Shown in pieces: positions 1-64,000 of a stretch of DNA of 64,000 nucleotides. This stretch comes from an uncultured Campylobacterales bacterium (GTDB lineage Bacteria; Campylobacterota; Campylobacteria; Campylobacterales; Arcobacteraceae), in the NCBI GenBank assembly GCA_947494995.1, contig CANLWY010000006.1, positions 124,001 through 188,000 of the forward strand. Reading direction: 5' to 3'. The notes under the pieces are model-generated. The model did not search any database, had not been told where the DNA came from, and worked only from the letters and a program-made list of their open reading frames with translations. Position 1 is the first letter of the stretch, and each line of letters begins with the position of its first letter. The position numbers were made by a program, and so were the translations under genes.

Positions 1-1
1 A

Positions 2-286
2 TACTCTATTGAGTATATTTGGGAAGAGTCAGAATCTTTTAACTATTTTAGAGGTGATAAATGGATGAATCCTACTTGTAGGTCATGTCCTGAAAAAGAG
101 AAAGATTTTGGTGGATGTAGATGTCAAGCTTTTGCTTTAACTAATGATATGCATGAAGCAGATCCTGTTTGTGATAAATCTTCTTATCATGGAGTAGTTA
201 AAAAAATAATTGAAAATGCAGTACAAAGTGATTGCACACCTATTTATAGAAATAAACAAAACTCATTAGCTTTTATAAATGCTTAA
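2..286 (+). CDS. pqqE: PQQ biosynthesis radical SAM protein PqqE, C-terminal fragment (5' truncated by window)
   Basis: The reading frame is open from base 2 and ends at 286, giving about 94 residues of C-terminus. It matches the SPASM-type auxiliary cluster end of PqqE: a W-M-x-P-T-C-R-S-C-P segment, then D-F-G-G-C-R-C-Q-A-F, then D-P-V-C. PqqE is the radical SAM enzyme that cross-links Glu and Tyr of the PqqA peptide at the start of pyrroloquinoline quinone synthesis. The catalytic CxxxCxxC domain lies outside the window. The internal ATG at 65 is not a gene start, because homologous residues continue upstream of it. It is probably the last gene of a pqq cluster to the left. Confidence 0.9.
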   Translation, partial: YSIEYIWEESESFNYFRGDKWMNPTCRSCPEKEKDFGGCRCQAFALTNDMHEADPVCDKSSYHGVVKKIIENAVQSDCTPIYRNKQNSLAFINA

Positions 287-290
287 TATT

Positions 291-325
291 TTTGTTTGCT
301 ATAAATCAAGTTTATAGCAAACAAA
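291..325 (+). terminator. Perfect 15-bp hairpin after pqqE
   Basis: Inverted repeat TTTGTTTGCTATAAA (291-305) and its complement (311-325) around a 5-nt loop, starting 5 bp after the pqqE stop. No good U-tract follows, so it may act as a processing or partial termination hairpin. Confidence 0.5.
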
Positions 326-349
326 TCCCTTAAAATCGAATATCTCAAG

Positions 350-381
350 GCTATAGCAAGGCTATAAAACTTCTATATAAT
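350..381 (+). promoter_or_regulatory. Three 11-bp-phased CTATA repeats and -10 box before the NDH-2-like gene
   Basis: CTATA occurs at 351, 362 and 373, exactly 11 bp apart; the first two copies are preceded by G. The last copy runs into TATAAT (376-381), a good -10 box 35 bp before the ATG at 416. No -35 consensus is evident. The arrangement resembles promoters where an OmpR/PhoB-type activator bound to direct repeats replaces the -35. The same motif and period occur before the aldehyde dehydrogenase gene (4759-4845). Confidence 0.55.
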
Positions 382-415
382 TCTAAAAATTAAACTATTT
401 GAAGGACAAATCAAC

Positions 416-1615
416 ATGGATAAAGTAGTAATTATTGGTGGTGGATATGCAGGAATCTATGCTTTAAGAGAACTTGTAAAAAATAAAAATATAAAAATCA
501 CCTTGATTGATCAAAATACCTTTCATAATTTACAGCCTGAAGTTTATGATTTAATAGCAAACAAATCAAATATAGCAGATGTAACTATTGATTTAACAAC
601 TCTTTGCATGGGATTTAATCATAGCTATTTAGAGTATAAAAATCTTAAGGTTAGAAAAATTGACCAAAAATCAAAGAGAATTTATACTGATGAACAAGAG
701 ATTGTAGAATTTGATTATTTGATACTTGCAGCAGGAACTAGAACCTTTTTCCCACCGATAATTCCTGGACTTAATAATGCCCATGATATAAAGAAACTTC
801 CTTGGGCAATGTATTTTAAACAGAGTTTTGAAAATCAACTCTTTAAAAAAATACAACTTGAAGTAAAACAGTGTGATGATACTCATATTGTAGTTGTAGG
901 AGCAGGACTTTCAGGTGTTGAAATAGCTGCTGAAATGGCATATAATTCTAAAATGTTTTTCAAAAGAGGAAATTTTTCTTGTGATAATTTAAAAATATCT
1001 CTTATTAGTAGTTCTGATACTATTCTTCCAGGACTTCCATCTGAACTGATTAGAATTTCTCATAATAGATTAAAATCATTAGGAATCAATGTAATTACAA
1101 ATACAAAGCTTCAAAAATGTGAAGATGGTTTTGCTTATCTTTCAAATGGAACAAAAATAAATCATTCTTTTTTAATTTTTACAGGTGGAGTTGAAGCTTC
1201 AAAAATTACTCAAGAGCTTGATATAGAAAAAACGTCACGTGGTCAAATTGTAGTAAATGAGTTTATGCAAACAGACAAGTATCCAAATATATTTGCAGTT
1301 GGAGATGTTTCAGAGATAAAAAATAGTAAAGGTGAAATAATGCCTCCTAATGTAACAATGGCAAGACTAAGTGGAGCGAATGCAGGGAAAAATATTTTGA
1401 ATATTATAAAAAAAAGAAAGCTAGAAAAATGTACTCCAAAACTTGATGGAATCTTGATAGCACTTGGAGGGAAATATGCTGCAGGAAGTATTTATAATCT
1501 CTTTTTTGTCAAAGGAAGGTTAGCTTATGAAATTAAAAAATATGTTTTTGATTCTTATAGAAAACCTTTATTAAAATTAATTAAACAAGGTTATAAAAGA
1601 TTAAAAAAAGGATAA
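416..1615 (+). CDS. Type II NADH dehydrogenase-like FAD-dependent oxidoreductase
   Basis: A 399-residue flavoprotein of the pyridine nucleotide-disulfide oxidoreductase fold. The N-terminal FAD dinucleotide-binding motif GGGYAG lies at residues 8-13. A second Rossmann motif, VVVGAGLSGVEIA, lies near residue 160 and should bind NAD(P)H. A late FAD-contact motif, N-I-F-A-V-G-D, is near residue 300. Length and layout fit NDH-2 (Ndh) enzymes, which pass electrons from NADH to quinone at the inner membrane without pumping protons. The paired redox cysteines of disulfide reductases are absent. The ATG follows AAGGA. Its position beside pqqE and downstream of the phased repeats suggests a role in re-oxidising NADH or feeding electrons during alcohol oxidation (inference). 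A related sulfide:quinone-like role cannot be excluded. Confidence 0.75.
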   Translation: MDKVVIIGGGYAGIYALRELVKNKNIKITLIDQNTFHNLQPEVYDLIANKSNIADVTIDLTTLCMGFNHSYLEYKNLKVRKIDQKSKRIYTDEQEIVEFDYLILAAGTRTFFPPIIPGLNNAHDIKKLPWAMYFKQSFENQLFKKIQLEVKQCDDTHIVVVGAGLSGVEIAAEMAYNSKMFFKRGNFSCDNLKISLISSSDTILPGLPSELIRISHNRLKSLGINVITNTKLQKCEDGFAYLSNGTKINHSFLIFTGGVEASKITQELDIEKTSRGQIVVNEFMQTDKYPNIFAVGDVSEIKNSKGEIMPPNVTMARLSGANAGKNILNIIKKRKLEKCTPKLDGILIALGGKYAAGSIYNLFFVKGRLAYEIKKYVFDSYRKPLLKLIKQGYKRLKKG

Positions 1616-1658
1616 AACAATAAAATAATTACTCACAAATTATATAAGGGAAAATAAA

Positions 1659-2111
1659 ATGAGATATGCACATACAAATATAGCTGCAAAGGATTGGGAA
1701 AAAGTTGCAGATTTTTATATTAATGTATTTAAATGTACACCAAAATTACCAGAAAGAAATTTAAAAGGAGACTGGCTTGATAAAGCAACTGGTCTTAAAA
1801 ATGCAAGACAGTTTGGAATGCATCTTAATCTTCCTGGTTTTGAAGGAACAATTGCTCCTACTTTAGAAATATTTAGTTATGATGACTTAGTTGATAGAAA
1901 TCCAATGATGGCAAATCATAAAGGTTTTACACATATTGCATTTGAAGTTGATAATGTTGATGAAACTTTGGAACAAGTATTAAAAAATGGCGGTTCAACT
2001 CTAGGTGAAATTATTGAAAATAGAATTGAAGGTGTAGGAATAATTCGTTTTACTTATTGTAGAGATTGTGAAGAAAATATCATTGAAATACAATCTTGGA
2101 AGTATGATTAA
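1659..2111 (+). CDS. VOC-superfamily (glyoxalase/bleomycin-resistance fold) protein
   Basis: A 150-residue protein with the two beta-alpha-beta-beta-beta modules of the vicinal oxygen chelate family. It begins R-Y-A-H-T-N-I-A-A-K-D-W, a usual module-1 start with a metal-ligand His. It continues through F-T-H-I-A-F-E-V-D-N-V near residue 90, the second module, and ends with an E-I-Q-S-W strand holding a possible Glu ligand. Substrate cannot be read from the sequence; the family includes glyoxalase I, dioxygenases and methylmalonyl-CoA epimerase. It lies 43 bp after the NDH-2-like gene on the same strand and is probably cotranscribed, so a role in handling reactive carbonyls from alcohol or aldehyde oxidation is possible but unproven. 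Confidence 0.7.
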   Translation: MRYAHTNIAAKDWEKVADFYINVFKCTPKLPERNLKGDWLDKATGLKNARQFGMHLNLPGFEGTIAPTLEIFSYDDLVDRNPMMANHKGFTHIAFEVDNVDETLEQVLKNGGSTLGEIIENRIEGVGIIRFTYCRDCEENIIEIQSWKYD

Positions 2112-2138
2112 ATCTATTTAATATTGATTTAATGGTAT

Positions 2139-2170
2139 TGGTAGAACCTAAGACTTAGGTCTTTCTACCA
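2139..2170. terminator. Hairpin between convergent genes
   Basis: TGGTAGAA-CCTAAG is followed by CTTAGG and TTCTACCA, a stem with a 3-nt bulge between the convergent VOC and response-regulator genes. It overlaps the regulator's stop codon and could end transcription from either side. Confidence 0.45.
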
Positions 2171-2810
2171 TATATCCAATACCTCTAACATTTATAATAA
2201 AGTCTTCTTTTAAAACTTTTTTTACTCTATTTACCTCTGCTCTAATAGTCGCATTATCAATTTCATCATCATTCCATACATAATCTCTAAACATATCATA
2301 ATTACATACTAAACTTCTGTTATTTGTAAGAAGTTCGATAATTTGAAGTTGTCTTTTTGGTAAGATATGAGGTTCATTATTAAAGTATAGCGTTAGATTT
2401 TCACAATCAAAACTATATGCTTTTGATAATCTTTTATGTTGCATAGGTACTTGTCTTGTTTTTAAAATCTTTTCAATTCTAAGATTTAACTCTTTTAAAT
2501 GAAATGGTTTTTTTAAATAATCGTGACATCCTATATCAAAAGCTCTTGAAATATCTTCAATATCAATAAGTGCTGAGATAAAAATTGTTGGAACCATTCT
2601 TTTTTCTTTATGTAAATCTTCTAAAATAGTTAATCCATCAACACTTGGAACATTTATATCAAAAATAAGTAAGTCAAAGGCTTCTTCACCTAAAATTTCA
2701 AGACATTCGTTTCCATCTTTTACAGATTTAACAACATGTCCTACTGAGCTTAGATATTGTGTAATTGCCTCATTTAGCATAATATCATCTTCTAAAAGTA
2801 GTATTTTCAT
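2148..2810 (-). CDS. OmpR/PhoB-type response regulator
   Basis: A 220-residue two-domain regulator. The receiver carries L-L-E-D-D near residue 7, the phosphoacceptor Asp near 51 in L-L-I-F-D-I-N-V-P-S-V-D-G, and the conserved Lys near 100 in Y-L-K-K-P-F. The C-terminal winged helix ends in the usual V-R-G-I-G-Y-M-V-E hairpin, so it should bind direct DNA repeats. Its start overlaps the 3' end of the FIST-domain kinase gene by 4 bp, indicating translational coupling and a cognate pair. Given the neighbours, the 11-bp repeat arrays at 350-381 and 4759-4845 are its most likely targets (inference). Confidence 0.9.
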   Translation of the reverse strand: MKILLLEDDIMLNEAITQYLSSVGHVVKSVKDGNECLEILGEEAFDLLIFDINVPSVDGLTILEDLHKEKRMVPTIFISALIDIEDISRAFDIGCHDYLKKPFHLKELNLRIEKILKTRQVPMQHKRLSKAYSFDCENLTLYFNNEPHILPKRQLQIIELLTNNRSLVCNYDMFRDYVWNDDEIDNATIRAEVNRVKKVLKEDFIINVRGIGYMVERPKS

Positions 2811-4699
2811 ATTTCTCCTTTAAATAAATATGCAAATGAAGTAAAATATTCATTTGATTCTAAGTATATTTCTACACCCTCTTCATCACATATTCTTTTT
2901 ACTAAGTTTAATCCTAATCCAAAGCCATCTTTTGATAGCTCTTCCCTATAGTATTCTTTAAAAATTTTATCAGGTTCTTGAATCTTTTTTGAATGACTTG
3001 AAATTAAAAATTTATAGATATCTTTCTCTTTTTTTAACGTAACATATATATCTTCATTTTCATAAGTATATTTAATTGCATTAGTAAGGTTATTATCTAT
3101 AATTCTTTGTAATTTTGATTCATTAAAAAGAATAAACATTCTTTCTTTAGGTGCTTTAAATATAAATTTAGAGTTTACTTTACTTGCAACAGGTGTAAAA
3201 AAGTCAATTCTACTTCTAACAAAATCAGTAAAATCAATCTCATGTTTTGGATACTCTATTTGATCTTTTTTTACTAAATAGCTTAAATCATCATATATAG
3301 AAAAAAGGTTTTTCATAGCAACTTCAATATTTGTAAGGTAGTCATCTTTTCCATTTTTCATTTCGTATAATTCAATATTTGCCATTATAATTGAAAGAGG
3401 AGTATTTGTTTCATGTACTGCATGTTTTAAAAACTGTTTTTGTGAAGCTAAAAGTCTTTGTGAATAGATTTTAGATTCATTTAAACTCTCTGATTGTCTT
3501 TGATAATCATCAGTACTTTTTTGAATTAAGTGAGTTAGTGATTTTAGTGTTTTTGCAAAAGATGCATCTTTTTTAGATTTAGTCTTTTTCTCAGGATGAA
3601 TATCTAAAGAATCAAATGTTCCACTTGATTCACTTAATGCAACAACAGTTAAGGTTTGATTTAGAAGTTCATTATGTCCATCTTTATGGAAAAATTCTGC
3701 ATATGTAAAAAATCCAGAAGTTGGAGCAATTGCAGCAAAAGGTTGAGTTTCAAGTTTTATAAGCTCTCTCATATATCTTCTTCGTGCCATACAAGAGTAA
3801 AGATAAAAAGTCTCAATTGGATGATCAAAAATAGTGTTCAAAGAGCTTAAAGGGTTATTCATAATTGATTGCGCATCACCAAAACCAAGCTTTACTTTAT
3901 CACCTTGACGTAAATTTCCTCCACAACTCAAACTTCCATCTTCATGGTGTTCAAGAACTGCTCGTGCTGTTGGAATACCATTTCTTTCTACTATTAAAGG
4001 GAATTCTGTTTGAGCAACACTTTCACCTAAATATTTTTTATAAAATTCTGAAGGATTCATTCCAGAAATTTCATAAATTCTATTACCTTCAACTTTATCA
4101 ATAGTGTGTTCTAATCCAATTGGAACCCAATCAAATTTTCTTGCATTTGTAACTTTTAAAACATCAGAATTTAATGAAACAGCTACATAACCTTTAGGAA
4201 TGACCTTATTACTTATAGATATATATGTTTGTTTAAAAACACCATTATCTCCAGCCATTCCTCCACAAACCATGATATTGTTGTTGAATTTTTCTATACC
4301 TTTTAAATACTCTTCTGCATTTGTACCTGTTCCATCAGTAAAAGTGATAATTAGTTTTGTATTATCAGTTACAATGTTTTCAGCCATTTCATAGCCCATG
4401 TTAAAAGAATCTTCCCCTTCTAATGAGTGAGCTTTTAAAAATGTATTTTCAAAAATAGAGATAGATATAACTGTTTTTAGTGTAGAAATTTTTGATTCAC
4501 AAATCTCTCCATCTGTTGTTGTTCCAATACAAATAGCTTGAGGTAGATGATGACAAATGGTATTAGATAAAAGTGCTAGGGTACTTGAGTCATGACCGCA
4601 GAATATTTGAACTAAAATATTTTCTTCATCTTTGAAAAGATTATAATTTATTAAATCACCTAAATTATTGTTATAAAAAGTATAATTATATGTTTTCAT
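2807..4699 (-). CDS. FIST-domain sensor histidine kinase
   Basis: A 630-residue protein without obvious membrane segments. The first roughly 370 residues match the FIST_N and FIST_C sensory domains (for example I-C-I-G-T-T-T-D-G-E-I near residue 60 and Y-L-Y-S-C-M-A-R-R near 300). A histidine kinase follows: H-box H-E-T-N-T-P-L near residue 425, N-box N-N-L-T-N-A-I-K near 535 and G-box D-G-F-G-L-G-L near 590. FIST proteins of the NosP group bind haem and nitric oxide, and others are proposed to sense amino acids or small ligands; the ligand here is unknown. It is cotranscribed with the OmpR-type regulator and divergent from the aldehyde dehydrogenase gene, whose upstream region carries the repeat array, so an alcohol, aldehyde or redox cue is plausible. 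Confidence 0.85.
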   Translation of the reverse strand: MKTYNYTFYNNNLGDLINYNLFKDEENILVQIFCGHDSSTLALLSNTICHHLPQAICIGTTTDGEICESKISTLKTVISISIFENTFLKAHSLEGEDSFNMGYEMAENIVTDNTKLIITFTDGTGTNAEEYLKGIEKFNNNIMVCGGMAGDNGVFKQTYISISNKVIPKGYVAVSLNSDVLKVTNARKFDWVPIGLEHTIDKVEGNRIYEISGMNPSEFYKKYLGESVAQTEFPLIVERNGIPTARAVLEHHEDGSLSCGGNLRQGDKVKLGFGDAQSIMNNPLSSLNTIFDHPIETFYLYSCMARRRYMRELIKLETQPFAAIAPTSGFFTYAEFFHKDGHNELLNQTLTVVALSESSGTFDSLDIHPEKKTKSKKDASFAKTLKSLTHLIQKSTDDYQRQSESLNESKIYSQRLLASQKQFLKHAVHETNTPLSIIMANIELYEMKNGKDDYLTNIEVAMKNLFSIYDDLSYLVKKDQIEYPKHEIDFTDFVRSRIDFFTPVASKVNSKFIFKAPKERMFILFNESKLQRIIDNNLTNAIKYTYENEDIYVTLKKEKDIYKFLISSHSKKIQEPDKIFKEYYREELSKDGFGLGLNLVKRICDEEGVEIYLESNEYFTSFAYLFKGEI

Positions 4700-4758
4700 G
4701 TGAGAATTGTAACATAAAAAATTAGTTTTTTTTCAAAAAAATACATTAAATTTTAAAT

Positions 4759-4845
4759 GCTATGTTAACGCTATTATAGGGCTTCTAGAGGATTTTTGAC
4801 TTCGCTATATTCACGCTATATTCTTGCTAAATTCAGGCTATATTC
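4759..4845 (+). promoter_or_regulatory. Array of seven 11-bp-phased GCTATATTC-like repeats before aldehyde dehydrogenase
   Basis: GCTATATTC occurs at 4804, 4815 and 4837 and GCTAAATTC at 4826, all exactly 11 bp apart. Degenerate copies start at 4759 (GCTATGTTA), 4770 (GCTATTATA) and 4781 (GCTTCTAGA), again 11 bp apart, with a 23-bp step between the two blocks. A TAAGAT -10-like box follows at 4852-4857. The layout is typical of tandem binding by a PhoB/OmpR-type activator on one face of the helix. It lies in the 235-bp gap between the divergent FIST kinase and aldehyde dehydrogenase genes. Confidence 0.7.
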
Positions 4846-4934
4846 TTCTGTTAAGATTTCGGTATGAAAAAAATCTAACCGATTATGAGTGTTAGATTTG
4901 TTCAATATAAATCTAAAATAAAAAAGGAAAAAAA

Positions 4935-6431
4935 ATGGCATACGCAAGACCAGAATTTAAACCTCAATATGAGAACTTCATTGGTGGAGAGTGGGTTGCT
5001 CCAAAAAGTGGTGAGTACTTTGAGAATACTTCTCCAGTAGATGGTAAAGTTTTAACTAGAATCCCAAGATCAAATGAAGAAGATATTGAGTTCGCAGTTC
5101 AAACTGCAAAAACAGCTTTTGAATCATTTAAAAAGACTTCTGTTGTAGAAAGAAGCACGATGTTAAATAAAGTTGCAGATGCAATTGAAGCAAATTTAGA
5201 AAGACTTGCAGTTGCTGAGACTTTAGATAATGGTAAGGCAGTAAGAGAAACTATTAATGCAGATATTCCTTTAGTTGTAGATCACTTTAGATATTTTGCA
5301 TCAGTTATTAGAGCAGAATCAGGAAGTGTTGCAGATTTAGATTCTGATACAATTTCTCAAGAGATTTATGAGCCATATGGTGTTGTAGCTCAAATTATTC
5401 CTTGGAACTTCCCATTATTAATGGCAGCTTGGAAATTAGCTCCTGCATTAGCAGCTGGAAATTGTATTATTATGAAGCCAGCATCTGCTACTCCAATGTC
5501 AATTATTTTAATGATGGAAGTTATTGCAGACGTATTACCAGCAGGTACAGTTAATATTATCAATGGTGCAGGTGGAAAAATTGGTAAATATTTATCAACT
5601 CACCCAGATATCAAAAAAGTTGGATTCACAGGTGAAACTACAACTGGTCAGTTAATTATGCAGTATGCAACTGAGAATATTATTCCTTCAACTCTTGAGC
5701 TTGGTGGTAAGTCTCCAAATATTTTCTTTGAATCAATTATGGATGCTGATGATGAGTTTTTTGATAAAGCAATTGAAGGTTTAGTATTATTCGCATTTAA
5801 CTCTGGTGAAGTTTGTACTTGTCCATCAAGAGCATTAATCCAAGAGTCAATTTATGAACCATTTATGAAAAGAGTATTAGAGAGAATCGAGGCTATTAAG
5901 CTTGGAGATCCACTAGATCCTTCTACAATGATGGGTGCTCAGTGTTCAGCAAATCAAAAAGAGAAGATTTTAGAGTATATTAAAATTGGTAAAGAAGAGG
6001 GTGCTGAGTGCTTAATTGGTGGTGAAGCACTAGATAATGAAACACATCCAAATGGATACTATATTAAGCCTACTGTATTTAAAGGACATAATAAAATGAG
6101 AATCTTCCAAGAAGAGATTTTTGGACCAGTACTTGCAGTTACAACTTTCAAAGATGAAGAAGAAGCAATTGAAATTGCAAATGATACTGTTTATGGCCTA
6201 GGTTCTGGTGTTTGGTCAAGAGATGCACACCAATTACATAAAATGAGTAGAGCAATTCAAGCAGGTAGAGTATGGGTTAATTGCTACCACTTATATCCTT
6301 CTCATGCATCATTTGGTGGATACAAAAAATCAGGTATTGGTAGAGAAACTCACATGATGATGTTAAACTCTTACAGACATACTAAAAATATTTTAACTTC
6401 ATATAATAAGAATGCATTAGGATTCTTTTAA
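4935..6431 (+). CDS. NAD-dependent aldehyde dehydrogenase (ExaC/AldB-like)
   Basis: A 498-residue aldehyde dehydrogenase of the usual length. Visible motifs: P-W-N-F with Asn158 for the oxyanion hole, G-F-T-G-E-T cofactor loop near residue 230, L-E-L-G-G-K with the general base Glu255, and G-E-V-C-T-C with catalytic Cys294 and a second Cys at 296. The C-terminal Y-K-K-S-G-I-G-R-E-T motif is present. The G-E-V-C-T-C-P-S-R signature is typical of the acetaldehyde dehydrogenase group (ExaC, AldB, AcoD). The downstream DUF779 gene and nearby pqqE support oxidation of acetaldehyde from PQQ-dependent alcohol dehydrogenation. The AAAAAGGAAAAAA stretch before the ATG gives a ribosome binding site. 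Confidence 0.9.
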   Translation: MAYARPEFKPQYENFIGGEWVAPKSGEYFENTSPVDGKVLTRIPRSNEEDIEFAVQTAKTAFESFKKTSVVERSTMLNKVADAIEANLERLAVAETLDNGKAVRETINADIPLVVDHFRYFASVIRAESGSVADLDSDTISQEIYEPYGVVAQIIPWNFPLLMAAWKLAPALAAGNCIIMKPASATPMSIILMMEVIADVLPAGTVNIINGAGGKIGKYLSTHPDIKKVGFTGETTTGQLIMQYATENIIPSTLELGGKSPNIFFESIMDADDEFFDKAIEGLVLFAFNSGEVCTCPSRALIQESIYEPFMKRVLERIEAIKLGDPLDPSTMMGAQCSANQKEKILEYIKIGKEEGAECLIGGEALDNETHPNGYYIKPTVFKGHNKMRIFQEEIFGPVLAVTTFKDEEEAIEIANDTVYGLGSGVWSRDAHQLHKMSRAIQAGRVWVNCYHLYPSHASFGGYKKSGIGRETHMMMLNSYRHTKNILTSYNKNALGFF

Positions 6432-6440
6432 TAGGTAGTT

Positions 6441-6606
6441 AAAAAGAGTTTAGGGGGCACATCTCCATTCAAGCTTTCATCAGCCCCCTAACTTTTTGAA
6501 GATAATTAGTTTGTCTTCTTTTGCCAAAATTTTTACTCCTTTTTGGTAAAAGAAGGTTAATATAAACCTTAGGCTAAGACGTCCTTCCACTCAAACCTCT
6601 TAGCCT
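6441..6606 (+). other. Structured intergenic region with three strong hairpins
   Basis: Between the aldehyde dehydrogenase stop and the DUF779 start there are three stem-loops. A: TTAGGGGGC (6450-6458) with GCCCCCTAA (6483-6491), extended by AAAAAG (6441-6446) pairing with CTTTTT (6492-6497); this resembles an intrinsic terminator. B: a 15-bp stem, 6515-6529 with 6541-6555, having one G-U pair and an 11-nt loop. C: AGGCTAAGA (6571-6579) with TCTTAGCCT (6598-6606). An alternative pairing, AAGGTT (6553-6558) with AACCTT (6565-6570), would compete with B. It could be a terminator plus a leader structure for the DUF779 gene. Confidence 0.5.
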
Positions 6607-6638
6607 TTAAAATGAGACATTTTTTAAGGATACTTATT

Positions 6639-7016
6639 ATGGACACTAGAAGAGTAATTGCAACAGAAGAAGCTATCAAAGTTATAAATATGTTAAAAGA
6701 AAAATATGGTGAATTAGTTTTTAATCAAAGTGGAGGATGTTGTGATGGAACAGCTCCAATGTGTTATGAAAAGAGTGGTTTTTATGTACCCAGTAGAAAT
6801 GTAAAAATGGGTGAAATTTGCGATACAGAGTTTTTTATAGATCATGAACAGTTTGAATATTTTAGACATTCTCAAATAATTGTAGATGTTAAAGAGGAAA
6901 AAGGTGCCTTTGGAAACTCTTTTTCTTTAGAAATTGATGAGGGATATCAGTTTATAACAAAGTCTAGGATTTTTACTGATGAAGAGTATTTAGAACTAAA
7001 AAAACAAGAAGAGTAA
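6639..7016 (+). CDS. DUF779 family protein
   Basis: A 125-residue protein of the DUF779 family, which is commonly found beside acetaldehyde dehydrogenase genes. The conserved core is visible: an N-terminal R-V-I-A-T segment, the cysteine-rich Q-S-G-G-C-C-D-G-T-A-P-M-C-Y motif near residues 30-43, and a late G-Y-Q-F segment. The three cysteines could bind metal or act in redox chemistry; no function is established. An ATG at 6612 would add nine residues, but ATG 6639 is preferred because AAGGA precedes it at suitable distance and homologues begin at the R-V-x-A-T segment. It lies downstream of the hairpin region following the dehydrogenase gene. Confidence 0.8.
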   Translation: MDTRRVIATEEAIKVINMLKEKYGELVFNQSGGCCDGTAPMCYEKSGFYVPSRNVKMGEICDTEFFIDHEQFEYFRHSQIIVDVKEEKGAFGNSFSLEIDEGYQFITKSRIFTDEEYLELKKQEE

Positions 7017-7020
7017 AATG

Positions 7021-8031
7021 CTATTTTTTAATATGTAGCATTTTAAATCTATCTCCCATTCCTGTTGGTTCAATAAGAGTTTTTACTTTTTGTGATTCTC
7101 TTAGATATGTATCTTCATCTACATTTTGTTTTAATACTTCAAGTAAATCAATTATTCCAAACTCTATTAATGCACTCATTTGAGTTTTAAACTTTACTTC
7201 TTTTGCCCCTGCATCTTTAAAACAATCACTTAAATAGTCAAAAAATACATCATAAGTAATATCTGATTTTGAGTATAACTTTTGTAAATCTAATCCTTTT
7301 TCAAAGATGGGAAAAGTTTTATGTTTTTCATATACTCTTATTGAAAAATCATTTCTTGGATAAGAGTCTCCATAATCGAAGGTTATAAACTCAAACTTTT
7401 TTATAACTTTGCATAAGTTATTTGCAAAAGAGTTATATCCAAAAGGGACTTCTCCTTTTTCTATTTTATACTTTTGGCAGTAATTAAGGATATTTTTGTC
7501 ACTACAAGCTTCAAACTTTATAGTATGGTTTTCTACATAAGCTAGTTGAAGAGTATTCTCTTTTGTTCTTACTAAATCACAAGAAAAAGCATCAAAGATT
7601 TCATTTGCAAATACAAAAGCATGGGTTAAATTAAGCTCTGAAATATCATTATAGTGAGTTAGGTTTATAGCATCTCCAAAAGAATCATTAAGATATTTTT
7701 GTTGTTGTTTTTGAAGCTTATCAAATTTTTCAATTATAGCAAATTTTAGTGTTTGTAAAAGTTCTGGTTTTAGGGTATAGATAAATTGAATAACATCAGC
7801 AATCAAATATCCATGATGTGCGCCTATTTCTACTATAGTTGTATCTTTTGGAAGGCTTCCTTCTTTTATGGAGTCAACTATTTTTTTCCCGATACTTCCC
7901 CCAAAGAAAGAGGAAGTGGAAACTGAAGTATAAAAGTCCCCATCCTTACCTATTTGTTTATAGTTAGCATAATAGCCATCTTCTCCATATAACCAGTTTT
8001 CAAAATATTCACTAAATCTTTGTTTTTTCAT
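7021..8031 (-). CDS. SAM-dependent methyltransferase, MidA/NDUFAF7 family
   Basis: A 336-residue protein resembling the MidA/NDUFAF7 family (DUF185) of class I methyltransferases. It has the early G-D-F-Y-T-S-V segment near residue 30 and the SAM-binding strand I-V-E-I-G-A-H-H-G near residue 65. Further on are F-A-N-E-I-F-D-A-F near residue 145 (family consensus N-E-x-x-D) and F-I-T-F-D-Y-G-D near residue 215. The mitochondrial member methylates an arginine of a complex I subunit; whether the bacterial ones do the same is not settled. It converges with the DUF779 gene with only 4 bp between stops. Confidence 0.75.
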   Translation of the reverse strand: MKKQRFSEYFENWLYGEDGYYANYKQIGKDGDFYTSVSTSSFFGGSIGKKIVDSIKEGSLPKDTTIVEIGAHHGYLIADVIQFIYTLKPELLQTLKFAIIEKFDKLQKQQQKYLNDSFGDAINLTHYNDISELNLTHAFVFANEIFDAFSCDLVRTKENTLQLAYVENHTIKFEACSDKNILNYCQKYKIEKGEVPFGYNSFANNLCKVIKKFEFITFDYGDSYPRNDFSIRVYEKHKTFPIFEKGLDLQKLYSKSDITYDVFFDYLSDCFKDAGAKEVKFKTQMSALIEFGIIDLLEVLKQNVDEDTYLRESQKVKTLIEPTGMGDRFKMLHIKK

Positions 8032-8068
8032 TTTGAAAGTTTAGCTAAAAAAAGGTGTAATTTATATT

Positions 8069-8671
8069 TTATTCATAAAAAGAGTCTATATTTGTTTTAT
8101 GTCTTTGTGCCCACTCTTCAAAACTCATTGCAGCTTCTTTATCAGCTTTTACCTTACTCTCTTGATAAATTTCTTCTGCTTTATCTTTTGGAATAACTGC
8201 AATACCTTCTTCATCTGCAACTATTATATCACCTGGATTTACATTTATTCCACCTGCAACTATAGGAGTGTTAACGGGAACTGCATTTTTCTTAGTTCCT
8301 GGCATTGCTAAAACACCACGTCCAAACATAGGCATTTTCATTTCTCGAATCTCTCTAATATCTCGTACAACACCATCTATTACAAAACCTGCAATCCCTC
8401 TTTTTTGTGCAATTGCAGTAACATTTCCACCTATAACTGCATAGTCCATTGTATTTGATTGGGCAACTATAATTGAACCTGCTGGTGCTTCATATACTGC
8501 TCTATGAAGGGCTAGGTTTTCACCTGCAAGCATTTCAACTGTAAATGCAGGTCCTGATATTCTTGGAATACTTGGCCATAACTCTTTTATACCAGCATCC
8601 ATAAAGCTTTCTCTTTTTAAAGCTCCTGCATAATCACAAGGCGATATCTCACTAAATTTTTTATAATCCAC
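8069..8671 (-). CDS. RraA-family protein
   Basis: A 200-residue protein of the RraA/HMG-aldolase family. It shows G-P-A-F-T-V near residue 40, G-G-N-V-T-A-I-A-Q-K-R-G near residue 80 and the hallmark G-F-V-I-D-G-V-V-R-D-I near residue 98, whose Arg-Asp pair binds substrate and metal in aldolase members. The C-terminal D-E-E-G-I-A-V-I-P strand completes the fold. In E. coli RraA inhibits RNase E; other members are 4-hydroxy-4-methyl-2-oxoglutarate aldolases or oxaloacetate decarboxylases. Epsilonproteobacteria usually rely on RNase J/Y rather than RNase E, so an enzymatic role is more likely here (inference). It stands alone between the methyltransferase and katG. Confidence 0.75.
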   Translation of the reverse strand: MDYKKFSEISPCDYAGALKRESFMDAGIKELWPSIPRISGPAFTVEMLAGENLALHRAVYEAPAGSIIVAQSNTMDYAVIGGNVTAIAQKRGIAGFVIDGVVRDIREIREMKMPMFGRGVLAMPGTKKNAVPVNTPIVAGGINVNPGDIIVADEEGIAVIPKDKAEEIYQESKVKADKEAAMSFEEWAQRHKTNIDSFYE

Positions 8672-8730
8672 ATTCTCTCCTAGTATTGATAGTTGGTATT
8701 ATACTATTTAAATTTTACTTAAGATGTTTG

Positions 8731-8761
8731 AATAAACCAGAGCTAAAAAGTCTGGCTTATT
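8731..8761 (-). terminator. Hairpin downstream of katG
   Basis: On the minus strand AATAAGCCAGA pairs with TCTGGTTTATT, with one G-U pair, around a 9-nt loop, about 20 bp past the katG stop. The run of A upstream and T on the opposite strand make it look like a terminator, though the U-tract on the katG side is weak. Confidence 0.45.
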
Positions 8762-8779
8762 TTTTTTAAATGGATTGTT

Positions 8780-10999
<2,220 letters not shown>

Positions 11000-11089
11000 T
11001 TACTAGTTTAAGATTTTAAAAATCTTTTTGTTTTTGTTTCATTAATGAAAGAGCATCTTCATTTAAATAAGGATTTTCTCCTTTTATGA

Positions 11090-11527
11090 TTAAGAAATCA
11101 TGTTTGACATCATCCAAATATCTTTCTCAAATTTTGCTACTTTTTCATCTGCAAAAGCTTCAGTTGTTTTATCTTCTACTTCTGATGCTACTTTACTTAA
11201 GTTTTTAAATTCATCAAGTAAGTAATTATATTCTTCAATAATTGCTGTAACAATTTCTTTTGAATTAAATGACTCTTTTTCTTCAGTTTCAACTTTTGTA
11301 GCATTTGCTAATTCTTGAATAGTCAAATAAGGTTTTCCACCTAATTGTAAAACTCTTTCTGCTGTATCATCATAAAGTTCTGACATATTGTTATAAATCT
11401 CTTCTGTATGGCTATGTACAGGGAAGAAATCCATACCTTTAATATTCCAATGATAGTTATGCATCTTTATATATAATGCATGTGCATCTGCCTGTATTTG
11501 TTTTAATTGATTAATTACTGTTGACAT
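11090..11527 (-). CDS. dps: Dps-family DNA-protecting ferritin-like protein
   Basis: A 145-residue Dps/NapA-type miniferritin. The ferroxidase ligands are visible in H-N-Y-H-W-N-I-K-G near residue 25 and H-S-H-T-E-E-I-Y-N-N-M-S-E-L-Y-D-D near residues 38-55. Dps assembles a 12-subunit shell that oxidises ferrous iron with hydrogen peroxide, lowering Fenton damage, and may bind DNA or, as in Helicobacter NapA, lack strong DNA binding. The N-terminus has few lysines, so DNA binding is uncertain. It sits between trxA and katG in the peroxide-defence cluster, 21 bp downstream of trxA. Confidence 0.92.
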   Translation of the reverse strand: MSTVINQLKQIQADAHALYIKMHNYHWNIKGMDFFPVHSHTEEIYNNMSELYDDTAERVLQLGGKPYLTIQELANATKVETEEKESFNSKEIVTAIIEEYNYLLDEFKNLSKVASEVEDKTTEAFADEKVAKFEKDIWMMSNMIS

Positions 11528-11548
11528 TTTTTATCCTTTGTATTTAAT

Positions 11549-11866
11549 TTAAAGATATTTATTTATCTTTTCTTCTAATGCAACTTTTGAAGTTGCTCCG
11601 ATTATTTGGTCTACGACTTCACCATCTTTATAAAATAGAATTGTAGGAACCGACCTTATTTGATTTTTAACTGTAAGGTTTTGTTGCTCCTCTGTATTTA
11701 CTTTACAAATATTTGCTTTACCTTCATATTCTTCAGCTAATTGATCTATAACTGGAGAAATCATTCTACAAGGTCCGCACCAAGGTGCCCAAAAGTCAAC
11801 TAATGAGACACCAGATTTTACTATCTCTTCCATATTTGCTTCTGTTATTTCAATATATTTGCTCAT
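11549..11866 (-). CDS. trxA: Thioredoxin
   Basis: A 105-residue single-domain cytoplasmic thioredoxin with the W-C-G-P-C active site (Cys30 and Cys33) and the cis-Pro loop R-S-V-P-T near residue 72. It reduces protein disulfides using thioredoxin reductase, and is the natural electron donor for the 2-Cys peroxiredoxin encoded 9 bp upstream. The tight spacing implies one transcript and a peroxiredoxin-thioredoxin partnership. Confidence 0.95.
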   Translation of the reverse strand: MSKYIEITEANMEEIVKSGVSLVDFWAPWCGPCRMISPVIDQLAEEYEGKANICKVNTEEQQNLTVKNQIRSVPTILFYKDGEVVDQIIGATSKVALEEKINKYL

Positions 11867-11875
11867 GCCATCTCC

Positions 11876-12472
11876 TTATAATTTATCTGCATTTTTCTCT
11901 AAGTATTCAGCTACACCTTCAGTATCTGCTTTCATACCTTCATCACCTTTGTTCCATCCTGCTGGACAAACATCCCCGTGTTCATTTGTAAAAATCATTG
12001 TATCTACCATTCTTACCATCTCATCAATATTTCTTCCTAGTGGTAAATCATTGATTACTGCATGTCTTACAGTTCCATCTTTGTCTATTAAAAATGAACC
12101 TCTTAATGCAACCTCTTCATTGAATAACACATCATAGTCTTTTGCAATTTGTTTGCTTAAATCTGCAACCATTGGGAATTCAACTCTTCCAATTCCACCT
12201 AATTCTACTGGAGTTTCTCTCCAAGCAAAGTGTGCAAACTGTGAATCAATTGAGCATCCTATTACTTGAATTCCTCTTTCTTCAAAATCTTTCACTCTCT
12301 TTGAAAATGCTATGATTTCCGAAGGACAAACAAATGTAAAATCTAATGGCCAGAAAAATAATACTGCACCTTTTTCACCTATATTTTTATATAAATTAAA
12401 ATCTTCTACTATTTGACCATCTTTTAATACAGCAGTTGCTGTGAAATCTGGAGCTTTTTTTGTTACTAACAT
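11876..12472 (-). CDS. ahpC: 2-Cys peroxiredoxin (AhpC/TsaA type), copy 1
   Basis: A 198-residue typical 2-Cys peroxiredoxin. The peroxidatic Cys49 lies in D-F-T-F-V-C-P-S-E and the resolving Cys169 in D-V-C-P-A-G-W. It reduces hydrogen peroxide and alkyl hydroperoxides. It is about 85 percent identical by hand alignment (30 differences in 198) to the second copy at 30299-30895. It differs in having an extra Cys at residue 73 (V-I-G-C-S-I-D) where copy 2 has Val. First gene of the trxA-dps-katG cluster, with the shared 20-bp element 84 bp upstream of its start. Confidence 0.95.
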   Translation of the reverse strand: MLVTKKAPDFTATAVLKDGQIVEDFNLYKNIGEKGAVLFFWPLDFTFVCPSEIIAFSKRVKDFEERGIQVIGCSIDSQFAHFAWRETPVELGGIGRVEFPMVADLSKQIAKDYDVLFNEEVALRGSFLIDKDGTVRHAVINDLPLGRNIDEMVRMVDTMIFTNEHGDVCPAGWNKGDEGMKADTEGVAEYLEKNADKL

Positions 12473-12556
12473 TATATTTCCTTTGATAATTTTTTTCTTT
12501 TGCTAGTGAAAGTATAGAAGAAGTAAACTTAAAACATACTTAATATTTATTATCAA

Positions 12557-12576
12557 AGGATAATTTTTTTCCTTTA
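12557..12576 (-). promoter_or_regulatory. 20-bp element shared with the second peroxiredoxin gene
   Basis: On the minus strand, in the direction of the peroxiredoxin gene, the sequence is TAAAGGAAAAAAATTATCCT. The identical 20 bases lie at 30165-30184 upstream of the other peroxiredoxin gene, in the same orientation to the gene. It contains an imperfect dyad (AGGA...TCCT). A peroxide-responsive regulator such as PerR is a candidate binder; the distance to the start codon is 84 bp. Confidence 0.55.
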
Positions 12577-12648
12577 ATTGAAGATAGTTTGATTTTTAGG
12601 AGTTTGTTTGAACTGTAGGTTTTTATTTATTTGATTTTGATATTAAGG

Positions 12649-12679
12649 ATAATATAAAGAGGAAACCTCTTTATATTAT
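12649..12679. terminator. 14-bp perfect hairpin at the end of the OmpA-like gene
   Basis: Arms 12649-12662 and 12666-12679 are perfect complements around a 3-nt loop and overlap the stop codon at 12676-12678. There is no clear U-tract on the minus strand. It probably defines the 3' end of the lipoprotein transcript. Confidence 0.55.
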
Positions 12680-13419
12680 TGTATACAAGCGTCTACAATA
12701 GACTGTTGATTAGGATATAAATAGATTTCAACTCTTCTATTTAATCCCATATTTTGTGCAGTTGTGTTAGGTGCTATTGGTTTGTTAAAAGAACAACCTT
12801 TTGAAAAAACTTGATTTGAAATACCGCTATTATAAATAGTATTTCCTACATTTGTTGCTCTTTGTTCTGATAGTTTTTGATTATATTCATATGAACCTCT
12901 ACTATCAGTGAAACCAACAACTTGAACTAATGTATTTGGATAACTTTTTAATACATCAGCAATCTTTGCAATTTTTCTTGAAGCTTCTTGTGTTGGTATT
13001 GCAGAATTAGTTTCAAAAACCATGCTGTCTCTTAGCATAATTTTTACATATTTATCTGTATTTGAGACAATTAAATCATTATCTGGATTCATAGCTGCAT
13101 TTGGGTTATTATTCACATTTGTTTCTAATTTATTTGCAACTTCTTTTGCTTGTTGATCCATAGAGTAACCAATTCCTCCACCAATAGCTGCACCAATAGC
13201 ACCACCAATAACGGCTCTTTTACCTTTAGAACTTCCTTTTGTAGAAGCACCAATCACTGCACCTAAAATACCTCCAATAAGTGCACCTTGTTGAGTCTTA
13301 CTCATTCCTGTATTATCTGAATTAGGTTGTGGATTATTCCCTTGCATTGCACAACCTGTTAACATTGTTGCTACAATTATTCCTGCTGCAAACTGTTTAA
13401 AAAGTGTTGTTTTAATCAT
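12676..13419 (-). CDS. OmpA-family lipoprotein with glycine zipper (YiaD-like)
   Basis: A 247-residue envelope protein. The N-terminal signal ends in the lipobox T-M-L-T-G-C, so Cys23 should be lipidated. Residues about 45-85 form a glycine-zipper segment (G-A-L-I-G-G-I-L-G-A-V-I-G-A and a second G-G-A-I-G-A-A-I-G-G-G-I-G), typical of membrane-associated hairpins. Residues about 120-240 form an OmpA C-terminal domain, with the peptidoglycan-binding motif G-F-T-D-S-R-G-S-Y-E-Y-N and N-R-R-V-E-I. It probably ties the outer membrane to the cell wall. It is transcribed alone, divergent from pyk. Confidence 0.85.
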   Translation of the reverse strand: MIKTTLFKQFAAGIIVATMLTGCAMQGNNPQPNSDNTGMSKTQQGALIGGILGAVIGASTKGSSKGKRAVIGGAIGAAIGGGIGYSMDQQAKEVANKLETNVNNNPNAAMNPDNDLIVSNTDKYVKIMLRDSMVFETNSAIPTQEASRKIAKIADVLKSYPNTLVQVVGFTDSRGSYEYNQKLSEQRATNVGNTIYNSGISNQVFSKGCSFNKPIAPNTTAQNMGLNRRVEIYLYPNQQSIVDACIQ

Positions 13420-13562
13420 ATGTAAAATCCTTTTTTTTCTGTATTATATTATATCACTTTTTGGTGTAACAATTGTGAAATAGACTATAAAAATATATTG
13501 TAACTACTATGTAAACCAATTTGGATATAATTGCGATTATAATAAATATCAAGGAGAGCCCT

Positions 13563-15029
13563 ATGTATAGAACAAGGTATAAAAGAACAAAAATTTTAGC
13601 AACATTAGGACCAGCAAGTAATAGTGTAGAAGTAATAGAAGGGCTTGTAAAAGCTGGTGCAAATATGTTTAGACTTAATTTCTCTCATGGGAGTCATGAA
13701 TATCATGAAGAGACTTTAAAAAATATTAGATTTGTTATGAACAAACTTGATGTAACAATTGGTGTATTACAAGATATTTCTGGTCCAAAAGTAAGGATTG
13801 GAGAATTAAAAGAGAAGTTTGAACTTTTTGCAGGAGATGAACTTACTTTTGTAAAAAATGATATTTTAGGGTACAAGAAAGCAGAAAAAAAATATATAGT
13901 ATCAACAAACTATCCAGAGTTACTTGATAAGGTTCAAACAAATGAGTATATCTATCTTTATGATGGAACAATTAGAGCAAAAGTTATTGAAACAGGTAAT
14001 GAAGTAAAAGCAATAGTTGAAAATCATGGAACATTAACTTCAAAAAAAGGTATCAACTTTCCAAATACTGTAATTGATATTAATGTAATTACTAGAAAAG
14101 ATGAAGAAGATATTGCTTGGGGAGTTAAACATAAAGTTGACTATTTTGCAATCTCTTTTGTTCAAAATGCAAATGATATGAGAACAGCAAGAAAACTTTT
14201 AGGTAATTATAATGGAAAGCTTGTAGCTAAGATTGAGAAGTTTGATGCTGTTGAGAATATTGATGAAATTATTGAAGAATCAGATGGTATTATGGTAGCA
14301 CGTGGCGATTTAGGAATAGAAGTTCCTTATTATGAAGTACCTACTATTCAAAAGACACTTATAAAAAAAGCAAATCAAGCTTGTATTCCAGTTATTACTG
14401 CAACACAAATGTTATTATCAATGACACATAATGAAAGAGCAACAAGAGCAGAGATTTCAGATGTAGCAAATGCAGTTTTAGATGGTACAGATGTTGTAAT
14501 GTTATCAGAAGAGAGTGCCGTTGGTATTAATCCAGTTAATACAGTAGAAACAATGGCAAATATCATTGCAAAAACTGAAGAGATGTATCCTTTTGATAAG
14601 CATGATAAATTATCATATCAAGATAAATTTGATGTTATTCAAGGAACAGCAACAAAACTTGCTGATGATTTAGGTGCAAAAGGTATTATCTCTCTTACTA
14701 GTTCAGGGTTATCAGGAAGAAAGATTTCAAGATATAGACCAAAAACTCATATTTATATGTTTACACATAAAAGACGAGAACTTAATCCTATGTGTGGACT
14801 ATGGGGAGTTGAACCTATTGCAAAAATAAAAGAATCAGGTGCTTCTAAAATGATTCAAACAATGTTAAGAAAGTTAGATGAAAGAGGTTTATTAGATAAA
14901 GATGCAACTTATGTTGCAACATTTGGATATCCAGTAGGTGTTCCAGGAAGTACAAATACAATTAAGATTTTAACTCCTTCAGAGATGGAGTATTATATGA
15001 ATCTTCAATTATCGAAAAAGAAAAATTAA
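13563..15029 (+). CDS. pyk: Pyruvate kinase
   Basis: A 488-residue pyruvate kinase converting phosphoenolpyruvate and ADP to pyruvate and ATP. It shows R-T-K-I-L-A-T-L-G-P-A near the start, F-R-L-N-F-S-H-G near residue 38, the catalytic M-V-A-R-G-D-L-G-I-E near residue 245, and I-T-A-T-Q-M-L near 280. An upstream ATG at 13521 would add 14 hydrophobic residues; ATG 13563 is preferred because AAGGAGAG stands at ideal distance and families start near R-x-T-K. Its stop overlaps the 3' end of the convergent histidine kinase gene by 4 bp. Confidence 0.96.
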   Translation: MYRTRYKRTKILATLGPASNSVEVIEGLVKAGANMFRLNFSHGSHEYHEETLKNIRFVMNKLDVTIGVLQDISGPKVRIGELKEKFELFAGDELTFVKNDILGYKKAEKKYIVSTNYPELLDKVQTNEYIYLYDGTIRAKVIETGNEVKAIVENHGTLTSKKGINFPNTVIDINVITRKDEEDIAWGVKHKVDYFAISFVQNANDMRTARKLLGNYNGKLVAKIEKFDAVENIDEIIEESDGIMVARGDLGIEVPYYEVPTIQKTLIKKANQACIPVITATQMLLSMTHNERATRAEISDVANAVLDGTDVVMLSEESAVGINPVNTVETMANIIAKTEEMYPFDKHDKLSYQDKFDVIQGTATKLADDLGAKGIISLTSSGLSGRKISRYRPKTHIYMFTHKRRELNPMCGLWGVEPIAKIKESGASKMIQTMLRKLDERGLLDKDATYVATFGYPVGVPGSTNTIKILTPSEMEYYMNLQLSKKKN

Positions 15030-16990
15030 ATACTCAAAGGTAGTTCTATTTTAAATAGAGCTCCCTTATAGTTTTCATTCTCATATGAAAACTCTTTATT
15101 TTCAACTTCTATTTTTCCATTAAGACTTGAATCAATTATATTTTTTGTCATATAAAGTCCAATACCTGTTCCTTGAGATTTAAATTTTGTTGTGAAATAT
15201 GGTTCGAATACTCTATTAAAAATCTTATTAGGTATTCCTCCTGCATTATCATAAATTTTTAAAATAAGTAAGTTATTTTTTTTAGAAGCTTCTATAAAAA
15301 TCAACTTTCTTTTCTTTTCATTTTGAAGGGCATCTTTTGCATTGTTTATGATATTTAAAATGACTTGTATTAATTCATTTTCATAACTTTGAAGTTCTAT
15401 CTCATCAATTTTTTGAATAACTTCTATTTTATGATTTGTTAAATTTGCAGAGATTAAACTTAGAACTTTTTGAACAGTATTTTTTATATAAAAGTTTTGT
15501 ATTGATTTGTCCCTTGAGTAGAAGTTTCTAAAGTCATCAATAGTATTTGATAATATTTTAGTACTTTCTACAATCCCTACTAGATCTTTATCTAACTGGG
15601 CGTCATCTAAAACCCCAACTTCTTTTTGAACTCTTATTCCACTTGCAAGGGTACTTATTGCAGAAAGAGGTTGTCTCCATTGATGAGCAATATTCCCAAG
15701 CATTTCTCCCATTGCTGCGAGTTTTGATTGTTGGTTTAATATAATATCTTTTTGTCTCATTACAGATACTTGTTTCTTAACTTGTTGTTCTAGTTCATAG
15801 TTGAGTTTTTTAAGTTTTAAGTTGTTTTCTTCTATATTTTCAGAATAATATTGAAATATGTTTTTTAATTTTTTTGATAGAAGTATTAAAAGAATAATTA
15901 CTATAAAAGTAACTAGTGTAGAAACAAAAATAAAAGTTTTTATGTCATTTTCAAGTTCTAATCTAAGTTCATTACGTTTTTTTTCTATTTGTTGATTTAT
16001 CTCTCCTGTATAAAGTCCAGTTCCAATAATCCAGTCTAGTGTAGGAATATGTTTTATATAAGATATTTTTTTTGATATTTTATTTGTTTTAAAAAGATTT
16101 TCTGATTGGATATATTCAATAAAAGTTCCATTTGATGATATTGCTTTGTTTATAATATTTTGTACATTTTTTTGAATTTTTTTATCTAATTTTTCTAAAG
16201 GGATACCAATAATTGAATTGTTTTTATGACTTAAAGCAACACCCTTAGTATTCATAATAAAAATATAGCTATCATCTTTATAATCAATAGTATTGATAAA
16301 ATCTGTATCATTTTTTGATATATTTTCTTTTATATCATCAAGATAAACTGCAGTACCAATATAAAGGTTAAGTGGTGTAAATTTTTTTACATATCCAATT
16401 TTTTTTAATTTTTTACTACTTCCTAATTTATTCCAATACCATTGGTTAAAACCTTGACCTGTTTTTTGCAGAACAGCCTTAAAACTTTTATAAATATTTT
16501 TTCCATTTTTATCCACTATATTTTTTATTGAAGTTCCAACAAGTTTTGGATTAGCAGGAAGAGAGACAATTGTTCCATCTAAAGTATGCACAAAATAGTA
16601 CCCATTTCCATTGAAAAATCGTATATCTTTTAATTCCTGATCTATTTTTTTATATATTTCATCATAACTCAGATGTTTATTTGCATTATAGATAACATCA
16701 AGTTTTTTAAAACCTATTTTTACAATATCTTTGACTTTTGCTTTCTCTTTTTTTATCTCTTTTTCATAGTTATAGTTTAGAAGAAGAGATAGGTTTTCTA
16801 CTCTTTCTTTTATTTTATTTTTTAAGTTATTGATATGATTTTTTTCAATATTAGTTAATTCTAAATTATGAGTTTTATGCATTGAAGATATAAATATATT
16901 AGTAAGTATAAATGAAGTTAATATTACTCCTGCAATAGGAAGTAATATTATCCATTTAATAATTTTTGTTTCATTATTTATATTATTCAT
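15026..16990 (-). CDS. Cache-domain sensor histidine kinase
   Basis: A 654-residue membrane kinase. One membrane segment near residues 14-32 and a second near 355-375 enclose a periplasmic region of about 320 residues. That region has two Cache-like modules, seen as G-Y-Y-F-V-H-T-L-D-G near residue 125 and S-Y-I-F-I-M-N-T-K-G near 240. A coiled coil follows. The kinase H-box G-N-I-A-H-Q-W-R-Q-P-L lies near residue 432, with N-box N-I-I-N-N-A-K-D-A near 550 and G-box G-T-G-I-G-L-Y near 615. Cache domains usually bind small organic acids or amino acids. No response regulator gene is adjacent, so the partner is unknown. It overlaps convergent pyk by 4 bp. Confidence 0.88.
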   Translation of the reverse strand: MNNINNETKIIKWIILLPIAGVILTSFILTNIFISSMHKTHNLELTNIEKNHINNLKNKIKERVENLSLLLNYNYEKEIKKEKAKVKDIVKIGFKKLDVIYNANKHLSYDEIYKKIDQELKDIRFFNGNGYYFVHTLDGTIVSLPANPKLVGTSIKNIVDKNGKNIYKSFKAVLQKTGQGFNQWYWNKLGSSKKLKKIGYVKKFTPLNLYIGTAVYLDDIKENISKNDTDFINTIDYKDDSYIFIMNTKGVALSHKNNSIIGIPLEKLDKKIQKNVQNIINKAISSNGTFIEYIQSENLFKTNKISKKISYIKHIPTLDWIIGTGLYTGEINQQIEKKRNELRLELENDIKTFIFVSTLVTFIVIILLILLSKKLKNIFQYYSENIEENNLKLKKLNYELEQQVKKQVSVMRQKDIILNQQSKLAAMGEMLGNIAHQWRQPLSAISTLASGIRVQKEVGVLDDAQLDKDLVGIVESTKILSNTIDDFRNFYSRDKSIQNFYIKNTVQKVLSLISANLTNHKIEVIQKIDEIELQSYENELIQVILNIINNAKDALQNEKKRKLIFIEASKKNNLLILKIYDNAGGIPNKIFNRVFEPYFTTKFKSQGTGIGLYMTKNIIDSSLNGKIEVENKEFSYENENYKGALFKIELPLSI

Positions 16991-16993
16991 AGT

Positions 16994-17024
16994 GGCTTAT
17001 TATAGCGTATAGCTATAATAAGTC
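16994..17024. other. 13-bp hairpin between TolC-like and kinase genes
   Basis: GGCTTATTATAGC (16994-17006) pairs with GCTATAATAAGTC (17012-17024), with one G-U pair. It fills most of the 60-bp gap and may terminate or attenuate transcription into the kinase gene, or form an operator-like palindrome. Confidence 0.4.
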
Positions 17025-17050
17025 AAATGTATTAAAAAAGTAATAAATAA

Positions 17051-18238
17051 TTAAATTTTAGAGTATAAAGCTAGTAATTGAATCTGTTTTTCAAACTCAT
17101 AAATTTTAAGCTCTAATGATTTGATTTTTTGTGAGTTTAATAGTATATTTACATCACTTTGTGTTTTAAGTTCAGCTTCTTTCTCTTGTAATATAATTTC
17201 TAATAAAGAGTCATAAAGTTTATAATCATCTTCTGCAATTTTTTTCTTTATATTTAGTGTTTTAATTTTAGAAAGAGTTGTTCTATAAAAGTTTTTTTCT
17301 TCAAGTTCTATGTTTCTCAAGTTTATTTTTGATTTTAAGAAGTTAAGTTTTTGGTTTTCAATTTCATTAAAGGCTCTTACATCAAGAGGCATAGAAATAG
17401 ATAAACCATAGTTATATGAATTTTTGTTTGTGATTCTATTATCTGGATTTACATCATGATATTGAGTATGATTTGCTTCAATATTAAATGTTGGAAGATA
17501 TCTTGCTACTGTCATATCTTTAAAATGATCTTTTTGTTTTACATCAGCTTTTGCTTTTAAAACTTCAATATTTTTAGTTATAAAGTTTTTTTCATCTGAT
17601 AAACTTAATACAGGAAGTTCAAAGTTTGTATAATCTGCACTTGCAATATTTAAAAACTTATAGTTTAATTCTTCTTTTTGATACTGTAAATCTGCAATAC
17701 TATTTTTAATCTTATTTGCATCAAGAATTGCACTATCTAAAGTTGAAGTATCTAAAAAGCCAGTTAATACTTGTTCTTTTTTTCTTTCTACATCAATTTG
17801 AGAGTTTTTTAAAAGTAATTCATTCTTTTTTATATTTAAATCTATAATATGCAAGTTAAAAAGCATTGTGATTGCATTTTTTATAATATCTTTTTTCTGT
17901 AAATCAATATCAATTTTATTGTAATCATATGTAGCATTTGCATATTTTATAGCACTAAAAATTCCGCCACTTTTGAAAATAGGTTGATTTATGTTAATTG
18001 CAGACCTAGCTGAGTCATAGATATCTCCATAGCTTTTAGTATATGAAAGAGTAATAGGGTTAATCCAGTCTTTTTTTAATTTTGAGCTGTTTTCAATATT
18101 TTGCTCTTCACTATATTTAAATATGCTTAATCTATCATTTGAAAGGATGTTTTCATCAACTTTATCTTGACCATTTAAAAATAGTGGCAAAGATAAAGTT
18201 AGAGCTAAAAAAAGTTTAGCTGATTTTTGATAATGCAT
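17051..18238 (-). CDS. TolC-like outer membrane efflux protein
   Basis: A 395-residue protein with a signal peptide (basic start, then L-F-L-A-L-T-L-S-L-P-L-F-L-N-G) and long alternating helices with coiled-coil character typical of outer membrane efflux proteins. The segment N-Y-G-L-S-I-S-M-P-L-D is a family-like beta strand. It is slightly short for TolC. An upstream ATG at 18262 also has a strong ribosome site, but that lies inside the aminotransferase gene and puts eight polar residues before the signal. ATG 18238 with AAAGG in front is preferred. It overlaps the 3' end of the aminotransferase gene by 23 bp, suggesting cotranscription. No membrane-fusion or pump gene is beside it. Confidence 0.75.
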   Translation of the reverse strand: MHYQKSAKLFLALTLSLPLFLNGQDKVDENILSNDRLSIFKYSEEQNIENSSKLKKDWINPITLSYTKSYGDIYDSARSAININQPIFKSGGIFSAIKYANATYDYNKIDIDLQKKDIIKNAITMLFNLHIIDLNIKKNELLLKNSQIDVERKKEQVLTGFLDTSTLDSAILDANKIKNSIADLQYQKEELNYKFLNIASADYTNFELPVLSLSDEKNFITKNIEVLKAKADVKQKDHFKDMTVARYLPTFNIEANHTQYHDVNPDNRITNKNSYNYGLSISMPLDVRAFNEIENQKLNFLKSKINLRNIELEEKNFYRTTLSKIKTLNIKKKIAEDDYKLYDSLLEIILQEKEAELKTQSDVNILLNSQKIKSLELKIYEFEKQIQLLALYSKI

Positions 18239-19400
18239 TTTGTAACCTTTTAAATCCTTCATTTATCTCCTCTTTTGAGATAGTTAAAGGAGGTAAAAAT
18301 CTTAAAGTATTTTTCCCTGCTCTTAGAATTAAAACACCTTCTTCAAAAGCAGTTGGAATAACTTTTGCTAATGTGTCTGCATCTTTTACTCTTAAACCTT
18401 TCATAAGCCCAAGACCAACTTTATTTGTAAAGATATTTTTGTTGTTTTCAAAAAGTTCTGTCAATTTTGAATCAAAATATATTGAAGTTTCATCTAGTTT
18501 TCCAGAGTTTTTATATTCATCTAAAATGTCAAGAACTTTGTTTGCCGCCGCAGTACTTAAGTAGTTCCCTCCAAAAGTAGAACCATGATCACCTGGTACA
18601 AAGATATCTTTATGTTTAGTAATAACTGCTCCAATCGGAACACCTCCTCCTAAACCTTTTGCCATTGTAATAATATCAGGTTCAATTTCATAAAGGTTTG
18701 ATGCTAAAAATTCACCAGTTCTATATGCTCCTGTTTGCACTTCATCAATAATTAATAAAATACCTTGCTCTTTTAAAAAATTTGCTAATTCTTGAATATC
18801 TTCTTTTTTGAAAGGTTGTACACCACCTTCTCCTTGAACAAGTTCAATCATAACAGCAACTGTTTCATTATCAATTGAGTTATAAATATCATCAATTTTA
18901 TTGTCATAAGAAAAACCTTCTGGATATGGTGAGAAGTTGTCACTATGCATAGAGCTTTGTCCTGTAGCTTTTACTGTAGTAATAGTTCTTCCATGAAAAG
19001 AGTGTTCTAGTGTAATTACTTTATATCTTTTATTATCAAACTTTGTTTCACCATATTTTCTTGCAATTTTAATTGCTCCTTCATTTGCTTCTGCCCCTGA
19101 GTTTGCAAAAAATATTGCAACATCCATTTCTGATAGTTTTGCTATTTTCTCACCAAGTTTAGCCTGTGGTTCAATAGCATAAAGATTTGAAATATGCGTT
19201 ATATTATTTACTTGTTTGTAAATTGTATCTGCAACTTCTTTATTCCCGTGTCCAACTGATACAACTCCTATTCCTGATGTAAAGTCTATATAATCTTTAT
19301 CTGTTTCATCAAATAATGTTGCATTAATTCCTTTTTTGAAATTAACGTAGTTTCTTGGATATGTATTCAAAATATATTGTTTATCTAATTGTTCTAACAT
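18216..19400 (-). CDS. argD: Acetylornithine/succinyldiaminopimelate-type aminotransferase
   Basis: A 394-residue class III PLP aminotransferase. The features are F-A-N-S-G-A-E-A-N-E near residue 100, H-G-R-T near 135, the D-E-V-Q-T-G PLP aspartate motif near 215, catalytic Lys in M-A-K-G-L-G-G-G-V-P-I-G near 245, and T-F-G-G-N near 275. Length and motifs fit ArgD, which makes N-acetylornithine in arginine synthesis and can also serve in lysine synthesis. Related GABA or ornithine aminotransferases are possible but less likely. It is divergent from the HD-GYP regulator gene. Confidence 0.88.
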   Translation of the reverse strand: MLEQLDKQYILNTYPRNYVNFKKGINATLFDETDKDYIDFTSGIGVVSVGHGNKEVADTIYKQVNNITHISNLYAIEPQAKLGEKIAKLSEMDVAIFFANSGAEANEGAIKIARKYGETKFDNKRYKVITLEHSFHGRTITTVKATGQSSMHSDNFSPYPEGFSYDNKIDDIYNSIDNETVAVMIELVQGEGGVQPFKKEDIQELANFLKEQGILLIIDEVQTGAYRTGEFLASNLYEIEPDIITMAKGLGGGVPIGAVITKHKDIFVPGDHGSTFGGNYLSTAAANKVLDILDEYKNSGKLDETSIYFDSKLTELFENNKNIFTNKVGLGLMKGLRVKDADTLAKVIPTAFEEGVLILRAGKNTLRFLPPLTISKEEINEGFKRLQNALSKIS

Positions 19401-19559
19401 AGTTTTCCCTATTTTTAAGTCTTGAAATTATAGCCAGTTTTTTTAAACAAAATATTAACGCTTATTATTACTTATCTTAATATTAGAATAAGATTTTTTT
19501 TTATTTTATGTTACAAATGATATAATCCCAAGATGATAGTGCATTTATAGGAATTTTTA

Positions 19560-21377
19560 ATGTTAATGAAGAACTTACTTGAACAAATAAAAAAAATAAA
19601 AGTTCTGTATGTAGAGGATGATGCAAATACAAGAGCTGAGCTTGAGTATATTTTAAAATCAAAAGTCTTTGAGTTATATGTCGCAGAAGATGGTGAAGAA
19701 GGTTTTAGATTATATAAAAAAAACATTCCTGATTTAGTTATTACAGATATTCAAATGCCAAAGTTAAACGGTATTCAAATGAGTAAACTTATCAAAGATT
19801 ATAATCCAGATGCTAAAATTGTCATAATATCAGCTTTTAATGAAAGTAATTATCTACTTGAAGCTATAAAATTAAATATAAATAGTTATATTCAAAAACC
19901 ATTAGATATAAAACAGCTATTCCATGAAATGGGAAAACTTGCAAAAAATATAAATTTAGAAAAAGAGAAAGATGAACTCTACAATACTTTAAATCAATAT
20001 CGAAATATTGTAGATGAAAGATCAATTGTCTCAAAAACTGATAGAAATGGTGTTATTACTTATGTTAATAAACCTTTTGAAAAAATATCCGGATATTCAA
20101 GTGAAGAGCTAATAGGAAATACTCACTCCTTAATTAAGCATGAAGATACAAATGTTGAAGTTTACGAAGATATGTGGGATACTCTAATATCTAAAGATAT
20201 GTGGACAGGAATTATAAAAAATAAGAAAAAAAATGGAGATGGGTATATTGTTGATACTTTAATTAAGCCTATTTTAGATGTAAATGGAGATATTGAAGAG
20301 TATATTGCATTAACCTATGATATTACTGATCTTGAAAGATCAAAAGAGTATTTCAAAAATCAGACTTTAAAGGCAACGAGTAACTTAAAAGAGTCAATTA
20401 GAGTATCAAAACTATATAAAGATGCTATAAATCAGAGTAATATGATTTTAAGAGTTAATAAAGATAGAAAAATACTTTATGTAAATGATGCTTTTTGTGA
20501 AATAAGTGGATATTCACAAAAAGAGTTAATAGGCAAAGATTATTCAATAGTTAGGGATAAAAGAGTAGAGGTTGAAGAGTATGAGAAAAAAATAGATGAA
20601 CTGCAAGCTTATTTAGATAAAGGGAATATTTGGAAAGGAAAAATTTCAAATACTAAAAAAGATGGAACTTTATTTCATTGTAACCTTACAATTTATCCTC
20701 TTGAAATAGAAAAAGGGGAAATTAGTGAATACCTTGGAATAAGACATGATATTACAGAGATAGAAAACCTCCATAAAGAGTTAGAAAAGACACAAAGAGA
20801 AGTAGTCTATAAGCTTGGTGAAATAGGAGAAACAAGAAGTAAAGAGACTGGAAATCATGTAAAAAGAGTTGCAGAGTATTCAAAATTATTAGCTATTAAG
20901 TATGGATTAGATGAAAAAGAGACTAATACTCTTTTTACAGCCTCTCCTATGCATGATATTGGAAAGGTAGGTATCCCTGATAGTATTTTAAATAAACCAG
21001 GAAAACTAGACAATGAAGAGTGGGAAGTGATGAGAACGCATTCAGAAATAGGATACAATATTTTAAAATCTTCAAATAGAGAGATTTTAAAAGCTGCAGC
21101 AATTGTCTCGTATACTCATCATGAAAAATGGAATGGAAGTGGCTATCCTTTAGGTTTAAGTGGTGAAGATATTCATATTTTTGGAAGAATTACTGCTATT
21201 GCTGATGTATTTGATGCATTAGGAAGCCATAGGGTCTATAAAGAGGCTTGGCCATTAGAAAAAATATTAGAATTTTTTGAATCTGAAAAGGGAAAACATT
21301 TTGAACCTAAGCTAATTGAAATTTTTATGGATAATTTAGAAGAGTTTTTAAAAATAAGAGATATGTATCAAGACTAA
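19560..21377 (+). CDS. Response regulator with two PAS domains and HD-GYP phosphodiesterase domain
   Basis: A 605-residue signalling protein. The receiver domain (residues about 10-130) has E-D-D, phosphoacceptor Asp in L-V-I-T-D-I-Q-M-P-K-L-N-G and Lys in Y-I-Q-K-P. Two PAS domains follow near 150-260 and 285-400, each ending in a Y-x-x-x-x-x-D-I-T PAC strand. The HD-GYP domain has H-D-I-G-K-V-G-I-P near residue 465, H-H-E-K-W-N-G-S-G-Y-P near 520 and D-V-F-D-A-L near 550. The GYP motif is intact, so it should hydrolyse cyclic di-GMP. AGGAA precedes the ATG. It is monocistronic in appearance; a kinase partner is not adjacent. Confidence 0.92.
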   Translation: MLMKNLLEQIKKIKVLYVEDDANTRAELEYILKSKVFELYVAEDGEEGFRLYKKNIPDLVITDIQMPKLNGIQMSKLIKDYNPDAKIVIISAFNESNYLLEAIKLNINSYIQKPLDIKQLFHEMGKLAKNINLEKEKDELYNTLNQYRNIVDERSIVSKTDRNGVITYVNKPFEKISGYSSEELIGNTHSLIKHEDTNVEVYEDMWDTLISKDMWTGIIKNKKKNGDGYIVDTLIKPILDVNGDIEEYIALTYDITDLERSKEYFKNQTLKATSNLKESIRVSKLYKDAINQSNMILRVNKDRKILYVNDAFCEISGYSQKELIGKDYSIVRDKRVEVEEYEKKIDELQAYLDKGNIWKGKISNTKKDGTLFHCNLTIYPLEIEKGEISEYLGIRHDITEIENLHKELEKTQREVVYKLGEIGETRSKETGNHVKRVAEYSKLLAIKYGLDEKETNTLFTASPMHDIGKVGIPDSILNKPGKLDNEEWEVMRTHSEIGYNILKSSNREILKAAAIVSYTHHEKWNGSGYPLGLSGEDIHIFGRITAIADVFDALGSHRVYKEAWPLEKILEFFESEKGKHFEPKLIEIFMDNLEEFLKIRDMYQD

Positions 21378-21423
21378 TTTATTTCATTTTTGCTAAAATC
21401 AAAATTAAAATTAAAGGAAAAAA

Positions 21424-22305
21424 ATGCAGCATTTGATTACTACAGGTGACTTTTCTAAAGAAGAAATTCTTAATCTTTTTGATGACGCTAGAGAGTTTCT
21501 AGATATGAAATCTAGGGAGATTTTAAAAGGTAAAATAATAGTTGTTTTATTTTTTGAAAATTCAACAAGAACGCGGAGTGCTTTTGAAACTGCAGCAAAA
21601 AGATTAGGTGCAGAAATAATTGCACTTGATTTAGGTACTTCTTCTATAAATAAAGGTGAAACTACTTTTGATACAGTTGCAAATATTAATGCAACAAAAC
21701 CTGATGCAATTATTATTAGACATTCTGAAAGTGGATTACCTGCAAGATTAGCTGATCATGTTGATTGTCCAATTATAAATGCTGGAGATGGAAATAATGC
21801 ACATCCTACACAAGCCTTATTAGATTTATTTACAATATATGAACATTTTGAAGGCAAAACTGAAGGTAAGAAAGTTACAATTGTTGGAGATGTAAAGAGT
21901 TCAAGAGTTGCTGGTTCAAATAGAAGATTACTTCCAAGATTTGGATTAGATTTATCTTATGTTGCTCCTGATTGTTTTAAATTTGAGTCAGATGAATATA
22001 AACAATATGATCATATTGCTGAAGTTATTGATGAGGTTGATGTGGTTATGAGTTTAAGAACTCAACTTGAAAGACACAATGAAATTTACTTTTCTTCACT
22101 TCAAGAGTATGCTAAAGATTATTGTATTACAAAAGATACTTTTGGCGATAGGGATATTTTATTATTACATCCAGGGCCTGTAAATAGGAATGTTGATATC
22201 TCTGATGAAATGTTAGTAGATCCAAGAAATAAAATTTTAGAGCAAGTAACAAATGGTGTTGCGGTAAGAATGGCAATTCTTAAAAAACTAATTTTAGAAC
22301 AATAA
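21424..22305 (+). CDS. pyrB: Aspartate carbamoyltransferase catalytic subunit
   Basis: A 293-residue aspartate transcarbamoylase joining carbamoyl phosphate and aspartate in pyrimidine synthesis. The carbamoyl-phosphate loop F-F-E-N-S-T-R-T-R lies near residue 42, followed by the loop containing S-S-I-N-K-G-E-T near residue 73. H-P-T-Q-A-L-L-D is near 125 and H-P-G-P-V-N-R near 260. No regulatory PyrI gene is adjacent. The AAAGGAAAAAA before the ATG supplies a ribosome site. It leads a run of same-strand genes continuing into pabB. Confidence 0.95.
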   Translation: MQHLITTGDFSKEEILNLFDDAREFLDMKSREILKGKIIVVLFFENSTRTRSAFETAAKRLGAEIIALDLGTSSINKGETTFDTVANINATKPDAIIIRHSESGLPARLADHVDCPIINAGDGNNAHPTQALLDLFTIYEHFEGKTEGKKVTIVGDVKSSRVAGSNRRLLPRFGLDLSYVAPDCFKFESDEYKQYDHIAEVIDEVDVVMSLRTQLERHNEIYFSSLQEYAKDYCITKDTFGDRDILLLHPGPVNRNVDISDEMLVDPRNKILEQVTNGVAVRMAILKKLILEQ

Positions 22306-22319
22306 ACTATTAAATTAAT

Positions 22320-23273
22320 TTGAACGAAGAATTAAAAACTATATTGAATAAGTATGGCTCTTTAAAAGAGCCATTCTTTTTTACTATCTCTTATGATTTA
22401 TCTAAGTTTTATGTTAAACCATTAAAAGAGTTACCAGATGAGATTAGATATGAAATTAAGGATAAAGTATCCTCTAAACTAGCAAAAAAACATAAAATAG
22501 AGAAATATCCTTTATCTTATGAAGAGTATAAAAAGAAGTTTGATTTTATACAAGAGAATATAAAAGCTGGTAACTCTTATTTATTAAACTTAACTGCAAA
22601 AACAAAAATTGATCCAGAATTTACTTTAGATGAAATATATGAAAAAGCAAATGCAAAGTTTAAATTAAAATTTTTTGATGAGTTTGTATGTTTTTCTCCT
22701 GAAAAGTTTATAGAAATAAAAAAGAATAAGATCGTAACTTTTCCTATGAAAGGGACGATTGATTCGAAAACACCAAATGCACAGGCAAAAATTTTAGGTG
22801 ATATAAAAGAGATGGCTGAACATACAATGGTTGTTGATTTACTTAGAAATGATCTAGGAATAGTTGCAAACAAAATAAGAGTTGATAAGTTTAGATATAT
22901 TGATAAGATAAATGCAGGAGATAAAAAGCTTCTTCAAGTAAGCTCTAAAATATCAGGACATTTAGAAGAGAACTGGAATGAAAAAATTGGAGATATTTTA
23001 ACTTCACTTTTACCAGCAGGCTCAATTACAGGGTGTCCTAAGAAAAAAACAGTTGAAATACTTAAAGAGTGTGAAGGGTATGAAAGAGATTATTATACAG
23101 GTATATTTGGTATTTTTGATGGTAAGTCTATAGATAGTGCTGTTATGATAAGATTTATTGAAAAAGATAAAGATGGCAATGTTTTTTATAAAAGCGGTGG
23201 GGGAATTACTTGTGATTCAAATGCTGCTTTAGAGTATGAAGAACTTATTGATAAAATCTACTTACCTTTCTAG
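22320..23273 (+). CDS. pabB: Aminodeoxychorismate synthase component I
   Basis: A 317-residue chorismate-binding enzyme with only the catalytic half of the PabB/TrpE family. It shows K-A-G-N-S-Y-L-L-N-L-T near residue 85, P-M-K-G-T-I-D near 145, L-L-R-N-D-L-G near 172 and the hallmark L-P-A-G-S-I-T-G-C-P-K near 232. It aminates chorismate toward p-aminobenzoate for folate. The start is TTG at 22320, just 14 bp after pyrB. The short N-terminus is common in this lineage. It is followed by a class IV aminotransferase-like gene that likely supplies the lyase step. Confidence 0.88.
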   Translation: MNEELKTILNKYGSLKEPFFFTISYDLSKFYVKPLKELPDEIRYEIKDKVSSKLAKKHKIEKYPLSYEEYKKKFDFIQENIKAGNSYLLNLTAKTKIDPEFTLDEIYEKANAKFKLKFFDEFVCFSPEKFIEIKKNKIVTFPMKGTIDSKTPNAQAKILGDIKEMAEHTMVVDLLRNDLGIVANKIRVDKFRYIDKINAGDKKLLQVSSKISGHLEENWNEKIGDILTSLLPAGSITGCPKKKTVEILKECEGYERDYYTGIFGIFDGKSIDSAVMIRFIEKDKDGNVFYKSGGGITCDSNAALEYEELIDKIYLPF

Positions 23274-23281
23274 GAGTAATT

Positions 23282-23851
23282 ATGAGTGAAAAGTATTTTG
23301 AAACTATTAAATGTGATGACTATGAAGTTTTCAATTTAGAATTTCATCAAGCAAGAGTATCAAAAACAATTGGATTAAATTTAAACTTACAAGAGTACGT
23401 TTATCCTATTTCAAATAAACTTTTAAGATGTAAATTAATCTATTCAGAAGAAGGTGTTGAAGATGTTCAGTATTTTGAATATGAAAAAAGAAGTATAAAA
23501 ACTTTTAAGTTGGTTTTTGATGAAGAAATAGAGTATTCAAAAAAGTATTTAGATAGAAGCTCAATAGATACTCTTTTTGAAAAAAAAGAGAGTGCTGATG
23601 AAATAATGATTATAAAAAATGGTTTAGTAACTGATACTTCAATTGCAAATATCGCTATATTTGATGGTGAAAATTGGCTTACACCTAAGTCTCCTCTTCT
23701 TTATGGAACAACAAGAGATAGACTCTTAAAATCTAAAGATATTTTTGAGAAAGATATTTCTATTGATATGTTAAAAAATGCAAGAAAAATAGCTTTAATG
23801 AATGCAATGGTGGATTTTGATATTTTAGAGGATTATTCATTTTTTTCATAA
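23282..23851 (+). CDS. Short class IV aminotransferase-like protein, probable aminodeoxychorismate lyase
   Basis: A 189-residue protein resembling a shortened fold-type IV PLP enzyme. K-Y-L-D-R near residue 90 may hold the PLP lysine. T-D-T-S-I-A-N-I-A-I-F near 116 and T-P-K-S-P-L-L-Y-G-T-T-R near 133 match the family's cofactor-binding end. Usual length is about 260-290 residues, so this lacks part of the N-terminal subdomain. Its place 8 bp after pabB supports a PabC role, converting aminodeoxychorismate to p-aminobenzoate and pyruvate. Its 3' end overlaps the convergent protease gene by 19 bp. Confidence 0.72.
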   Translation: MSEKYFETIKCDDYEVFNLEFHQARVSKTIGLNLNLQEYVYPISNKLLRCKLIYSEEGVEDVQYFEYEKRSIKTFKLVFDEEIEYSKKYLDRSSIDTLFEKKESADEIMIIKNGLVTDTSIANIAIFDGENWLTPKSPLLYGTTRDRLLKSKDIFEKDISIDMLKNARKIALMNAMVDFDILEDYSFFS

Positions 23852-24477
23852 ACCCTATTAAGAAGTAACTCCCATTTATTTACTTTTCCCCAGTTGATTT
23901 TTGCTTTTTTATAAATCTTTTTATCTTTTAAAATGTAAGTCATTTTTTCATTAAAAATCACTTTAGGTTGAAGTTTTTTCCTTATATCAAAAGGAACTAC
24001 TTTGAAACTTAGATTATCTAATACAAGAGGCATAGCATTTTTATTTTCTATATAGAGTAAAACCATATGATAATTTGCTTCTGCTTTTACTTTAACTATT
24101 GCAAAATAGAGTTTATCTTTTGGAATACCTGTTTCAATAAGTGTAAAATATTTAGCTATGGCATAATCTTCACAGTCACCTTTTCCATTTATTAAGAACT
24201 CTTTTGGAGTAGCCCAATGGTCATCTACATTATATTTTGTTGTATCTTCTACAGGAAGAATCTTATTATAGAAAGAGTTCACATGGGAGAGCTTTTTTAA
24301 AGTATTATCAAAGTTTTTTACTTTTTGTTTTAGTTTTACATATTTTACTAATCTTATCTTAATTGCTTTTTTATGCGTTGATGTTTTAATAGTTTTTAAA
24401 TCTTTATCATTCAGTGTAATACTTTTTGAATGAAGAGTTGAAAGAGCTATAAAAATAAGTAAAATCATTTGTTTCAT
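23833..24477 (-). CDS. Periplasmic transglutaminase-like cysteine peptidase (BTLCP/LapG-like)
   Basis: A 214-residue exported protein. It has a short signal peptide (M-I-L-L-I-F-I-A-L-S-T-L) and a BTLCP catalytic core. Cys lies in G-K-G-D-C-E-D-Y-A-I near residue 119, His in N-Y-H-M-V-L-L near 155 and Asp in L-V-L-D-N near 171. Members such as LapG cleave large surface adhesins under c-di-GMP control through LapD. No LapD or adhesin gene is in view. It is divergent, with only 40 bp to the SspB-like start, and the -10-like TATAAT sits in that gap. Confidence 0.82.
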   Translation of the reverse strand: MKQMILLIFIALSTLHSKSITLNDKDLKTIKTSTHKKAIKIRLVKYVKLKQKVKNFDNTLKKLSHVNSFYNKILPVEDTTKYNVDDHWATPKEFLINGKGDCEDYAIAKYFTLIETGIPKDKLYFAIVKVKAEANYHMVLLYIENKNAMPLVLDNLSFKVVPFDIRKKLQPKVIFNEKMTYILKDKKIYKKAKINWGKVNKWELLLNRVYEKNE

Positions 24478-24517
24478 ACGCTATAATATCCAACACAAAA
24501 TGAACTTAGGATTAAGA

Positions 24518-24955
24518 ATGATAAATAATATTATAGAGAATGTGGAATATAAAAAGTTAGTAAGTTCACAAGTTAAAGATACAATTACTTTTTTATTAAA
24601 TGAAAATCAAGAATTTGCAATAACTGCAAATATTGAAGCTATAAAATTTGATCCAGAACTTCCAAATGCAACATATGAACAATTATCAAAGTTTTCACTT
24701 TTTGTCTTGGCAAATTATACATATAGCACAATAAAACTTGATGAGGATAATCTGTATTTTGAAGCTGGTTTTGGAAGTGAAAATTTTGGTTCAACTGTAA
24801 GAGTACCTTTTTATGCAATTTTTCAAATTGTTGTTGATGAATCAATTTTATTTGTTAACTCTGTTGCGACTGTAGATAAGTTTAATAAAGACTCAAAAGA
24901 AAAGTCACTTAATATTTTTAAAAAAAATCCAAATAATAAAAACCTTATAAAATAA
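24518..24955 (+). CDS. Conserved hypothetical protein with SspB-like pattern
   Basis: A 145-residue small acidic protein not firmly recognised. Residues about 75-105 read as strands E-D-N-L-Y-F-E-A-G-F-G, then T-V-R-V-P-F-Y-A-I-F-Q-I. This resembles the beta core of SspB (F-x-A-R-F-G-G ... V-x-V-P-x-x-A-V-x-A-I), the adaptor that hands ssrA-tagged proteins to ClpXP. The tail is charged and lysine/asparagine-rich, which might act as the ClpX-binding peptide. The start at 24518 is chosen over ATG 24500 because AGGA precedes it. Similarity is by eye only. Confidence 0.45.
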   Translation: MINNIIENVEYKKLVSSQVKDTITFLLNENQEFAITANIEAIKFDPELPNATYEQLSKFSLFVLANYTYSTIKLDEDNLYFEAGFGSENFGSTVRVPFYAIFQIVVDESILFVNSVATVDKFNKDSKEKSLNIFKKNPNNKNLIK

Positions 24956-24966
24956 GTAATTAGATC

Positions 24967-25656
24967 TTGAAATATAAAAGAGAGATAAAGGCTGCTTTTA
25001 AAGTTTCTATTCCAGTAATGATGGGATATGGAGTTTTAGGCTTTGCATTTGGACTTTTGTTAGTCTCTTTTAATTATCCTTGGTATTTAGCTCCTATAAT
25101 GAGTCTATTTATTTATGCTGGAGCATTACAGTTTGTAGCAATTAATTTTTTTAATTTAAAAGCAGGTTTAATAGATATAGCCATAGCTTCATGGTTTGTA
25201 AATTTAAGGCAATCTTTTTATGGCTTATCTTTGATAAAAAGGTTTAAAAAAACTGGAAAATTAAAAGCTTATCTTATATTTGGACTTACTGATGAAACTT
25301 ATGCATTACTTACTACAATAAAAGATGATGAGCAATTAAAAAAAAGATGGTATTATTTCTTTTTAACTGCCTTTAATCAGTCTTATTGGTTTCTAGGCTC
25401 AACTCTTGGTGCAATAATTGGTTCAAATATAGAGTTCAATACAGCTGGTTTAGAATTTTCATTAACTGCACTTTTTGTTGTTTTATGTATAGAACAGTAT
25501 AAAAATTTAAAGAATCCAATACCTTTTTTAGTAGGGGCAGTAGCTTCTATTACAGCCTTAATTTTTGTTCCAAGTGATAAAATGTTAGTTGTATCAATAT
25601 TTTTATCACTTTTACTTCTTTTCTTTTTTAGAAAAAGGTTGGATGTAAATGAGTAA
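24967..25656 (+). CDS. azlC: AzlC-family branched-chain amino acid exporter subunit
   Basis: A 229-residue integral membrane protein with about six to seven hydrophobic segments. The AzlC signature is visible: F-K-V-S-I-P-V-M-M-G-Y near residue 15, Y-A-G-A-L-Q-F-V-A near 50 and N-L-R-Q-S-F-Y-G near 83. AzlC with AzlD exports branched-chain amino acids or related compounds. The start is TTG at 24967. Its end overlaps the azlD start by 8 bp. Confidence 0.88.
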   Translation: MKYKREIKAAFKVSIPVMMGYGVLGFAFGLLLVSFNYPWYLAPIMSLFIYAGALQFVAINFFNLKAGLIDIAIASWFVNLRQSFYGLSLIKRFKKTGKLKAYLIFGLTDETYALLTTIKDDEQLKKRWYYFFLTAFNQSYWFLGSTLGAIIGSNIEFNTAGLEFSLTALFVVLCIEQYKNLKNPIPFLVGAVASITALIFVPSDKMLVVSIFLSLLLLFFFRKRLDVNE

Positions 25657-25969
25657 TATGGAGCTTTTTCTAGCTATTGTAATTATGAGTTTAGTGAATT
25701 TTCTTACAAGAGTTTTCCCTTTTTTGTTTTTTTCAAAAAAAGATTTACCCAAATCTTTATTTTTTATTGAAAAGTTTTTCCCTGCTACAATAATGACAAT
25801 TCTTATATTCTATTCAATTAAAGATATAAGTTTTTCTGTTTATCCATACGGAATAAAGGAGCTTCTAGGAATTGTCTTTACCTTAATACTTCACTTAAGT
25901 TTAAAAAATTATTTAATTTCAATTTTCTTTGGAACGATATTTTATATGGGACTTGTGCAATACTTATAA
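25649..25969 (+). CDS. azlD: AzlD-family membrane protein
   Basis: A 106-residue protein with four predicted membrane segments, including T-R-V-F-P-F-L-F-F near residue 23 and F-F-P-A-T-I-M-T-I-L near 45, typical of AzlD, the small partner of AzlC. The ATG lies inside the last codons of azlC, indicating translational coupling. Confidence 0.85.
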   Translation: MSNMELFLAIVIMSLVNFLTRVFPFLFFSKKDLPKSLFFIEKFFPATIMTILIFYSIKDISFSVYPYGIKELLGIVFTLILHLSLKNYLISIFFGTIFYMGLVQYL

Positions 25970-26013
25970 TGTAATAAAATATTTTATGGTATAGTTTTAA
26001 ATAAGGAAATCTT

Positions 26014-26598
26014 ATGAGACTATTAGCTTTTGATAAAGAGTATGAAGCAGAAAAAAATAATTATCTTTCGGTGCTAGAAAATAATCTAAAAGATTATGAT
26101 ATTACACTAGTAAGAGATTTAAATGATGCATTAGCATTATACAAATTAAATGAATTTAACATAGTATTAATAGATTTTACCACAAAAGAGGGTAAAGAGT
26201 TTCTTCAAGAAGTAAATAGACTCAATACTTTACAACGAATTATTACTATGGGATATACATTAAGTTGTAGTTCTGAAATGGGTTGTTCTTATTGTATAGA
26301 AAATTTTCACAAAAGAAGATTGATTAAACCAATAAACTCTATTGATCTTTATAAGACTATATCAGGGTTTAATAATATAAGTTGCAAATTTGCCTATGCA
26401 TTTGAAAATCCAAAGTCTTTAATTAAAGAGTTAATTCAAAGGTATAATTATTTTGTTTATGATGAAGAAAATACTTTAATATATGCGAAGAATGATGATA
26501 TCCAAAAGTTGAAACAGTTGTTAAATTTGATGGTTGATTTAAAAAGTTATAATATTGAGTATCAAATAATTGATGATAAAAGTATAAAGGTTTTATAA
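26014..26598 (+). CDS. Degenerate receiver-like protein with cysteine cluster, function unknown
   Basis: A 194-residue protein. Residues 1-110 read as a CheY-like alternating fold: V-L-I-D-F near residue 50 at the phosphoacceptor strand and R-L-I-K-P-I-N near 107 at the conserved Lys-Pro. The acidic pocket seems incomplete and the usual D-x-x-M-P loop is replaced. Between strands 4 and 5 there is C-S-S-E-M-G-C-S-Y-C, three cysteines within ten residues. The C-terminal 80 residues are not recognised. It may be a pseudo-receiver that binds metal or senses redox state. AAGGAAATC precedes the ATG. Confidence 0.6.
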   Translation: MRLLAFDKEYEAEKNNYLSVLENNLKDYDITLVRDLNDALALYKLNEFNIVLIDFTTKEGKEFLQEVNRLNTLQRIITMGYTLSCSSEMGCSYCIENFHKRRLIKPINSIDLYKTISGFNNISCKFAYAFENPKSLIKELIQRYNYFVYDEENTLIYAKNDDIQKLKQLLNLMVDLKSYNIEYQIIDDKSIKVL

Positions 26599-26612
26599 AA
26601 AAGGGTTAAAGT

Positions 26613-26637
26613 TTAAAAGGACGAAAGTCCTTTTTTA
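26613..26637. terminator. Bidirectional terminator with GAAA loop
   Basis: AAAAGGAC and GTCCTTTT pair around a GAAA tetraloop, flanked by A and T runs on both sides, between the receiver-like gene and convergent fabH. It overlaps the fabH stop codon. Confidence 0.8.
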
Positions 26638-27633
26638 ACTTTTTGGTGAAAATGGGAATAAAGCACTTCCCCATGTTAAACCACCACCAAAGGCATCAAA
26701 TAAAACCATATCACCTGATTTTATCTTTCCTTGTTCATATGCATAGTTCATAGCCATTGGAATTGATGCTGCTGAAGTATTTCCATATTTATCCACTGTT
26801 ACAACTGTTTGTTCATCATTTAATCCTAAAGCTTTACCTACTGCTGAGATAATTCTATAGTTCGCTTGATGAGGGATAAAGTGTTTTATATCTTCATTTT
26901 TAATTCCATGTTTTTCCATCATAATTTCTACATCTGAAGTTAATGTTTTAACAGCTAGCTTGAAAGTTTCATTACCTTTCATTTTAATGCATGCCATTTT
27001 TGCATCAAGAACTTCTTGTGAACACGGATGTTTACTTCCTCCACCTGGAGTTTTGATTAGATCATCATAGTTTCCATCACTTGAGCAGTTTACATCAATA
27101 ATTGCTTCTTCTTTATCATCAGTTGCACTTATAATTGCAGCTCCAGCTCCATCACCAAAAATAAAACAAGTTGCTCTATCAGAATAATCTAAAATAGAAG
27201 TATATTTTTCTGCTCCAACAACAAGAACATTTTTTTTCATCCCAGATTCTATAAAAGCTTTTGCAACAGAAGTTGCGTAAACAAATCCAGTACAAGCAGC
27301 ACTTACATCAAATGCTTGAACAGGAGGTAATCCTAGTTTTGAAGCAATAAGACATGCTGTAGATGGCATACATAAGTAATCTGGAGTTACTGTTGCACAG
27401 ATAACTAAGTCAATATCTTCTTTGGCAATTCCAGCTCTTTGAATCGCTTGTTTTGAAGCCTCAGCTCCCATATCTGATGGATTAATATCATTTTCAGCTA
27501 TTCTTCTTTCTTTAATACCTGTTCTTTTAGTAATCCATTCATCAGTTGTATCAATAATCTTTTCAAAATCAAAGTTTGTCATTATTTTAGGAGGGATATA
27601 AGCTCCAATCGATCTAAATGCTGCATATGCCAT
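26635..27633 (-). CDS. fabH: 3-oxoacyl-ACP synthase III (KAS III)
   Basis: A 332-residue enzyme that starts fatty acid synthesis by condensing acetyl-CoA with malonyl-ACP. The catalytic triad is visible: Cys in V-S-A-A-C-T-G-F near residue 113, His in I-P-H-Q-A-N near 255 and Asn in G-N-T-S-A-A-S near 285. It is the last gene of the yceD-rpmF-plsX-fabH group and follows plsX by 26 bp. Confidence 0.96.
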   Translation of the reverse strand: MAYAAFRSIGAYIPPKIMTNFDFEKIIDTTDEWITKRTGIKERRIAENDINPSDMGAEASKQAIQRAGIAKEDIDLVICATVTPDYLCMPSTACLIASKLGLPPVQAFDVSAACTGFVYATSVAKAFIESGMKKNVLVVGAEKYTSILDYSDRATCFIFGDGAGAAIISATDDKEEAIIDVNCSSDGNYDDLIKTPGGGSKHPCSQEVLDAKMACIKMKGNETFKLAVKTLTSDVEIMMEKHGIKNEDIKHFIPHQANYRIISAVGKALGLNDEQTVVTVDKYGNTSAASIPMAMNYAYEQGKIKSGDMVLFDAFGGGLTWGSALFPFSPKS

Positions 27634-27659
27634 AAAAAATTCCTTAAGAAACTATACGA

Positions 27660-28652
27660 TTAATTTGCGTAGAGTTTTAATCTTTCTTCAATATCTGTGT
27701 TTAAGTTTGAGCTTGCTGCGTTGATCGCTTGATAAATTGCATTTTGTATAGCTTTTTCATTTGATTTACCATGAGCAATAATTACAGGTGCTTTTACTCC
27801 TAGAAGTGGAGCTCCACCATATTCAGCATAATCTACTCTTACTTTTAAGTTTTTAAATACTTTTCTCATTAAAACTGCACCAGCAATTGAGATAAGTGAT
27901 CTTTTTAAATTCTTTTTAATAATTTTGCCAATTGTGTCTGCAACACCTTCAGCAGTTTTTAATAAAATATTACCAATAAATCCATCACAAACAACTACAT
28001 CTACAGTTCCTTTGAAGACATCACTACCTTCAACGTTTCCTGCAAAGTTCGGAATTTTTGAAATTAATTCAAAAGCTTCTTTTGTAACTTCATTACCTTT
28101 ACTTTCTTCTTCACCATTACTTAAAAGTCCAATTAGTGGTTCGTCAAGTTGTAATACATCTTCTGCATAAACTTGTCCCATAATTGCAAATTCAAAAAGG
28201 TTTTTTGCATCACAATCTACATTTGCTCCAACATCTAATACTAAAGTATTTTGATTTTCACTTGTTGGCATTAATGTTGCAATTGCAGGTCTAGTAACAC
28301 CTTTGATTCTTCCGATTCTAAGTGTTGCTAAAGACATAGAAGCTCCTGAGTGTCCAGCAGAAACTATTGCATGTGCTTCACCTTTTTTAACAAGGTCGAT
28401 TGCTTTATAAATTGTTGATTCTTTTCTTTTTAGTGCATCAGTTGCAGAGTCGTGCATACTAATTACATCTTCAGTGTGTAAGATTTCAATTCTATCTGTT
28501 AAATAAGATGGAATTAAAGGTTTTAACTCATTTTCGTCTCCAACTGCGATTGCAGTGAAGTTTGTATTATGCCTAAGGGCTGAGATCAAACCCTCCATAA
28601 TAGGTGCTGGACCGAAGTCCCCACCCATTGCATCAATTGCTATTTTTAGCAT
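27660..28652 (-). CDS. plsX: Phosphate acyltransferase PlsX
   Basis: A 330-residue PlsX, which makes acyl-phosphate from acyl-ACP for phospholipid synthesis. It opens with [12 protein letters not shown], has S-A-G-H-S-G-A near residue 100 and N-G-E-E near 190, and ends near [10 protein letters not shown]. Its ATG shares a base with the rpmF stop (TAATG), so the two are translationally coupled. Confidence 0.96.
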
Positions 28653-28804
28653 TACGATTTATATTCACCCGTATTTGGGTTAACCGTATGAGGCATTTTC
28701 CAAGTTCCGTCACTATCTTTTACTGGTTTTTTTAAAGTAATTTTATAGTGAGTTCTTCTTTTAGCTGCTCTAGTGTGTGATACACGTCTTTTAGGTACTG
28801 CCAT
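28652..28804 (-). CDS. rpmF: 50S ribosomal protein L32
   Basis: A 50-residue basic protein beginning [17 protein letters not shown], the unmistakable start of bacterial L32, followed by [10 protein letters not shown]. The zinc cysteines found in some L32 proteins are absent. It overlaps plsX by one base and follows yceD by 13 bp, the standard yceD-rpmF-plsX-fabH order linking ribosome and lipid synthesis. GGAG lies before the ATG. Confidence 0.95.
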
Positions 28805-28817
28805 GTTTTCTCCTTAA

Positions 28818-29195
28818 TTAATATTCTTTTTCGACAAATTCATTATCTGTACAATTTATACATATATGATAGTCGCTATTTATAGATGATATTTCACTTT
28901 GTATAATTTCGTCAAAATCTATTATACTATTTTCTATCTCTATTATTAACTCTTCATTATCAGAGTTAGATTTATAAATACCATCACTTACTAGAAAATT
29001 TAACTTTTCATTCAAAGTGATTGTATCATTTTCACCGCATCTTGCACACTGTACAGTTGTGTTCCCTGTAAGATTTGCGTCAATTTTGACTAAAGATGGC
29101 GATATTTTACAAAAAGTACCTTCAATTTTAACTGAATCGTAATCAGTTTGAAACTCTTTTTGAGTTTGGGGTACTTTTCTTAGCTCTATTTTCAT
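28818..29195 (-). CDS. yceD: YceD/DUF177 family protein
   Basis: A 125-residue protein in the usual place before rpmF. It has the family C-x-x-C pair C-A-R-C near residue 50 and a second pair C-I-N-C near 113, possibly a zinc site, and an acidic D-F-D-E-I-I-Q-S-E segment near 90. YceD is required for normal 23S rRNA levels in some bacteria. The assignment rests on context and the cysteine pattern. Confidence 0.8.
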   Translation of the reverse strand: MKIELRKVPQTQKEFQTDYDSVKIEGTFCKISPSLVKIDANLTGNTTVQCARCGENDTITLNEKLNFLVSDGIYKSNSDNEELIIEIENSIIDFDEIIQSEISSINSDYHICINCTDNEFVEKEY

Positions 29196-29214
29196 GTGAA
29201 AATCTAGTTAATTC

Positions 29215-29628
29215 TTAGCAAATTTCTCTTGCTGCAAAGAAAAAGTTAATTTCGATTGCTGCATTTTCTAAAGAATCAGAACCGTGAACTGCGTTAGCAT
29301 CAATAGATTCAGCAAAATCAGCTCTAATTGTACCAGCTGCTGCTTCTTTAGGGTTTGTAGCACCCATTAAGTCTCTATTTTTTGCCATTGCGTTTTCACC
29401 TTCTAAAACTGAAACTACAACTGGTCCAGAGATCATGAATTCAACTAATTCACCAAAAAAAGGTCTTTCAGCGTGCACTGCGTAGAATGCTTCTGCGTCA
29501 GCTTTGCTTAATTGAATTTTTTTTGTAGCTGCAATTCTTAATCCATTTGATTCAAATCTGTCTAAGATTTTACCAACAACGTTTTTTGCTACTGCATCAG
29601 GTTTAATGATTGATAGTGTTTGTTCCAT
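29215..29628 (-). CDS. ndk: Nucleoside-diphosphate kinase
   Basis: A 137-residue kinase that balances nucleoside triphosphate pools. It begins [12 protein letters not shown] and has the active-site His in N-A-V-H-G-S-D-S near residue 118. Full-length and typical. Confidence 0.97.
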
Positions 29629-29682
29629 AGGTATGTTTTCCTCATTTTATTTTTAAGCCGCGGATTATACCTAAAAAAATAA

Positions 29683-29719
29683 AAAAAGGCAAGTAGTTAT
29701 AAAAACCACTTGCCTTTTT
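29683..29719 (-). terminator. Terminator downstream of the ferredoxin gene
   Basis: A 16-bp stem with one mismatch, AAAAAGGCAAGTAGTT with AACCACTTGCCTTTTT, with A and T runs on both sides. It lies between the ferredoxin stop and the ndk start on the minus strand. Confidence 0.75.
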
Positions 29720-29743
29720 AGTATTTATTTAATATTTTAAATA

Positions 29744-30001
29744 TTAGTCTTCAACAACAGGTTGTCCGTCAACTGCACCTTCAGTTGATGGATTATCCCA
29801 TACAATACAACCTTCAGTTGGACATGCTTCTGCACATGCTGGTTCGTCATTATCTCCTACACACTCTGTACAAGTTTCAGGGTTAACATAGTAGATATCT
29901 TCTCCTGTTGGGTTTTCATCATTATCAACAATTGATTCTGTTGGACACTCATCTAAACATGCGTCACAGTTAATACAAATATCAGTAATTTTTACTGCCA
30001 T
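29744..30001 (-). CDS. 2[4Fe-4S] ferredoxin (Alvin-type)
   Basis: An 85-residue acidic ferredoxin. Cluster motif 1 is C-x2-C-x2-C-x3-C-P near residues 9-20. Cluster motif 2 is C-x2-C-x8-C-x3-C-P, the eight-residue insertion that marks the Allochromatium vinosum/YfhL type with unusually low-potential clusters. It carries electrons for radical SAM, sulfite/nitrite or 2-oxoacid enzymes; the partner cannot be read here. TAAGGAGTT precedes the ATG. Confidence 0.92.
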   Translation of the reverse strand: MAVKITDICINCDACLDECPTESIVDNDENPTGEDIYYVNPETCTECVGDNDEPACAEACPTEGCIVWDNPSTEGAVDGQPVVED

Positions 30002-30164
30002 TCTAACTCCTTATAATATTTTAGAAACTTTAACACATAAAAAGTTAAAATTAACTTTAAATATAACATATGTCATTAATCAATAAGAAAACCCTATTTA
30101 TGGGCTTTAGAATGATGAAAATAATAACGATTATCACCAATTTGAGCTTATTTATACTTTTTAA

Positions 30165-30184
30165 TAAAGGAAAAAAATTATCCT
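30165..30184 (+). promoter_or_regulatory. 20-bp element shared with the first peroxiredoxin gene
   Basis: TAAAGGAAAAAAATTATCCT is identical to the element at 12557-12576 and has the same orientation to a peroxiredoxin gene, 114 bp upstream of its ATG. A -10 TATAAT follows at 30252-30257. It lies in the 297-bp gap between the divergent ferredoxin and peroxiredoxin genes, where no other gene is seen. Confidence 0.55.
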
Positions 30185-30251
30185 AAAATAAATTCTCTCT
30201 TAAATTTTTTAATTTGTATAAAAAGGTCTATTTTTTTTAAAAAATTTATAC

Positions 30252-30257
30252 TATAAT
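30252..30257 (+). promoter_or_regulatory. -10 box for the second peroxiredoxin gene
   Basis: TATAAT followed by TACAC, 41 bp before the ATG, in a very AT-rich tract without a clear -35. This suits the promoter style of Campylobacterota. Confidence 0.5.
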
Positions 30258-30298
30258 TACACTTTTAAAACAAAACTTATTATAAAAAAGGAAATTAC

Positions 30299-30895
30299 AT
30301 GTTAGTAACAAAAAAAGCTCCAGATTTTACAGCAACAGCTGTACTTGCAGATGGTCAAATCGTTGAAGATTTTAATTTATATGATAATATTGGTGAAAAG
30401 GGTGCGGTTTTATTTTTCTACCCATTAGACTTTACTTTTGTTTGTCCTTCTGAAATCATTGCTTTCTCAAAAAGAATTGAAGAGTTTACTTCAAGAGGTG
30501 TTAATGTAATTGGTGTTTCTGTTGACTCACAATTTTCACACTTTGCATGGAGAGAAACTGCTGTTGAAAATGGTGGTATTGGAAGAATTAAATATCCACT
30601 AGTTGCTGACCTTTCTAAACAAATTTCAAAAGATTATGATGTATTATTTGGTGAAGCTGTTGCATTAAGAGGTTCTTTCTTAATTGATGCAGATGGAACT
30701 GTTAGACATGCAGTTATCAATGACCTACCATTAGGAAGAAATATTGATGAGATGATTAGAATGGTTGATACAATGTTATTTACAAATGAGCATGGTGAAG
30801 TTTGTCCTGCAGGATGGAACAAAGGTGATGAAGGTATGAAGCCTAATACTGAAGGTGTTGCTGAATACTTAGAGAAAAACGCTGAAGCTCTATAA
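30299..30895 (+). CDS. ahpC: 2-Cys peroxiredoxin (AhpC/TsaA type), copy 2
   Basis: A 198-residue typical 2-Cys peroxiredoxin with peroxidatic Cys49 (D-F-T-F-V-C-P-S-E) and resolving Cys169 (E-V-C-P-A-G-W). It is about 85 percent identical to the copy at 11876-12472 by hand alignment, with most changes in the surface segment 60-100. It stands alone with its own promoter and terminator, unlike copy 1, which leads the trxA-dps-katG cluster. AAAAAGGAAATTAC precedes the ATG. Confidence 0.95.
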   Translation: MLVTKKAPDFTATAVLADGQIVEDFNLYDNIGEKGAVLFFYPLDFTFVCPSEIIAFSKRIEEFTSRGVNVIGVSVDSQFSHFAWRETAVENGGIGRIKYPLVADLSKQISKDYDVLFGEAVALRGSFLIDADGTVRHAVINDLPLGRNIDEMIRMVDTMLFTNEHGEVCPAGWNKGDEGMKPNTEGVAEYLEKNAEAL

Positions 30896-30916
30896 TATAT
30901 AAGAACTGATTTATTT

Positions 30917-30947
30917 AAAGGTGCCAATGTTTTGGCACCTTTTTTTA
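30917..30947 (+). terminator. Intrinsic terminator of the second peroxiredoxin gene
   Basis: AAAGGTGCCAA pairs with TTGGCACCTTT around a TGTT loop and runs into a T-tract. A textbook rho-independent terminator 21 bp after the stop. Confidence 0.9.
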
Positions 30948-31078
30948 TATACTTAATTTAATTTCTTGACTTTTTTTTAAATAAAGACTAAAATTACACT
31001 ACTTAAAAAATACTAAACAAAAAAAACTACAAAAAACTACATAACTTATATGTAAATCAAAAAAGGCAAAACATACTT

Positions 31079-32416
31079 ATGGAAGAGTCAAAAACTCAAA
31101 CTAAACCTCGAAAAAATTCAAATGGTAATAGCAGAAAAGCTAGAACTCATATACCAGTTGAAGGTTATAAAATTGAACAATTAAGAGAACTTCCTCTAGA
31201 AGATCTACTTAAAATAGCTAAACAGTTAGATGTTGAAAATCCACAAGAGTTGAAAAGACAAGACTTAATGTTTAACATTTTGAAATGTCAAGTTGATCAA
31301 GGTGGATTTATTCTATTTACTGGAATTCTTGAAATCAAAGATGGTGGATTTGGATTCTTAAGAGCTATTGATGGAAATTTTTCAGATACATCAAATGATT
31401 CATATGTATCTGCAACACAAATTAGAAAATTTGCACTAAGAACTGGAGATATTGTTTCTGGGCAAGTTAGACCTCCAAATAAAGAGAGCGAAAAGTATAA
31501 TGCACTTTTAAAAATTGAGGCAATTAACTATTTACCAATTAATGAATCAAAAAATAGACCGCTATTTGATAACTTAACACCTCTTTACTCTACTGAGAGA
31601 TTTACTTTTGAGTATGACCAAAACAGAATGACAGGAAGAATGCTTGATCTTTTTGCTCCAATGGGTAAAGGTCAAAGGGGACTTATCGTTGCACCTCCTA
31701 AAACTGGTAAAACAGAGTTATTAAAAGATTTAGCTCATGGAATTAGTAGAAATCATCCTGAAACACATTTAATGGTTTTATTAATTGATGAAAGACCTGA
31801 AGAGGTAACTGATATGCAAAGATCAGTAAAAGGTGAAGTTTATTCATCTACTTTTGATTTACCTGCACAAAACCATGTAAGAGTTGCTGAGATTGTGATT
31901 GAAAAAGCAAAAAGACTTGTTGAGATGAAAAAAGATGTAGTTATTTTACTTGATTCTATTACAAGATTAGCTAGAGCATATAATACTGTTACACCTTCTT
32001 CTGGTAAGGTTTTATCAGGTGGTGTTGATGCAAATGCTTTACATAAACCAAAAAGATTCTTTGGTGCTGCTAGAAATATTGAAGAGGGTGGTTCTTTAAC
32101 TATTATCTCTACTGCACTTATTGAAACTGGTTCAAAAATGGATGAAGTTATTTTTGAAGAGTTCAAGGGAACTGGTAACTCAGAAGTCGTACTTTCTAGA
32201 AATGCTGCTAATAGAAGAGTTTATCCTGCACTTGATATTATTAAGTCTGGTACTAGAAAAGAAGAGTTATTATTATCTCCAGATATCTTACAAAAAACTT
32301 GGATTCTTAGAAATGCAATTTCATCTATGGATGAAGTTGAAGCTCTTAAATTCTTATATTCAAAAATGCAAAAGACAAAAAACAACGAAGATTTCTTTGC
32401 CTCAATGAATGAATAG
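31079..32416 (+). CDS. rho: Transcription termination factor Rho
   Basis: A 445-residue Rho helicase. A basic N-terminal extension of about 25 residues precedes the Rho_N domain ([12 protein letters not shown]). The RNA-binding cold-shock fold follows (G-F-G-F-L-R near residue 92). Walker A is A-P-P-K-T-G-K-T near 205, Walker B V-V-I-L-L-D-S near 290, and the secondary RNA-binding Q-loop region lies beyond. It ends transcripts lacking strong hairpins. Confidence 0.97.
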
Positions 32417-32422
32417 TTTTTG

Positions 32423-32456
32423 TGAACTTCTGTGAAATACAGAAGTTCATTATTTC
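32423..32456 (+). terminator. Terminator after rho
   Basis: TGAACTTCTGT (32423-32433) pairs perfectly with ACAGAAGTTCA (32439-32449) around a 5-nt loop, beginning 7 bp after the rho stop, with a T-rich tract after it. Confidence 0.75.
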
Positions 32457-32659
32457 TCTTTTTTCTCTTAAAAATTTAAATCATATTTTATAAAACTATT
32501 ATATAAAAAGCTTTTTTAAGACAGTAAACACAAGTAGATTAATCAAGTTTATTTTAATCACTATTCTTAAACTTAGCAAAAAATTGCAAATAAATTACCT
32601 ATTTAATTTAAAATTTATTCGTTTTTATATAGTATTCAAAAACTTTTAAGGACTTATAT

Positions 32660-33616
32660 ATGATTAGTATTGAAAATTTACATAAATACTATGGTGATAT
32701 AAAAGTTTTAAATGACATCTCAATTGATATTAAAAAAGGTGAGATTTTTGCAATTGTTGGTCACAGTGGTGCAGGAAAATCTACACTTTTAAGATGTATA
32801 AATGGACTAGAAGAGTATGGTGATGGTTCATTAAAAGTTAATGACAAAGAGATTAAAACTTTAAATAAAAATGAATTAAGAGAGTTTAGAAAAAACATTG
32901 GAATGATTTTTCAACACTTTTCATTAATTCAGAGAAAAACAGTATATGAAAATGTTGCATTACCATTAGAATTATGGGGATATGACAAAGATTATATTGA
33001 TATTAAAGTTAACGAGTTATTAGCCCTAGTAGGTTTGGACAATAAACTAGACTCATACCCAAAAGAGTTAAGTGGAGGACAAAAACAAAGAGTTGCGATT
33101 GCAAGAGCTTTGACTTTAGACCCTGATGTTTTACTTTCAGATGAAGCAACATCAGCGCTGGATCCAAATACTACAACATCGATTTTGAATCTATTAAAAG
33201 AGATTAATGAAAAACTAAATATTACAATAGTTTTAGTAACTCATGAAATGGAAGTGGTAAAACAAATTGCCCAAAAGGCACTTTTACTTGAACATGGAAA
33301 CATTATTGGTTTTGATGATACTGAAGAGCTATTTTTAAAACCAGATGAAAAAATGAAACATTTTTTAGGTGAAAATGAAGTTGTACCTCATGATGGAGTG
33401 AATATCAAACTCTATTTCCCTAAAGATAATGCTTATCAGTCGTTTATAACAAAAATGGCAAGAGAGTTAAATATGGATTTCAATATAGTATGGGGAAAAC
33501 TTGAAGAGATAAATACTCATATTGTAGGAAATATGGTTATTAATATAAAAGAAGAAGAGAAGGTAGTTGTAACAAACTATATAAAAGAGCATGACATCAT
33601 TTGGGAGGTATTATAA
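32660..33616 (+). CDS. metN: Methionine ABC transporter ATP-binding protein MetN
   Basis: A 318-residue ABC ATPase. Walker A is G-H-S-G-A-G-K-S-T near residue 35, the Q-loop is in M-I-F-Q-H-F, the signature L-S-G-G-Q-K-Q-R near 140, and Walker B V-L-L-S-D-E-A near 160. The C-terminal 90 residues form the NIL domain that binds methionine and inhibits uptake. No SAM-dependent riboswitch was seen in the 200-bp leader. First gene of metNIQ; AAGGA precedes the ATG. Confidence 0.93.
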
Positions 33617-34254
33617 TGATTGATATTTTATTGCCTGCACTTGGACAGACTGTTTATATGTCATTTGTTTCTACTTTTTTTGCAGTTGTAATTGGATTTT
33701 TCCTTGCAATTGTTTTAATTTTAACTTCAAAAGGTGGATTAAGAGAAAATCTAAAAATATATTCTATTTTAGATGTTATTATAAATACACTAAGGTCTTT
33801 TCCTTTTATTATATTAATGATTGTCTTATTCCCTCTTACTAAGTTTTTAATTGGAAAGAGTATTGGAACAACAGCTGCGATTATTCCACTTACTATTGGG
33901 GCTGCTCCTTTTATTGCAAGAATTATTGAGAGTGCATTTAAAGAAGTAGACCAGGGAGTAATTGAAGCTGCAAAGTCATTTGGTGCTAGTGATTGGCAGA
34001 TTATATTTAAAGTAATGCTTGTAGAGGCCTTACCTGCAATAATTTCAGCTATTACACTTACACTTATTACTGTTATTGGTTTTTCTGCAATGGCAGGAGC
34101 TGTTGGTGGTGGAGGTTTAGGAGATGTAGCTATTAAATATGGATATTACAGATTCCAAACAGAAACTATGATTTATACTGTACTTATTTTAATTGCACTT
34201 GTTCAAGTGTGCCAAAGTGCAGGAGATTATTTATATAAAATTACAAAAAAATAA
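33616..34254 (+). CDS. metI: Methionine ABC transporter permease MetI
   Basis: A 212-residue permease with five membrane segments and the EAA loop E-A-A-K-S-F-G-A-S near residue 120 that docks onto MetN. The ATG at 33616 shares a base with the metN stop (TAATG) and has GGGAGG in front; a TTG at 33601 would place the start before that site, so 33616 is preferred. Confidence 0.93.
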   Translation: MIDILLPALGQTVYMSFVSTFFAVVIGFFLAIVLILTSKGGLRENLKIYSILDVIINTLRSFPFIILMIVLFPLTKFLIGKSIGTTAAIIPLTIGAAPFIARIIESAFKEVDQGVIEAAKSFGASDWQIIFKVMLVEALPAIISAITLTLITVIGFSAMAGAVGGGGLGDVAIKYGYYRFQTETMIYTVLILIALVQVCQSAGDYLYKITKK

Positions 34255-34263
34255 AGGATATGC

Positions 34264-35088
34264 ATGATTAAAAATATTTTAAAATTTGCTGTTGCAGGTG
34301 CTGTTGCACTTGGACTTACTGCTTGTGTTGGTGGGGAAGAAAAAAAAGCTGAAGCTGTAAAGGCAGAGCCAAAGAAAACTGCTATTAAAGTTGGAGCTAC
34401 TCCAGTTCCTCATTCTGAGATTTTAGCTGTTGCTAAACCACTTTTAAAAGCAAAGGGGTATGATTTAGAGATTGTTGAGTTTACTGATTATGTTACTCCA
34501 AATATTGCAGTTGACGAAGGTGAGTTAGATGCTAACTTTTTTCAGCATTTACCATATTTAAATCAGTTTAATAAAAATAAAAATACAAATATTGTTAAAA
34601 CTGTTAATGTACACTTAGAACCAATGGGATTATACTCTAATAAAATCAAAGATATTTCAGAGCTTGCTGATGGCGCAACAATTGCTGTACCAAATGACCC
34701 AACAAATGGAAGTAGAGCACTTGATATTTTAGTTAAGCAAGGATTATTAAAGTTTAAAGATGTAGAGTTTAAAACGGCAATTGATATTGTTGAAAACCCT
34801 AGAAATTTAAAAATCAAAGAGTTAGATGCTCCACAATTGCCAAGAGTTATTGATGAAGTAGATGCAGCAATTATTAACACTAACTATGCATTAGCAGCTA
34901 ATTTAAACCCATTAAAAGATGCACTTGTAATTGAGTCTAAAGATTCTCCATATGCAAATATTATTGCAGTAAAAGCTGGAAACGAAAACAAAGAGTATAT
35001 TAAAGCTTTAAATGAAGTATTAAACTCTGCAGAGATTAAAAAGTTTATTTTAGAGAACTATAAAGGTGCTATCGTAGAAGCATTTTAA
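34264..35088 (+). CDS. metQ: Methionine-binding lipoprotein MetQ
   Basis: A 274-residue NlpA-family binding protein. The signal ends in the lipobox L-G-L-T-A-C, with lipidated Cys21. The mature part starts after a charged linker with I-K-V-G-A-T-P-V-P-H-S-E-I-L and contains V-E-F-T-D-Y-V-T-P-N, the usual MetQ ligand-pocket region, and Y-S-N-K-I-K. It captures methionine in the periplasm for MetNI. Last gene of the operon, 9 bp after metI. Confidence 0.93.
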   Translation: MIKNILKFAVAGAVALGLTACVGGEEKKAEAVKAEPKKTAIKVGATPVPHSEILAVAKPLLKAKGYDLEIVEFTDYVTPNIAVDEGELDANFFQHLPYLNQFNKNKNTNIVKTVNVHLEPMGLYSNKIKDISELADGATIAVPNDPTNGSRALDILVKQGLLKFKDVEFKTAIDIVENPRNLKIKELDAPQLPRVIDEVDAAIINTNYALAANLNPLKDALVIESKDSPYANIIAVKAGNENKEYIKALNEVLNSAEIKKFILENYKGAIVEAF

Positions 35089-35104
35089 TTAGTATAATTA
35101 AAAA

Positions 35105-35131
35105 AGGCTATTTGGTTTTTTCAAATAGCCT
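35105..35131. terminator. Terminator of the metNIQ operon
   Basis: AGGCTATTTG and CAAATAGCCT pair around a T-rich loop, flanked by A-run on the left. It lies between metQ and the convergent UDG-like gene. Confidence 0.65.
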
Positions 35132-35134
35132 CTA

Positions 35135-35797
35135 CTAAAATTCTGTAAAGACTTCTTTGTACTGTTCTACTCTAAAAGTAAAAGTAGAGTAGCTTTTATC
35201 CTCTTGTTTTCTTTTTTTGTAGTATTCATTTGCTCCAATACTTCTATTTGCTGCATTTGATGGAGAGGTTAATGAAATAGTTTTTATAACTCTATTATCG
35301 TATTCAAACTCATGAATCTTTGGGATTTTATTTGAAACTTCTTTTAGTTTTATATTCTGCTTTTTAAGTATCTGTCTTAAAAAATATTCTGGGCCATTTT
35401 TTGAATTACCACCAGTAAAAACTAAAGTCTCTATTTGTTTGTATCTTTTAATGTAAGCTAGGATATCTCTTAAGTTTACTTCACTCATACCTAAATCACT
35501 AGCATCTATTTTCTCTCTTTTACAAGAATCTACAATATCACAAATACCTATTTGGTTTTTTATTAAAAACTCTTTTCTCATATTGGTAGCTTCTTTTGAT
35601 TGATTGTAAATTAAATTTAAAGAAAATATTTCATCTAAGCATTTCCATAAAAGTCCATCTTGTGAACCATAGCAAAAGTCAACGTCATTTTCTTTGAACT
35701 CTTTTGTACAAAATCTTGGAGGAGGTAAGGTTCCAATTATTACCCTTTTTGTATCTTCTTTGAAAAACGGCTCGTAAGGGTGAAAGTGATGAAACAA
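35135..35797 (-). CDS. Uracil-DNA glycosylase superfamily-like protein
   Basis: A 220-residue protein that seems to follow the UDG superfamily plan. An early I-I-G-T-L-P-P-P (motif-1 position) is followed by Y-G-S-Q-D-G-L-L-W near residue 43, V-F-T-G-G-N near 125 and a late L-T-S-P-S-N-A-A-N-R-S near 177, comparable to the motif-2 loop (H-P-S-P or L-P-S-P-S) of UDG. The usual catalytic Asp/Asn of motif 1 is not obvious, so activity on uracil is uncertain. Its role could be repair of mismatched or deaminated bases. It stands alone between metQ and murI. Confidence 0.55.
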   Translation of the reverse strand: MFHHFHPYEPFFKEDTKRVIIGTLPPPRFCTKEFKENDVDFCYGSQDGLLWKCLDEIFSLNLIYNQSKEATNMRKEFLIKNQIGICDIVDSCKREKIDASDLGMSEVNLRDILAYIKRYKQIETLVFTGGNSKNGPEYFLRQILKKQNIKLKEVSNKIPKIHEFEYDNRVIKTISLTSPSNAANRSIGANEYYKKRKQEDKSYSTFTFRVEQYKEVFTEF

Positions 35798-35885
35798 AAA
35801 AATCCTTTTTTAAAGTATAAATGATTTTAACATATTAGTTATAACTTTTTAGATATAATCTTACGAATTTAAATAAAGGTTTTAT

Positions 35886-36683
35886 TTGAAAGTTGGTGTG
35901 TTTGATTCTGGGCTTGGTGGTTTAACAATTGTTGATGCAATTTCAAAATCTTTCCAAGGAGCACAGGTTTTTTATATTGCAGATACTTTATTTGCACCAT
36001 ATGGAGAAAAAAGTAGAGAACAGATTTTAAAACATAGTTTAGATGTAGCAAACTATTTAATTAAAACACATGAAATAGATGCATTGGTTGTTGCTTGTAA
36101 TACGGCTACTTCAGCAGCTATTAAAACTTTACGAGCATCTTTTCCAAGGCTTATAGTAATTGGAACTGAACCTGGTATAAAGCCAGCTATGCAAATAACA
36201 TCTTCAAAAAATATTGGAGTTTTAGCAACTCCTGCCACACTAAGTGGTGAAAAATATCAACTTTTATTAAATGACCTTTCAAAAGAACATGATGTAAAAG
36301 TGCATGAATCAGCTTGTGCAGGATTGGTAAATCAAATTGAAAATGGAAGAATAGAAGATAAGCAAACCTTTAAAATGCTTCAAAAATGGTTAGAACCAAT
36401 GAAACTTAATAGTGTAGATACTATAGTTTTAGGATGTACGCATTATCCTTTAATTTCGAAAATTATAAAAGATATTATGGGAGCTGAGACAATGTTAATT
36501 GAAACAGGTAGTGCAATTGCAAAAAGATTGAAAATTTTAAGTTCACAAAATGGACATACAAAACAAGGCAGTTTAGAAATAACTGTTTTTTATACAGGTG
36601 AAATAAAAAAAGATATGATAAATATGATTTTAAACAGATGGACTGATGGCGGAAAAATTGAAGTAAGGGATACCTATGAGTGA
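35886..36683 (+). CDS. murI: Glutamate racemase
   Basis: A 265-residue racemase making D-glutamate for peptidoglycan. F-D-S-G-L-G-G-L is at the start. The two catalytic cysteines lie in V-V-A-C-N-T-A-T near residue 70 and V-L-G-C-T-H-Y-P-L near 180. The start is TTG at 35886, with AAAGG six bases upstream; no in-frame ATG fits the conserved N-terminus. It overlaps dnaX by 8 bp. Confidence 0.95.
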   Translation: MKVGVFDSGLGGLTIVDAISKSFQGAQVFYIADTLFAPYGEKSREQILKHSLDVANYLIKTHEIDALVVACNTATSAAIKTLRASFPRLIVIGTEPGIKPAMQITSSKNIGVLATPATLSGEKYQLLLNDLSKEHDVKVHESACAGLVNQIENGRIEDKQTFKMLQKWLEPMKLNSVDTIVLGCTHYPLISKIIKDIMGAETMLIETGSAIAKRLKILSSQNGHTKQGSLEITVFYTGEIKKDMINMILNRWTDGGKIEVRDTYE

Positions 36684-38427
36684 GAATCAAGCGTTAGAGA
36701 AAAAAGTATTAGCATTAAAATATAGACCAAAAAGATTTGAAGATTTAGTAGGACAAAGTACGATTTCTCAAACCCTTTCATTAGCGTTAGATTCAAATAG
36801 ATTATCTCATGCATATCTTTTTAGTGGACTTCGAGGAAGTGGTAAAACAAGTACAGCGAGGATTATGGCAAAAGCTTTATTATGTTCTGATGGTCCAACA
36901 TCAAGACCTTGTGAAACTTGTGAAAACTGTCAAAGTGCAAATACAAATAGACATCTAGATATTATAGAAATGGATGCTGCTTCAAACAGAGGTATTGATG
37001 ATATTAAAGATTTAATAGAACATACAAAATATAAACCAAGCTCTGCACGTTTTAAAGTATTTATTATCGATGAAGTCCATATGCTTACTCCACAAGCTTT
37101 TAATGCTTTACTTAAAACACTTGAAGAACCTCCAGGTTTTGTAAAGTTTATTTTAGCTACAACAGATCCATTAAAGCTTCCAGCTACAATATTAAGTAGA
37201 ACACAACATTTTAGATTTAATAAAATTGCAAAACAAGATGTTTTACATCATCTTTCTCATATTTTAAATGAAGAGAATATAGATTTTGAAACACCAGCAC
37301 TTGAAATTTTAACAAGAAGTGGTCAAGGAAGTCTAAGAGATACTTTGACTTTACTTGATCAAGCAATAATCTTTTCAAAAGGAAAAGTTACAACTACCTC
37401 AGTTGTTGAAATGTTAGGTTTAATTGAACCAAAGCTTATGGATAATCTTTTTGATATAATTTTAAAAAAAGAAGACTTTGTTGAAATTGTTAAAGAGTTA
37501 GAAAATTATGAAATATCACAAGTTTGTGATGAAATGACAATTTATCTAAAACAGAAAATGCTTGAAAAAGATGTAAAGTTTGACTTACTTCTTTTTGATA
37601 GATTTTTTAGAATATTAAGTGATGCAAAACATTTACTTTCAATGAATTCTGATGGCGGTTTTGTTCTTATTTTAACTTTATCAAAAATGATAGAAGCAAC
37701 AAATTTAAAATCAATTGAAGATATTATAAATCAAGTTGAACAAGTAGAAGTTAAGCCTGTTATGAAGGAAGCAATTTCAATACAAAAAGTAATTGACCAT
37801 GCAAAAAATGATGTAAATCATGCATATGATGATGAAATTGTAGTTTTAAATAAAGAGTTTCACCAAAATAAGAAGCAAGTAAATGAAGCACTTGAACAAG
37901 CAGTTGAAGTTGAACATGATACGACATTATCAATTGATAGTGTAAATGCAATTCCTACTGTTGAACCTATAGAGATAGTTGAACCCTCAGTTGAAGAAAC
38001 CTTATCAAACCCTTTTTCAACTCCATTTGATGAAACACCTTTTGAACAAGAAATTATACCAAGTGAAATAATAAAAGAAGAACCTAAAGAAGTAATAGCT
38101 GAAGTTAATACAGAAGTTATTGAAGAAATTGTAGAAGAGCCTATTGAAGAAGTCGAAGAGAAACTTAATCCACATAAAGAACTATATAAAAAACTTACAG
38201 CAAAAGTTTATGAAAGAGATGATGAATTAGGAGAGCTTTTTGAAAAAAACTTTATCTTTAATAGGTTTGAAAATAATAAACTAGAGATAGTCTCTTATGC
38301 GCAAGATGAAGAGAGAAAATTCCTTTTTAAATACTTTGGAGTTATAAAAACATTTATTTATGATGTATTTGGAAGTGACATTGAGTTTGATTTTATAAAG
38401 GAAGATCCCTCCACAAAGGGCAAGTAA
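36676..38427 (+). CDS. dnaX: DNA polymerase III gamma/tau subunit, frame interrupted near the 3' end
   Basis: A 583-residue clamp-loader ATPase as read. It has Y-R-P-K-R-F-E-D-L near the start, Walker A L-R-G-S-G-K-T-S-T near residue 52, a zinc finger C-x8-C-x2-C-x2-C near 75, Walker B I-D-E-V-H-M-L near 130, and the Ser-Arg-Thr sensor. An acidic linker of about 120 residues follows, then a folded C-terminal region (F-E-K-N-F-I-F-N-R). The frame ends at TAA 38425-38427 after an unconvincing P-S-T-K-G-K tail. An open frame of 94 codons in the +1 phase continues from 38399 to 38683 and ends in a DnaX-like tail, so either the gene is frameshifted or the ribosome slips here. It overlaps murI by 8 bp. 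Confidence 0.92.
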   Translation: MSENQALEKKVLALKYRPKRFEDLVGQSTISQTLSLALDSNRLSHAYLFSGLRGSGKTSTARIMAKALLCSDGPTSRPCETCENCQSANTNRHLDIIEMDAASNRGIDDIKDLIEHTKYKPSSARFKVFIIDEVHMLTPQAFNALLKTLEEPPGFVKFILATTDPLKLPATILSRTQHFRFNKIAKQDVLHHLSHILNEENIDFETPALEILTRSGQGSLRDTLTLLDQAIIFSKGKVTTTSVVEMLGLIEPKLMDNLFDIILKKEDFVEIVKELENYEISQVCDEMTIYLKQKMLEKDVKFDLLLFDRFFRILSDAKHLLSMNSDGGFVLILTLSKMIEATNLKSIEDIINQVEQVEVKPVMKEAISIQKVIDHAKNDVNHAYDDEIVVLNKEFHQNKKQVNEALEQAVEVEHDTTLSIDSVNAIPTVEPIEIVEPSVEETLSNPFSTPFDETPFEQEIIPSEIIKEEPKEVIAEVNTEVIEEIVEEPIEEVEEKLNPHKELYKKLTAKVYERDDELGELFEKNFIFNRFENNKLEIVSYAQDEERKFLFKYFGVIKTFIYDVFGSDIEFDFIKEDPSTKGK

Positions 38428-38683
38428 AGTAGAGAGTACTTTTGCAAATCCAATAGAGGAAAAGAGTAAAGAGAGAGAAGATATTGAATCTTCTGAATCA
38501 GTAGGTTCTATGATAGAAGATGTTGAAGTAGGTTCAGGTTGTGTTGCAGATATGCAAAAAAGTTCTAATCCTAAACCTTCTCAAAAAGAGTTAGATATGA
38601 ATGATATTTTAAACTCTGCGCAAATGAGTGCAGCTAAAGAGATATTACATGTTAAGAAAATAACAGTTAAAACAAAGACTTAG
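38399..38683 (+). other. dnaX: Out-of-frame continuation of dnaX (+1 frame)
   Basis: After the in-frame TAA at 38396, the +1 phase is open for 94 codons to TAG at 38681-38683. It has no good start of its own: the first ATG is at 38510 without a ribosome site. The translation is acidic and Ser/Glu-rich, then ends in A-K-E-I-L-H-V-K-K-I-T-V-K-T-K-T, similar in style to the C-terminal tail I recall for DnaX in related Campylobacterota. Codon use matches the neighbouring genes. Shift candidates in the overlap are CCC at 38407-38409 (CCC-T is a known +1-prone codon context), AAA at 38415-38417 and GGG at 38418-38420. Confidence 0.6.
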
Positions 38684-38754
38684 GCTTTAAGTTTTTAAAG
38701 AATATAATATTGCCCTAGAATTTAGATATGCAAAAATCATGAAAGGAAAATTTG

Positions 38755-39591
38755 ATGAAATTAATTAAACTTTTTACAGTAAGTTCTTTACTTTTAACTT
38801 CATTATTTGCAAATGATGCAATAGATAATAGTGTGTTAAAGTTTGAAAAGAAAAGATTCTCACAAAATAAAAGAATTGAAATAAAAGATGTAAAAATTAA
38901 TATGAAAAAAGCTATGCCTCAAAAAGGTTGGTATGGTTATATTATTGATTTAGAAGCTTCAATGGCAGGAAATGATATTACAGCAAAAGATATTGTTTTC
39001 TCAAATGGAGAAGTAATTGCTCCTGAACTTTTTGATATGAAAACAGGAATGCCATTAAAAGATTTAATGAAGCCTAAATTGAGTGATAATTATTATGACA
39101 AAACAAAGTTAATTGCAGGAAATCATAATGCAAAAAACAAGATAGTTATATTTTCTGATCCATTATGTCCATTTTGTATGGATTATGTTCCAGATGTAAT
39201 ATCTCATGTTCAAAGGAATAAAGACTCTTTAGCTTTATACTATTATCACTTTCCTTTAGTTAGGATTCATCCAGCAGCAGTTCCTTTAACTGCTTTAATG
39301 AATGCTGCTAAAGAGAAAGGTATGAAAGATATAGAACTAAAAGTATATAGAGCTGATTGGGATAAATATTTTGACTCAAAAGAGAAAAACTCACAAAAAA
39401 TAATTGATGCTTTTAATAAAGAGTTTAAAACATCTTATACAATTGTAGATGTCACAAAAAAACATATTCAAGATGAGATATCAAAGGATATGAGAATGGG
39501 TGAAGAGATGATGGTACAAGGAACACCTACTATTTTTATAAATGGTGAACAAGATAAATCAAAATTAAAATATGAAACATTAGGAAACTAA
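38755..39591 (+). CDS. Periplasmic DsbA/DsbC-like thioredoxin-fold protein
   Basis: A 278-residue exported protein with a signal peptide ending L-L-L-T-S-L-F-A. The C-terminal thioredoxin domain has C-P-F-C in F-S-D-P-L-C-P-F-C near residue 142, and a cis-Pro in G-T-P-T-I-F-I near 261. The 110-residue N-terminal part is not recognised and could be a dimerisation domain as in DsbC. It likely oxidises or isomerises disulfides of exported proteins. A TTG three bases earlier is ignored because AAAGGA is better placed for the ATG at 38755. Confidence 0.82.
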   Translation: MKLIKLFTVSSLLLTSLFANDAIDNSVLKFEKKRFSQNKRIEIKDVKINMKKAMPQKGWYGYIIDLEASMAGNDITAKDIVFSNGEVIAPELFDMKTGMPLKDLMKPKLSDNYYDKTKLIAGNHNAKNKIVIFSDPLCPFCMDYVPDVISHVQRNKDSLALYYYHFPLVRIHPAAVPLTALMNAAKEKGMKDIELKVYRADWDKYFDSKEKNSQKIIDAFNKEFKTSYTIVDVTKKHIQDEISKDMRMGEEMMVQGTPTIFINGEQDKSKLKYETLGN

Positions 39592-39594
39592 AAT

Positions 39595-40533
39595 ATGGAT
39601 AAATTAGTAATAGCTACAAGAAGAAGTCAATTGGCTTTATGGCAGAGTGAATATATAAAGGCAGAACTTAAAAAACATTACCCTGATATGGAAGTTGAAC
39701 TTCAAGAGTTTGTAACAAAAGGGGATAAAATATTAGATGTTCCTTTAGCAAAAATTGGAGGAAAGGGATTATTTACAAAAGAGCTTGAAGTTGCACTTTT
39801 AAATGGAGATGCACATTTAGCTGTTCATTCATTAAAAGATGTTCCAACACAGTTTGAAGATGGTTTACAGTTAGCAGCAGTAACAAAAAGATTTGATCCA
39901 AGAGATGCATTTTTAAGTAATAAATATACATCTTTAGAGGAACTACCTAAAGGTGCTATTATTGGAACAACTAGTTTAAGAAGAAGAATGGCTCTTAAGC
40001 TTCTTCGTCCTGATATTGAATTAAAAGATTTAAGAGGTAATATTAATACAAGAATTGCAAAGTTAAATGCTGGTGAATATGACGCAATCATTTTAGCGGC
40101 AACTGGACTTCAAAAACTTGGTCTTGAAAATGAAGTTGAACACTTTAAACCAATTTCAGCTGATACAATGATCCCTTCAATGGGACAAGCAACTCTTGGT
40201 ATTGAAACAATCACTGACCCTAAGATTGTTGAGATTGTATCTGTTTTAAATGATAAAAATGCACATATTGAATCAACAGTAGAAAGAAGTTTTGTAGATA
40301 CATTACAAGGTGGTTGTCAAGTTCCTATAGGTGTAAAAGCAACAATTATGGATGAGAATTCAATTAGAGTACAAGCTATTGTTGGTATGCCAGATGGTAG
40401 TGAATATATAGAAGAAGATATAACAGCAGATATTGAAAAGTTTGAAACTATAGGTCAAAGTTTAGCTCAAACATTTATTGACCAAGGAGCAAAAGAGCTT
40501 CTTGAAAGAGCTGAAAAGGTAGCTTTTAAATAA
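39595..40533 (+). CDS. hemC: Hydroxymethylbilane synthase
   Basis: A 312-residue porphobilinogen deaminase that builds the linear tetrapyrrole of haem and sirohaem. It starts with V-I-A-T-R-R-S-Q-L-A-L-W-Q and has H-S-L-K-D-V-P near residue 82, G-T-T-S-L-R-R-R near 125, and the dipyrromethane-binding Cys in Q-G-G-C-Q-V-P-I-G near 242. It begins 3 bp after the DsbA-like gene. Confidence 0.97.
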   Translation: MDKLVIATRRSQLALWQSEYIKAELKKHYPDMEVELQEFVTKGDKILDVPLAKIGGKGLFTKELEVALLNGDAHLAVHSLKDVPTQFEDGLQLAAVTKRFDPRDAFLSNKYTSLEELPKGAIIGTTSLRRRMALKLLRPDIELKDLRGNINTRIAKLNAGEYDAIILAATGLQKLGLENEVEHFKPISADTMIPSMGQATLGIETITDPKIVEIVSVLNDKNAHIESTVERSFVDTLQGGCQVPIGVKATIMDENSIRVQAIVGMPDGSEYIEEDITADIEKFETIGQSLAQTFIDQGAKELLERAEKVAFK

Positions 40534-40538
40534 AACAA

Positions 40539-40562
40539 TCAAGAAGGATTCCTCCTTCTTGA
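40539..40562 (+). terminator. Hairpin after hemC
   Basis: TCAAGAAGGA and TCCTTCTTGA pair around a TTCC tetraloop just after the hemC stop. The following tract is only moderately T-rich. Confidence 0.6.
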
Positions 40563-40666
40563 CTATTTCTTCCACAACTATTAAAATCATCCTTTAAAAC
40601 ATATCTTTTTACTAGACTTTTTTAGTGACTTTTTGTATCATTTATATATTTATTTAAGGAGTATAA

Positions 40667-41209
40667 ATGAGAATTAAAGCCCAAGATTGTGTATTTGTTC
40701 AAGTTGATGTTCAAGAGAGACTTTTCCCTCATATTGCAAATAATGAAGAGTTAGAGAAAAACTTAGTAACTTTAGTAAAAGGATTACAACTTCATGAAAT
40801 ACCAATGATTATAAATGAACAGTATAAAAAAGGTATTGGAGAAACAATTGCTTCATTAAGAGAATTAATTTCTGACTATCCTCATTTTGAGAAGACTACT
40901 TTTTCTTGTTGTGGACAAGAAGATGGTTTAGCTGCAATTAAAGCCAGTGGAAAAAAATATGTGATTTTAGCTGGTATTGAGACTCATGTTTGTGTTTTAC
41001 AAACTGCTTTAGATCTACTTGAAGAAGGATTACAACCTGTGCTTGTAATTGATTGTGTGAATTCTAGAAAAGAGTCTGATAAAGACATAGCAATTCAAAG
41101 ACTTATTCAAGCTGGAGTAATTCCAACAACTTATGAGTCACTTTTATTTGAACTTACTGTAAATGCTAAAAATCCAGTATTTAAAGAGATTTCAAAATTA
41201 GTAAAATAG
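40667..41209 (+). CDS. Isochorismatase-family cysteine hydrolase
   Basis: A 180-residue hydrolase. The likely triad is Asp in Q-V-D-V-Q-E near residue 14, Lys in K-T-T-F-S-C near 77, and Cys in I-E-T-H-V-C-V-L-Q-T-A near 109. The family includes nicotinamidases, ureidohydrolases and isochorismatases. This compact form is common as an uncharacterised hydrolase. The metal-binding histidines of nicotinamidase are not evident, so substrate is unknown. AAGGAG stands before the ATG. Confidence 0.85.
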   Translation: MRIKAQDCVFVQVDVQERLFPHIANNEELEKNLVTLVKGLQLHEIPMIINEQYKKGIGETIASLRELISDYPHFEKTTFSCCGQEDGLAAIKASGKKYVILAGIETHVCVLQTALDLLEEGLQPVLVIDCVNSRKESDKDIAIQRLIQAGVIPTTYESLLFELTVNAKNPVFKEISKLVK

Positions 41210-41227
41210 GTTTCCCTATTTTACTAA
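41198..41227. terminator. 13-bp perfect hairpin across two convergent stop codons
   Basis: TTAGTAAAATAGG and CCTATTTTACTAA pair around a 4-nt loop. It covers the stop of the isochorismatase-family gene (41207-41209) and the stop of the convergent nnrS gene (41224-41226), so it may end both transcripts. Confidence 0.65.
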
Positions 41228-42387
41228 AATCTTAAAAGTATTCTGCCATATCTAAAAGTCCAAATTATAAATAGAAGAATCCATAATGTTGAACTTAGAT
41301 GTAAAAATCCCATAAATGCTGGGCTTTCAGAGATAAATAAAACAGAAGCGAGAGCTCTAGTGATTACAATAATTTGTGTAAATATAAATAAGAACTTTGT
41401 AATTTTATCTGCTTGAATTGTTTGTGCTGGAACTGCATGACCTAAAACAACTCTAGATCCAAAACCTATTAATAATGAAGTGATAAATCCCAATGCAAAA
41501 ATGTGAAATGATAGTTTAAAACTTTGTAGTTCGAAAAATGATTCTATAAACAATGAAACAAAACCAAGTTCAAGCCAAAGAAGTGAAAATGTTAAAATCG
41601 ATAAAATTGCAGGTGTCTTTTTGTAAAGATTTAGTTTATATAGCACATACCCAAAAAATAGCAATGATATAAAAGAGATTAGTTTTAGTGTAAGAGTTAT
41701 TTCAAACTGAGCGAAAATACCAGTTAAAATAAATAGACTAACTGATACTGGTTTGATATAACTTGGTCTTTGCCAAGGTTGAATTTTAGTATATGCAAAG
41801 TAAAAAGCTGGAATCATTCTTAAGGCAACTAGAAATACTGTTGTAAGTAAAAAAGCATAAAATATTAAAACTGATAGGTTTGTAGTTACTAATGAGTCTA
41901 AAAAAAGAAGCGCTGCCCCAAGTGCAAAAACAGAGTTAATATAGATGCTATCATTTTTTTCTAAAGATTTACCTTCTTTAATCTTTTTGTAAAATATATA
42001 AACAAAATAGAACATTGTAAAAGATACAAGAATTTTTCCAAAAGGTGCATTTAAAAATAGACCCATAACAATACCAACTTGAAAAACAATCCAAGCTTTT
42101 ACATATTGATTTTCATCTATAATTGAAGAACCATTAAATTTAGGAATTACTGTTATTAAAAAACCTAAAAAGGCATTTGTAAATACTCCAAAGTTCAATC
42201 CATATCCATGAATTAAAGAGAATTCTGATGATGACTTTCCAAGAAGTGATAAAAAAGTCAAAAACATAATTAAAATTGCAAAAAATATTGCAGATGTAAA
42301 AAATAGTTGATGTGGTTGAGATTTAAACTTTTGCCACCAAGTTTGATTTAGTTTAGGTTGTTCACCTATTGAGGTTGAAAATTGCAT
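41224..42387 (-). CDS. nnrS: NnrS-family membrane protein
   Basis: A 387-residue polytopic protein with about ten to twelve hydrophobic segments. Typical NnrS segments are seen: H-Q-L-F-F-T-S-A near residue 26, H-G-Y-G-L-N-F-G-V-F near 60, R-M-I-P-A-F-Y near 195, and F-H-I-F-A-L-G-F near 300, with several conserved histidines. NnrS is a haem- and copper-containing membrane protein linked to nitric oxide stress resistance. It is monocistronic. Confidence 0.85.
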   Translation of the reverse strand: MQFSTSIGEQPKLNQTWWQKFKSQPHQLFFTSAIFFAILIMFLTFLSLLGKSSSEFSLIHGYGLNFGVFTNAFLGFLITVIPKFNGSSIIDENQYVKAWIVFQVGIVMGLFLNAPFGKILVSFTMFYFVYIFYKKIKEGKSLEKNDSIYINSVFALGAALLFLDSLVTTNLSVLIFYAFLLTTVFLVALRMIPAFYFAYTKIQPWQRPSYIKPVSVSLFILTGIFAQFEITLTLKLISFISLLFFGYVLYKLNLYKKTPAILSILTFSLLWLELGFVSLFIESFFELQSFKLSFHIFALGFITSLLIGFGSRVVLGHAVPAQTIQADKITKFLFIFTQIIVITRALASVLFISESPAFMGFLHLSSTLWILLFIIWTFRYGRILLRF

Positions 42388-42457
42388 TTTATTATTCCTA
42401 TTAATTTTTAAGAATAGTATAATAATTGATAATTGCTATCATTGACTTTCATCAATA

Positions 42458-42492
42458 AAAAAAGGAAAGAGTCAAAAACTCTTTCCTTTTTT
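42458..42492. terminator. Bidirectional terminator between nnrS and prpF
   Basis: AAAAAAGGAAAGAGT and ACTCTTTCCTTTTTT pair over 15 bp around a CAAAA loop. The A and T runs let it work on both strands; it is positioned to end the acnD-prpF transcript. Confidence 0.85.
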
Positions 42493-42515
42493 ATAGAATT
42501 TTTATTTAAAAACTC

Positions 42516-43694
42516 TTATATGTCCATAGTTCCAGCTGGAACGTGAACATTTCCATCCATAATAACTCTTGCAGATCTTGACATAGAAGCTTTTTCTACT
42601 ATTAGTTTCTCTCCATCTTTAGAGATAGTTGCTCCAACTTTAATAGCTCCACTTGGATGCCCAAATGTTACAGTATCTCTCTCTCCTCCACCAGCAGCAA
42701 GATTAACTAAAGTTCCTGGAATAGAACCTGCAACACCAATAGCAACTGAAGCAGTTCCCATCATCGCGTGGTGTAATTGTTGCATAGACAATGCTCTAAC
42801 ATGTAAATCCATTTCGTCTGCTTTTACTTCTTTACCAGAAGATGTGATAAAGTCTTGAGCAGCAGATACAAATGCAATTTTAGGAGTGTGTTGTTGAGTT
42901 AATGCATCTTCTGCACTTTTCATAACACCCATTTTTAAAGCACCTGCAATTCTGATTTTTTCAAACTTTTCTAAAGCTGCTGTATCAGAGTTGATATCAC
43001 CTTGAAGCTCAGTACCTTTGTATCCGATTTCATCAGCATTTACAAATACAGTTGGAATACCAGCAGTAATCATAGTAGCTTTAAGAGTTCCTACTCCTTC
43101 TACTTCTAAATCATCTACTAAATTTCCAGTAGGGAATAATTCTTCAGACGGGTCAACTGGCTCAACAAATTCTAATACAATCTCTTCAGCTGGAAATGCA
43201 ACACCATCAATTTCATAATCACCCATTTCTTTAACAATTCCATTCTCCATTGTTACATAACAAAGAATAGTTTTCTTGATGTTTGCTTGCCAAATTCTTA
43301 CACAACATACACCATTTTCAGGTACATTATCAACTAAGCCTTCAGTAATTGCAAAAGGTCCAACAGCAGATGATAAGTTTCCACAATTTCCACTCATATC
43401 AACAAAATCTTTATCAATTGCAACTTGGCAGAAATAGTAATCTACGTCATGATTAGGAACATCAGATTTTCCAACTAAAATAGCTTTTGAAGTAGATGAA
43501 GAAGCTCCACCCATACCATCCATTTGTTTTTTATAAACATCAGGAGACCCTACGATTCTTTGAAGTAATTTATCTCTTTTTGCTCCATCTTCTTGTGCTT
43601 CTTTTGGTAGGTCAGCAATGTTAAAGAAAGTACCTTTTGAAGTACCACCTCTCATATATGTAGCTTTTACTTTAAATTGTGGTTGGTAAGCCAT
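42516..43694 (-). CDS. prpF: 2-methylaconitate cis-trans isomerase PrpF
   Basis: A 392-residue PrpF, converting trans-2-methylaconitate to the cis form in propionate breakdown. The family start R-G-G-T-S-K-G near residue 15 is present, with M-D-G-M-G-G-A-S-S-S-T-S-K near 60, D-M-S-G-N-C-G-N near 98, and a G-x-x-x-x-x-S-R end. It lies downstream of acnD with a 139-bp gap containing a hairpin. AAGGAAAATAAT precedes the ATG. Confidence 0.95.
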   Translation of the reverse strand: MAYQPQFKVKATYMRGGTSKGTFFNIADLPKEAQEDGAKRDKLLQRIVGSPDVYKKQMDGMGGASSSTSKAILVGKSDVPNHDVDYYFCQVAIDKDFVDMSGNCGNLSSAVGPFAITEGLVDNVPENGVCCVRIWQANIKKTILCYVTMENGIVKEMGDYEIDGVAFPAEEIVLEFVEPVDPSEELFPTGNLVDDLEVEGVGTLKATMITAGIPTVFVNADEIGYKGTELQGDINSDTAALEKFEKIRIAGALKMGVMKSAEDALTQQHTPKIAFVSAAQDFITSSGKEVKADEMDLHVRALSMQQLHHAMMGTASVAIGVAGSIPGTLVNLAAGGGERDTVTFGHPSGAIKVGATISKDGEKLIVEKASMSRSARVIMDGNVHVPAGTMDI

Positions 43695-43778
43695 ATTATT
43701 TTCCTTGCAGTTTGTTTTTATTTTGAAAGTTCTTGTTTAAAAAGGACTTTAAAAAAATCTTTTGATTTCTTTAGAATC

Positions 43779-43807
43779 CTTTTTAGGGAGAAAGCCTCCC
43801 TAAAAAG
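43779..43807 (-). other. Intercistronic hairpin between acnD and prpF
   Basis: CTTTTTAGGGAG and CTCCCTAAAAAG pair perfectly over 12 bp around a 5-nt loop, about 27 bp after the acnD stop. No U-tract follows on the minus strand, so it may stabilise the acnD mRNA end or lower prpF expression. Confidence 0.5.
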
Positions 43808-43833
43808 AGTTGATGTAAATTTGCTTTTAGTTA

Positions 43834-46428
43834 TTAACCTTCAGCAACAACATCTTTAGCGAATTTTTGTAAGATTCCACCGTTTTTGTAAACTTCAACT
43901 TCAGCAGAAGTATCTAATCTACAAGTTACAGGGAATTTAACAACTTCACCATTTGCTCTAGTCATAACTACTGTTAAGTCACATCTAGGAGTGATTTCAC
44001 CTTCGATATCAAAAGTTTCAGTACCATCGATAGCATAAGTATGTCTAGTATCACCATCTTTAAATTGAGTTGGAAGTACACCCATACCAACTAAGTTAGT
44101 TCTGTGGATTCTCTCAATTGATTCAGCAATAAGAACTTCAACACCTGCAAGTCTAACACCTTTAGCTGCCCAGTCTCTTGATGAACCTTGTCCATAGTTT
44201 GTACCTGCAACGATAATTAGTGGTTGCTTTCTATTGTTATACTCTTCAATAGCTTCCCACATTCTTGACTCAGTACCTTCTGGCATAATTTTAGTTAAAG
44301 AACCTTGTTTAACATTTCCATTTTCATCTTTAACCATTTCGTTAAATAGTTTTGGATTTGCTAAAGTTGCTCTAGATGCTGTATTGTGATCACCTCTATG
44401 CGTTGCATAAGAGTTAAGGTCAGGAATTGGAAGACCTTTAGAAATACAATACTCACCAGATGCAGATTCAGGTAAGATAGCATTTGACGGAGATAAGTGA
44501 TCCGTAGTAATGTTATCAGGGAATACACCTAATGGTCTCATACCTTTAAGTGCTGGCATTTGCATATATTCATCTTCCCAATATGGAGGCTTATTAATAT
44601 ATGTAGAGTTTGTATTCCAGTTATAGAATGGATCAACTTTAATATCACCTAATGCTTCTCTTGCAAACATTGGCTCATAAATATCGTTATACATTTCTGG
44701 TCTAACACACTCTTTTTCAACTGCGTTAATTTCAGCGTCAGATGGCCATAGGTCTTTTAACTTAATATCATTACCATCTTTACAAGTCCCTAGAACATCA
44801 TTTTCAATATCAAATCTTACAGTACCAGCTAATGCATATGCAATAACAAGTGCAGGAGATGCTAAGAATGCTTCTTTTACGTATGGGTGGATTCTACCAT
44901 CAAAGTTTCTGTTTCCAGAAAGTACAGCAGTTGAATAGATATCTCTATCTACAACTTCTTGTTGAATTTTTGGATCTAATGCACCTGACATACCATTACA
45001 AGTAGTACATGCAAACCCAACAACACCGAATCCTAATTTTTCCATTTCAGGTAATAAACCAGCTTCTTTTAAATAAACTTCAATTACTTTTGAACCTGGA
45101 GCTAATGAAGATTTAACCCATGGCTTTCTTTGTAATCCAAGCTCATTTGCTTTTTTAGCTAATAAACCAGCAGCAATAACGTTTCTTGGATTTGAAGTAT
45201 TAGTACATGAAGTAATAGCTGCAATTAAGATACCACCATCAGGAATTAAATCACCTTCTTGAGTCCACTCTTTTACAATACCTTCATCTTTTAAAGTTGA
45301 AGTTGGAACTAATTTATGAGGTTTAGAAGGACCAGCTAATGATCTAGTTACTTTAGATAAATCAAACTCAATAGTTCTTGCATATGTAGCATTTTCGAAT
45401 TGGTCAGCCCATAATCCATTTGCTTTTGCATAAGCTTCAACTAATTCAACTTGTTTTTGCTCTCTACCTGTTACTGTTAAGTAATCAATAGTTTGCTCAT
45501 CAATTGCGAACATACCAGCAGATGCACCATACTCAGGAGTCATATTTGCAATAGTAGCTCTATCTCCTAAGTTAAGGTATTGAGTACCAGAACCATAGAA
45601 TTCTAAGTATGCAGAGATAACATTGTTTTCTCTTAAAAATGAAGTCATTGAAAGTGCAATATCAGTTGCTGTAATACCTTCAGCTCTTGTTCCAGTAATT
45701 TCAACACCGATAATTTCAGGAACTCTCATATAAGAAGGGTTACCTAACATTACATTTTCAGCTTCTAATCCACCAACACCAACAGCGATTACACCAAGTG
45801 CATCTACGTGAGGAGTATGTGAATCAGTACCAACTAATGTATCAGGAGATGCAATACCATCATCTAAGTGTACAACTGGAGACATTTTTTCTAAGTTGAT
45901 TTGGTGCATAATACCATTTCCTGGAGGAATTACATCAACGTTATTGAATGCTTCTTTAGTCCAGTTAATGAAGTGGAATCTATCTGCATTTCTTCTATCT
46001 TCAATATCTCTATTTTTTTGGAATGCATCTGGATCATATCCACCACACTCTACTGCTAATGAGTGGTCAACAATTAACTGAGTTGGAACAACTGGGTTAA
46101 CTTTATCTGGATTTCCACCTTTTTCTGCAACAGCTTCTCTTAATCCTGCTAAGTCTACAAATGCCGTAAGACCTAGAATATCGTGACAGATTACTCTTGA
46201 TGGGAACCAAGGGAAATCTTTATCTGTTCTTTTTTCAATTAATTGAATTAGTGAATCTTTTAAATCTTCACTAGGACATTTTCTAATTAAGTTCTCTGCT
46301 AAAACTCTTGATGTATAGTTAAGTTTTTCAAATGAACCTGGAGTGATATCTTCTACTGCCGATTTAACATCATAGTATTTAACACCATCTACACCATCAA
46401 GGTCTTTAAGATATTTTTCGTTTGTCAT
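43834..46428 (-). CDS. acnD: Fe/S-dependent 2-methylisocitrate dehydratase AcnD
   Basis: An 864-residue aconitase-superfamily enzyme. It has D-S-H-T-P-H near residue 205, S-C-T-N-T-S-N-P-R near 412 with the first cluster Cys, and C-T-T-C-N-G-M near 480 with the other two. The swivel domain follows with G-S-S-R-D-W near 758. AcnD dehydrates 2-methylcitrate to trans-2-methylaconitate and works with PrpF, in place of PrpD. ATG 46428 is preferred over 46437, since AGG stands about 10 nt before it and only one base before the other. It follows a terminator-like hairpin, suggesting its own promoter. Confidence 0.95.
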   Translation of the reverse strand: MTNEKYLKDLDGVDGVKYYDVKSAVEDITPGSFEKLNYTSRVLAENLIRKCPSEDLKDSLIQLIEKRTDKDFPWFPSRVICHDILGLTAFVDLAGLREAVAEKGGNPDKVNPVVPTQLIVDHSLAVECGGYDPDAFQKNRDIEDRRNADRFHFINWTKEAFNNVDVIPPGNGIMHQINLEKMSPVVHLDDGIASPDTLVGTDSHTPHVDALGVIAVGVGGLEAENVMLGNPSYMRVPEIIGVEITGTRAEGITATDIALSMTSFLRENNVISAYLEFYGSGTQYLNLGDRATIANMTPEYGASAGMFAIDEQTIDYLTVTGREQKQVELVEAYAKANGLWADQFENATYARTIEFDLSKVTRSLAGPSKPHKLVPTSTLKDEGIVKEWTQEGDLIPDGGILIAAITSCTNTSNPRNVIAAGLLAKKANELGLQRKPWVKSSLAPGSKVIEVYLKEAGLLPEMEKLGFGVVGFACTTCNGMSGALDPKIQQEVVDRDIYSTAVLSGNRNFDGRIHPYVKEAFLASPALVIAYALAGTVRFDIENDVLGTCKDGNDIKLKDLWPSDAEINAVEKECVRPEMYNDIYEPMFAREALGDIKVDPFYNWNTNSTYINKPPYWEDEYMQMPALKGMRPLGVFPDNITTDHLSPSNAILPESASGEYCISKGLPIPDLNSYATHRGDHNTASRATLANPKLFNEMVKDENGNVKQGSLTKIMPEGTESRMWEAIEEYNNRKQPLIIVAGTNYGQGSSRDWAAKGVRLAGVEVLIAESIERIHRTNLVGMGVLPTQFKDGDTRHTYAIDGTETFDIEGEITPRCDLTVVMTRANGEVVKFPVTCRLDTSAEVEVYKNGGILQKFAKDVVAEG

Positions 46429-46484
46429 ATTATTCATACCTATTATGTTTTGTTATTTTGAATTTATAGTAGTCTATAAAAAGT

Positions 46485-46512
46485 AAAAGCCATCAAAAAC
46501 TTGATGGCTTTT
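46485..46512 (-). terminator. Terminator-like hairpin between prpC and acnD
   Basis: AAAAGCCATCAA and TTGATGGCTTTT pair over 12 bp around a 4-nt loop. On the minus strand it is followed by ACTTTTT, making it a plausible intrinsic terminator about 20 bp past the prpC stop. Confidence 0.7.
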
Positions 46513-46533
46513 AAGTCTTGAATAATCTTAAGA

Positions 46534-47682
46534 TTATCCTCTTTCTTCGATTGGAACGAATTTTAAGTCTTCAGGTCCAGTATATGTAGCAGAAGGTCTA
46601 ATGATTTTTCCATCTTCTCTTTGCTCAATTACGTGTGCTCCCCATCCTGTAACTCTTGAAATAATAAAGATTGGAGTAAACATATCTGTAGGAATTCCCA
46701 TTTGGTTGTAAGAAACTGCAGAGAACCAGTCAAGGTTAGGGAACATTTTCTTATTATCCCACATGATTGTTTCAATTCTTTCAGCAACATCATACATTAA
46801 TGTGTCGTTGTTTTCATTTGATAAATCTTCTGCAACTTTTTTAATTACTACGTTTCTTGGATCACAAGATGTGTAAACTGGGTGTCCAAATCCAATAATA
46901 ATCTCTTTTCTAGCCATTCTTTCTAAAATGTCTTTTTCTGCTTCATCAGCTGAAGAATATCTTTCTTGAATGTAGAATGCAACTTCGTTTGCTCCACCAT
47001 GCTTAGGACCTCTTAGAGCTCCAATTGAACCAGTAATACAAGAGAACATATCTGAGTTTGTACCAGCAATAACTCTTCCTGTAAATGTTGATGCATTAAA
47101 TTCATGCTCTGCATAAAGAATTAAAGATGTATGCATTGCTTTAACCCAAGATTCTCTAGGTTTTTCACCATGTAATAAGTGTAAGAAGTGACCACCAACT
47201 GAATCATCATCAGTTACAACATCAATTCTTTTTCCATTATATGCATAGTGATACCAGTAGCATAACATAGAAGCAAATGATGCCATTAATTTATCAATGA
47301 TCGCTTGAGCTCCATCTTTTGGGTGAGACTCATCTTCAGACATAATTGCTCCAAGAACTGAACAACCTGTTCTCATAACATCCATTGGGTGAGAAGTTTT
47401 TGGTAATTGCTCAAGTGCAACTTTAACACCTTCTGGAAGGTCTCTTAAACCTTGAAGCTTTGTTTTGTAAGCATCTAATTCTGCTTGAGTAGGTAATTTA
47501 CCATAAACAATTAAATATGCAATTTCTTCAAATTCTGACTTGTCAGCAAATTCTAAAATATCATAACCTCTATAGTGTAAATCATTTCCTGATTTACCTA
47601 CAGTACAGATAGCCGTGTTCCCTGCTGAATGTCCTGATAATGCAACTGATTTCTTTGGTTTAAATCCTGTATTTGTACTCAT
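46534..47682 (-). CDS. prpC: 2-methylcitrate synthase
   Basis: A 382-residue citrate synthase-family enzyme joining propionyl-CoA and oxaloacetate. It shows Y-R-G-Y-D-I near residue 33, [12 protein letters not shown] near 225, the catalytic G-F-G-H-P-V-Y near 270, and a Asp-containing D-W-F-S-A end near 320. The short length and the prp neighbours point to PrpC rather than the housekeeping citrate synthase. GGGAGAAAAC precedes the ATG. Confidence 0.94.
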
Positions 47683-47743
47683 GTTTTCTCCCTTTTCCCT
47701 AGTTTAAATTAAAGTTTTTTTTATTTTGCTAAACGAAGTAAAA

Positions 47744-48628
47744 TTACTTCGATTTCCCTGCTGCAAATAATGAATCCATTTTTTGCTCATAATCATGGTA
47801 ACCTAACATATCGTAAAGTTCCATTCTTGTTTGCATTAATTCTAAAGTACCTTCTTGAGTACCTTTTTCCCTTAAATCTTGGTATACAGTTAAAGCAGCT
47901 TTGTTCATTGCTCTAAATGCAGATAATGGATAAAGAACCATATCAATACCAACTGAACCTAACTCTTCTGTAGTAAACATTGGAGTTGCCCCAAATTCAG
48001 TAATATTTGCTAATACAGGTACAGACATTTTATCTGTGAACTCTTTATACTCTTTTAATGTATGAATTGCTTCAGCGAAGATAGCATCTGCTCCAGCTTC
48101 AACATATGCTAATGCTCTTTCAACAGCAGCATCTTGTCCCTCAGAAGCGTGAGCATCTGTTCTTGCAATGATATAGAAATCAGGATCTAATTCCATTTTT
48201 GCATCAACTGCAGCTCTAATTCTGTCACACATTTCTTCAGTAGTAACTAACTCTTTATTTGGTCTATGACCACATCTTTTTGCAGCAACTTGATCTTCAA
48301 TATGTAATCCAGCAGCTCCAGATCTAATAAACTCTTTTACAGTTCTAGCAACGTTAAATGCATGTCCCCAACCAGTATCAGCATCAACGATTAATGGAGT
48401 ATCACAAATAGAAGTAACTCTTCTAATATCAATACAAACATCTTCAATCATAGTCATACCTAAATCTGGTAAACCATATGAAGCATTTGCAATTCCTCCA
48501 CCTGAAAGATAGATTGCTTTATATCCTACTCTTGTAGCTTGTAATGCTTGGTATGCATTAATTGTACCTACAATTTGTAACGGAGATTCTTCCGCTAAGG
48601 CTTGTCTAAATTTTTTTCCTGCGCTCAT
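47744..48628 (-). CDS. prpB: 2-methylisocitrate lyase
   Basis: A 294-residue lyase splitting 2-methylisocitrate to pyruvate and succinate. [11 protein letters not shown] near residue 40, D-A-D-T-G-W-G near 83 and the active-site K-R-C-G-H-R near 120 are those of PrpB. First gene of the methylcitrate cluster, 61 bp before prpC. A TATAAT-like -10 lies on the minus strand at 48658-48663, 30 bp before the start. Confidence 0.95.
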
Positions 48629-48655
48629 ATATATCCTTCTTTATATTTTGTCATA

Positions 48656-48774
48656 ACATTATACATAAACTTATTATTCTTATAATGTATAGTTTTTGAT
48701 TTACAAAATGCAACTTTTTTTATCTTTTTTTTATTATGTACAATATTTGTTCTTATGTATATAAATGGTACAAT
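48656..48774. promoter_or_regulatory. Divergent promoter region of prpB and its neighbour regulator
   Basis: An inverted repeat ACATTATA (48656-48663) and TATAATGT (48681-48688) spans 33 bp, giving a TATAAT box on each strand. Further toward the regulator gene GTACAAT occurs twice, at 48738 and 48768, exactly 30 bp apart. Both are candidate operator elements for the divergent DNA-binding protein. Confidence 0.45.
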
Positions 48775-48804
48775 GCTTTCCATATTTTAGTTTAAGGTAT
48801 AGAA

Positions 48805-49782
48805 ATGACATACAAAAATGGAATTGAGAAGTTTATTGAGATATTTAAACGCTCTAATTTAAGTATCTCAAAGTTTGCATCTTTAATACAAAAAGATAGA
48901 AGAACAGTAACTTCATGGATTGATAATATTTCAGATATTGAACCAAATGAGGATGTGAAAAATAAAATTTGTCAAGTTTTTAGATATCCAGATTTTATTT
49001 GGGAAGAAGGATGTACAGGAGATGAATTTGTAAAATCAATAACTCAAATTCCTCAAAAAGAGGTAAGAATTATTGATGAAGATTATGAGGGGCGTTTAAA
49101 ATATCTTATGGACCTTGAAAAAAACAGAAGGTTTGTAATTCAAGCTCAATTTCCAGGACCTATGTATAGAGATACAGCTGTAAAAAGTGTATATAGAACA
49201 AGAACTTCAACAGATATCGAAGAGTTGAAACAACAAAGAATTGATCAAATGCTTAGGTATGATTATGATACTACAGAATGGTATTCAATTAAATCATTAT
49301 TAATTTTCTGTTTTGCAAATTTTGGTAATTTTTATACAAAAGAAGAGAAAATTAAAATTTTAGAACTGATGTATGAACTTTTTAATAATAACTATAATAA
49401 GAAGCTTTTTCTATTTGACTCTTTTTCAAGGAAGATTTATGGAATGGACACGGCGTATATATCTATTAATGTAAAGCAAAAGATTCTTTTCTTTAAATCT
49501 CCTATTGAATCAGTATTTATTGAAATTAGAAATAAAAATTTAGTAGAGAGAATGCATAAATATTACTCTTCACCTATTGAAGCTCCTTCTCATGTAAATT
49601 TTTTAGAATCAGTGAAGATATTAAAAATATTACAAGATGCAGTAAGGTACAACAATAGTATAATACAGGCATATGAAACAATAAATAGAACGACTGATTA
49701 TGGAGAACTGTTTTTTCATAATCTGTCACTTGATTTACAAAAACAAGTATCTCAACCAAAGCCTGGACAAAAAAGGAACTAG
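48805..49782 (+). CDS. HTH protein divergent from prpB, candidate methylcitrate regulator
   Basis: A 325-residue protein not matching PrpR. The first 70 residues look like a helix-turn-helix of the XRE kind (L-S-I-S-K-F-A-S-L-I-Q-K-D-R-R-T-V-T-S-W-I). The remaining 250 residues are mixed alpha/beta with no motif I recognise and no membrane segments. It is divergent from prpB with 176 bp between, the usual place for a pathway regulator. The lysE gene begins directly after its stop (TAG then ATG), so the two are probably cotranscribed. Confidence 0.6.
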   Translation: MTYKNGIEKFIEIFKRSNLSISKFASLIQKDRRTVTSWIDNISDIEPNEDVKNKICQVFRYPDFIWEEGCTGDEFVKSITQIPQKEVRIIDEDYEGRLKYLMDLEKNRRFVIQAQFPGPMYRDTAVKSVYRTRTSTDIEELKQQRIDQMLRYDYDTTEWYSIKSLLIFCFANFGNFYTKEEKIKILELMYELFNNNYNKKLFLFDSFSRKIYGMDTAYISINVKQKILFFKSPIESVFIEIRNKNLVERMHKYYSSPIEAPSHVNFLESVKILKILQDAVRYNNSIIQAYETINRTTDYGELFFHNLSLDLQKQVSQPKPGQKRN

Positions 49783-50415
49783 ATGGATTACTCTATATAC
49801 TTAAATGAGTTTTTAATATTAGCAAGTGCTTTATTTATTGCATTATTAAGTCCTGGACCTGATTTTGCAATGATATTAAAACAAAGTATTACATATGGTA
49901 AAAGATCATCAATTTTTGCAAGTATTGGTATTGGACTTGGAATTTCAGTTCATGTTATATATACAATATTAGGAATAGGACTTATTATTTCAAAATCTAT
50001 TGTTTTATTCAATATTATAAAATATATGGGTGCAGTATATTTAGTATATCTTGGTTATATGAGTTTAAAGTCACGTGGAATGAAGCTTGAAAATGGGAAT
50101 GTATACAATCAAAAGTGCATGAGTGATTTAAAATCTTTTGGAGTTGGATTTTTAACAAATGCTTTAAATCCAAAAGCAACGCTATTTTTCTTATCAATAT
50201 TTACAGTTGTTGTAAGTATTGATACTCCAATGTATATTCAAGCTTTTTATGGAATATTTTGTATTTTTGCTACAATGGTTTGGTTTACTGTTATATCTTT
50301 AATATTAAGTCATAGAAAAGTAAGAGATTTTTTTAATTCATTTGGTGTATGGTTTGATAGAGTAGTTGGTGTAGTTTTAATAAGCCTTGGTATAAAAGTA
50401 GCTTTAAGTAAATAA
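49783..50415 (+). CDS. LysE/RhtB-family exporter
   Basis: A 210-residue membrane protein with six predicted segments. It carries the family motif L-S-P-G-P-D-F-A-M-I near residue 25 and G-F-L-T-N-A-L-N-P-K-A near 125. Members export amino acids such as lysine, homoserine or threonine. The ATG follows the previous stop without a gap; AAAAGGAAC is in front. It precedes the TetR gene by 8 bp. Confidence 0.9.
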   Translation: MDYSIYLNEFLILASALFIALLSPGPDFAMILKQSITYGKRSSIFASIGIGLGISVHVIYTILGIGLIISKSIVLFNIIKYMGAVYLVYLGYMSLKSRGMKLENGNVYNQKCMSDLKSFGVGFLTNALNPKATLFFLSIFTVVVSIDTPMYIQAFYGIFCIFATMVWFTVISLILSHRKVRDFFNSFGVWFDRVVGVVLISLGIKVALSK

Positions 50416-50423
50416 GGAAAAAA

Positions 50424-50993
50424 ATGACAACAAAAGAGAGATTAGTAGCAGTTACTTTTGAAGAGATATATGAAAATGGTTATTATTCCACTTCAGTAGA
50501 TAAGATTTTAAAAAAAGCAAATATGAATAAAGGCTCAATGTACTATTACTTTAAAGGAAAAAAAGAGTTAGTCCTTGCTGTAATTGATGTACATGTATTT
50601 GGATATATTGATAAAAAGTATAGTGCTATTTTGGAAACAAATGATAACTATATTGATTCTATGTTTAAGGTCTTAAGAAATAGAGACTCTTTTAATTTTA
50701 CATTAGGGTGTAGATTAAATTCACTTGTTCAGGAACTTTCTCATCATGATCAAGATTTTAAAAATGCTTTAGAAAAAGTCTATTTACATTTTGAAGATAT
50801 TATCTATAGGGTACTTTTAAAAGCTGAAGAGAATAAAGAGATTGAACATCATGATATAAAACAACTTGCAATTTATGTAGTTGCATCTATTGAAGGTTGT
50901 TTATCCACTGCAAAGAAGAGTCAAGATGGAGATGTTTTTTGCTCTTGCATGGAACAATTGGAACACTATTTTAATCAAATCAAAGTAAAATAA
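50424..50993 (+). CDS. TetR/AcrR-family transcriptional regulator
   Basis: A 189-residue regulator. The N-terminal helix-turn-helix is clear: Y-Y-S-T-S-V-D-K-I-L-K-K-A-N-M-N-K-G-S-M-Y-Y-Y-F near residues 19-42. The ligand-binding part contains several cysteines (near 92, 152, 171 and 173). It is encoded between a LysE exporter and an EamA transporter. Palindromes of the form TTGACT-N4-AGTCAA occur five times downstream at two promoters and are the obvious operators, making it a repressor of both (inference). Confidence 0.9.
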   Translation: MTTKERLVAVTFEEIYENGYYSTSVDKILKKANMNKGSMYYYFKGKKELVLAVIDVHVFGYIDKKYSAILETNDNYIDSMFKVLRNRDSFNFTLGCRLNSLVQELSHHDQDFKNALEKVYLHFEDIIYRVLLKAEENKEIEHHDIKQLAIYVVASIEGCLSTAKKSQDGDVFCSCMEQLEHYFNQIKVK

Positions 50994-51006
50994 CAAAAAA
51001 ATTTAA

Positions 51007-51063
51007 AAACACTTGACTAATTAGTCAAGTGTTTGCTATACTTCCTATTGACTGATTAGTCAA
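51007..51063 (+). promoter_or_regulatory. EamA promoter with two TetR-type operators
   Basis: -35 TTGACT (51013-51018), 18-bp spacer, -10 TATACT (51037-51042). Operator 1, TTGACTAATTAGTCAA at 51013-51028, sits on the -35 and is the core of a perfect 28-bp palindrome 51007-51034. Operator 2, TTGACTGATTAGTCAA at 51048-51063, covers the expected transcription start. Centres are 35 bp apart. Binding at either would block RNA polymerase. The long palindrome may also act as a terminator for tetR. Confidence 0.82.
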
Positions 51064-51084
51064 CAAAAAAATAGGGAGAATAGT

Positions 51085-51960
51085 ATGGAACTTATTAAAA
51101 TGTCAGTATTGCCTTTTGGCTTTATTTTTCTTTACGGTAGTGGGTTTATTTTTACTCAATATGGCTTACAAAATTCAAGTCCAATGGTCTTTTTGGGAAT
51201 TAGATTTTTTATTGCATTTTGGATACTTCTTTGTATTTCTTATATTTTAAAAGTATCTTGGCCTAAAAATAAAAAAGAGTTTTTTCATATTGCAATTGCA
51301 GGAAGTTTAACTGTAGGAACATTCTCTTTAGGTGTCTTTATGTCAATAAGTTATGGTGTTTCAGGAGCATTAAATGCCTTAATTATTGCGTTACAACCAA
51401 TATTGGTTAGCTTTCTTGCTTTAAAACTTTTAAATGAAGAGTTTAATAAACGTATATTTTTAGGTTTTCTAATAGGTTTTATTGGAGTAGGCTTTGTAGT
51501 AGTTTCAAAAATAGATTTTTCAATCTCTTCTTTGATAGGAGTTGTCTGGTCAGTTGTCGCACTTCTTGGCTTAAGTATAGGGAGTTTATATCAAAAAAAA
51601 TATTGTTCAAATATGAACCTTTTTTCAGGAGGTACGATACAGACTTTAAGTTCTACAATCTTGATATTACCTTTTATGTATTTTGAAGATATAAAACTTG
51701 ATTTGAATATTGAATTTGTAATTGCTTTATTATATATGGCTATTGCAGTAAGTATTGGTGCCTTATCACTTTTATATATAATGATAAAAAATGGAGAGGT
51801 TTCAAAGGTATCATCTATATTTTATCTTGTACCAGTAAGTGCTTCTATCGTATCATATTTTCTTTTAGGTGAAAGGCTTGAAAGTAGTGAAATTATAGGA
51901 ATCATAACAGTATTAATAGGTATTATATTAATAAATAAAAAGAAAGTTTTGAAAAAATAG
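51085..51960 (+). CDS. EamA-family (DMT superfamily) transporter
   Basis: A 291-residue protein with about ten membrane segments in two repeats, beginning P-F-G-F-I-F-L-Y-G-S-G-F and with the second repeat near residue 150 (S-L-I-G-V-V-W-S-V-V-A-L). Members move amino acids, nucleotides or drugs out of the cell. AGGGAGAATAG precedes the ATG. Two operators at its promoter show tight control by the TetR-type regulator encoded next door. Confidence 0.88.
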   Translation: MELIKMSVLPFGFIFLYGSGFIFTQYGLQNSSPMVFLGIRFFIAFWILLCISYILKVSWPKNKKEFFHIAIAGSLTVGTFSLGVFMSISYGVSGALNALIIALQPILVSFLALKLLNEEFNKRIFLGFLIGFIGVGFVVVSKIDFSISSLIGVVWSVVALLGLSIGSLYQKKYCSNMNLFSGGTIQTLSSTILILPFMYFEDIKLDLNIEFVIALLYMAIAVSIGALSLLYIMIKNGEVSKVSSIFYLVPVSASIVSYFLLGERLESSEIIGIITVLIGIILINKKKVLKK

Positions 51961-51980
51961 TAAATTTTTTAAAAAAGGTA

Positions 51981-52067
51981 TTGACTAAACAGTCAAAAGT
52001 TGTTATAATACATTTGACCATTCAGTCAAGATCTTCTTTCGTCTCAAAAACTTGACTGATTAGTCAA
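51981..52067 (+). promoter_or_regulatory. Strong promoter with three TetR-type operators before a small ORF
   Basis: -35 TTGACT (51981-51986), exact 17-bp spacer, -10 TATAAT (52004-52009): close to sigma-70 consensus. Operator 3, TTGACTAAACAGTCAA (51981-51996), covers the -35. Operator 4, TTGACCATTCAGTCAA (52014-52029), covers the start site. Operator 5, TTGACTGATTAGTCAA (52052-52067), lies in the leader. All share TTGACY-N4-AGTCAA with the two operators before the EamA gene. Confidence 0.82.
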
Positions 52068-52088
52068 TATAAATTTAAAGGATATTTT

Positions 52089-52181
52089 ATGAAAAGATTT
52101 ACAGGAATTGTTTTATTTAGTTTTGCTGTTGCTACTTTAGTTGCAATGATGTATAGCCCTGGTTCACTTTTTCTATCATAA
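52089..52181 (+). CDS. 30-residue membrane peptide under TetR-type control
   Basis: A very small ORF with ATG at 52089 and TAA at 52179-52181. AAAGGAT stands about eight bases before the ATG. The peptide starts M-K-R-F, then has a single hydrophobic stretch of about 18 residues (I-V-L-F-S-F-A-V-A-T-L-V-A-M-M-Y), then S-P-G-S. That suits a one-pass inner membrane peptide with the N-terminus inside. It has a near-consensus promoter, three operators and its own terminator, all arguing that it is a real gene. Function unknown: it might assist the neighbouring transporters, or act like a toxic or stress membrane peptide. Confidence 0.65.
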   Translation: MKRFTGIVLFSFAVATLVAMMYSPGSLFLS

Positions 52182-52197
52182 AAGTGAACTTTCATTT
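52162..52197 (+). terminator. Terminator overlapping the small peptide stop codon
   Basis: GTTCACTTTT (52162-52171) pairs with AAAAGTGAAC (52180-52189), followed by TTTCATTTTT. The stem overlaps the stop codon of the 30-residue ORF, so the transcript is compact. Confidence 0.8.
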
Positions 52198-52371
52198 TTA
52201 TATCTCATAAATCTTTATTAATTTTTCTATAATAGAAAAATAAAACTCGTTTTTAAATACGAAAATTAAAAAATTTAATATATCTTAATAAAAAAAATAT
52301 ATCTTAACATTAGGGTATTCCTAAAGAAATAATGTTATTATATTGATAAAAATTATTTAAAAGATTTTATT
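52190..52371 (+). promoter_or_regulatory. Upstream region of the CHASE kinase with paired direct repeats
   Basis: No gene is seen. AATATATCTTAA occurs at 52277-52288 and again at 52296-52307, 19 bp apart, followed by a short dyad TTAGG-GTATT-CCTAA (52310-52324). These are candidate control sites for the kinase/GGDEF pair. Confidence 0.35.
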
Positions 52372-54534
52372 ATGGAAAAAATACTAAAAAATAGTTTTCT
52401 CTCTCCTCTTATAATTCTACTATTTATAGTAGGAATTAGTTTGTCTTTTTTTCTTTTTAATGTTACCTCAAAGACTATAAAAAATAGTAATACATTAGAA
52501 TTTAAATATTTACTAAAGCGTAAATCTGAATCAATTCAAAGAGAAGTAGACTTAAATATTTTTATCCTTGAATCTCTACAAAGTTATTATAAGTCATCAC
52601 AATATATTAATAGAAGTGAATTTAAATTATTTGTAGATACTTATCTTCGAAATCATAAAAGTGTTCAAGCTTTATCTTGGGTTCCAAGAGTTTTAAATAA
52701 AGAAAAAGAATTTTATCTTCTATCAACTAGAAAAGAATTAGGTGATAGTTTTATAATAAAAGAAAAAACACCTAATGGAAAAATGATTGAAGTAAAAGAT
52801 AAAGAAGAGTATTTCCCTGTGGATTATATAGAGCCAATTCAAGGTAATAAAAAGGCTCAGGGTTTTGATTTATCTTCAAATGAAACTAGACTTAAGACAT
52901 TAAATGCTGCTAGAAGTAAGAACAAAATTACTGCAACTGCAAGTATAAAGTTAGTACAAGAAGAAGGTACTCAATCTGGATTTTTAGTAATTGCTCCTGT
53001 TTGGGATAAAGAAGATAAAAATATTTTAAAAGGTTTTTATTCAGCAGTTTTTAGAATAGGTGACATGATTAATACTGCTTTAGAATTCAATAGAATTGAA
53101 AGTTCTATGATTGATTTATGGTTAGTAGATACAACTAATAAAAATAAACAGGAATTATTATTTACTAATACAAAAACTAAAAAAGATAAAAACATAAATA
53201 TTCTTGAACAGATAAATATAGAGGGTAGAAGCTGGACTCTATTTGCTAAACCTAGTAAATTATTTGTAGAAAAACATAAATCTTATTTACCTTTATCTTT
53301 ACTTGTTTTATCTCTATTTGTAACAATTTTAACAACATACATTTTAGTTTTAAAAAATATAAAAGCTAAGGTACTTGAAAAGTTAGTAGAAGAGAAAACA
53401 GAAAAAATTAGAGAGTCAAACAAAAAATTAGAATCACTTCTTTTTATGTTTGATAAAAAAGTTATTGCTTTAAGTGTTAATAAAAAGAATTATATAACAT
53501 ATGTAACAAAAGCATTTACAGATATAAGTGGATATCAAAAAGAAGAGCTACTAGAGAATATTGACAAAAGTATGTCAAAAGAGATAAAAAATAAATTATG
53601 GCAAAGCATAAAAAGTGGAAAAATTTATTTTGACGAGATGAAATGTCTAAAAAAAGATGGTGATTTTTATTGGGTTAGCATTACAATCTTCCCTGAATAT
53701 GACGATAATAAAGAGATTATTGGTTATTTTGATATAAGAGAAGATATAACAGCTAAAAAAGAAGTGGAGAATTTTAATAAAACATTGTCTTTAGAGGTTG
53801 AAAAATCTGTTGCTCAAAATCTCAAGAAAGATAAACTACTTTTAGAACAATCAAAATTAGCGGCAATGGGAGAAATGTTAGGAGCAATTGCTCATCAATG
53901 GCGACAACCTTTAAATACACTAGCATTACAATTACAATATATAGAAGAAGATTTTGACGAAGGTTTAATAGATAAAAAATATTTGAATAATTTTTCAAAA
54001 GAGAGTATGCAACTTGTAAGTTTTATGTCTGAGACAATAGATGATTTTAGAAATTTTTTTGTAATAGATAAAGTCAAAACAAAGTTTAATGTTAAACAAA
54101 AAATAATAGAAACTGCGAATATATTAAAAGTACAATTTAAAAAGCATAATATAATTTTAAATATTAAGGGTGAAGGCTTTGTAATAAATGGACATAAGGG
54201 CGAGTTTCAACAAGTAATTTTAAATATTTTTAATAATGCAAAAGATATATTTATATCAAATAATATAAAAGGTGCAAAAATAGATGTTGATCTTTTCATT
54301 ATAGATAATACTGGATATATAAAAATAAGTGATAATGCAGGAGGAATACCAGAAAGTATAATTCATAGAGTTTTTGAACCATACTTTACTACAAAAAAAC
54401 AAGGTGAAGGTATAGGTCTTGGTTTGTATATGTCAAAAATGATTATTGAAGATAATATGGGAGGAAAAATAAAAATTGAAAATGATTCTAATGGAGCTAT
54501 TTTTAATATAGAATTGGAGCTTTCACATGAATAA
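52372..54534 (+). CDS. CHASE-PAS sensor histidine kinase
   Basis: A 720-residue membrane kinase. Membrane segments lie near residues 10-30 and 305-328. Between them is a CHASE-type extracytoplasmic sensor (V-Q-A-L-S-W-V-P-R-V near residue 98 and G-F-D-L-S-S-N-E-T-R near 163). A PAS domain follows at about 365-465. The kinase has its H-box in G-A-I-A-H-Q-W-R-Q-P-L near 508, N-box N-I-F-N-N-A-K-D near 620 and G-box G-I-G-L-G-L-Y near 680. CHASE domains bind diverse small ligands. Its gene overlaps the following GGDEF regulator gene by 8 bp, so the pair should act together in c-di-GMP signalling. Confidence 0.9.
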   Translation: MEKILKNSFLSPLIILLFIVGISLSFFLFNVTSKTIKNSNTLEFKYLLKRKSESIQREVDLNIFILESLQSYYKSSQYINRSEFKLFVDTYLRNHKSVQALSWVPRVLNKEKEFYLLSTRKELGDSFIIKEKTPNGKMIEVKDKEEYFPVDYIEPIQGNKKAQGFDLSSNETRLKTLNAARSKNKITATASIKLVQEEGTQSGFLVIAPVWDKEDKNILKGFYSAVFRIGDMINTALEFNRIESSMIDLWLVDTTNKNKQELLFTNTKTKKDKNINILEQINIEGRSWTLFAKPSKLFVEKHKSYLPLSLLVLSLFVTILTTYILVLKNIKAKVLEKLVEEKTEKIRESNKKLESLLFMFDKKVIALSVNKKNYITYVTKAFTDISGYQKEELLENIDKSMSKEIKNKLWQSIKSGKIYFDEMKCLKKDGDFYWVSITIFPEYDDNKEIIGYFDIREDITAKKEVENFNKTLSLEVEKSVAQNLKKDKLLLEQSKLAAMGEMLGAIAHQWRQPLNTLALQLQYIEEDFDEGLIDKKYLNNFSKESMQLVSFMSETIDDFRNFFVIDKVKTKFNVKQKIIETANILKVQFKKHNIILNIKGEGFVINGHKGEFQQVILNIFNNAKDIFISNNIKGAKIDVDLFIIDNTGYIKISDNAGGIPESIIHRVFEPYFTTKKQGEGIGLGLYMSKMIIEDNMGGKIKIENDSNGAIFNIELELSHE

Positions 54535-55855
54535 TGAATATATTAATAAATTAAACCTTTTGTATATTGAAGATGATCTTTCTATTAGAAACATTTTATC
54601 TCTTAGATTAGAAAAAATTGTAAATAATCTTTTTCTTGCAAAAGATGGAAATGAAGGATATGAAAAATTTTTAAAGCATAAACCGGATTTAATTTTAACA
54701 GATATAACCATGCCAGAATTAAATGGAATTGAAATGTCTAGAAAAATTAGACAGATAGATGCGAATATCCCAATTATTGTATTCTCTGCTCATTCGGATT
54801 CTAGTTATTTATTAGATTCTATTGATATTGGAATAAATAATTATTTGATAAAACCATTTAATAAAGATAAACTTTACGAGGCCTTGGAACGTAATGCTAA
54901 GATGATTTATATGGATAAGATAAATAAGGAACAACAAGAGAGGATAAAAGAACAACAAGAAATACTTCAAAATATAATTAATACAGAAAAAAGTATATCT
55001 TTTGTCACAAATTTTAATGAAATATCTTTTGTAAATAATACTTTTTTAGATTTTTTTAATATAAAAGATGTAAGTACATTTTGGGAAAAATATGAAAAAA
55101 TTGAAGATATATTTGTTGAAGATAAACATTATATTCATAAAGGAATAATAGAAGATTATAGTAAACTTGATAAACAAACTTTAGGTGAAAAATTTTATGA
55201 AATGGCAATTAGTATTGATGATACCAAAAGAGTTGTATTAATAGAAGATAAATATTCATCCTTGAAATCATTTTATCTTACTATTTCAATTTTAGAAAAA
55301 GATAAAAAAATGTTTCTGATTAATCTTACTGATATAACGCAAATGACTATTCAGAAGTTTGATATTGAACATAAAGCTTATTTTGATGGTTTAACAAATA
55401 TTTATAATAGAAATAAATTTGATGAACTTTTTAATAAAGAATTATTAAGAGCAAAACGTTATAAAAATCCTTTATCTCTTGCTATCTTAGATATTGATCA
55501 TTTTAAAAAATTTAATGATATTTATGGGCATATGATTGGAGATGAAGTTTTAATTATGCTTGCAAACGAATTAAATAAAAGAGTAAGAGTCAGTGATATA
55601 TTTGCAAGATGGGGTGGAGAAGAGTTTGTTGTTTTATTTGTTGAGACAAAAATTGAAGATGCACTAAAAGGTTCAAATAAATTAAGAGAATACATTTCTA
55701 AGATTGAGCATAAAAAAGCTGGAAATATAACTGCAAGCTTTGGAGTAAGTGAATATAAAGAGGGTGATACTTCAGAGTCATTATTTAAAAGAGCAGATGA
55801 AGCTTTATATTTAGCAAAAGAAAAAGGTAGAAATAAAGTTGAGTTTATAAGTTAA
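54527..55855 (+). CDS. Response regulator with GGDEF diguanylate cyclase domain
   Basis: A 442-residue protein. The receiver (residues 1-125) has E-D-D, the Asp in L-I-L-T-D-I-T-M-P-E-L-N-G and Lys in L-I-K-P-F. A middle region of about 130 residues, after a glutamine-rich coiled coil, resembles a PAS fold. The C-terminal GGDEF domain begins D-G-L-T-N-I-Y-N-R-N-K-F and has the active-site R-W-G-G-E-E-F near residue 363. The signature is a functional GGEEF; no clear RxxD inhibitory site was seen. It makes c-di-GMP on phosphorylation, probably by the overlapping CHASE kinase. Confidence 0.92.
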   Translation: MNNEYINKLNLLYIEDDLSIRNILSLRLEKIVNNLFLAKDGNEGYEKFLKHKPDLILTDITMPELNGIEMSRKIRQIDANIPIIVFSAHSDSSYLLDSIDIGINNYLIKPFNKDKLYEALERNAKMIYMDKINKEQQERIKEQQEILQNIINTEKSISFVTNFNEISFVNNTFLDFFNIKDVSTFWEKYEKIEDIFVEDKHYIHKGIIEDYSKLDKQTLGEKFYEMAISIDDTKRVVLIEDKYSSLKSFYLTISILEKDKKMFLINLTDITQMTIQKFDIEHKAYFDGLTNIYNRNKFDELFNKELLRAKRYKNPLSLAILDIDHFKKFNDIYGHMIGDEVLIMLANELNKRVRVSDIFARWGGEEFVVLFVETKIEDALKGSNKLREYISKIEHKKAGNITASFGVSEYKEGDTSESLFKRADEALYLAKEKGRNKVEFIS

Positions 55856-55863
55856 TATAATCT

Positions 55864-57987
55864 ATGATACTATCCTCTATGAATAAAAAGAAAGAAATCC
55901 TAAAAGATATATTTGGACATAAAAACTTTAGAAGTTTTCAAGAAGAAGTTGTTGATTCTATATTGGAAAAAAAAGATATTTTAACTATTTTACCTACTGG
56001 TGGTGGAAAATCGCTTTGTTATCAACTTCCTACACTTTTAATGTCAGGGGTTACTGTTGTAATATCTCCTCTTATTGCACTTATGCAAGATCAGATAAAA
56101 GCTTTAAATGATTTAAATATTAAAGCTTCTATGATAAGTTCACTTCAAACAAATGAACAAAATAATAAAACCTTACAAGAATTATTAAATGCTGAGTTAA
56201 AGTTTATATATGTAGCACCTGAAAGATTTACTTCAAATGATTTTGTTGGAGTTTTACAAAGAGTTAATATAAACTATTTTGTAATAGATGAAGCTCATTG
56301 TGTATCTGCTTGGGGACATGAATTTAGAGCTGAGTATAGAAATCTTGATAGACTAAAAAAGTTTTTTCCAAATGTTAGTATTGCAGCTTTTACAGCAACT
56401 GCAACTAAAAAAGTTGAAGTAGATATTGCTTCTTGTTTAAATTTAGAAAATGCAAAACATTTTAGAGCAAAAACAAAAAGAGATAATCTTGAAATTTTAT
56501 GTGAACCTAGAATTTCAAATGGAAAAAAGCAGATATTAGACTTCTTAAAATCTCATAGAGGTTTATGTGGAATTATATATACCTTTACAAGAAAAGAGGC
56601 AGAAGGACTTGCAAAGTTCTTGTCTGAAGAAAACTTTTCTGCAAAAGCTTATCATGCTGGATTAAGTACTCAAATTAAAAATGAAGTTTTTGATGATTTT
56701 GTTTATGAAAAGATTGATATAGTTGTTGCAACAATTGCTTTTGGAATGGGTATTGATAAATCAAATATTAGGTTTGTAATTCATACTTCTTTACCTAAAA
56801 CATTAGAAAACTATTATCAAGAAATAGGGCGAGCTGGACGTGATGGAGAGACTTCATACACTTATTTATTATATTCAAAAGCTGATGAGGTAAAAAGAAA
56901 AATACAAATTGAAGAAGCAATTGATAACTCATACAAACAAACAGGACTTGATAAATTAGAGTTTATGTATAGATATTGTGTTTCAAGTAATTGTAGACAT
57001 AAAATTATTGCTTCATATTTTGAAGATGAAATAGATGATTGTAAAACTATGTGTGACAATTGTACAAAAGGGGAAGTTGAACTTGTAGATGTAAGTGTAG
57101 ATGCTCAAAAACTTTTATCTGCTATTTATAGAAGTGAACAAAGATTTGGAATAAATCATATAGTTGATATATTAAGAGGTTCAAAAAATCAGAAGCTTCT
57201 AGAGTTTGGACATGATAAATTATCTGTTTATAATATAGGACATGAAAAGAGTAAAAATGAATGGATAGCTATTTGTGATAAGTTAATTGATAATGAGGCT
57301 TTAGTTCTTGGAGAGTTTAGAGTTTTAAAAATTACAACTCTTGGGATGAATATATTAAAAGGGAAAGAGAAGGTTTTTATAGATAGTGATAAGCTTGGAC
57401 TTTTAGTAAAACAAAAAGAAGAAGAGATAGAACTTAGTTTTGATGATAAAATATTTGAAGAGTTTAAATCTTTAAGAAGAACAATAGCCCAAGAGAATTC
57501 TGTACCAGCTTATGTAATTTTTGGAGATAAAAGTTTAAAAGAGATGAGTCTCAAACTTCCAATTAATCAAGAAGAATTTTTAGTTATAAATGGTGTAGGA
57601 AAGGTAAAGTTTGAAAAGTATGGGAAACCTTTTTTAGAACTTTGTAAAAAAATAAAAGAAGAAAATAAAGAAGAGCTAGAAAATAGAGCTCCTTTAAAGA
57701 AATTAACCAAGACATATTTAGAGACTTTAGAATTAATTGAAAATGAAAAAACTCTAGAAGAGATTTCCCAGATGCGCACTTTAGGTATCGCATCTATTCT
57801 TAGCCATATCTCACTTTTATTTGAATATAATAAAATCTCAAAATCAAAAAAAGAAGAGCTTTTAGAACCATTAAAAATACCAGATGAAATAAAACAATGG
57901 ATTGAACATGGATTAGAGTATGAGAGCTTAAAAGAATTAAGACAATACTTGTATTTATATGAGTATCTAAGTAAGGAAAGTAATTGA
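55864..57987 (+). CDS. recQ: ATP-dependent DNA helicase RecQ
   Basis: A 707-residue RecQ helicase, longer than E. coli RecQ. It carries motif 0 F-R-S-F-Q, Walker A P-T-G-G-G-K-S near residue 45, the D-E-A-H box in V-I-D-E-A-H-C near 142, and motif [12 protein letters not shown] near 320. The zinc cluster is C-x5-C ... C-x3-C-x2-C near 375-400. An HRDC domain and a further C-terminal helical region follow. An alternative ATG at 55882 removes six residues and is equally credible. The 3' end overlaps thyA by 4 bp. Confidence 0.93.
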
Positions 57988-58847
57988 AACAATATTTAGA
58001 TTTATTAGACCATATTTTAACTAATGGTGTAAAAAAAGAGGATAGAACTGGAACTGGAACAACATCAGTTTTTGGTTATCAAATGAGATTTGATTTAAGT
58101 GAAGGTTTTCCATTAGTTACTACAAAAAAGACTCACCTAAAAGCTATTATCAGTGAACTTTTATGGTTTATTGAGGGTTCAACAGATGAAAGAAGATTAG
58201 CAGAAATTCATCATGGGGATTCAAGAGAGAATATAATTGGTAAAAAAACAGTATGGACTGCAAATGCAGATGCCCAAGGAAAAGATTTAGGTTATGTAAA
58301 CACTGATACAATAAAAGAATTAGGACCTGTTTATGGAGCTCAATGGAGATCTTGGATGGGAACTGATGGAAATGCAATTGACCAATTAAGCCAATTAATA
58401 AATTTAATAAAAACAAATCCTGATTCAAGAAGAATGATTCTTTCTGCTTGGAATGTTGGAGAGTTAGAGAAGATGGCTTTACCTCCTTGTCATACATTTT
58501 TCCAGTTTTATGTAGCAGAGGGTAAATTATCTTGTCAACTATATCAAAGAAGTGCGGATGTATTTTTAGGAGTACCTTTTAATATCGCTTCTTATGCACT
58601 GCTTACTATGATGATTGCACAAGTTTGTGATTTAGAAGTAGGAGATTTTGTACATACTTTTGGAGATGCACATATCTATTCTAATCATTACGAACAAGTG
58701 AATTTACAACTAACACGAAAACCATTTAATAAACCAACTATGAAAATCAATCCAGAGATTAAAGACATCAATGACTTTAAAATGGAAGATTTTGAATTAA
58801 TTGGATATGAATCTCATGAAGCGATAAAAGGAGTAATGGCAGTATGA
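57984..58847 (+). CDS. thyA: Thymidylate synthase
   Basis: A 287-residue folate-dependent thymidylate synthase. It has D-R-T-G-T-G-T near residue 17, R-R-M-I-L-S-A-W-N near 150, the catalytic Cys in L-P-P-C-H-T near 170, and [11 protein letters not shown] near 195. The start is TTG 57984 (overlap TTGA with the recQ stop), with AAGGAAAG in front. Coupled downstream to folA, which regenerates its folate cofactor. Confidence 0.97.
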
Positions 58848-59347
58848 TAGTATCTATGATTGTAGCTTATGGAAAAAATTGGGAAATAGGTCTAAACAAC
58901 CAAATGTTATGGCATATTTCTGAGGACTTTAAAAATTTTAAAAAGATTACTTCTGGACACCATATTTTGATGGGAAGAAAAACTTTTGAATCAATTGGAA
59001 AACCACTTCCAAATAGAACCTCTTTAGTTCTAACTAGAGGTGAGTTTGAACATGAAGGTGTTCACACTTTTGATGATGTTCAAAAAGCTTTTAATTTTGC
59101 TAGAGAAGCTGGAGAAGAAGAGCTTTTTATAATTGGTGGAGCAAATATTTATGAAACACTATTTCCTTATGTTGACAAGATGTATTTATCTGAGGTTGAC
59201 TATGAAGGTGAAGCGGATGCTTATTTAAAAGAGATTGATTTTTCTACTTGGGATTTAGCACAACAAAAAAATTATGAAGCTATTTTAGAAGATGGCAAAT
59301 TAAAAACTCCTGCGTGGAAGTTTAAGGTTTGGGTTAAAAAAGATTAA
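58844..59347 (+). CDS. folA: Dihydrofolate reductase
   Basis: A 167-residue DHFR reducing dihydrofolate with NADPH. It has [11 protein letters not shown] at the start, L-W-H-I-S-E-D-F near residue 23 with the acidic catalytic residue, G-R-K-T-F-E-S-I-G near 46 and I-G-G-A-N-I-Y near 102. It overlaps thyA by 4 bp, a common pairing since ThyA produces its substrate. Confidence 0.96.
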
Positions 59348-59348
59348 T

Positions 59349-60137
59349 ATGAACTATGATGATATTGATTTTAATGAACTCTATATAAAACAAAAAGAAA
59401 ATTCTAGTTTTAAAATAAAATCCCAAGACGCATGGGATAAAAAAGCACCTTCAATGAATAAGAAGGTGCATAACTCAATCTATAATGAAGAATTCTTAAA
59501 CCTAATAGATACAAAGAATTGTAACTCTTTACTTGATGTTGGTTGTGGTGTAGGGAATTTATCATTACGTCTTGCATCAAAGCTTGATGAGGTATATTCT
59601 TTAGATTATTCACAAGGTATGCTTGATATCTTAGAACAAAATGCAAAAGAACAAAATTTTTTAAATATAAAAACAATAAATAGTTCATGGTATGATTCTT
59701 GGGAGGAGCTTCCAAAAGCTGATATAGTAATTGCTTCTAGATCAATGGAAGTAGTTGATATGAAAGAGGCTTTAGAGAAGCTAAATAACCAAGCTAATAA
59801 AAGGGTATATATCTCATTTAAAGTAGGTGGTTCTTTTTTAGACCAAGATATACTTGATGCCATGCAAAGAGAGATTGTAAAAAAGCCTGACTATATTTAT
59901 CTTGTAAATATACTTTATGGTATGGGAATAAATGCAAATGTAAACTTTGTAAGAAGTGAAGGGCGAAGTATTGTTTATAGTAGTGCAGAAGATTTTATAA
60001 AATCTGTTTCTTGGAGTATAGGTGAACTAAGTATTAATGAGGTTGATAGGCTTAAAAAATATTTTGATAAAATTGTAAAAGATAAAGAAAAGTCTGTTGA
60101 TTATATTAAGTGGGCTATTCTTTTTTGGGATAAATAA
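59349..60137 (+). CDS. Class I SAM-dependent methyltransferase
   Basis: A 262-residue methyltransferase. The SAM-binding motif L-L-D-V-G-C-G-V-G-N-L-S lies near residue 62, followed by acidic Y-S-L-D-Y-S near 85. The substrate is not apparent. It begins one base after the folA stop, so it belongs to the recQ-thyA-folA transcript. Confidence 0.8.
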   Translation: MNYDDIDFNELYIKQKENSSFKIKSQDAWDKKAPSMNKKVHNSIYNEEFLNLIDTKNCNSLLDVGCGVGNLSLRLASKLDEVYSLDYSQGMLDILEQNAKEQNFLNIKTINSSWYDSWEELPKADIVIASRSMEVVDMKEALEKLNNQANKRVYISFKVGGSFLDQDILDAMQREIVKKPDYIYLVNILYGMGINANVNFVRSEGRSIVYSSAEDFIKSVSWSIGELSINEVDRLKKYFDKIVKDKEKSVDYIKWAILFWDK

Positions 60138-60265
60138 TTTAAAACTTCAATGTTCTTAATATAATATTAAAGTTTGACTTATACACACGCAATCTATTTT
60201 TAACTTCACATAATGAATAGAGTATAATAGAAACTAGAAGAATACATATAAAAATTGTTTCAAAT

Positions 60266-61579
60266 TTATTGATATAGTTTAAAAGAACTACTCTCTTTCA
60301 ATAAACCTAGTTTTTTTAATCTAAGTTTTATCACAGAACGAGATACTTTATATTTTTGCATTAGAGGAGAACTAATATTAATAAATAATTCGTGATTACA
60401 TTTTTGATTATCTAAATATATAAAACCAAAACCTTTATCTCTTAATTGGTATTTTTCAACATATTGAATAAAGTCTTTTAAGAAACTTTCTTCAGGTAGT
60501 AGTAAATATGACGCAAATTGATTAGCTTGCCATTCCATTTGAATAATATCTTTTATACCTATTCCAGAGGGGCTTTCTAAATCATATTCATTTTCATTGT
60601 AGAAATTTTCTTTTAACATATATTTTGAATGTCCTAAAAAATAATGAGCTAATTCATGTGCAATTGTAAATCGTGTTCTTGCTAATGTTTTACACTGTTT
60701 ATTATCAATACAAATCTTATTTTTTTTAAAATCAATTGTCCCTAAAATACCTTGATTTAAATTTTGATTGTATAGAGTTTTTAAATTATGTGATTTTTCT
60801 AGAAAATTTGTAAGTGCATATAAATCTACTTTTCCATCTTGATAATTAATATCTAATAAGACATCATTTGTTAATTTTTTAATTTCTAAATTATCAATAT
60901 ATTTTACAAGATTTTGATTCCCTATAAAATTTGTTTTAATATTTTCTAAAGATTTTTTTAAAGGCTCATCTAATTTATATTCAATCAGGTTTGTAATGAA
61001 TAATATAAATGAATTTGTATATTCATTTTTAAAAAAGGAATTACAGTCAAAAAAGTTATTTATATATGAATCGGTTCTAAGATTTTTGTATACACTATCT
61101 TTAATAGTTTCTGCATATTTGTAAGATACTAAATTTGATGGTGAACGAGTTAAAATCCAAGTTAAGTCATCTTGGTTTCTATATCTTAGTAAACCAATAC
61201 CTTTAGATTTAGAGAAATTAAATGAACCTTCTTGAAAAGCATTTGATGAAACAATAATTGCTTTTGTATTTCCTCCTGAAATTTGTTCAATTTTTTGATA
61301 AAATTCTTCTACATCATCAACAGGCACTCTGTGATTATAATCTTTACATTCAATAATTATAAGTATAGAATATTTATTTTGATTAGGTAAATATAATTCA
61401 ATTGCAATATCAAAAATAATATCTTTTAATCTATCTTTTGAGAAATAACCTTTTTTTTTAAAGATTTTACAATATTCTTTTTCAGCGAAAAATCTATTTT
61501 CATTTATTTCATTCTGGAAATATTTGAAGACCTCATTTTCAAATTTATTACCTATTAAAGTAGTGTTTTTTTTATTCAT
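60266..61579 (-). CDS. PD-(D/E)XK nuclease-like / ImmA-IrrE metallopeptidase fusion
   Basis: A 437-residue protein as annotated here. Residues 1-145 look like an Mrr-type nuclease fold: G-N-K-F-E-N-E-V-F near residue 10, an acidic Asp near 57 and the E-C-K catalytic pair at about 77-79. Residues about 270-365 hold an ImmA/IrrE zinc peptidase: H-E-L-A-H at 308-312, then E-W-Q-A-N-Q-F-A-S-Y-L-L-L-P near 349. The last 60 residues look helical and DNA-binding. ATG 61657 adds 26 hydrophobic residues; ATG 61579, behind AGGA, is preferred. It stands alone in an AT-rich stretch without the usual XRE partner. A defence or stress-response role is suggested but not shown. Confidence 0.7.
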   Translation of the reverse strand: MNKKNTTLIGNKFENEVFKYFQNEINENRFFAEKEYCKIFKKKGYFSKDRLKDIIFDIAIELYLPNQNKYSILIIIECKDYNHRVPVDDVEEFYQKIEQISGGNTKAIIVSSNAFQEGSFNFSKSKGIGLLRYRNQDDLTWILTRSPSNLVSYKYAETIKDSVYKNLRTDSYINNFFDCNSFFKNEYTNSFILFITNLIEYKLDEPLKKSLENIKTNFIGNQNLVKYIDNLEIKKLTNDVLLDINYQDGKVDLYALTNFLEKSHNLKTLYNQNLNQGILGTIDFKKNKICIDNKQCKTLARTRFTIAHELAHYFLGHSKYMLKENFYNENEYDLESPSGIGIKDIIQMEWQANQFASYLLLPEESFLKDFIQYVEKYQLRDKGFGFIYLDNQKCNHELFINISSPLMQKYKVSRSVIKLRLKKLGLLKESSSFKLYQ

Positions 61580-61921
61580 TTTTACTGTTCCTAAATAAAT
61601 AAAACTATTTATTTCCTTAATTATAAATTTATAGTAAGAGAAACCACCTAGTAGCATTTATTCAATGAATTTTATTTGTATCTTATAGAAATTAGCCTTA
61701 ATATAATAAAGTAATAGATTTTATAGGTTTTAAATTATATATTAGGTTTATAAATTTAGGTGATTAAAATAGTATCTGTTAAAATAAGATAAGAATATAA
61801 ACCTTCTTATCTTATAAAATATTATATTGATGAGTTCATTTTCATAAATTTAATATTAAGAAATCTATTTTAATCTTTTATTTCTACAAGTATTATATTC
61901 TTAAAAGTGAAATTATATACT
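61580..61921. other. AT-rich gap with one hairpin
   Basis: No ORF with a ribosome site is seen. A perfect 12-bp stem lies at 61784-61815 (ATAAGATAAGAA with TTCTTATCTTAT, 8-nt loop). It could terminate the reductase transcript, which ends about 100 bp away on the minus strand. Confidence 0.5.
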
Positions 61922-63496
61922 TTATTTTTCTAACTCTACAGTGTTTAAATAGTCTTTAAATGTATTTTGACCTAAGTTATCTTCTTCATATGATGTTATT
62001 AGATTTTCTATAAAAGATACAACTTTTGATGCTTCAATTTTAATACCTGCTTTATGAGCAATTCTACTATCTTTTGTTCCTTCTAAGTGTCCACCTAAAA
62101 GAACATCATATCCTTCTACTCTGTTGCCTTGTTCATCTCTTACTTTTGTACCAACAAATCCTATATCTGCTATTTGTGGATGAGAACAAGCATTCCCACA
62201 TCCTGAGATTCCTATCATTACACTTTCATTAAAGTCAGGAACTCTTTTTTCTAGTTCTTTTACAACTCCTTTTGCATATTCTTTAGTCTCAGTAATTCCA
62301 AATTTACAAAACTGTTTTCCTGTACATGATTGTAATCTAGCTCTAAACGGCGTAGGATTATATGGATAACCTAATGCATCAATTTCATCTGCTAAAGCTT
62401 GAGCCTCTTCATCTTTAACTCCATAGATAATAAAATCTTGAGTTGATGTAAGAGTTAATCCTTTTACATTGTATTTCTTACAAAGGTCACTTATAGTTTG
62501 AAAGTCGCTTCCTTCAATTCTTCCTGAGTTTGTAGCAAAGCCAATAAATGATTCACCTTCTTGTTTTGCTTTATGTATTCCAAAATGATTTCTTTTTTCA
62601 AAAGATGTAATTTTTGGTTCTACTAAACCTTCTTGTAAAGAGTATCCTATTCTTGTCTCAATCTCTTCAACAAATTTTTCTAAGCCCCATTCATTTACTA
62701 AGTGTCTAACTCTTGCTTTATTTCTATTTGCTCTGTTTCCATACTCTCTAAATATTTCAGCACATGCAACTGTTACATCTTTTACTTGAGTCTCTTTTAC
62801 ATATCTATTTGCTCTATAAGCAATTTGCTTAGATTTAGAAAGACCACCTGCTACTGTTAAGTCAAATAATACTTCACCTTCTTCAGTTTTAAATGCAGTA
62901 AATGCTACATCTTGAACTTCATGGGCTGCCGAATGTTTTCCACATCCTGAGATACCAGTTTTATATTTTCTTGGAAAATTACAAAACCTATCATCATTTT
63001 TATCAAAATATGTATCCACTTCTTTTACTAAATTAGAGACATCAATAATCTCTTCTGGGTCAATTCCTGCAACAGGTGAAGTCATAATTGGTCTTGGACC
63101 ATCTCCTGATGCCATTCTAGAAGTTAATCCTACAGAATCTAATAAGTCAAAGATTGCTGGAATATCTTTAATTTGAATAAAGTGGAACTGTACATTTTGT
63201 CTTACTGTAAAGTCAACTAATCCTTGGGCATACTCTTGTCCTATTTTTGCCATAACTTCAAGTTGTTCTAAATTCATTTTTGCATCAACAATCTTGATTC
63301 TTTTCATAAAATATTTTTTATCTTCTAGGTCTTCATGGTTTATATGTGGGTACATACCATACCATTTTAATAATCCAATATATTCATCACTTAAAGGAAT
63401 ACCTTCTTGTGCTTCTTTATACATATCTTCAATTACTCTAAGAGGATTTCTTGATGCTTTTAATTGTTCTACTGCTGATAATTCTTTTTCTGACAT
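61922..63496 (-). CDS. Siroheme nitrite/sulfite reductase (ferredoxin-dependent type)
   Basis: A 524-residue reductase with the two-repeat siroheme fold. The first half contains R-Q-N-V-Q-F-H-F near residue 100 and the A-S-G-D-G-P-R-P-I-M substrate loop near 130. The [4Fe-4S]-siroheme cysteines are in C-T-G-K-Q-F-C near residue 390 (C-x5-C) and G-C-G-N-A-C-S near 435 (C-x3-C). That is the plan of NirA-type nitrite reductase and assimilatory sulfite reductase. Which it is cannot be decided from this sequence alone. The Alvin-type ferredoxin gene at 29744 is not adjacent but could be a donor (inference). Confidence 0.88.
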   Translation of the reverse strand: MSEKELSAVEQLKASRNPLRVIEDMYKEAQEGIPLSDEYIGLLKWYGMYPHINHEDLEDKKYFMKRIKIVDAKMNLEQLEVMAKIGQEYAQGLVDFTVRQNVQFHFIQIKDIPAIFDLLDSVGLTSRMASGDGPRPIMTSPVAGIDPEEIIDVSNLVKEVDTYFDKNDDRFCNFPRKYKTGISGCGKHSAAHEVQDVAFTAFKTEEGEVLFDLTVAGGLSKSKQIAYRANRYVKETQVKDVTVACAEIFREYGNRANRNKARVRHLVNEWGLEKFVEEIETRIGYSLQEGLVEPKITSFEKRNHFGIHKAKQEGESFIGFATNSGRIEGSDFQTISDLCKKYNVKGLTLTSTQDFIIYGVKDEEAQALADEIDALGYPYNPTPFRARLQSCTGKQFCKFGITETKEYAKGVVKELEKRVPDFNESVMIGISGCGNACSHPQIADIGFVGTKVRDEQGNRVEGYDVLLGGHLEGTKDSRIAHKAGIKIEASKVVSFIENLITSYEEDNLGQNTFKDYLNTVELEK

Positions 63497-63547
63497 TTTT
63501 TCCCTATTTGTATTTTTGATTGTTTAGTATATCTTTTATAATATTTA

Positions 63548-63591
63548 TATTTAGTGTTTATTTAGTGTTTATTTAGTGTTTATTTAGTGTT
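63548..63591 (-). repeat. Four perfect 11-bp tandem repeats upstream of the reductase gene
   Basis: TATTTAGTGTT is repeated four times without change (63548, 63559, 63570, 63581). On the gene's strand the unit reads AACACTAAATA, ending 52 bp before the start codon at 63496. The 11-bp period equals about one helix turn, so this could be a tandem activator site. It could also be a simple repeat able to vary in copy number. Confidence 0.75.
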
Positions 63592-63675
63592 TTTTTCATT
63601 TTATAAGTAAATTTTTTAATAAATATATTAGATAAAAAAGTTTACATGTCTATATACGAAGTAATTCTAGTTAGC

Positions 63676-63708
63676 TAGAATAAGAAGGAAAGTTTCCTTC
63701 TTATTCTA
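63676..63708 (-). terminator. Hairpin at the end of the glycosyltransferase gene
   Basis: TAGAATAAGAAGG (63676-63688) pairs with CCTTCTTATTCTA (63696-63708) over 13 bp. It overlaps the glycosyltransferase stop codon and probably marks its transcript end. Confidence 0.6.
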
Positions 63709-63999
63709 TAAGATGTTTAATTGATGAGCTAACTCATCAGCAATTCTTTTATAGTTTCTAATATCAAGAAGTCTATTTTGACCTCTTCTTCCTATAAGTG
63801 TTACATCTTCTTTAGAAAGTGATATGATATCTTCAATTTTCTCTTTTATAGAATTTTTTGTAAATTTACAAAACCATGCGTCATGTTCATCTGTAAATAG
63901 AGTATTATTGTTTGCATTATTTGTCATAATACAAGGAATACCAGAAGCATAATAATCCATAATTTTAACAGGTGTTGAAGTATTAAATAGTGGTATTTC
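63706..63999 (-). CDS. Glycosyltransferase family 4-like protein, C-terminal fragment
   Basis: The frame is open to the window edge and gives 97 codons of the C-terminus. It has S-T-P-V-K-I-M-D-Y-Y-A-S-G-I-P near the top, the GT4 donor-binding pattern (P-x-K-x-x-E-Y-x-A-S-G-x-P) with Asp in place of Glu. The rest is a helix-rich tail. It probably transfers a sugar in surface polysaccharide synthesis. The ATG at 63960 is internal, not the start; the N-terminal domain lies outside the window. Confidence 0.75.
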   Translation of the reverse strand, partial: EIPLFNTSTPVKIMDYYASGIPCIMTNNANNNTLFTDEHDAWFCKFTKNSIKEKIEDIISLSKEDVTLIGRRGQNRLLDIRNYKRIADELAHQLNIL

Positions 64000-64000
64000 T

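What the first reader, a model, noticed from the sequence alone, without database searches (positions are those of the whole stretch)
38399..38683. Frame break in dnaX: +1 continuation of about 94 codons ending in a DnaX-like tail
The dnaX frame stops at 38427, but the +1 phase is open from 38399 to 38683 without its own start and with lineage-like codon use, ending in a K-I-T-V-K-T-K-T tail. Joining the two needs a +1 shift at about 38399-38427, where CCC-T, AAA and GGG runs lie. E. coli dnaX uses a programmed -1 shift to make gamma and tau; here a +1 shift near the very end would be new. The alternatives are a real mutation or an indel error in the assembly.
Basis: partly seen in the sequence, partly recalled or inferred. 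Interest (0 to 1): 0.75.

Follow-up and report, generated by a model that had tools for sequence, protein, structure and literature searches.

The report
Conserved +1 ribosomal frameshift in dnaX
The apparent break in this DNA-replication gene looks like a conserved signal, shared by many related bacteria, that makes ribosomes skip one base so that one gene yields a short and a long protein.

Summary
The break is real and looks like neither an assembly error nor a dead gene. In the window's genus (Halarcobacter, inferred) 9 of 16 genomes, own included, have the same split dnaX at AAG GAR GAY NCC TCC. The tail after the stop is under purifying selection in the +1 frame, with no early start codon. 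Across Arcobacteraceae 60 of 98 dnaX loci carry in-frame AAG GAN NNN NCC (SD-like AAGGAR, 3 nt, NCC); 61 sites in 96 genes against about 1 in synonymous shuffles. In 48 loci the 0 frame encodes the long form and the +1 frame stops nearby; in 12, in three parts of the tree, roles are swapped and the long form needs the shift. Of 36 other genes, 30 have an A_AAA_AAG or A-run site with a near -1 stop in the same linker (15.7 expected). Most likely: an SD-stimulated programmed +1 frameshift giving a short DnaX that ends just after its last folded domain and a long one with the conserved C-terminal tail (by analogy with E. coli tau, polymerase-binding). dnaX recoding is known as -1 or transcriptional slippage; my searches showed no +1 version. 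All evidence is comparative; no protein was measured.

The parts
36676..38427 (+). dnaX 0 frame: short (gamma-like) product, 583 aa, ends ...FIKEDPSTKGK
   Evidence: NCBIfam NF006280 equivalog above cut-off
38164..38403 (+). last folded domain of DnaX (helix-helix-strand-strand-helix-helix-strand), kept in both products
   Evidence: AlphaFold2 model of the C-terminal part, model residues 1-80, block-mean pLDDT 86-95
38398..38403 (+). Shine-Dalgarno-like AAGGAA, in frame as AAG GAA
   Evidence: AAG GAN defines the element (60 family loci); on average 1.3 % (at most 5.5 %) of other in-frame windows of the same gene pair with the anti-SD as well or better; 16S 3' end GGATCACCTCCTT found in the genome
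38404..38406 (+). 3-nt spacer (GAT) between SD-like stretch and shift codon
   Evidence: 3 nt in the element as defined and searched
38407..38412 (+). proposed shift site CCC_UCC: P-site CCC, 0-frame A-site UCC; +1 codons CCU CCA
   Evidence: P-site codon CCC 30, GCC 28, UCC 2 of 60 (usage 5.2, 6.9, 2.3 %); CCC_UCC is the +1 site of Listeria phage PSA cps (PMC5009743 passage)
38425..38427 (+). 0-frame stop TAA ending the short form
38411..38683 (+). +1-frame continuation (PQRASK...KKITVKTKT, TAG): linker and conserved C-terminal tail of the long (tau-like) product, 668 aa in all
   Evidence: dN/dS 0.07-0.32 in seven of the eight tail pairs computed (of 36 possible), dS saturated in the eighth
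38597..38647 (+). two short C-terminal helices in the tail, proposed polymerase-alpha-binding part
   Evidence: model residues 145-149 and 152-161; LNSxMLxKAKELFDIKKITVK in the majority consensus; function inferred from E. coli tau

Best explanation
dnaX of this Halarcobacter makes two proteins by a programmed +1 ribosomal frameshift. Some ribosomes (ratio unknown) read CCC UCC ACA AAG GGC AAG UAA and stop, giving a 583-aa short form that ends right after the last folded domain. The others slip one base forward at CCC_U and continue as CCA CAA AGG..., giving a 668-aa long form with a disordered linker and the conserved C-terminal tail. Inferred mechanics: AAGGAA pairs with the anti-SD of the elongating ribosome (as in prfB) while the P site holds a codon NCC for which only a U34 tRNA gene was found in this genome and the A site holds the rare UCC, so that the frame slides forward. 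Inferred function: the short form is a gamma-like clamp-loader subunit that cannot hold polymerase alpha, the long form a tau-like one that can.
For: Same junction in 9 of 16 genomes of the genus and the same kind of junction in 3 genomes of two further genus groups, 12 of 98 family loci in all; at least 3 changes of the swapped label, gains or losses, are forced by starred branches of a quick tree. Tail under purifying selection in the +1 frame: dN/dS 0.07-0.32 in seven of eight pairs computed, against excess non-synonymous change in the wrong frame in the three pairs read so. First possible start codon 24-34 codons after the shift point in the nine, 14-37 in the other three. In-frame AAG GAN NNN NCC: 61 in 96 family genes against 0.96 (maximum 6) in 200 synonymous shuffles. 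In the element Lys is AAG (usage 12 %) and the shift codon NCC. SD-like pairing: on average 1.3 % of other in-frame windows of the same gene pair as well or better; anti-SD present. 48 loci with the element but a continuous frame have a +1 stop after 2-4 codons (47) or 7 (1). tRNA genes found: Pro only UGG, Ala only UGC, UCN-Ser only UGA. Precedent for CCC_UCC +1 shifting in Listeria phage PSA.
Against: No protein or ribosome data. The element was defined after looking at these same genes, and the shuffles do not correct for relatedness. A near +1 stop is common by itself: 41-49 % of control codons have one within 4 codons, and synonymous recoding gives mean P 0.57, so that feature is weak except through its consistency. 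No shared downstream RNA structure seen (15 genomes folded). The genome's own prfB has no frameshift, so SD-driven +1 shifting is not shown elsewhere in this genome. GCC as P-site codon gives poor re-pairing on CCU/CCA, so a simple slip does not explain all members. The fold match of the last domain to E. coli tau is weak (5fkv_E, rank 10, E 0.18).
Confidence: 0.88

Rival explanations
1. Assembly error or a recent inactivating indel in dnaX.
For: Single-base frame breaks are a common cause of such a picture (recalled).
Against: Same break and element in 9 genomes of the genus and the same kind of break in 3 genomes of two other genus groups; tail under purifying selection; dnaX encodes the clamp loader, expected to be essential (recalled).
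Confidence: 0.01
2. Transcriptional slippage, as in Thermus dnaX, gives mRNAs in the other frame.
For: Slippage is used by Thermus dnaX (passages of PMC1088944), and A-run sites occur in sister lineages in the same linker.
Against: The window's junction has no run longer than three (CCC, AAA, GGG), whereas Thermus uses nine A; what the members share is AAGGAN-N3-NCC, not a homopolymer. Strict -1/A-run sites are in 1 of 48 continuous element-bearing genes, no more than the 1.8 of shuffles.
Confidence: 0.03
3. The tail is a separate peptide made by re-initiation after the 0-frame stop.
For: Two overlapping frames look like coupled genes; an ATG (of SMIED) lies in the tail.
Against: First possible start is 24-34 codons after the shift point and 19 or more codons past the 0-frame stop in the nine Halarcobacter, 13-34 past it in the other three; in continuous relatives the same tail is fused to DnaX; the PPQ junction before any start is open in all nine.
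Confidence: 0.02
4. The frame is reached by a -2 rather than a +1 shift, or by four-base decoding of CCCU.
For: Both reach the same frame; -2 shifts have known precedents (recalled).
Against: The base before CC varies (C, G, U), which four-base reading of CCCU does not explain; no tRNA with an odd anticodon among the genes found; the SD-like stretch 3 nt upstream of the shift codon is the prfB +1 arrangement (recalled). -2 re-pairing was not computed.
Confidence: 0.06

Closest known systems
E. coli dnaX -1 programmed frameshift (A_AAA_AAG, SD-like stretch, stem-loop)
   Same: Same gene, two nested clamp-loader subunits, SD-like stimulator; seven Halarcobacter genomes carry an A_AAA_AAG site with a -1 stop one codon on
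   Different: Here the shift is +1, no shared stem-loop seen, the shifted product is the long form, and the short form loses only linker and tail (E. coli gamma ends early in domain IV)
Two-ORF dnaX of Antonov et al. 2013 (PMC3711429, passages read)
   Same: Role reversal: tau needs recoding, gamma is standard translation
   Different: The 17 genes there have -1 frameshifts at DNA level, 12 with poly-A; here +1 with AAGGAR-N3-NCC; the words Arcobacter and Campylobacter are not in that main text
Thermus thermophilus dnaX transcriptional slippage (PMC1088944, passages)
   Same: Two products from one gene
   Different: Needs a run of nine A; none here
prfB (RF2) +1 frameshift: SD, 3 nt, CUU_UGA
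   Same: SD-like hexamer 3 nt before the P-site codon, +1 direction (prfB layout recalled)
   Different: No stop in the A site, hence no RF2 feedback; shift codon NCC; this genome's own prfB has no frameshift
Listeria phage PSA cps +1 frameshift at CCC_UCC (PMC5009743, passage read)
   Same: Same P/A-site hexamer CCC_UCC, +1, low-GC host where CCC is rare
   Different: Phage gene; no SD-like stimulator mentioned in the passage seen; the original papers were not read

Membership tests
DnaX (DNA polymerase III gamma/tau) | clamp-loader ATPase at the family cut-off | tested here: met
   NF006280 692 bits against cut-off 572; DNAX_ATPase_lid PF22608
DnaX (DNA polymerase III gamma/tau) | C-terminal domain with the fold of E. 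coli tau domain V | tested here: inconclusive
   E. coli tau chain 5fkv_E only at Foldseek rank 10, E 0.18; not among the 50 rows of the second look
E. coli-type dnaX -1 frameshift | in-frame A_AAA_AAG followed by a near -1 stop | tested here: not met
   absent from the window gene; present in 7 of the 16 genomes of the genus
SD-stimulated +1 programmed frameshift (prfB-like architecture) | SD-like stretch 3 nt upstream of the P-site codon, conserved | tested here: met
   60 of 98 family loci; 61 sites in 96 genes against about 1 in shuffles
SD-stimulated +1 programmed frameshift (prfB-like architecture) | two protein products in the cell | not testable with these tools
   needs mass spectrometry or a reporter
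prfB autoregulation | in-frame UGA as A-site codon | tested here: not met
   A-site codon UCC 31, ACC 17, CNN 11, AGG 1 of 60 loci
two-ORF dnaX (Antonov 2013) | long form encoded across two frames | tested here: met
   12 of 98 family loci
two-ORF dnaX (Antonov 2013) | -1 transition, mostly at poly-A | tested here: not met
   +1 transition at NCC; a -1 case at an A run exists in one other Campylobacterales family (L292)

The most novel reading that the evidence does not exclude
Campylobacterota keep a two-form DnaX as a lasting requirement while the decoding trick that makes it turns over: -1 site, +1 site with the long form in frame, and +1 site with the short form in frame replace one another at one place in the gene. 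The last is found in three separate parts of the Arcobacteraceae tree and possibly again in a Helicobacter.
Probability: 0.7. Interest if true: 0.85.

Novelty: new variant of a known kind. Interest (0 to 1): 0.76.

Why it matters
The best-known chromosomal +1 case in bacteria is prfB (passage of PMC3711429; layout recalled); a second housekeeping gene without a stop codon in the A site would give a new model for SD-driven +1 shifting. Because 60 Arcobacteraceae loci carry the signal in two opposite gene layouts, it is a natural experiment on shift efficiency. It also bears on why bacteria need a short DnaX: here the short form seems to lose only the proposed polymerase-binding tail, and a candidate recoding site of one kind or the other is present in 90 of 97 family loci scored. 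The swapped genes are easily taken for broken ones.

Tried and rejected
+1-stop proximity as stand-alone proof: rejected, since the background is 41-49 % and the synonymous-recoding P averages 0.57. A_AAA_AAR with a near -1 stop anywhere in the gene: not enriched (74 against 67.1, maximum 85); only the strict site in the linker is (30 of 36 against 15.7, maximum 22 of 300 shuffles). Mutual exclusion of the two kinds of site as proof of avoidance: rejected after a control made at the end; 1 of 48 continuous element-bearing genes has a strict -1 site, but shuffles of those genes give 1.8, so the exclusion lies in the amino-acid make-up of the linker, not in codon choice. Downstream stem-loop or pseudoknot stimulator: no common structure in the 15 genomes folded (pseudoknots not modelled); isolated low z-scores in G058 and G005. 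Homology of the last domain to E. coli tau domain V: five PDB sequence matches, best E 0.16, none to tau, weak fold match; the best fold rows are SirA (Z 9.2) and eukaryotic ribosomal proteins, read as a common arrangement. Pfam gave no hit for the tail. prfB-type shifting in this genome: prfB is continuous. The Helicobacter +1 case (L219, L286): its tail resembles the ends of other Helicobacter-like DnaX only at E 0.11, so it stays a lead.

Loci dropped before counts: 6 of 104 family genomes had no dnaX match at 1e-60. G035 and G055 (runs of N) were left out of the shuffles, G035 out of the tree; G084, which has both kinds of site, was counted with the -1 group. In G063 the long frame runs off the contig. 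L185 was cut before the C-terminus.

Full report
WHAT IS THERE. The dnaX frame of the window runs 36676-38427; the +1 frame is open 38399-38683 and overlaps it by 29 nt. The 0-frame codons across the junction are ATA AAG GAA GAT CCC TCC ACA AAG GGC AAG TAA. The gene scores as DnaX (NF006280, 692 bits against a cut-off of 572). The window lies in G000, contig 6. Its genus group g1 is inferred to be Halarcobacter because a congener's dnaX contig (G012:C65, 205,648 bases) has the length and junction of the record JAQYVX010000006.1 'Halarcobacter sp.'; group g2 is likewise Aliarcobacter (G024, contig 442,393 bases, same length as a record of A. cryaerophilus LMG 9065).

GENUS. All 16 genomes held have dnaX. 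Nine (G000, G003, G005, G006, G008, G009, G010, G011, G013) break at the homologous place, each with AAG GAR GAY NCC TCC, a 0-frame stop 4-6 codons on (NCC counted), and the DnaX tail in the +1 frame. Seven are continuous. A pattern search for AAGGARNNNNCCTCC hit dnaX in all 9 broken and none of the 7 continuous genomes, with 6 other hits, and 7 hits of the reversed control pattern, over the 16 genomes.

THE TAIL IS TRANSLATED AS PART OF DNAX. Beyond the 0-frame stop the tail gives dN/dS 0.07-0.32 in seven of the eight pairs computed (of 36 possible among the nine), with dS saturated in the eighth; the same bases read in the wrong frame give the opposite pattern in the three pairs tried. The first possible start codon lies 24-34 codons after the shift point in the nine and 14-37 in the other three swapped genomes. 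This, with the recurrence, argues strongly against assembly error and decay, and makes re-initiation unlikely.

FAMILY. Of 104 Arcobacteraceae genomes 98 have a dnaX match, and one locus of each was read. In-frame AAG GAN NNN NCC lies in the linker in 60, plus G084, which also has a -1 site. By genus group: g1 9, g2 30 of 31 (the other is masked by N), g19 9, g8 7, g12 2, g5 1, g9 1, g16 1. In 48 the 0 frame runs on (68-109 codons; in G063 to the end of the contig) and the +1 frame stops after 2-4 codons (47) or 7 (1). In 12 the roles are swapped: the nine above, G091 (g19), G058 and G062 (g8). Synonymous shuffling of 96 genes gives 0.96 elements on average, maximum 6 in 200 rounds, against 61 seen. 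Relatedness is not corrected for and the motif was defined on these genes, but the element spans eight genus groups. The codons are rare ones: Lys AAG (usage 12 %), NCC as CCC 30, GCC 28, UCC 2 (usage 5.2, 6.9, 2.3 %), next codon UCC 31, ACC 17; AAG and NCC are part of the definition, the next codon is not.

THE OTHER LINEAGES. Of 36 N-free genes without the element (G084 counted here) 30 have A_AAA_AAG or nine A with a -1 stop within about five codons, 60-135 codons from the end, against 15.7 on average and 22 at most in 300 synonymous shuffles. This definition too was made after seeing the table. Of the 48 continuous element-bearing genes 1 has such a site; shuffles of those give 1.8, so this is no sign of avoidance. 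The seven continuous Halarcobacter all have A_AAA_AAG with a -1 stop one codon later. Six of the 36 have neither (G052, G053, G054, G067, G068, G070). On a quick tree of the first 360 residues (97 rows) the four states need 10 changes; the swapped label needs 5 by parsimony and at least 3, gains or losses, by starred branches. Several forks are weakly supported, so directions of change are not claimed.

BEYOND THE FAMILY. Samples only, and the named loci may overlap with the unnamed ones. In 20 loci of other Campylobacterales families none has the element. Of 52 named loci, 7 are Arcobacteraceae; of the other 45 (one cut short), four have it 81-95 codons from the end with a +1 stop after 3-4 codons (L187, L194, L208, L209), one has it elsewhere (L215), and L219, Helicobacter sp. 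13S00401-1, is of swapped layout. Of 60 further loci three have it: L294 and L263 (+1 stop after 5 codons) and L286, the same dnaX as L219, with 144 open +1 codons. L292 (family code f11) has a swapped layout in the -1 direction at an A run.

MECHANISM. Shown: position, sequence constraint, selection on the tail. Inferred: how the ribosome shifts. On average 1.3 % of other in-frame windows of the same gene pair with the anti-SD as well as AAGGAR or better, and the 16S end GGATCACCTCCTT is present. The 3-nt spacing to NCC is that of prfB (recalled). The genome's tRNA genes were sought by covariance model (43 genes; anticodons of their 32 distinct sequences) and independently by a T-arm-plus-CCA pattern: 46 hits, of which 43 are those genes and three are the tmRNA and two stretches in which ARAGORN finds no tRNA. 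Pro has only UGG, Ala only UGC, UCN-Ser only UGA; a tRNA gene without encoded CCA and missed by the model would escape both. So CCC, GCC and UCC would all be read by U34 tRNAs, which fits near-cognate P-site pairing as a cause of +1 shifting. PMC5009743 (passages) describes a yeast antizyme +1 site whose matching tRNA is missing, and CCC_UCC as a +1 site of Listeria phage PSA cps. tRNA genes of the relatives were not examined.

WHAT THE PRODUCTS ARE. In the AlphaFold2 model the last folded domain ends at about model residue 80, the shift falls at residues 82-83, a linker of pLDDT under 50 follows, and two short helices lie in the tail. In E. coli, tau residues 611 to at least 636 contact alpha and loss of the last 25 residues leaves negligible binding, as in gamma (PMC11470591, passages). 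By analogy the short form would load clamps but not hold the polymerase. That step is inference; fold evidence that the domain is tau domain V is weak.

KNOWN OR NEW. dnaX recoding is known as -1 frameshifting (E. coli), transcriptional slippage (Thermus; PMC1088944, passages) and a two-ORF type with -1 transitions (PMC3711429, passages); PMC5009743 (passages; about two thirds of its text is held) tells of the same set. Nine answered literature searches showed nothing on a +1 dnaX frameshift or on recoding in Arcobacteraceae dnaX among the rows they listed; some searches listed only part of what they found, most rows were seen as title and start of abstract, and most subscription papers are not in that library. 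I therefore class it as a new variant of a known kind.

Noticed in passing
L006, L008, L010-L014 (continuous Halarcobacter dnaX): E. coli-like A_AAA_AAG with a -1 stop one codon later in all seven; a likely -1 dnaX frameshift within the same genus.
   Followed up: partly
L292 (G113, family code f11): dnaX split in the -1 direction at AAA AAA AAA TAG, with a DnaX-like tail ending KKVRIKSKV in the -1 frame.
   Followed up: partly
L219 / L286, Helicobacter sp. 13S00401-1: dnaX stops at ...DKDLPQSNLR while the +1 frame runs on for 144 codons after AAG GAC TTA CCC; possible +1 frameshift in Helicobacter.
   Followed up: partly
G000 tRNA genes (L115-L150, L254-L256): Besides GGN-anticodon tRNAs for Pro, Ala and Ser, no Gly(GCC) or Arg(ACG) tRNA gene was found; a small tRNA set.
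   Followed up: partly
L251, prfB of G000: prfB is one continuous frame, so this genome lacks the RF2 frameshift.
   Followed up: yes
L175: A MAG record titled Desulfosporosinus carries an Arcobacteraceae-type dnaX on a contig of the same length as that of G060 (28,327 bases); the title looks wrong.
   Followed up: no
G084 (L066): dnaX with both AAA AAG GAT GAA ACC and A_AAA_AAG plus a -1 stop, a possible intermediate between the two kinds of site.
   Followed up: no
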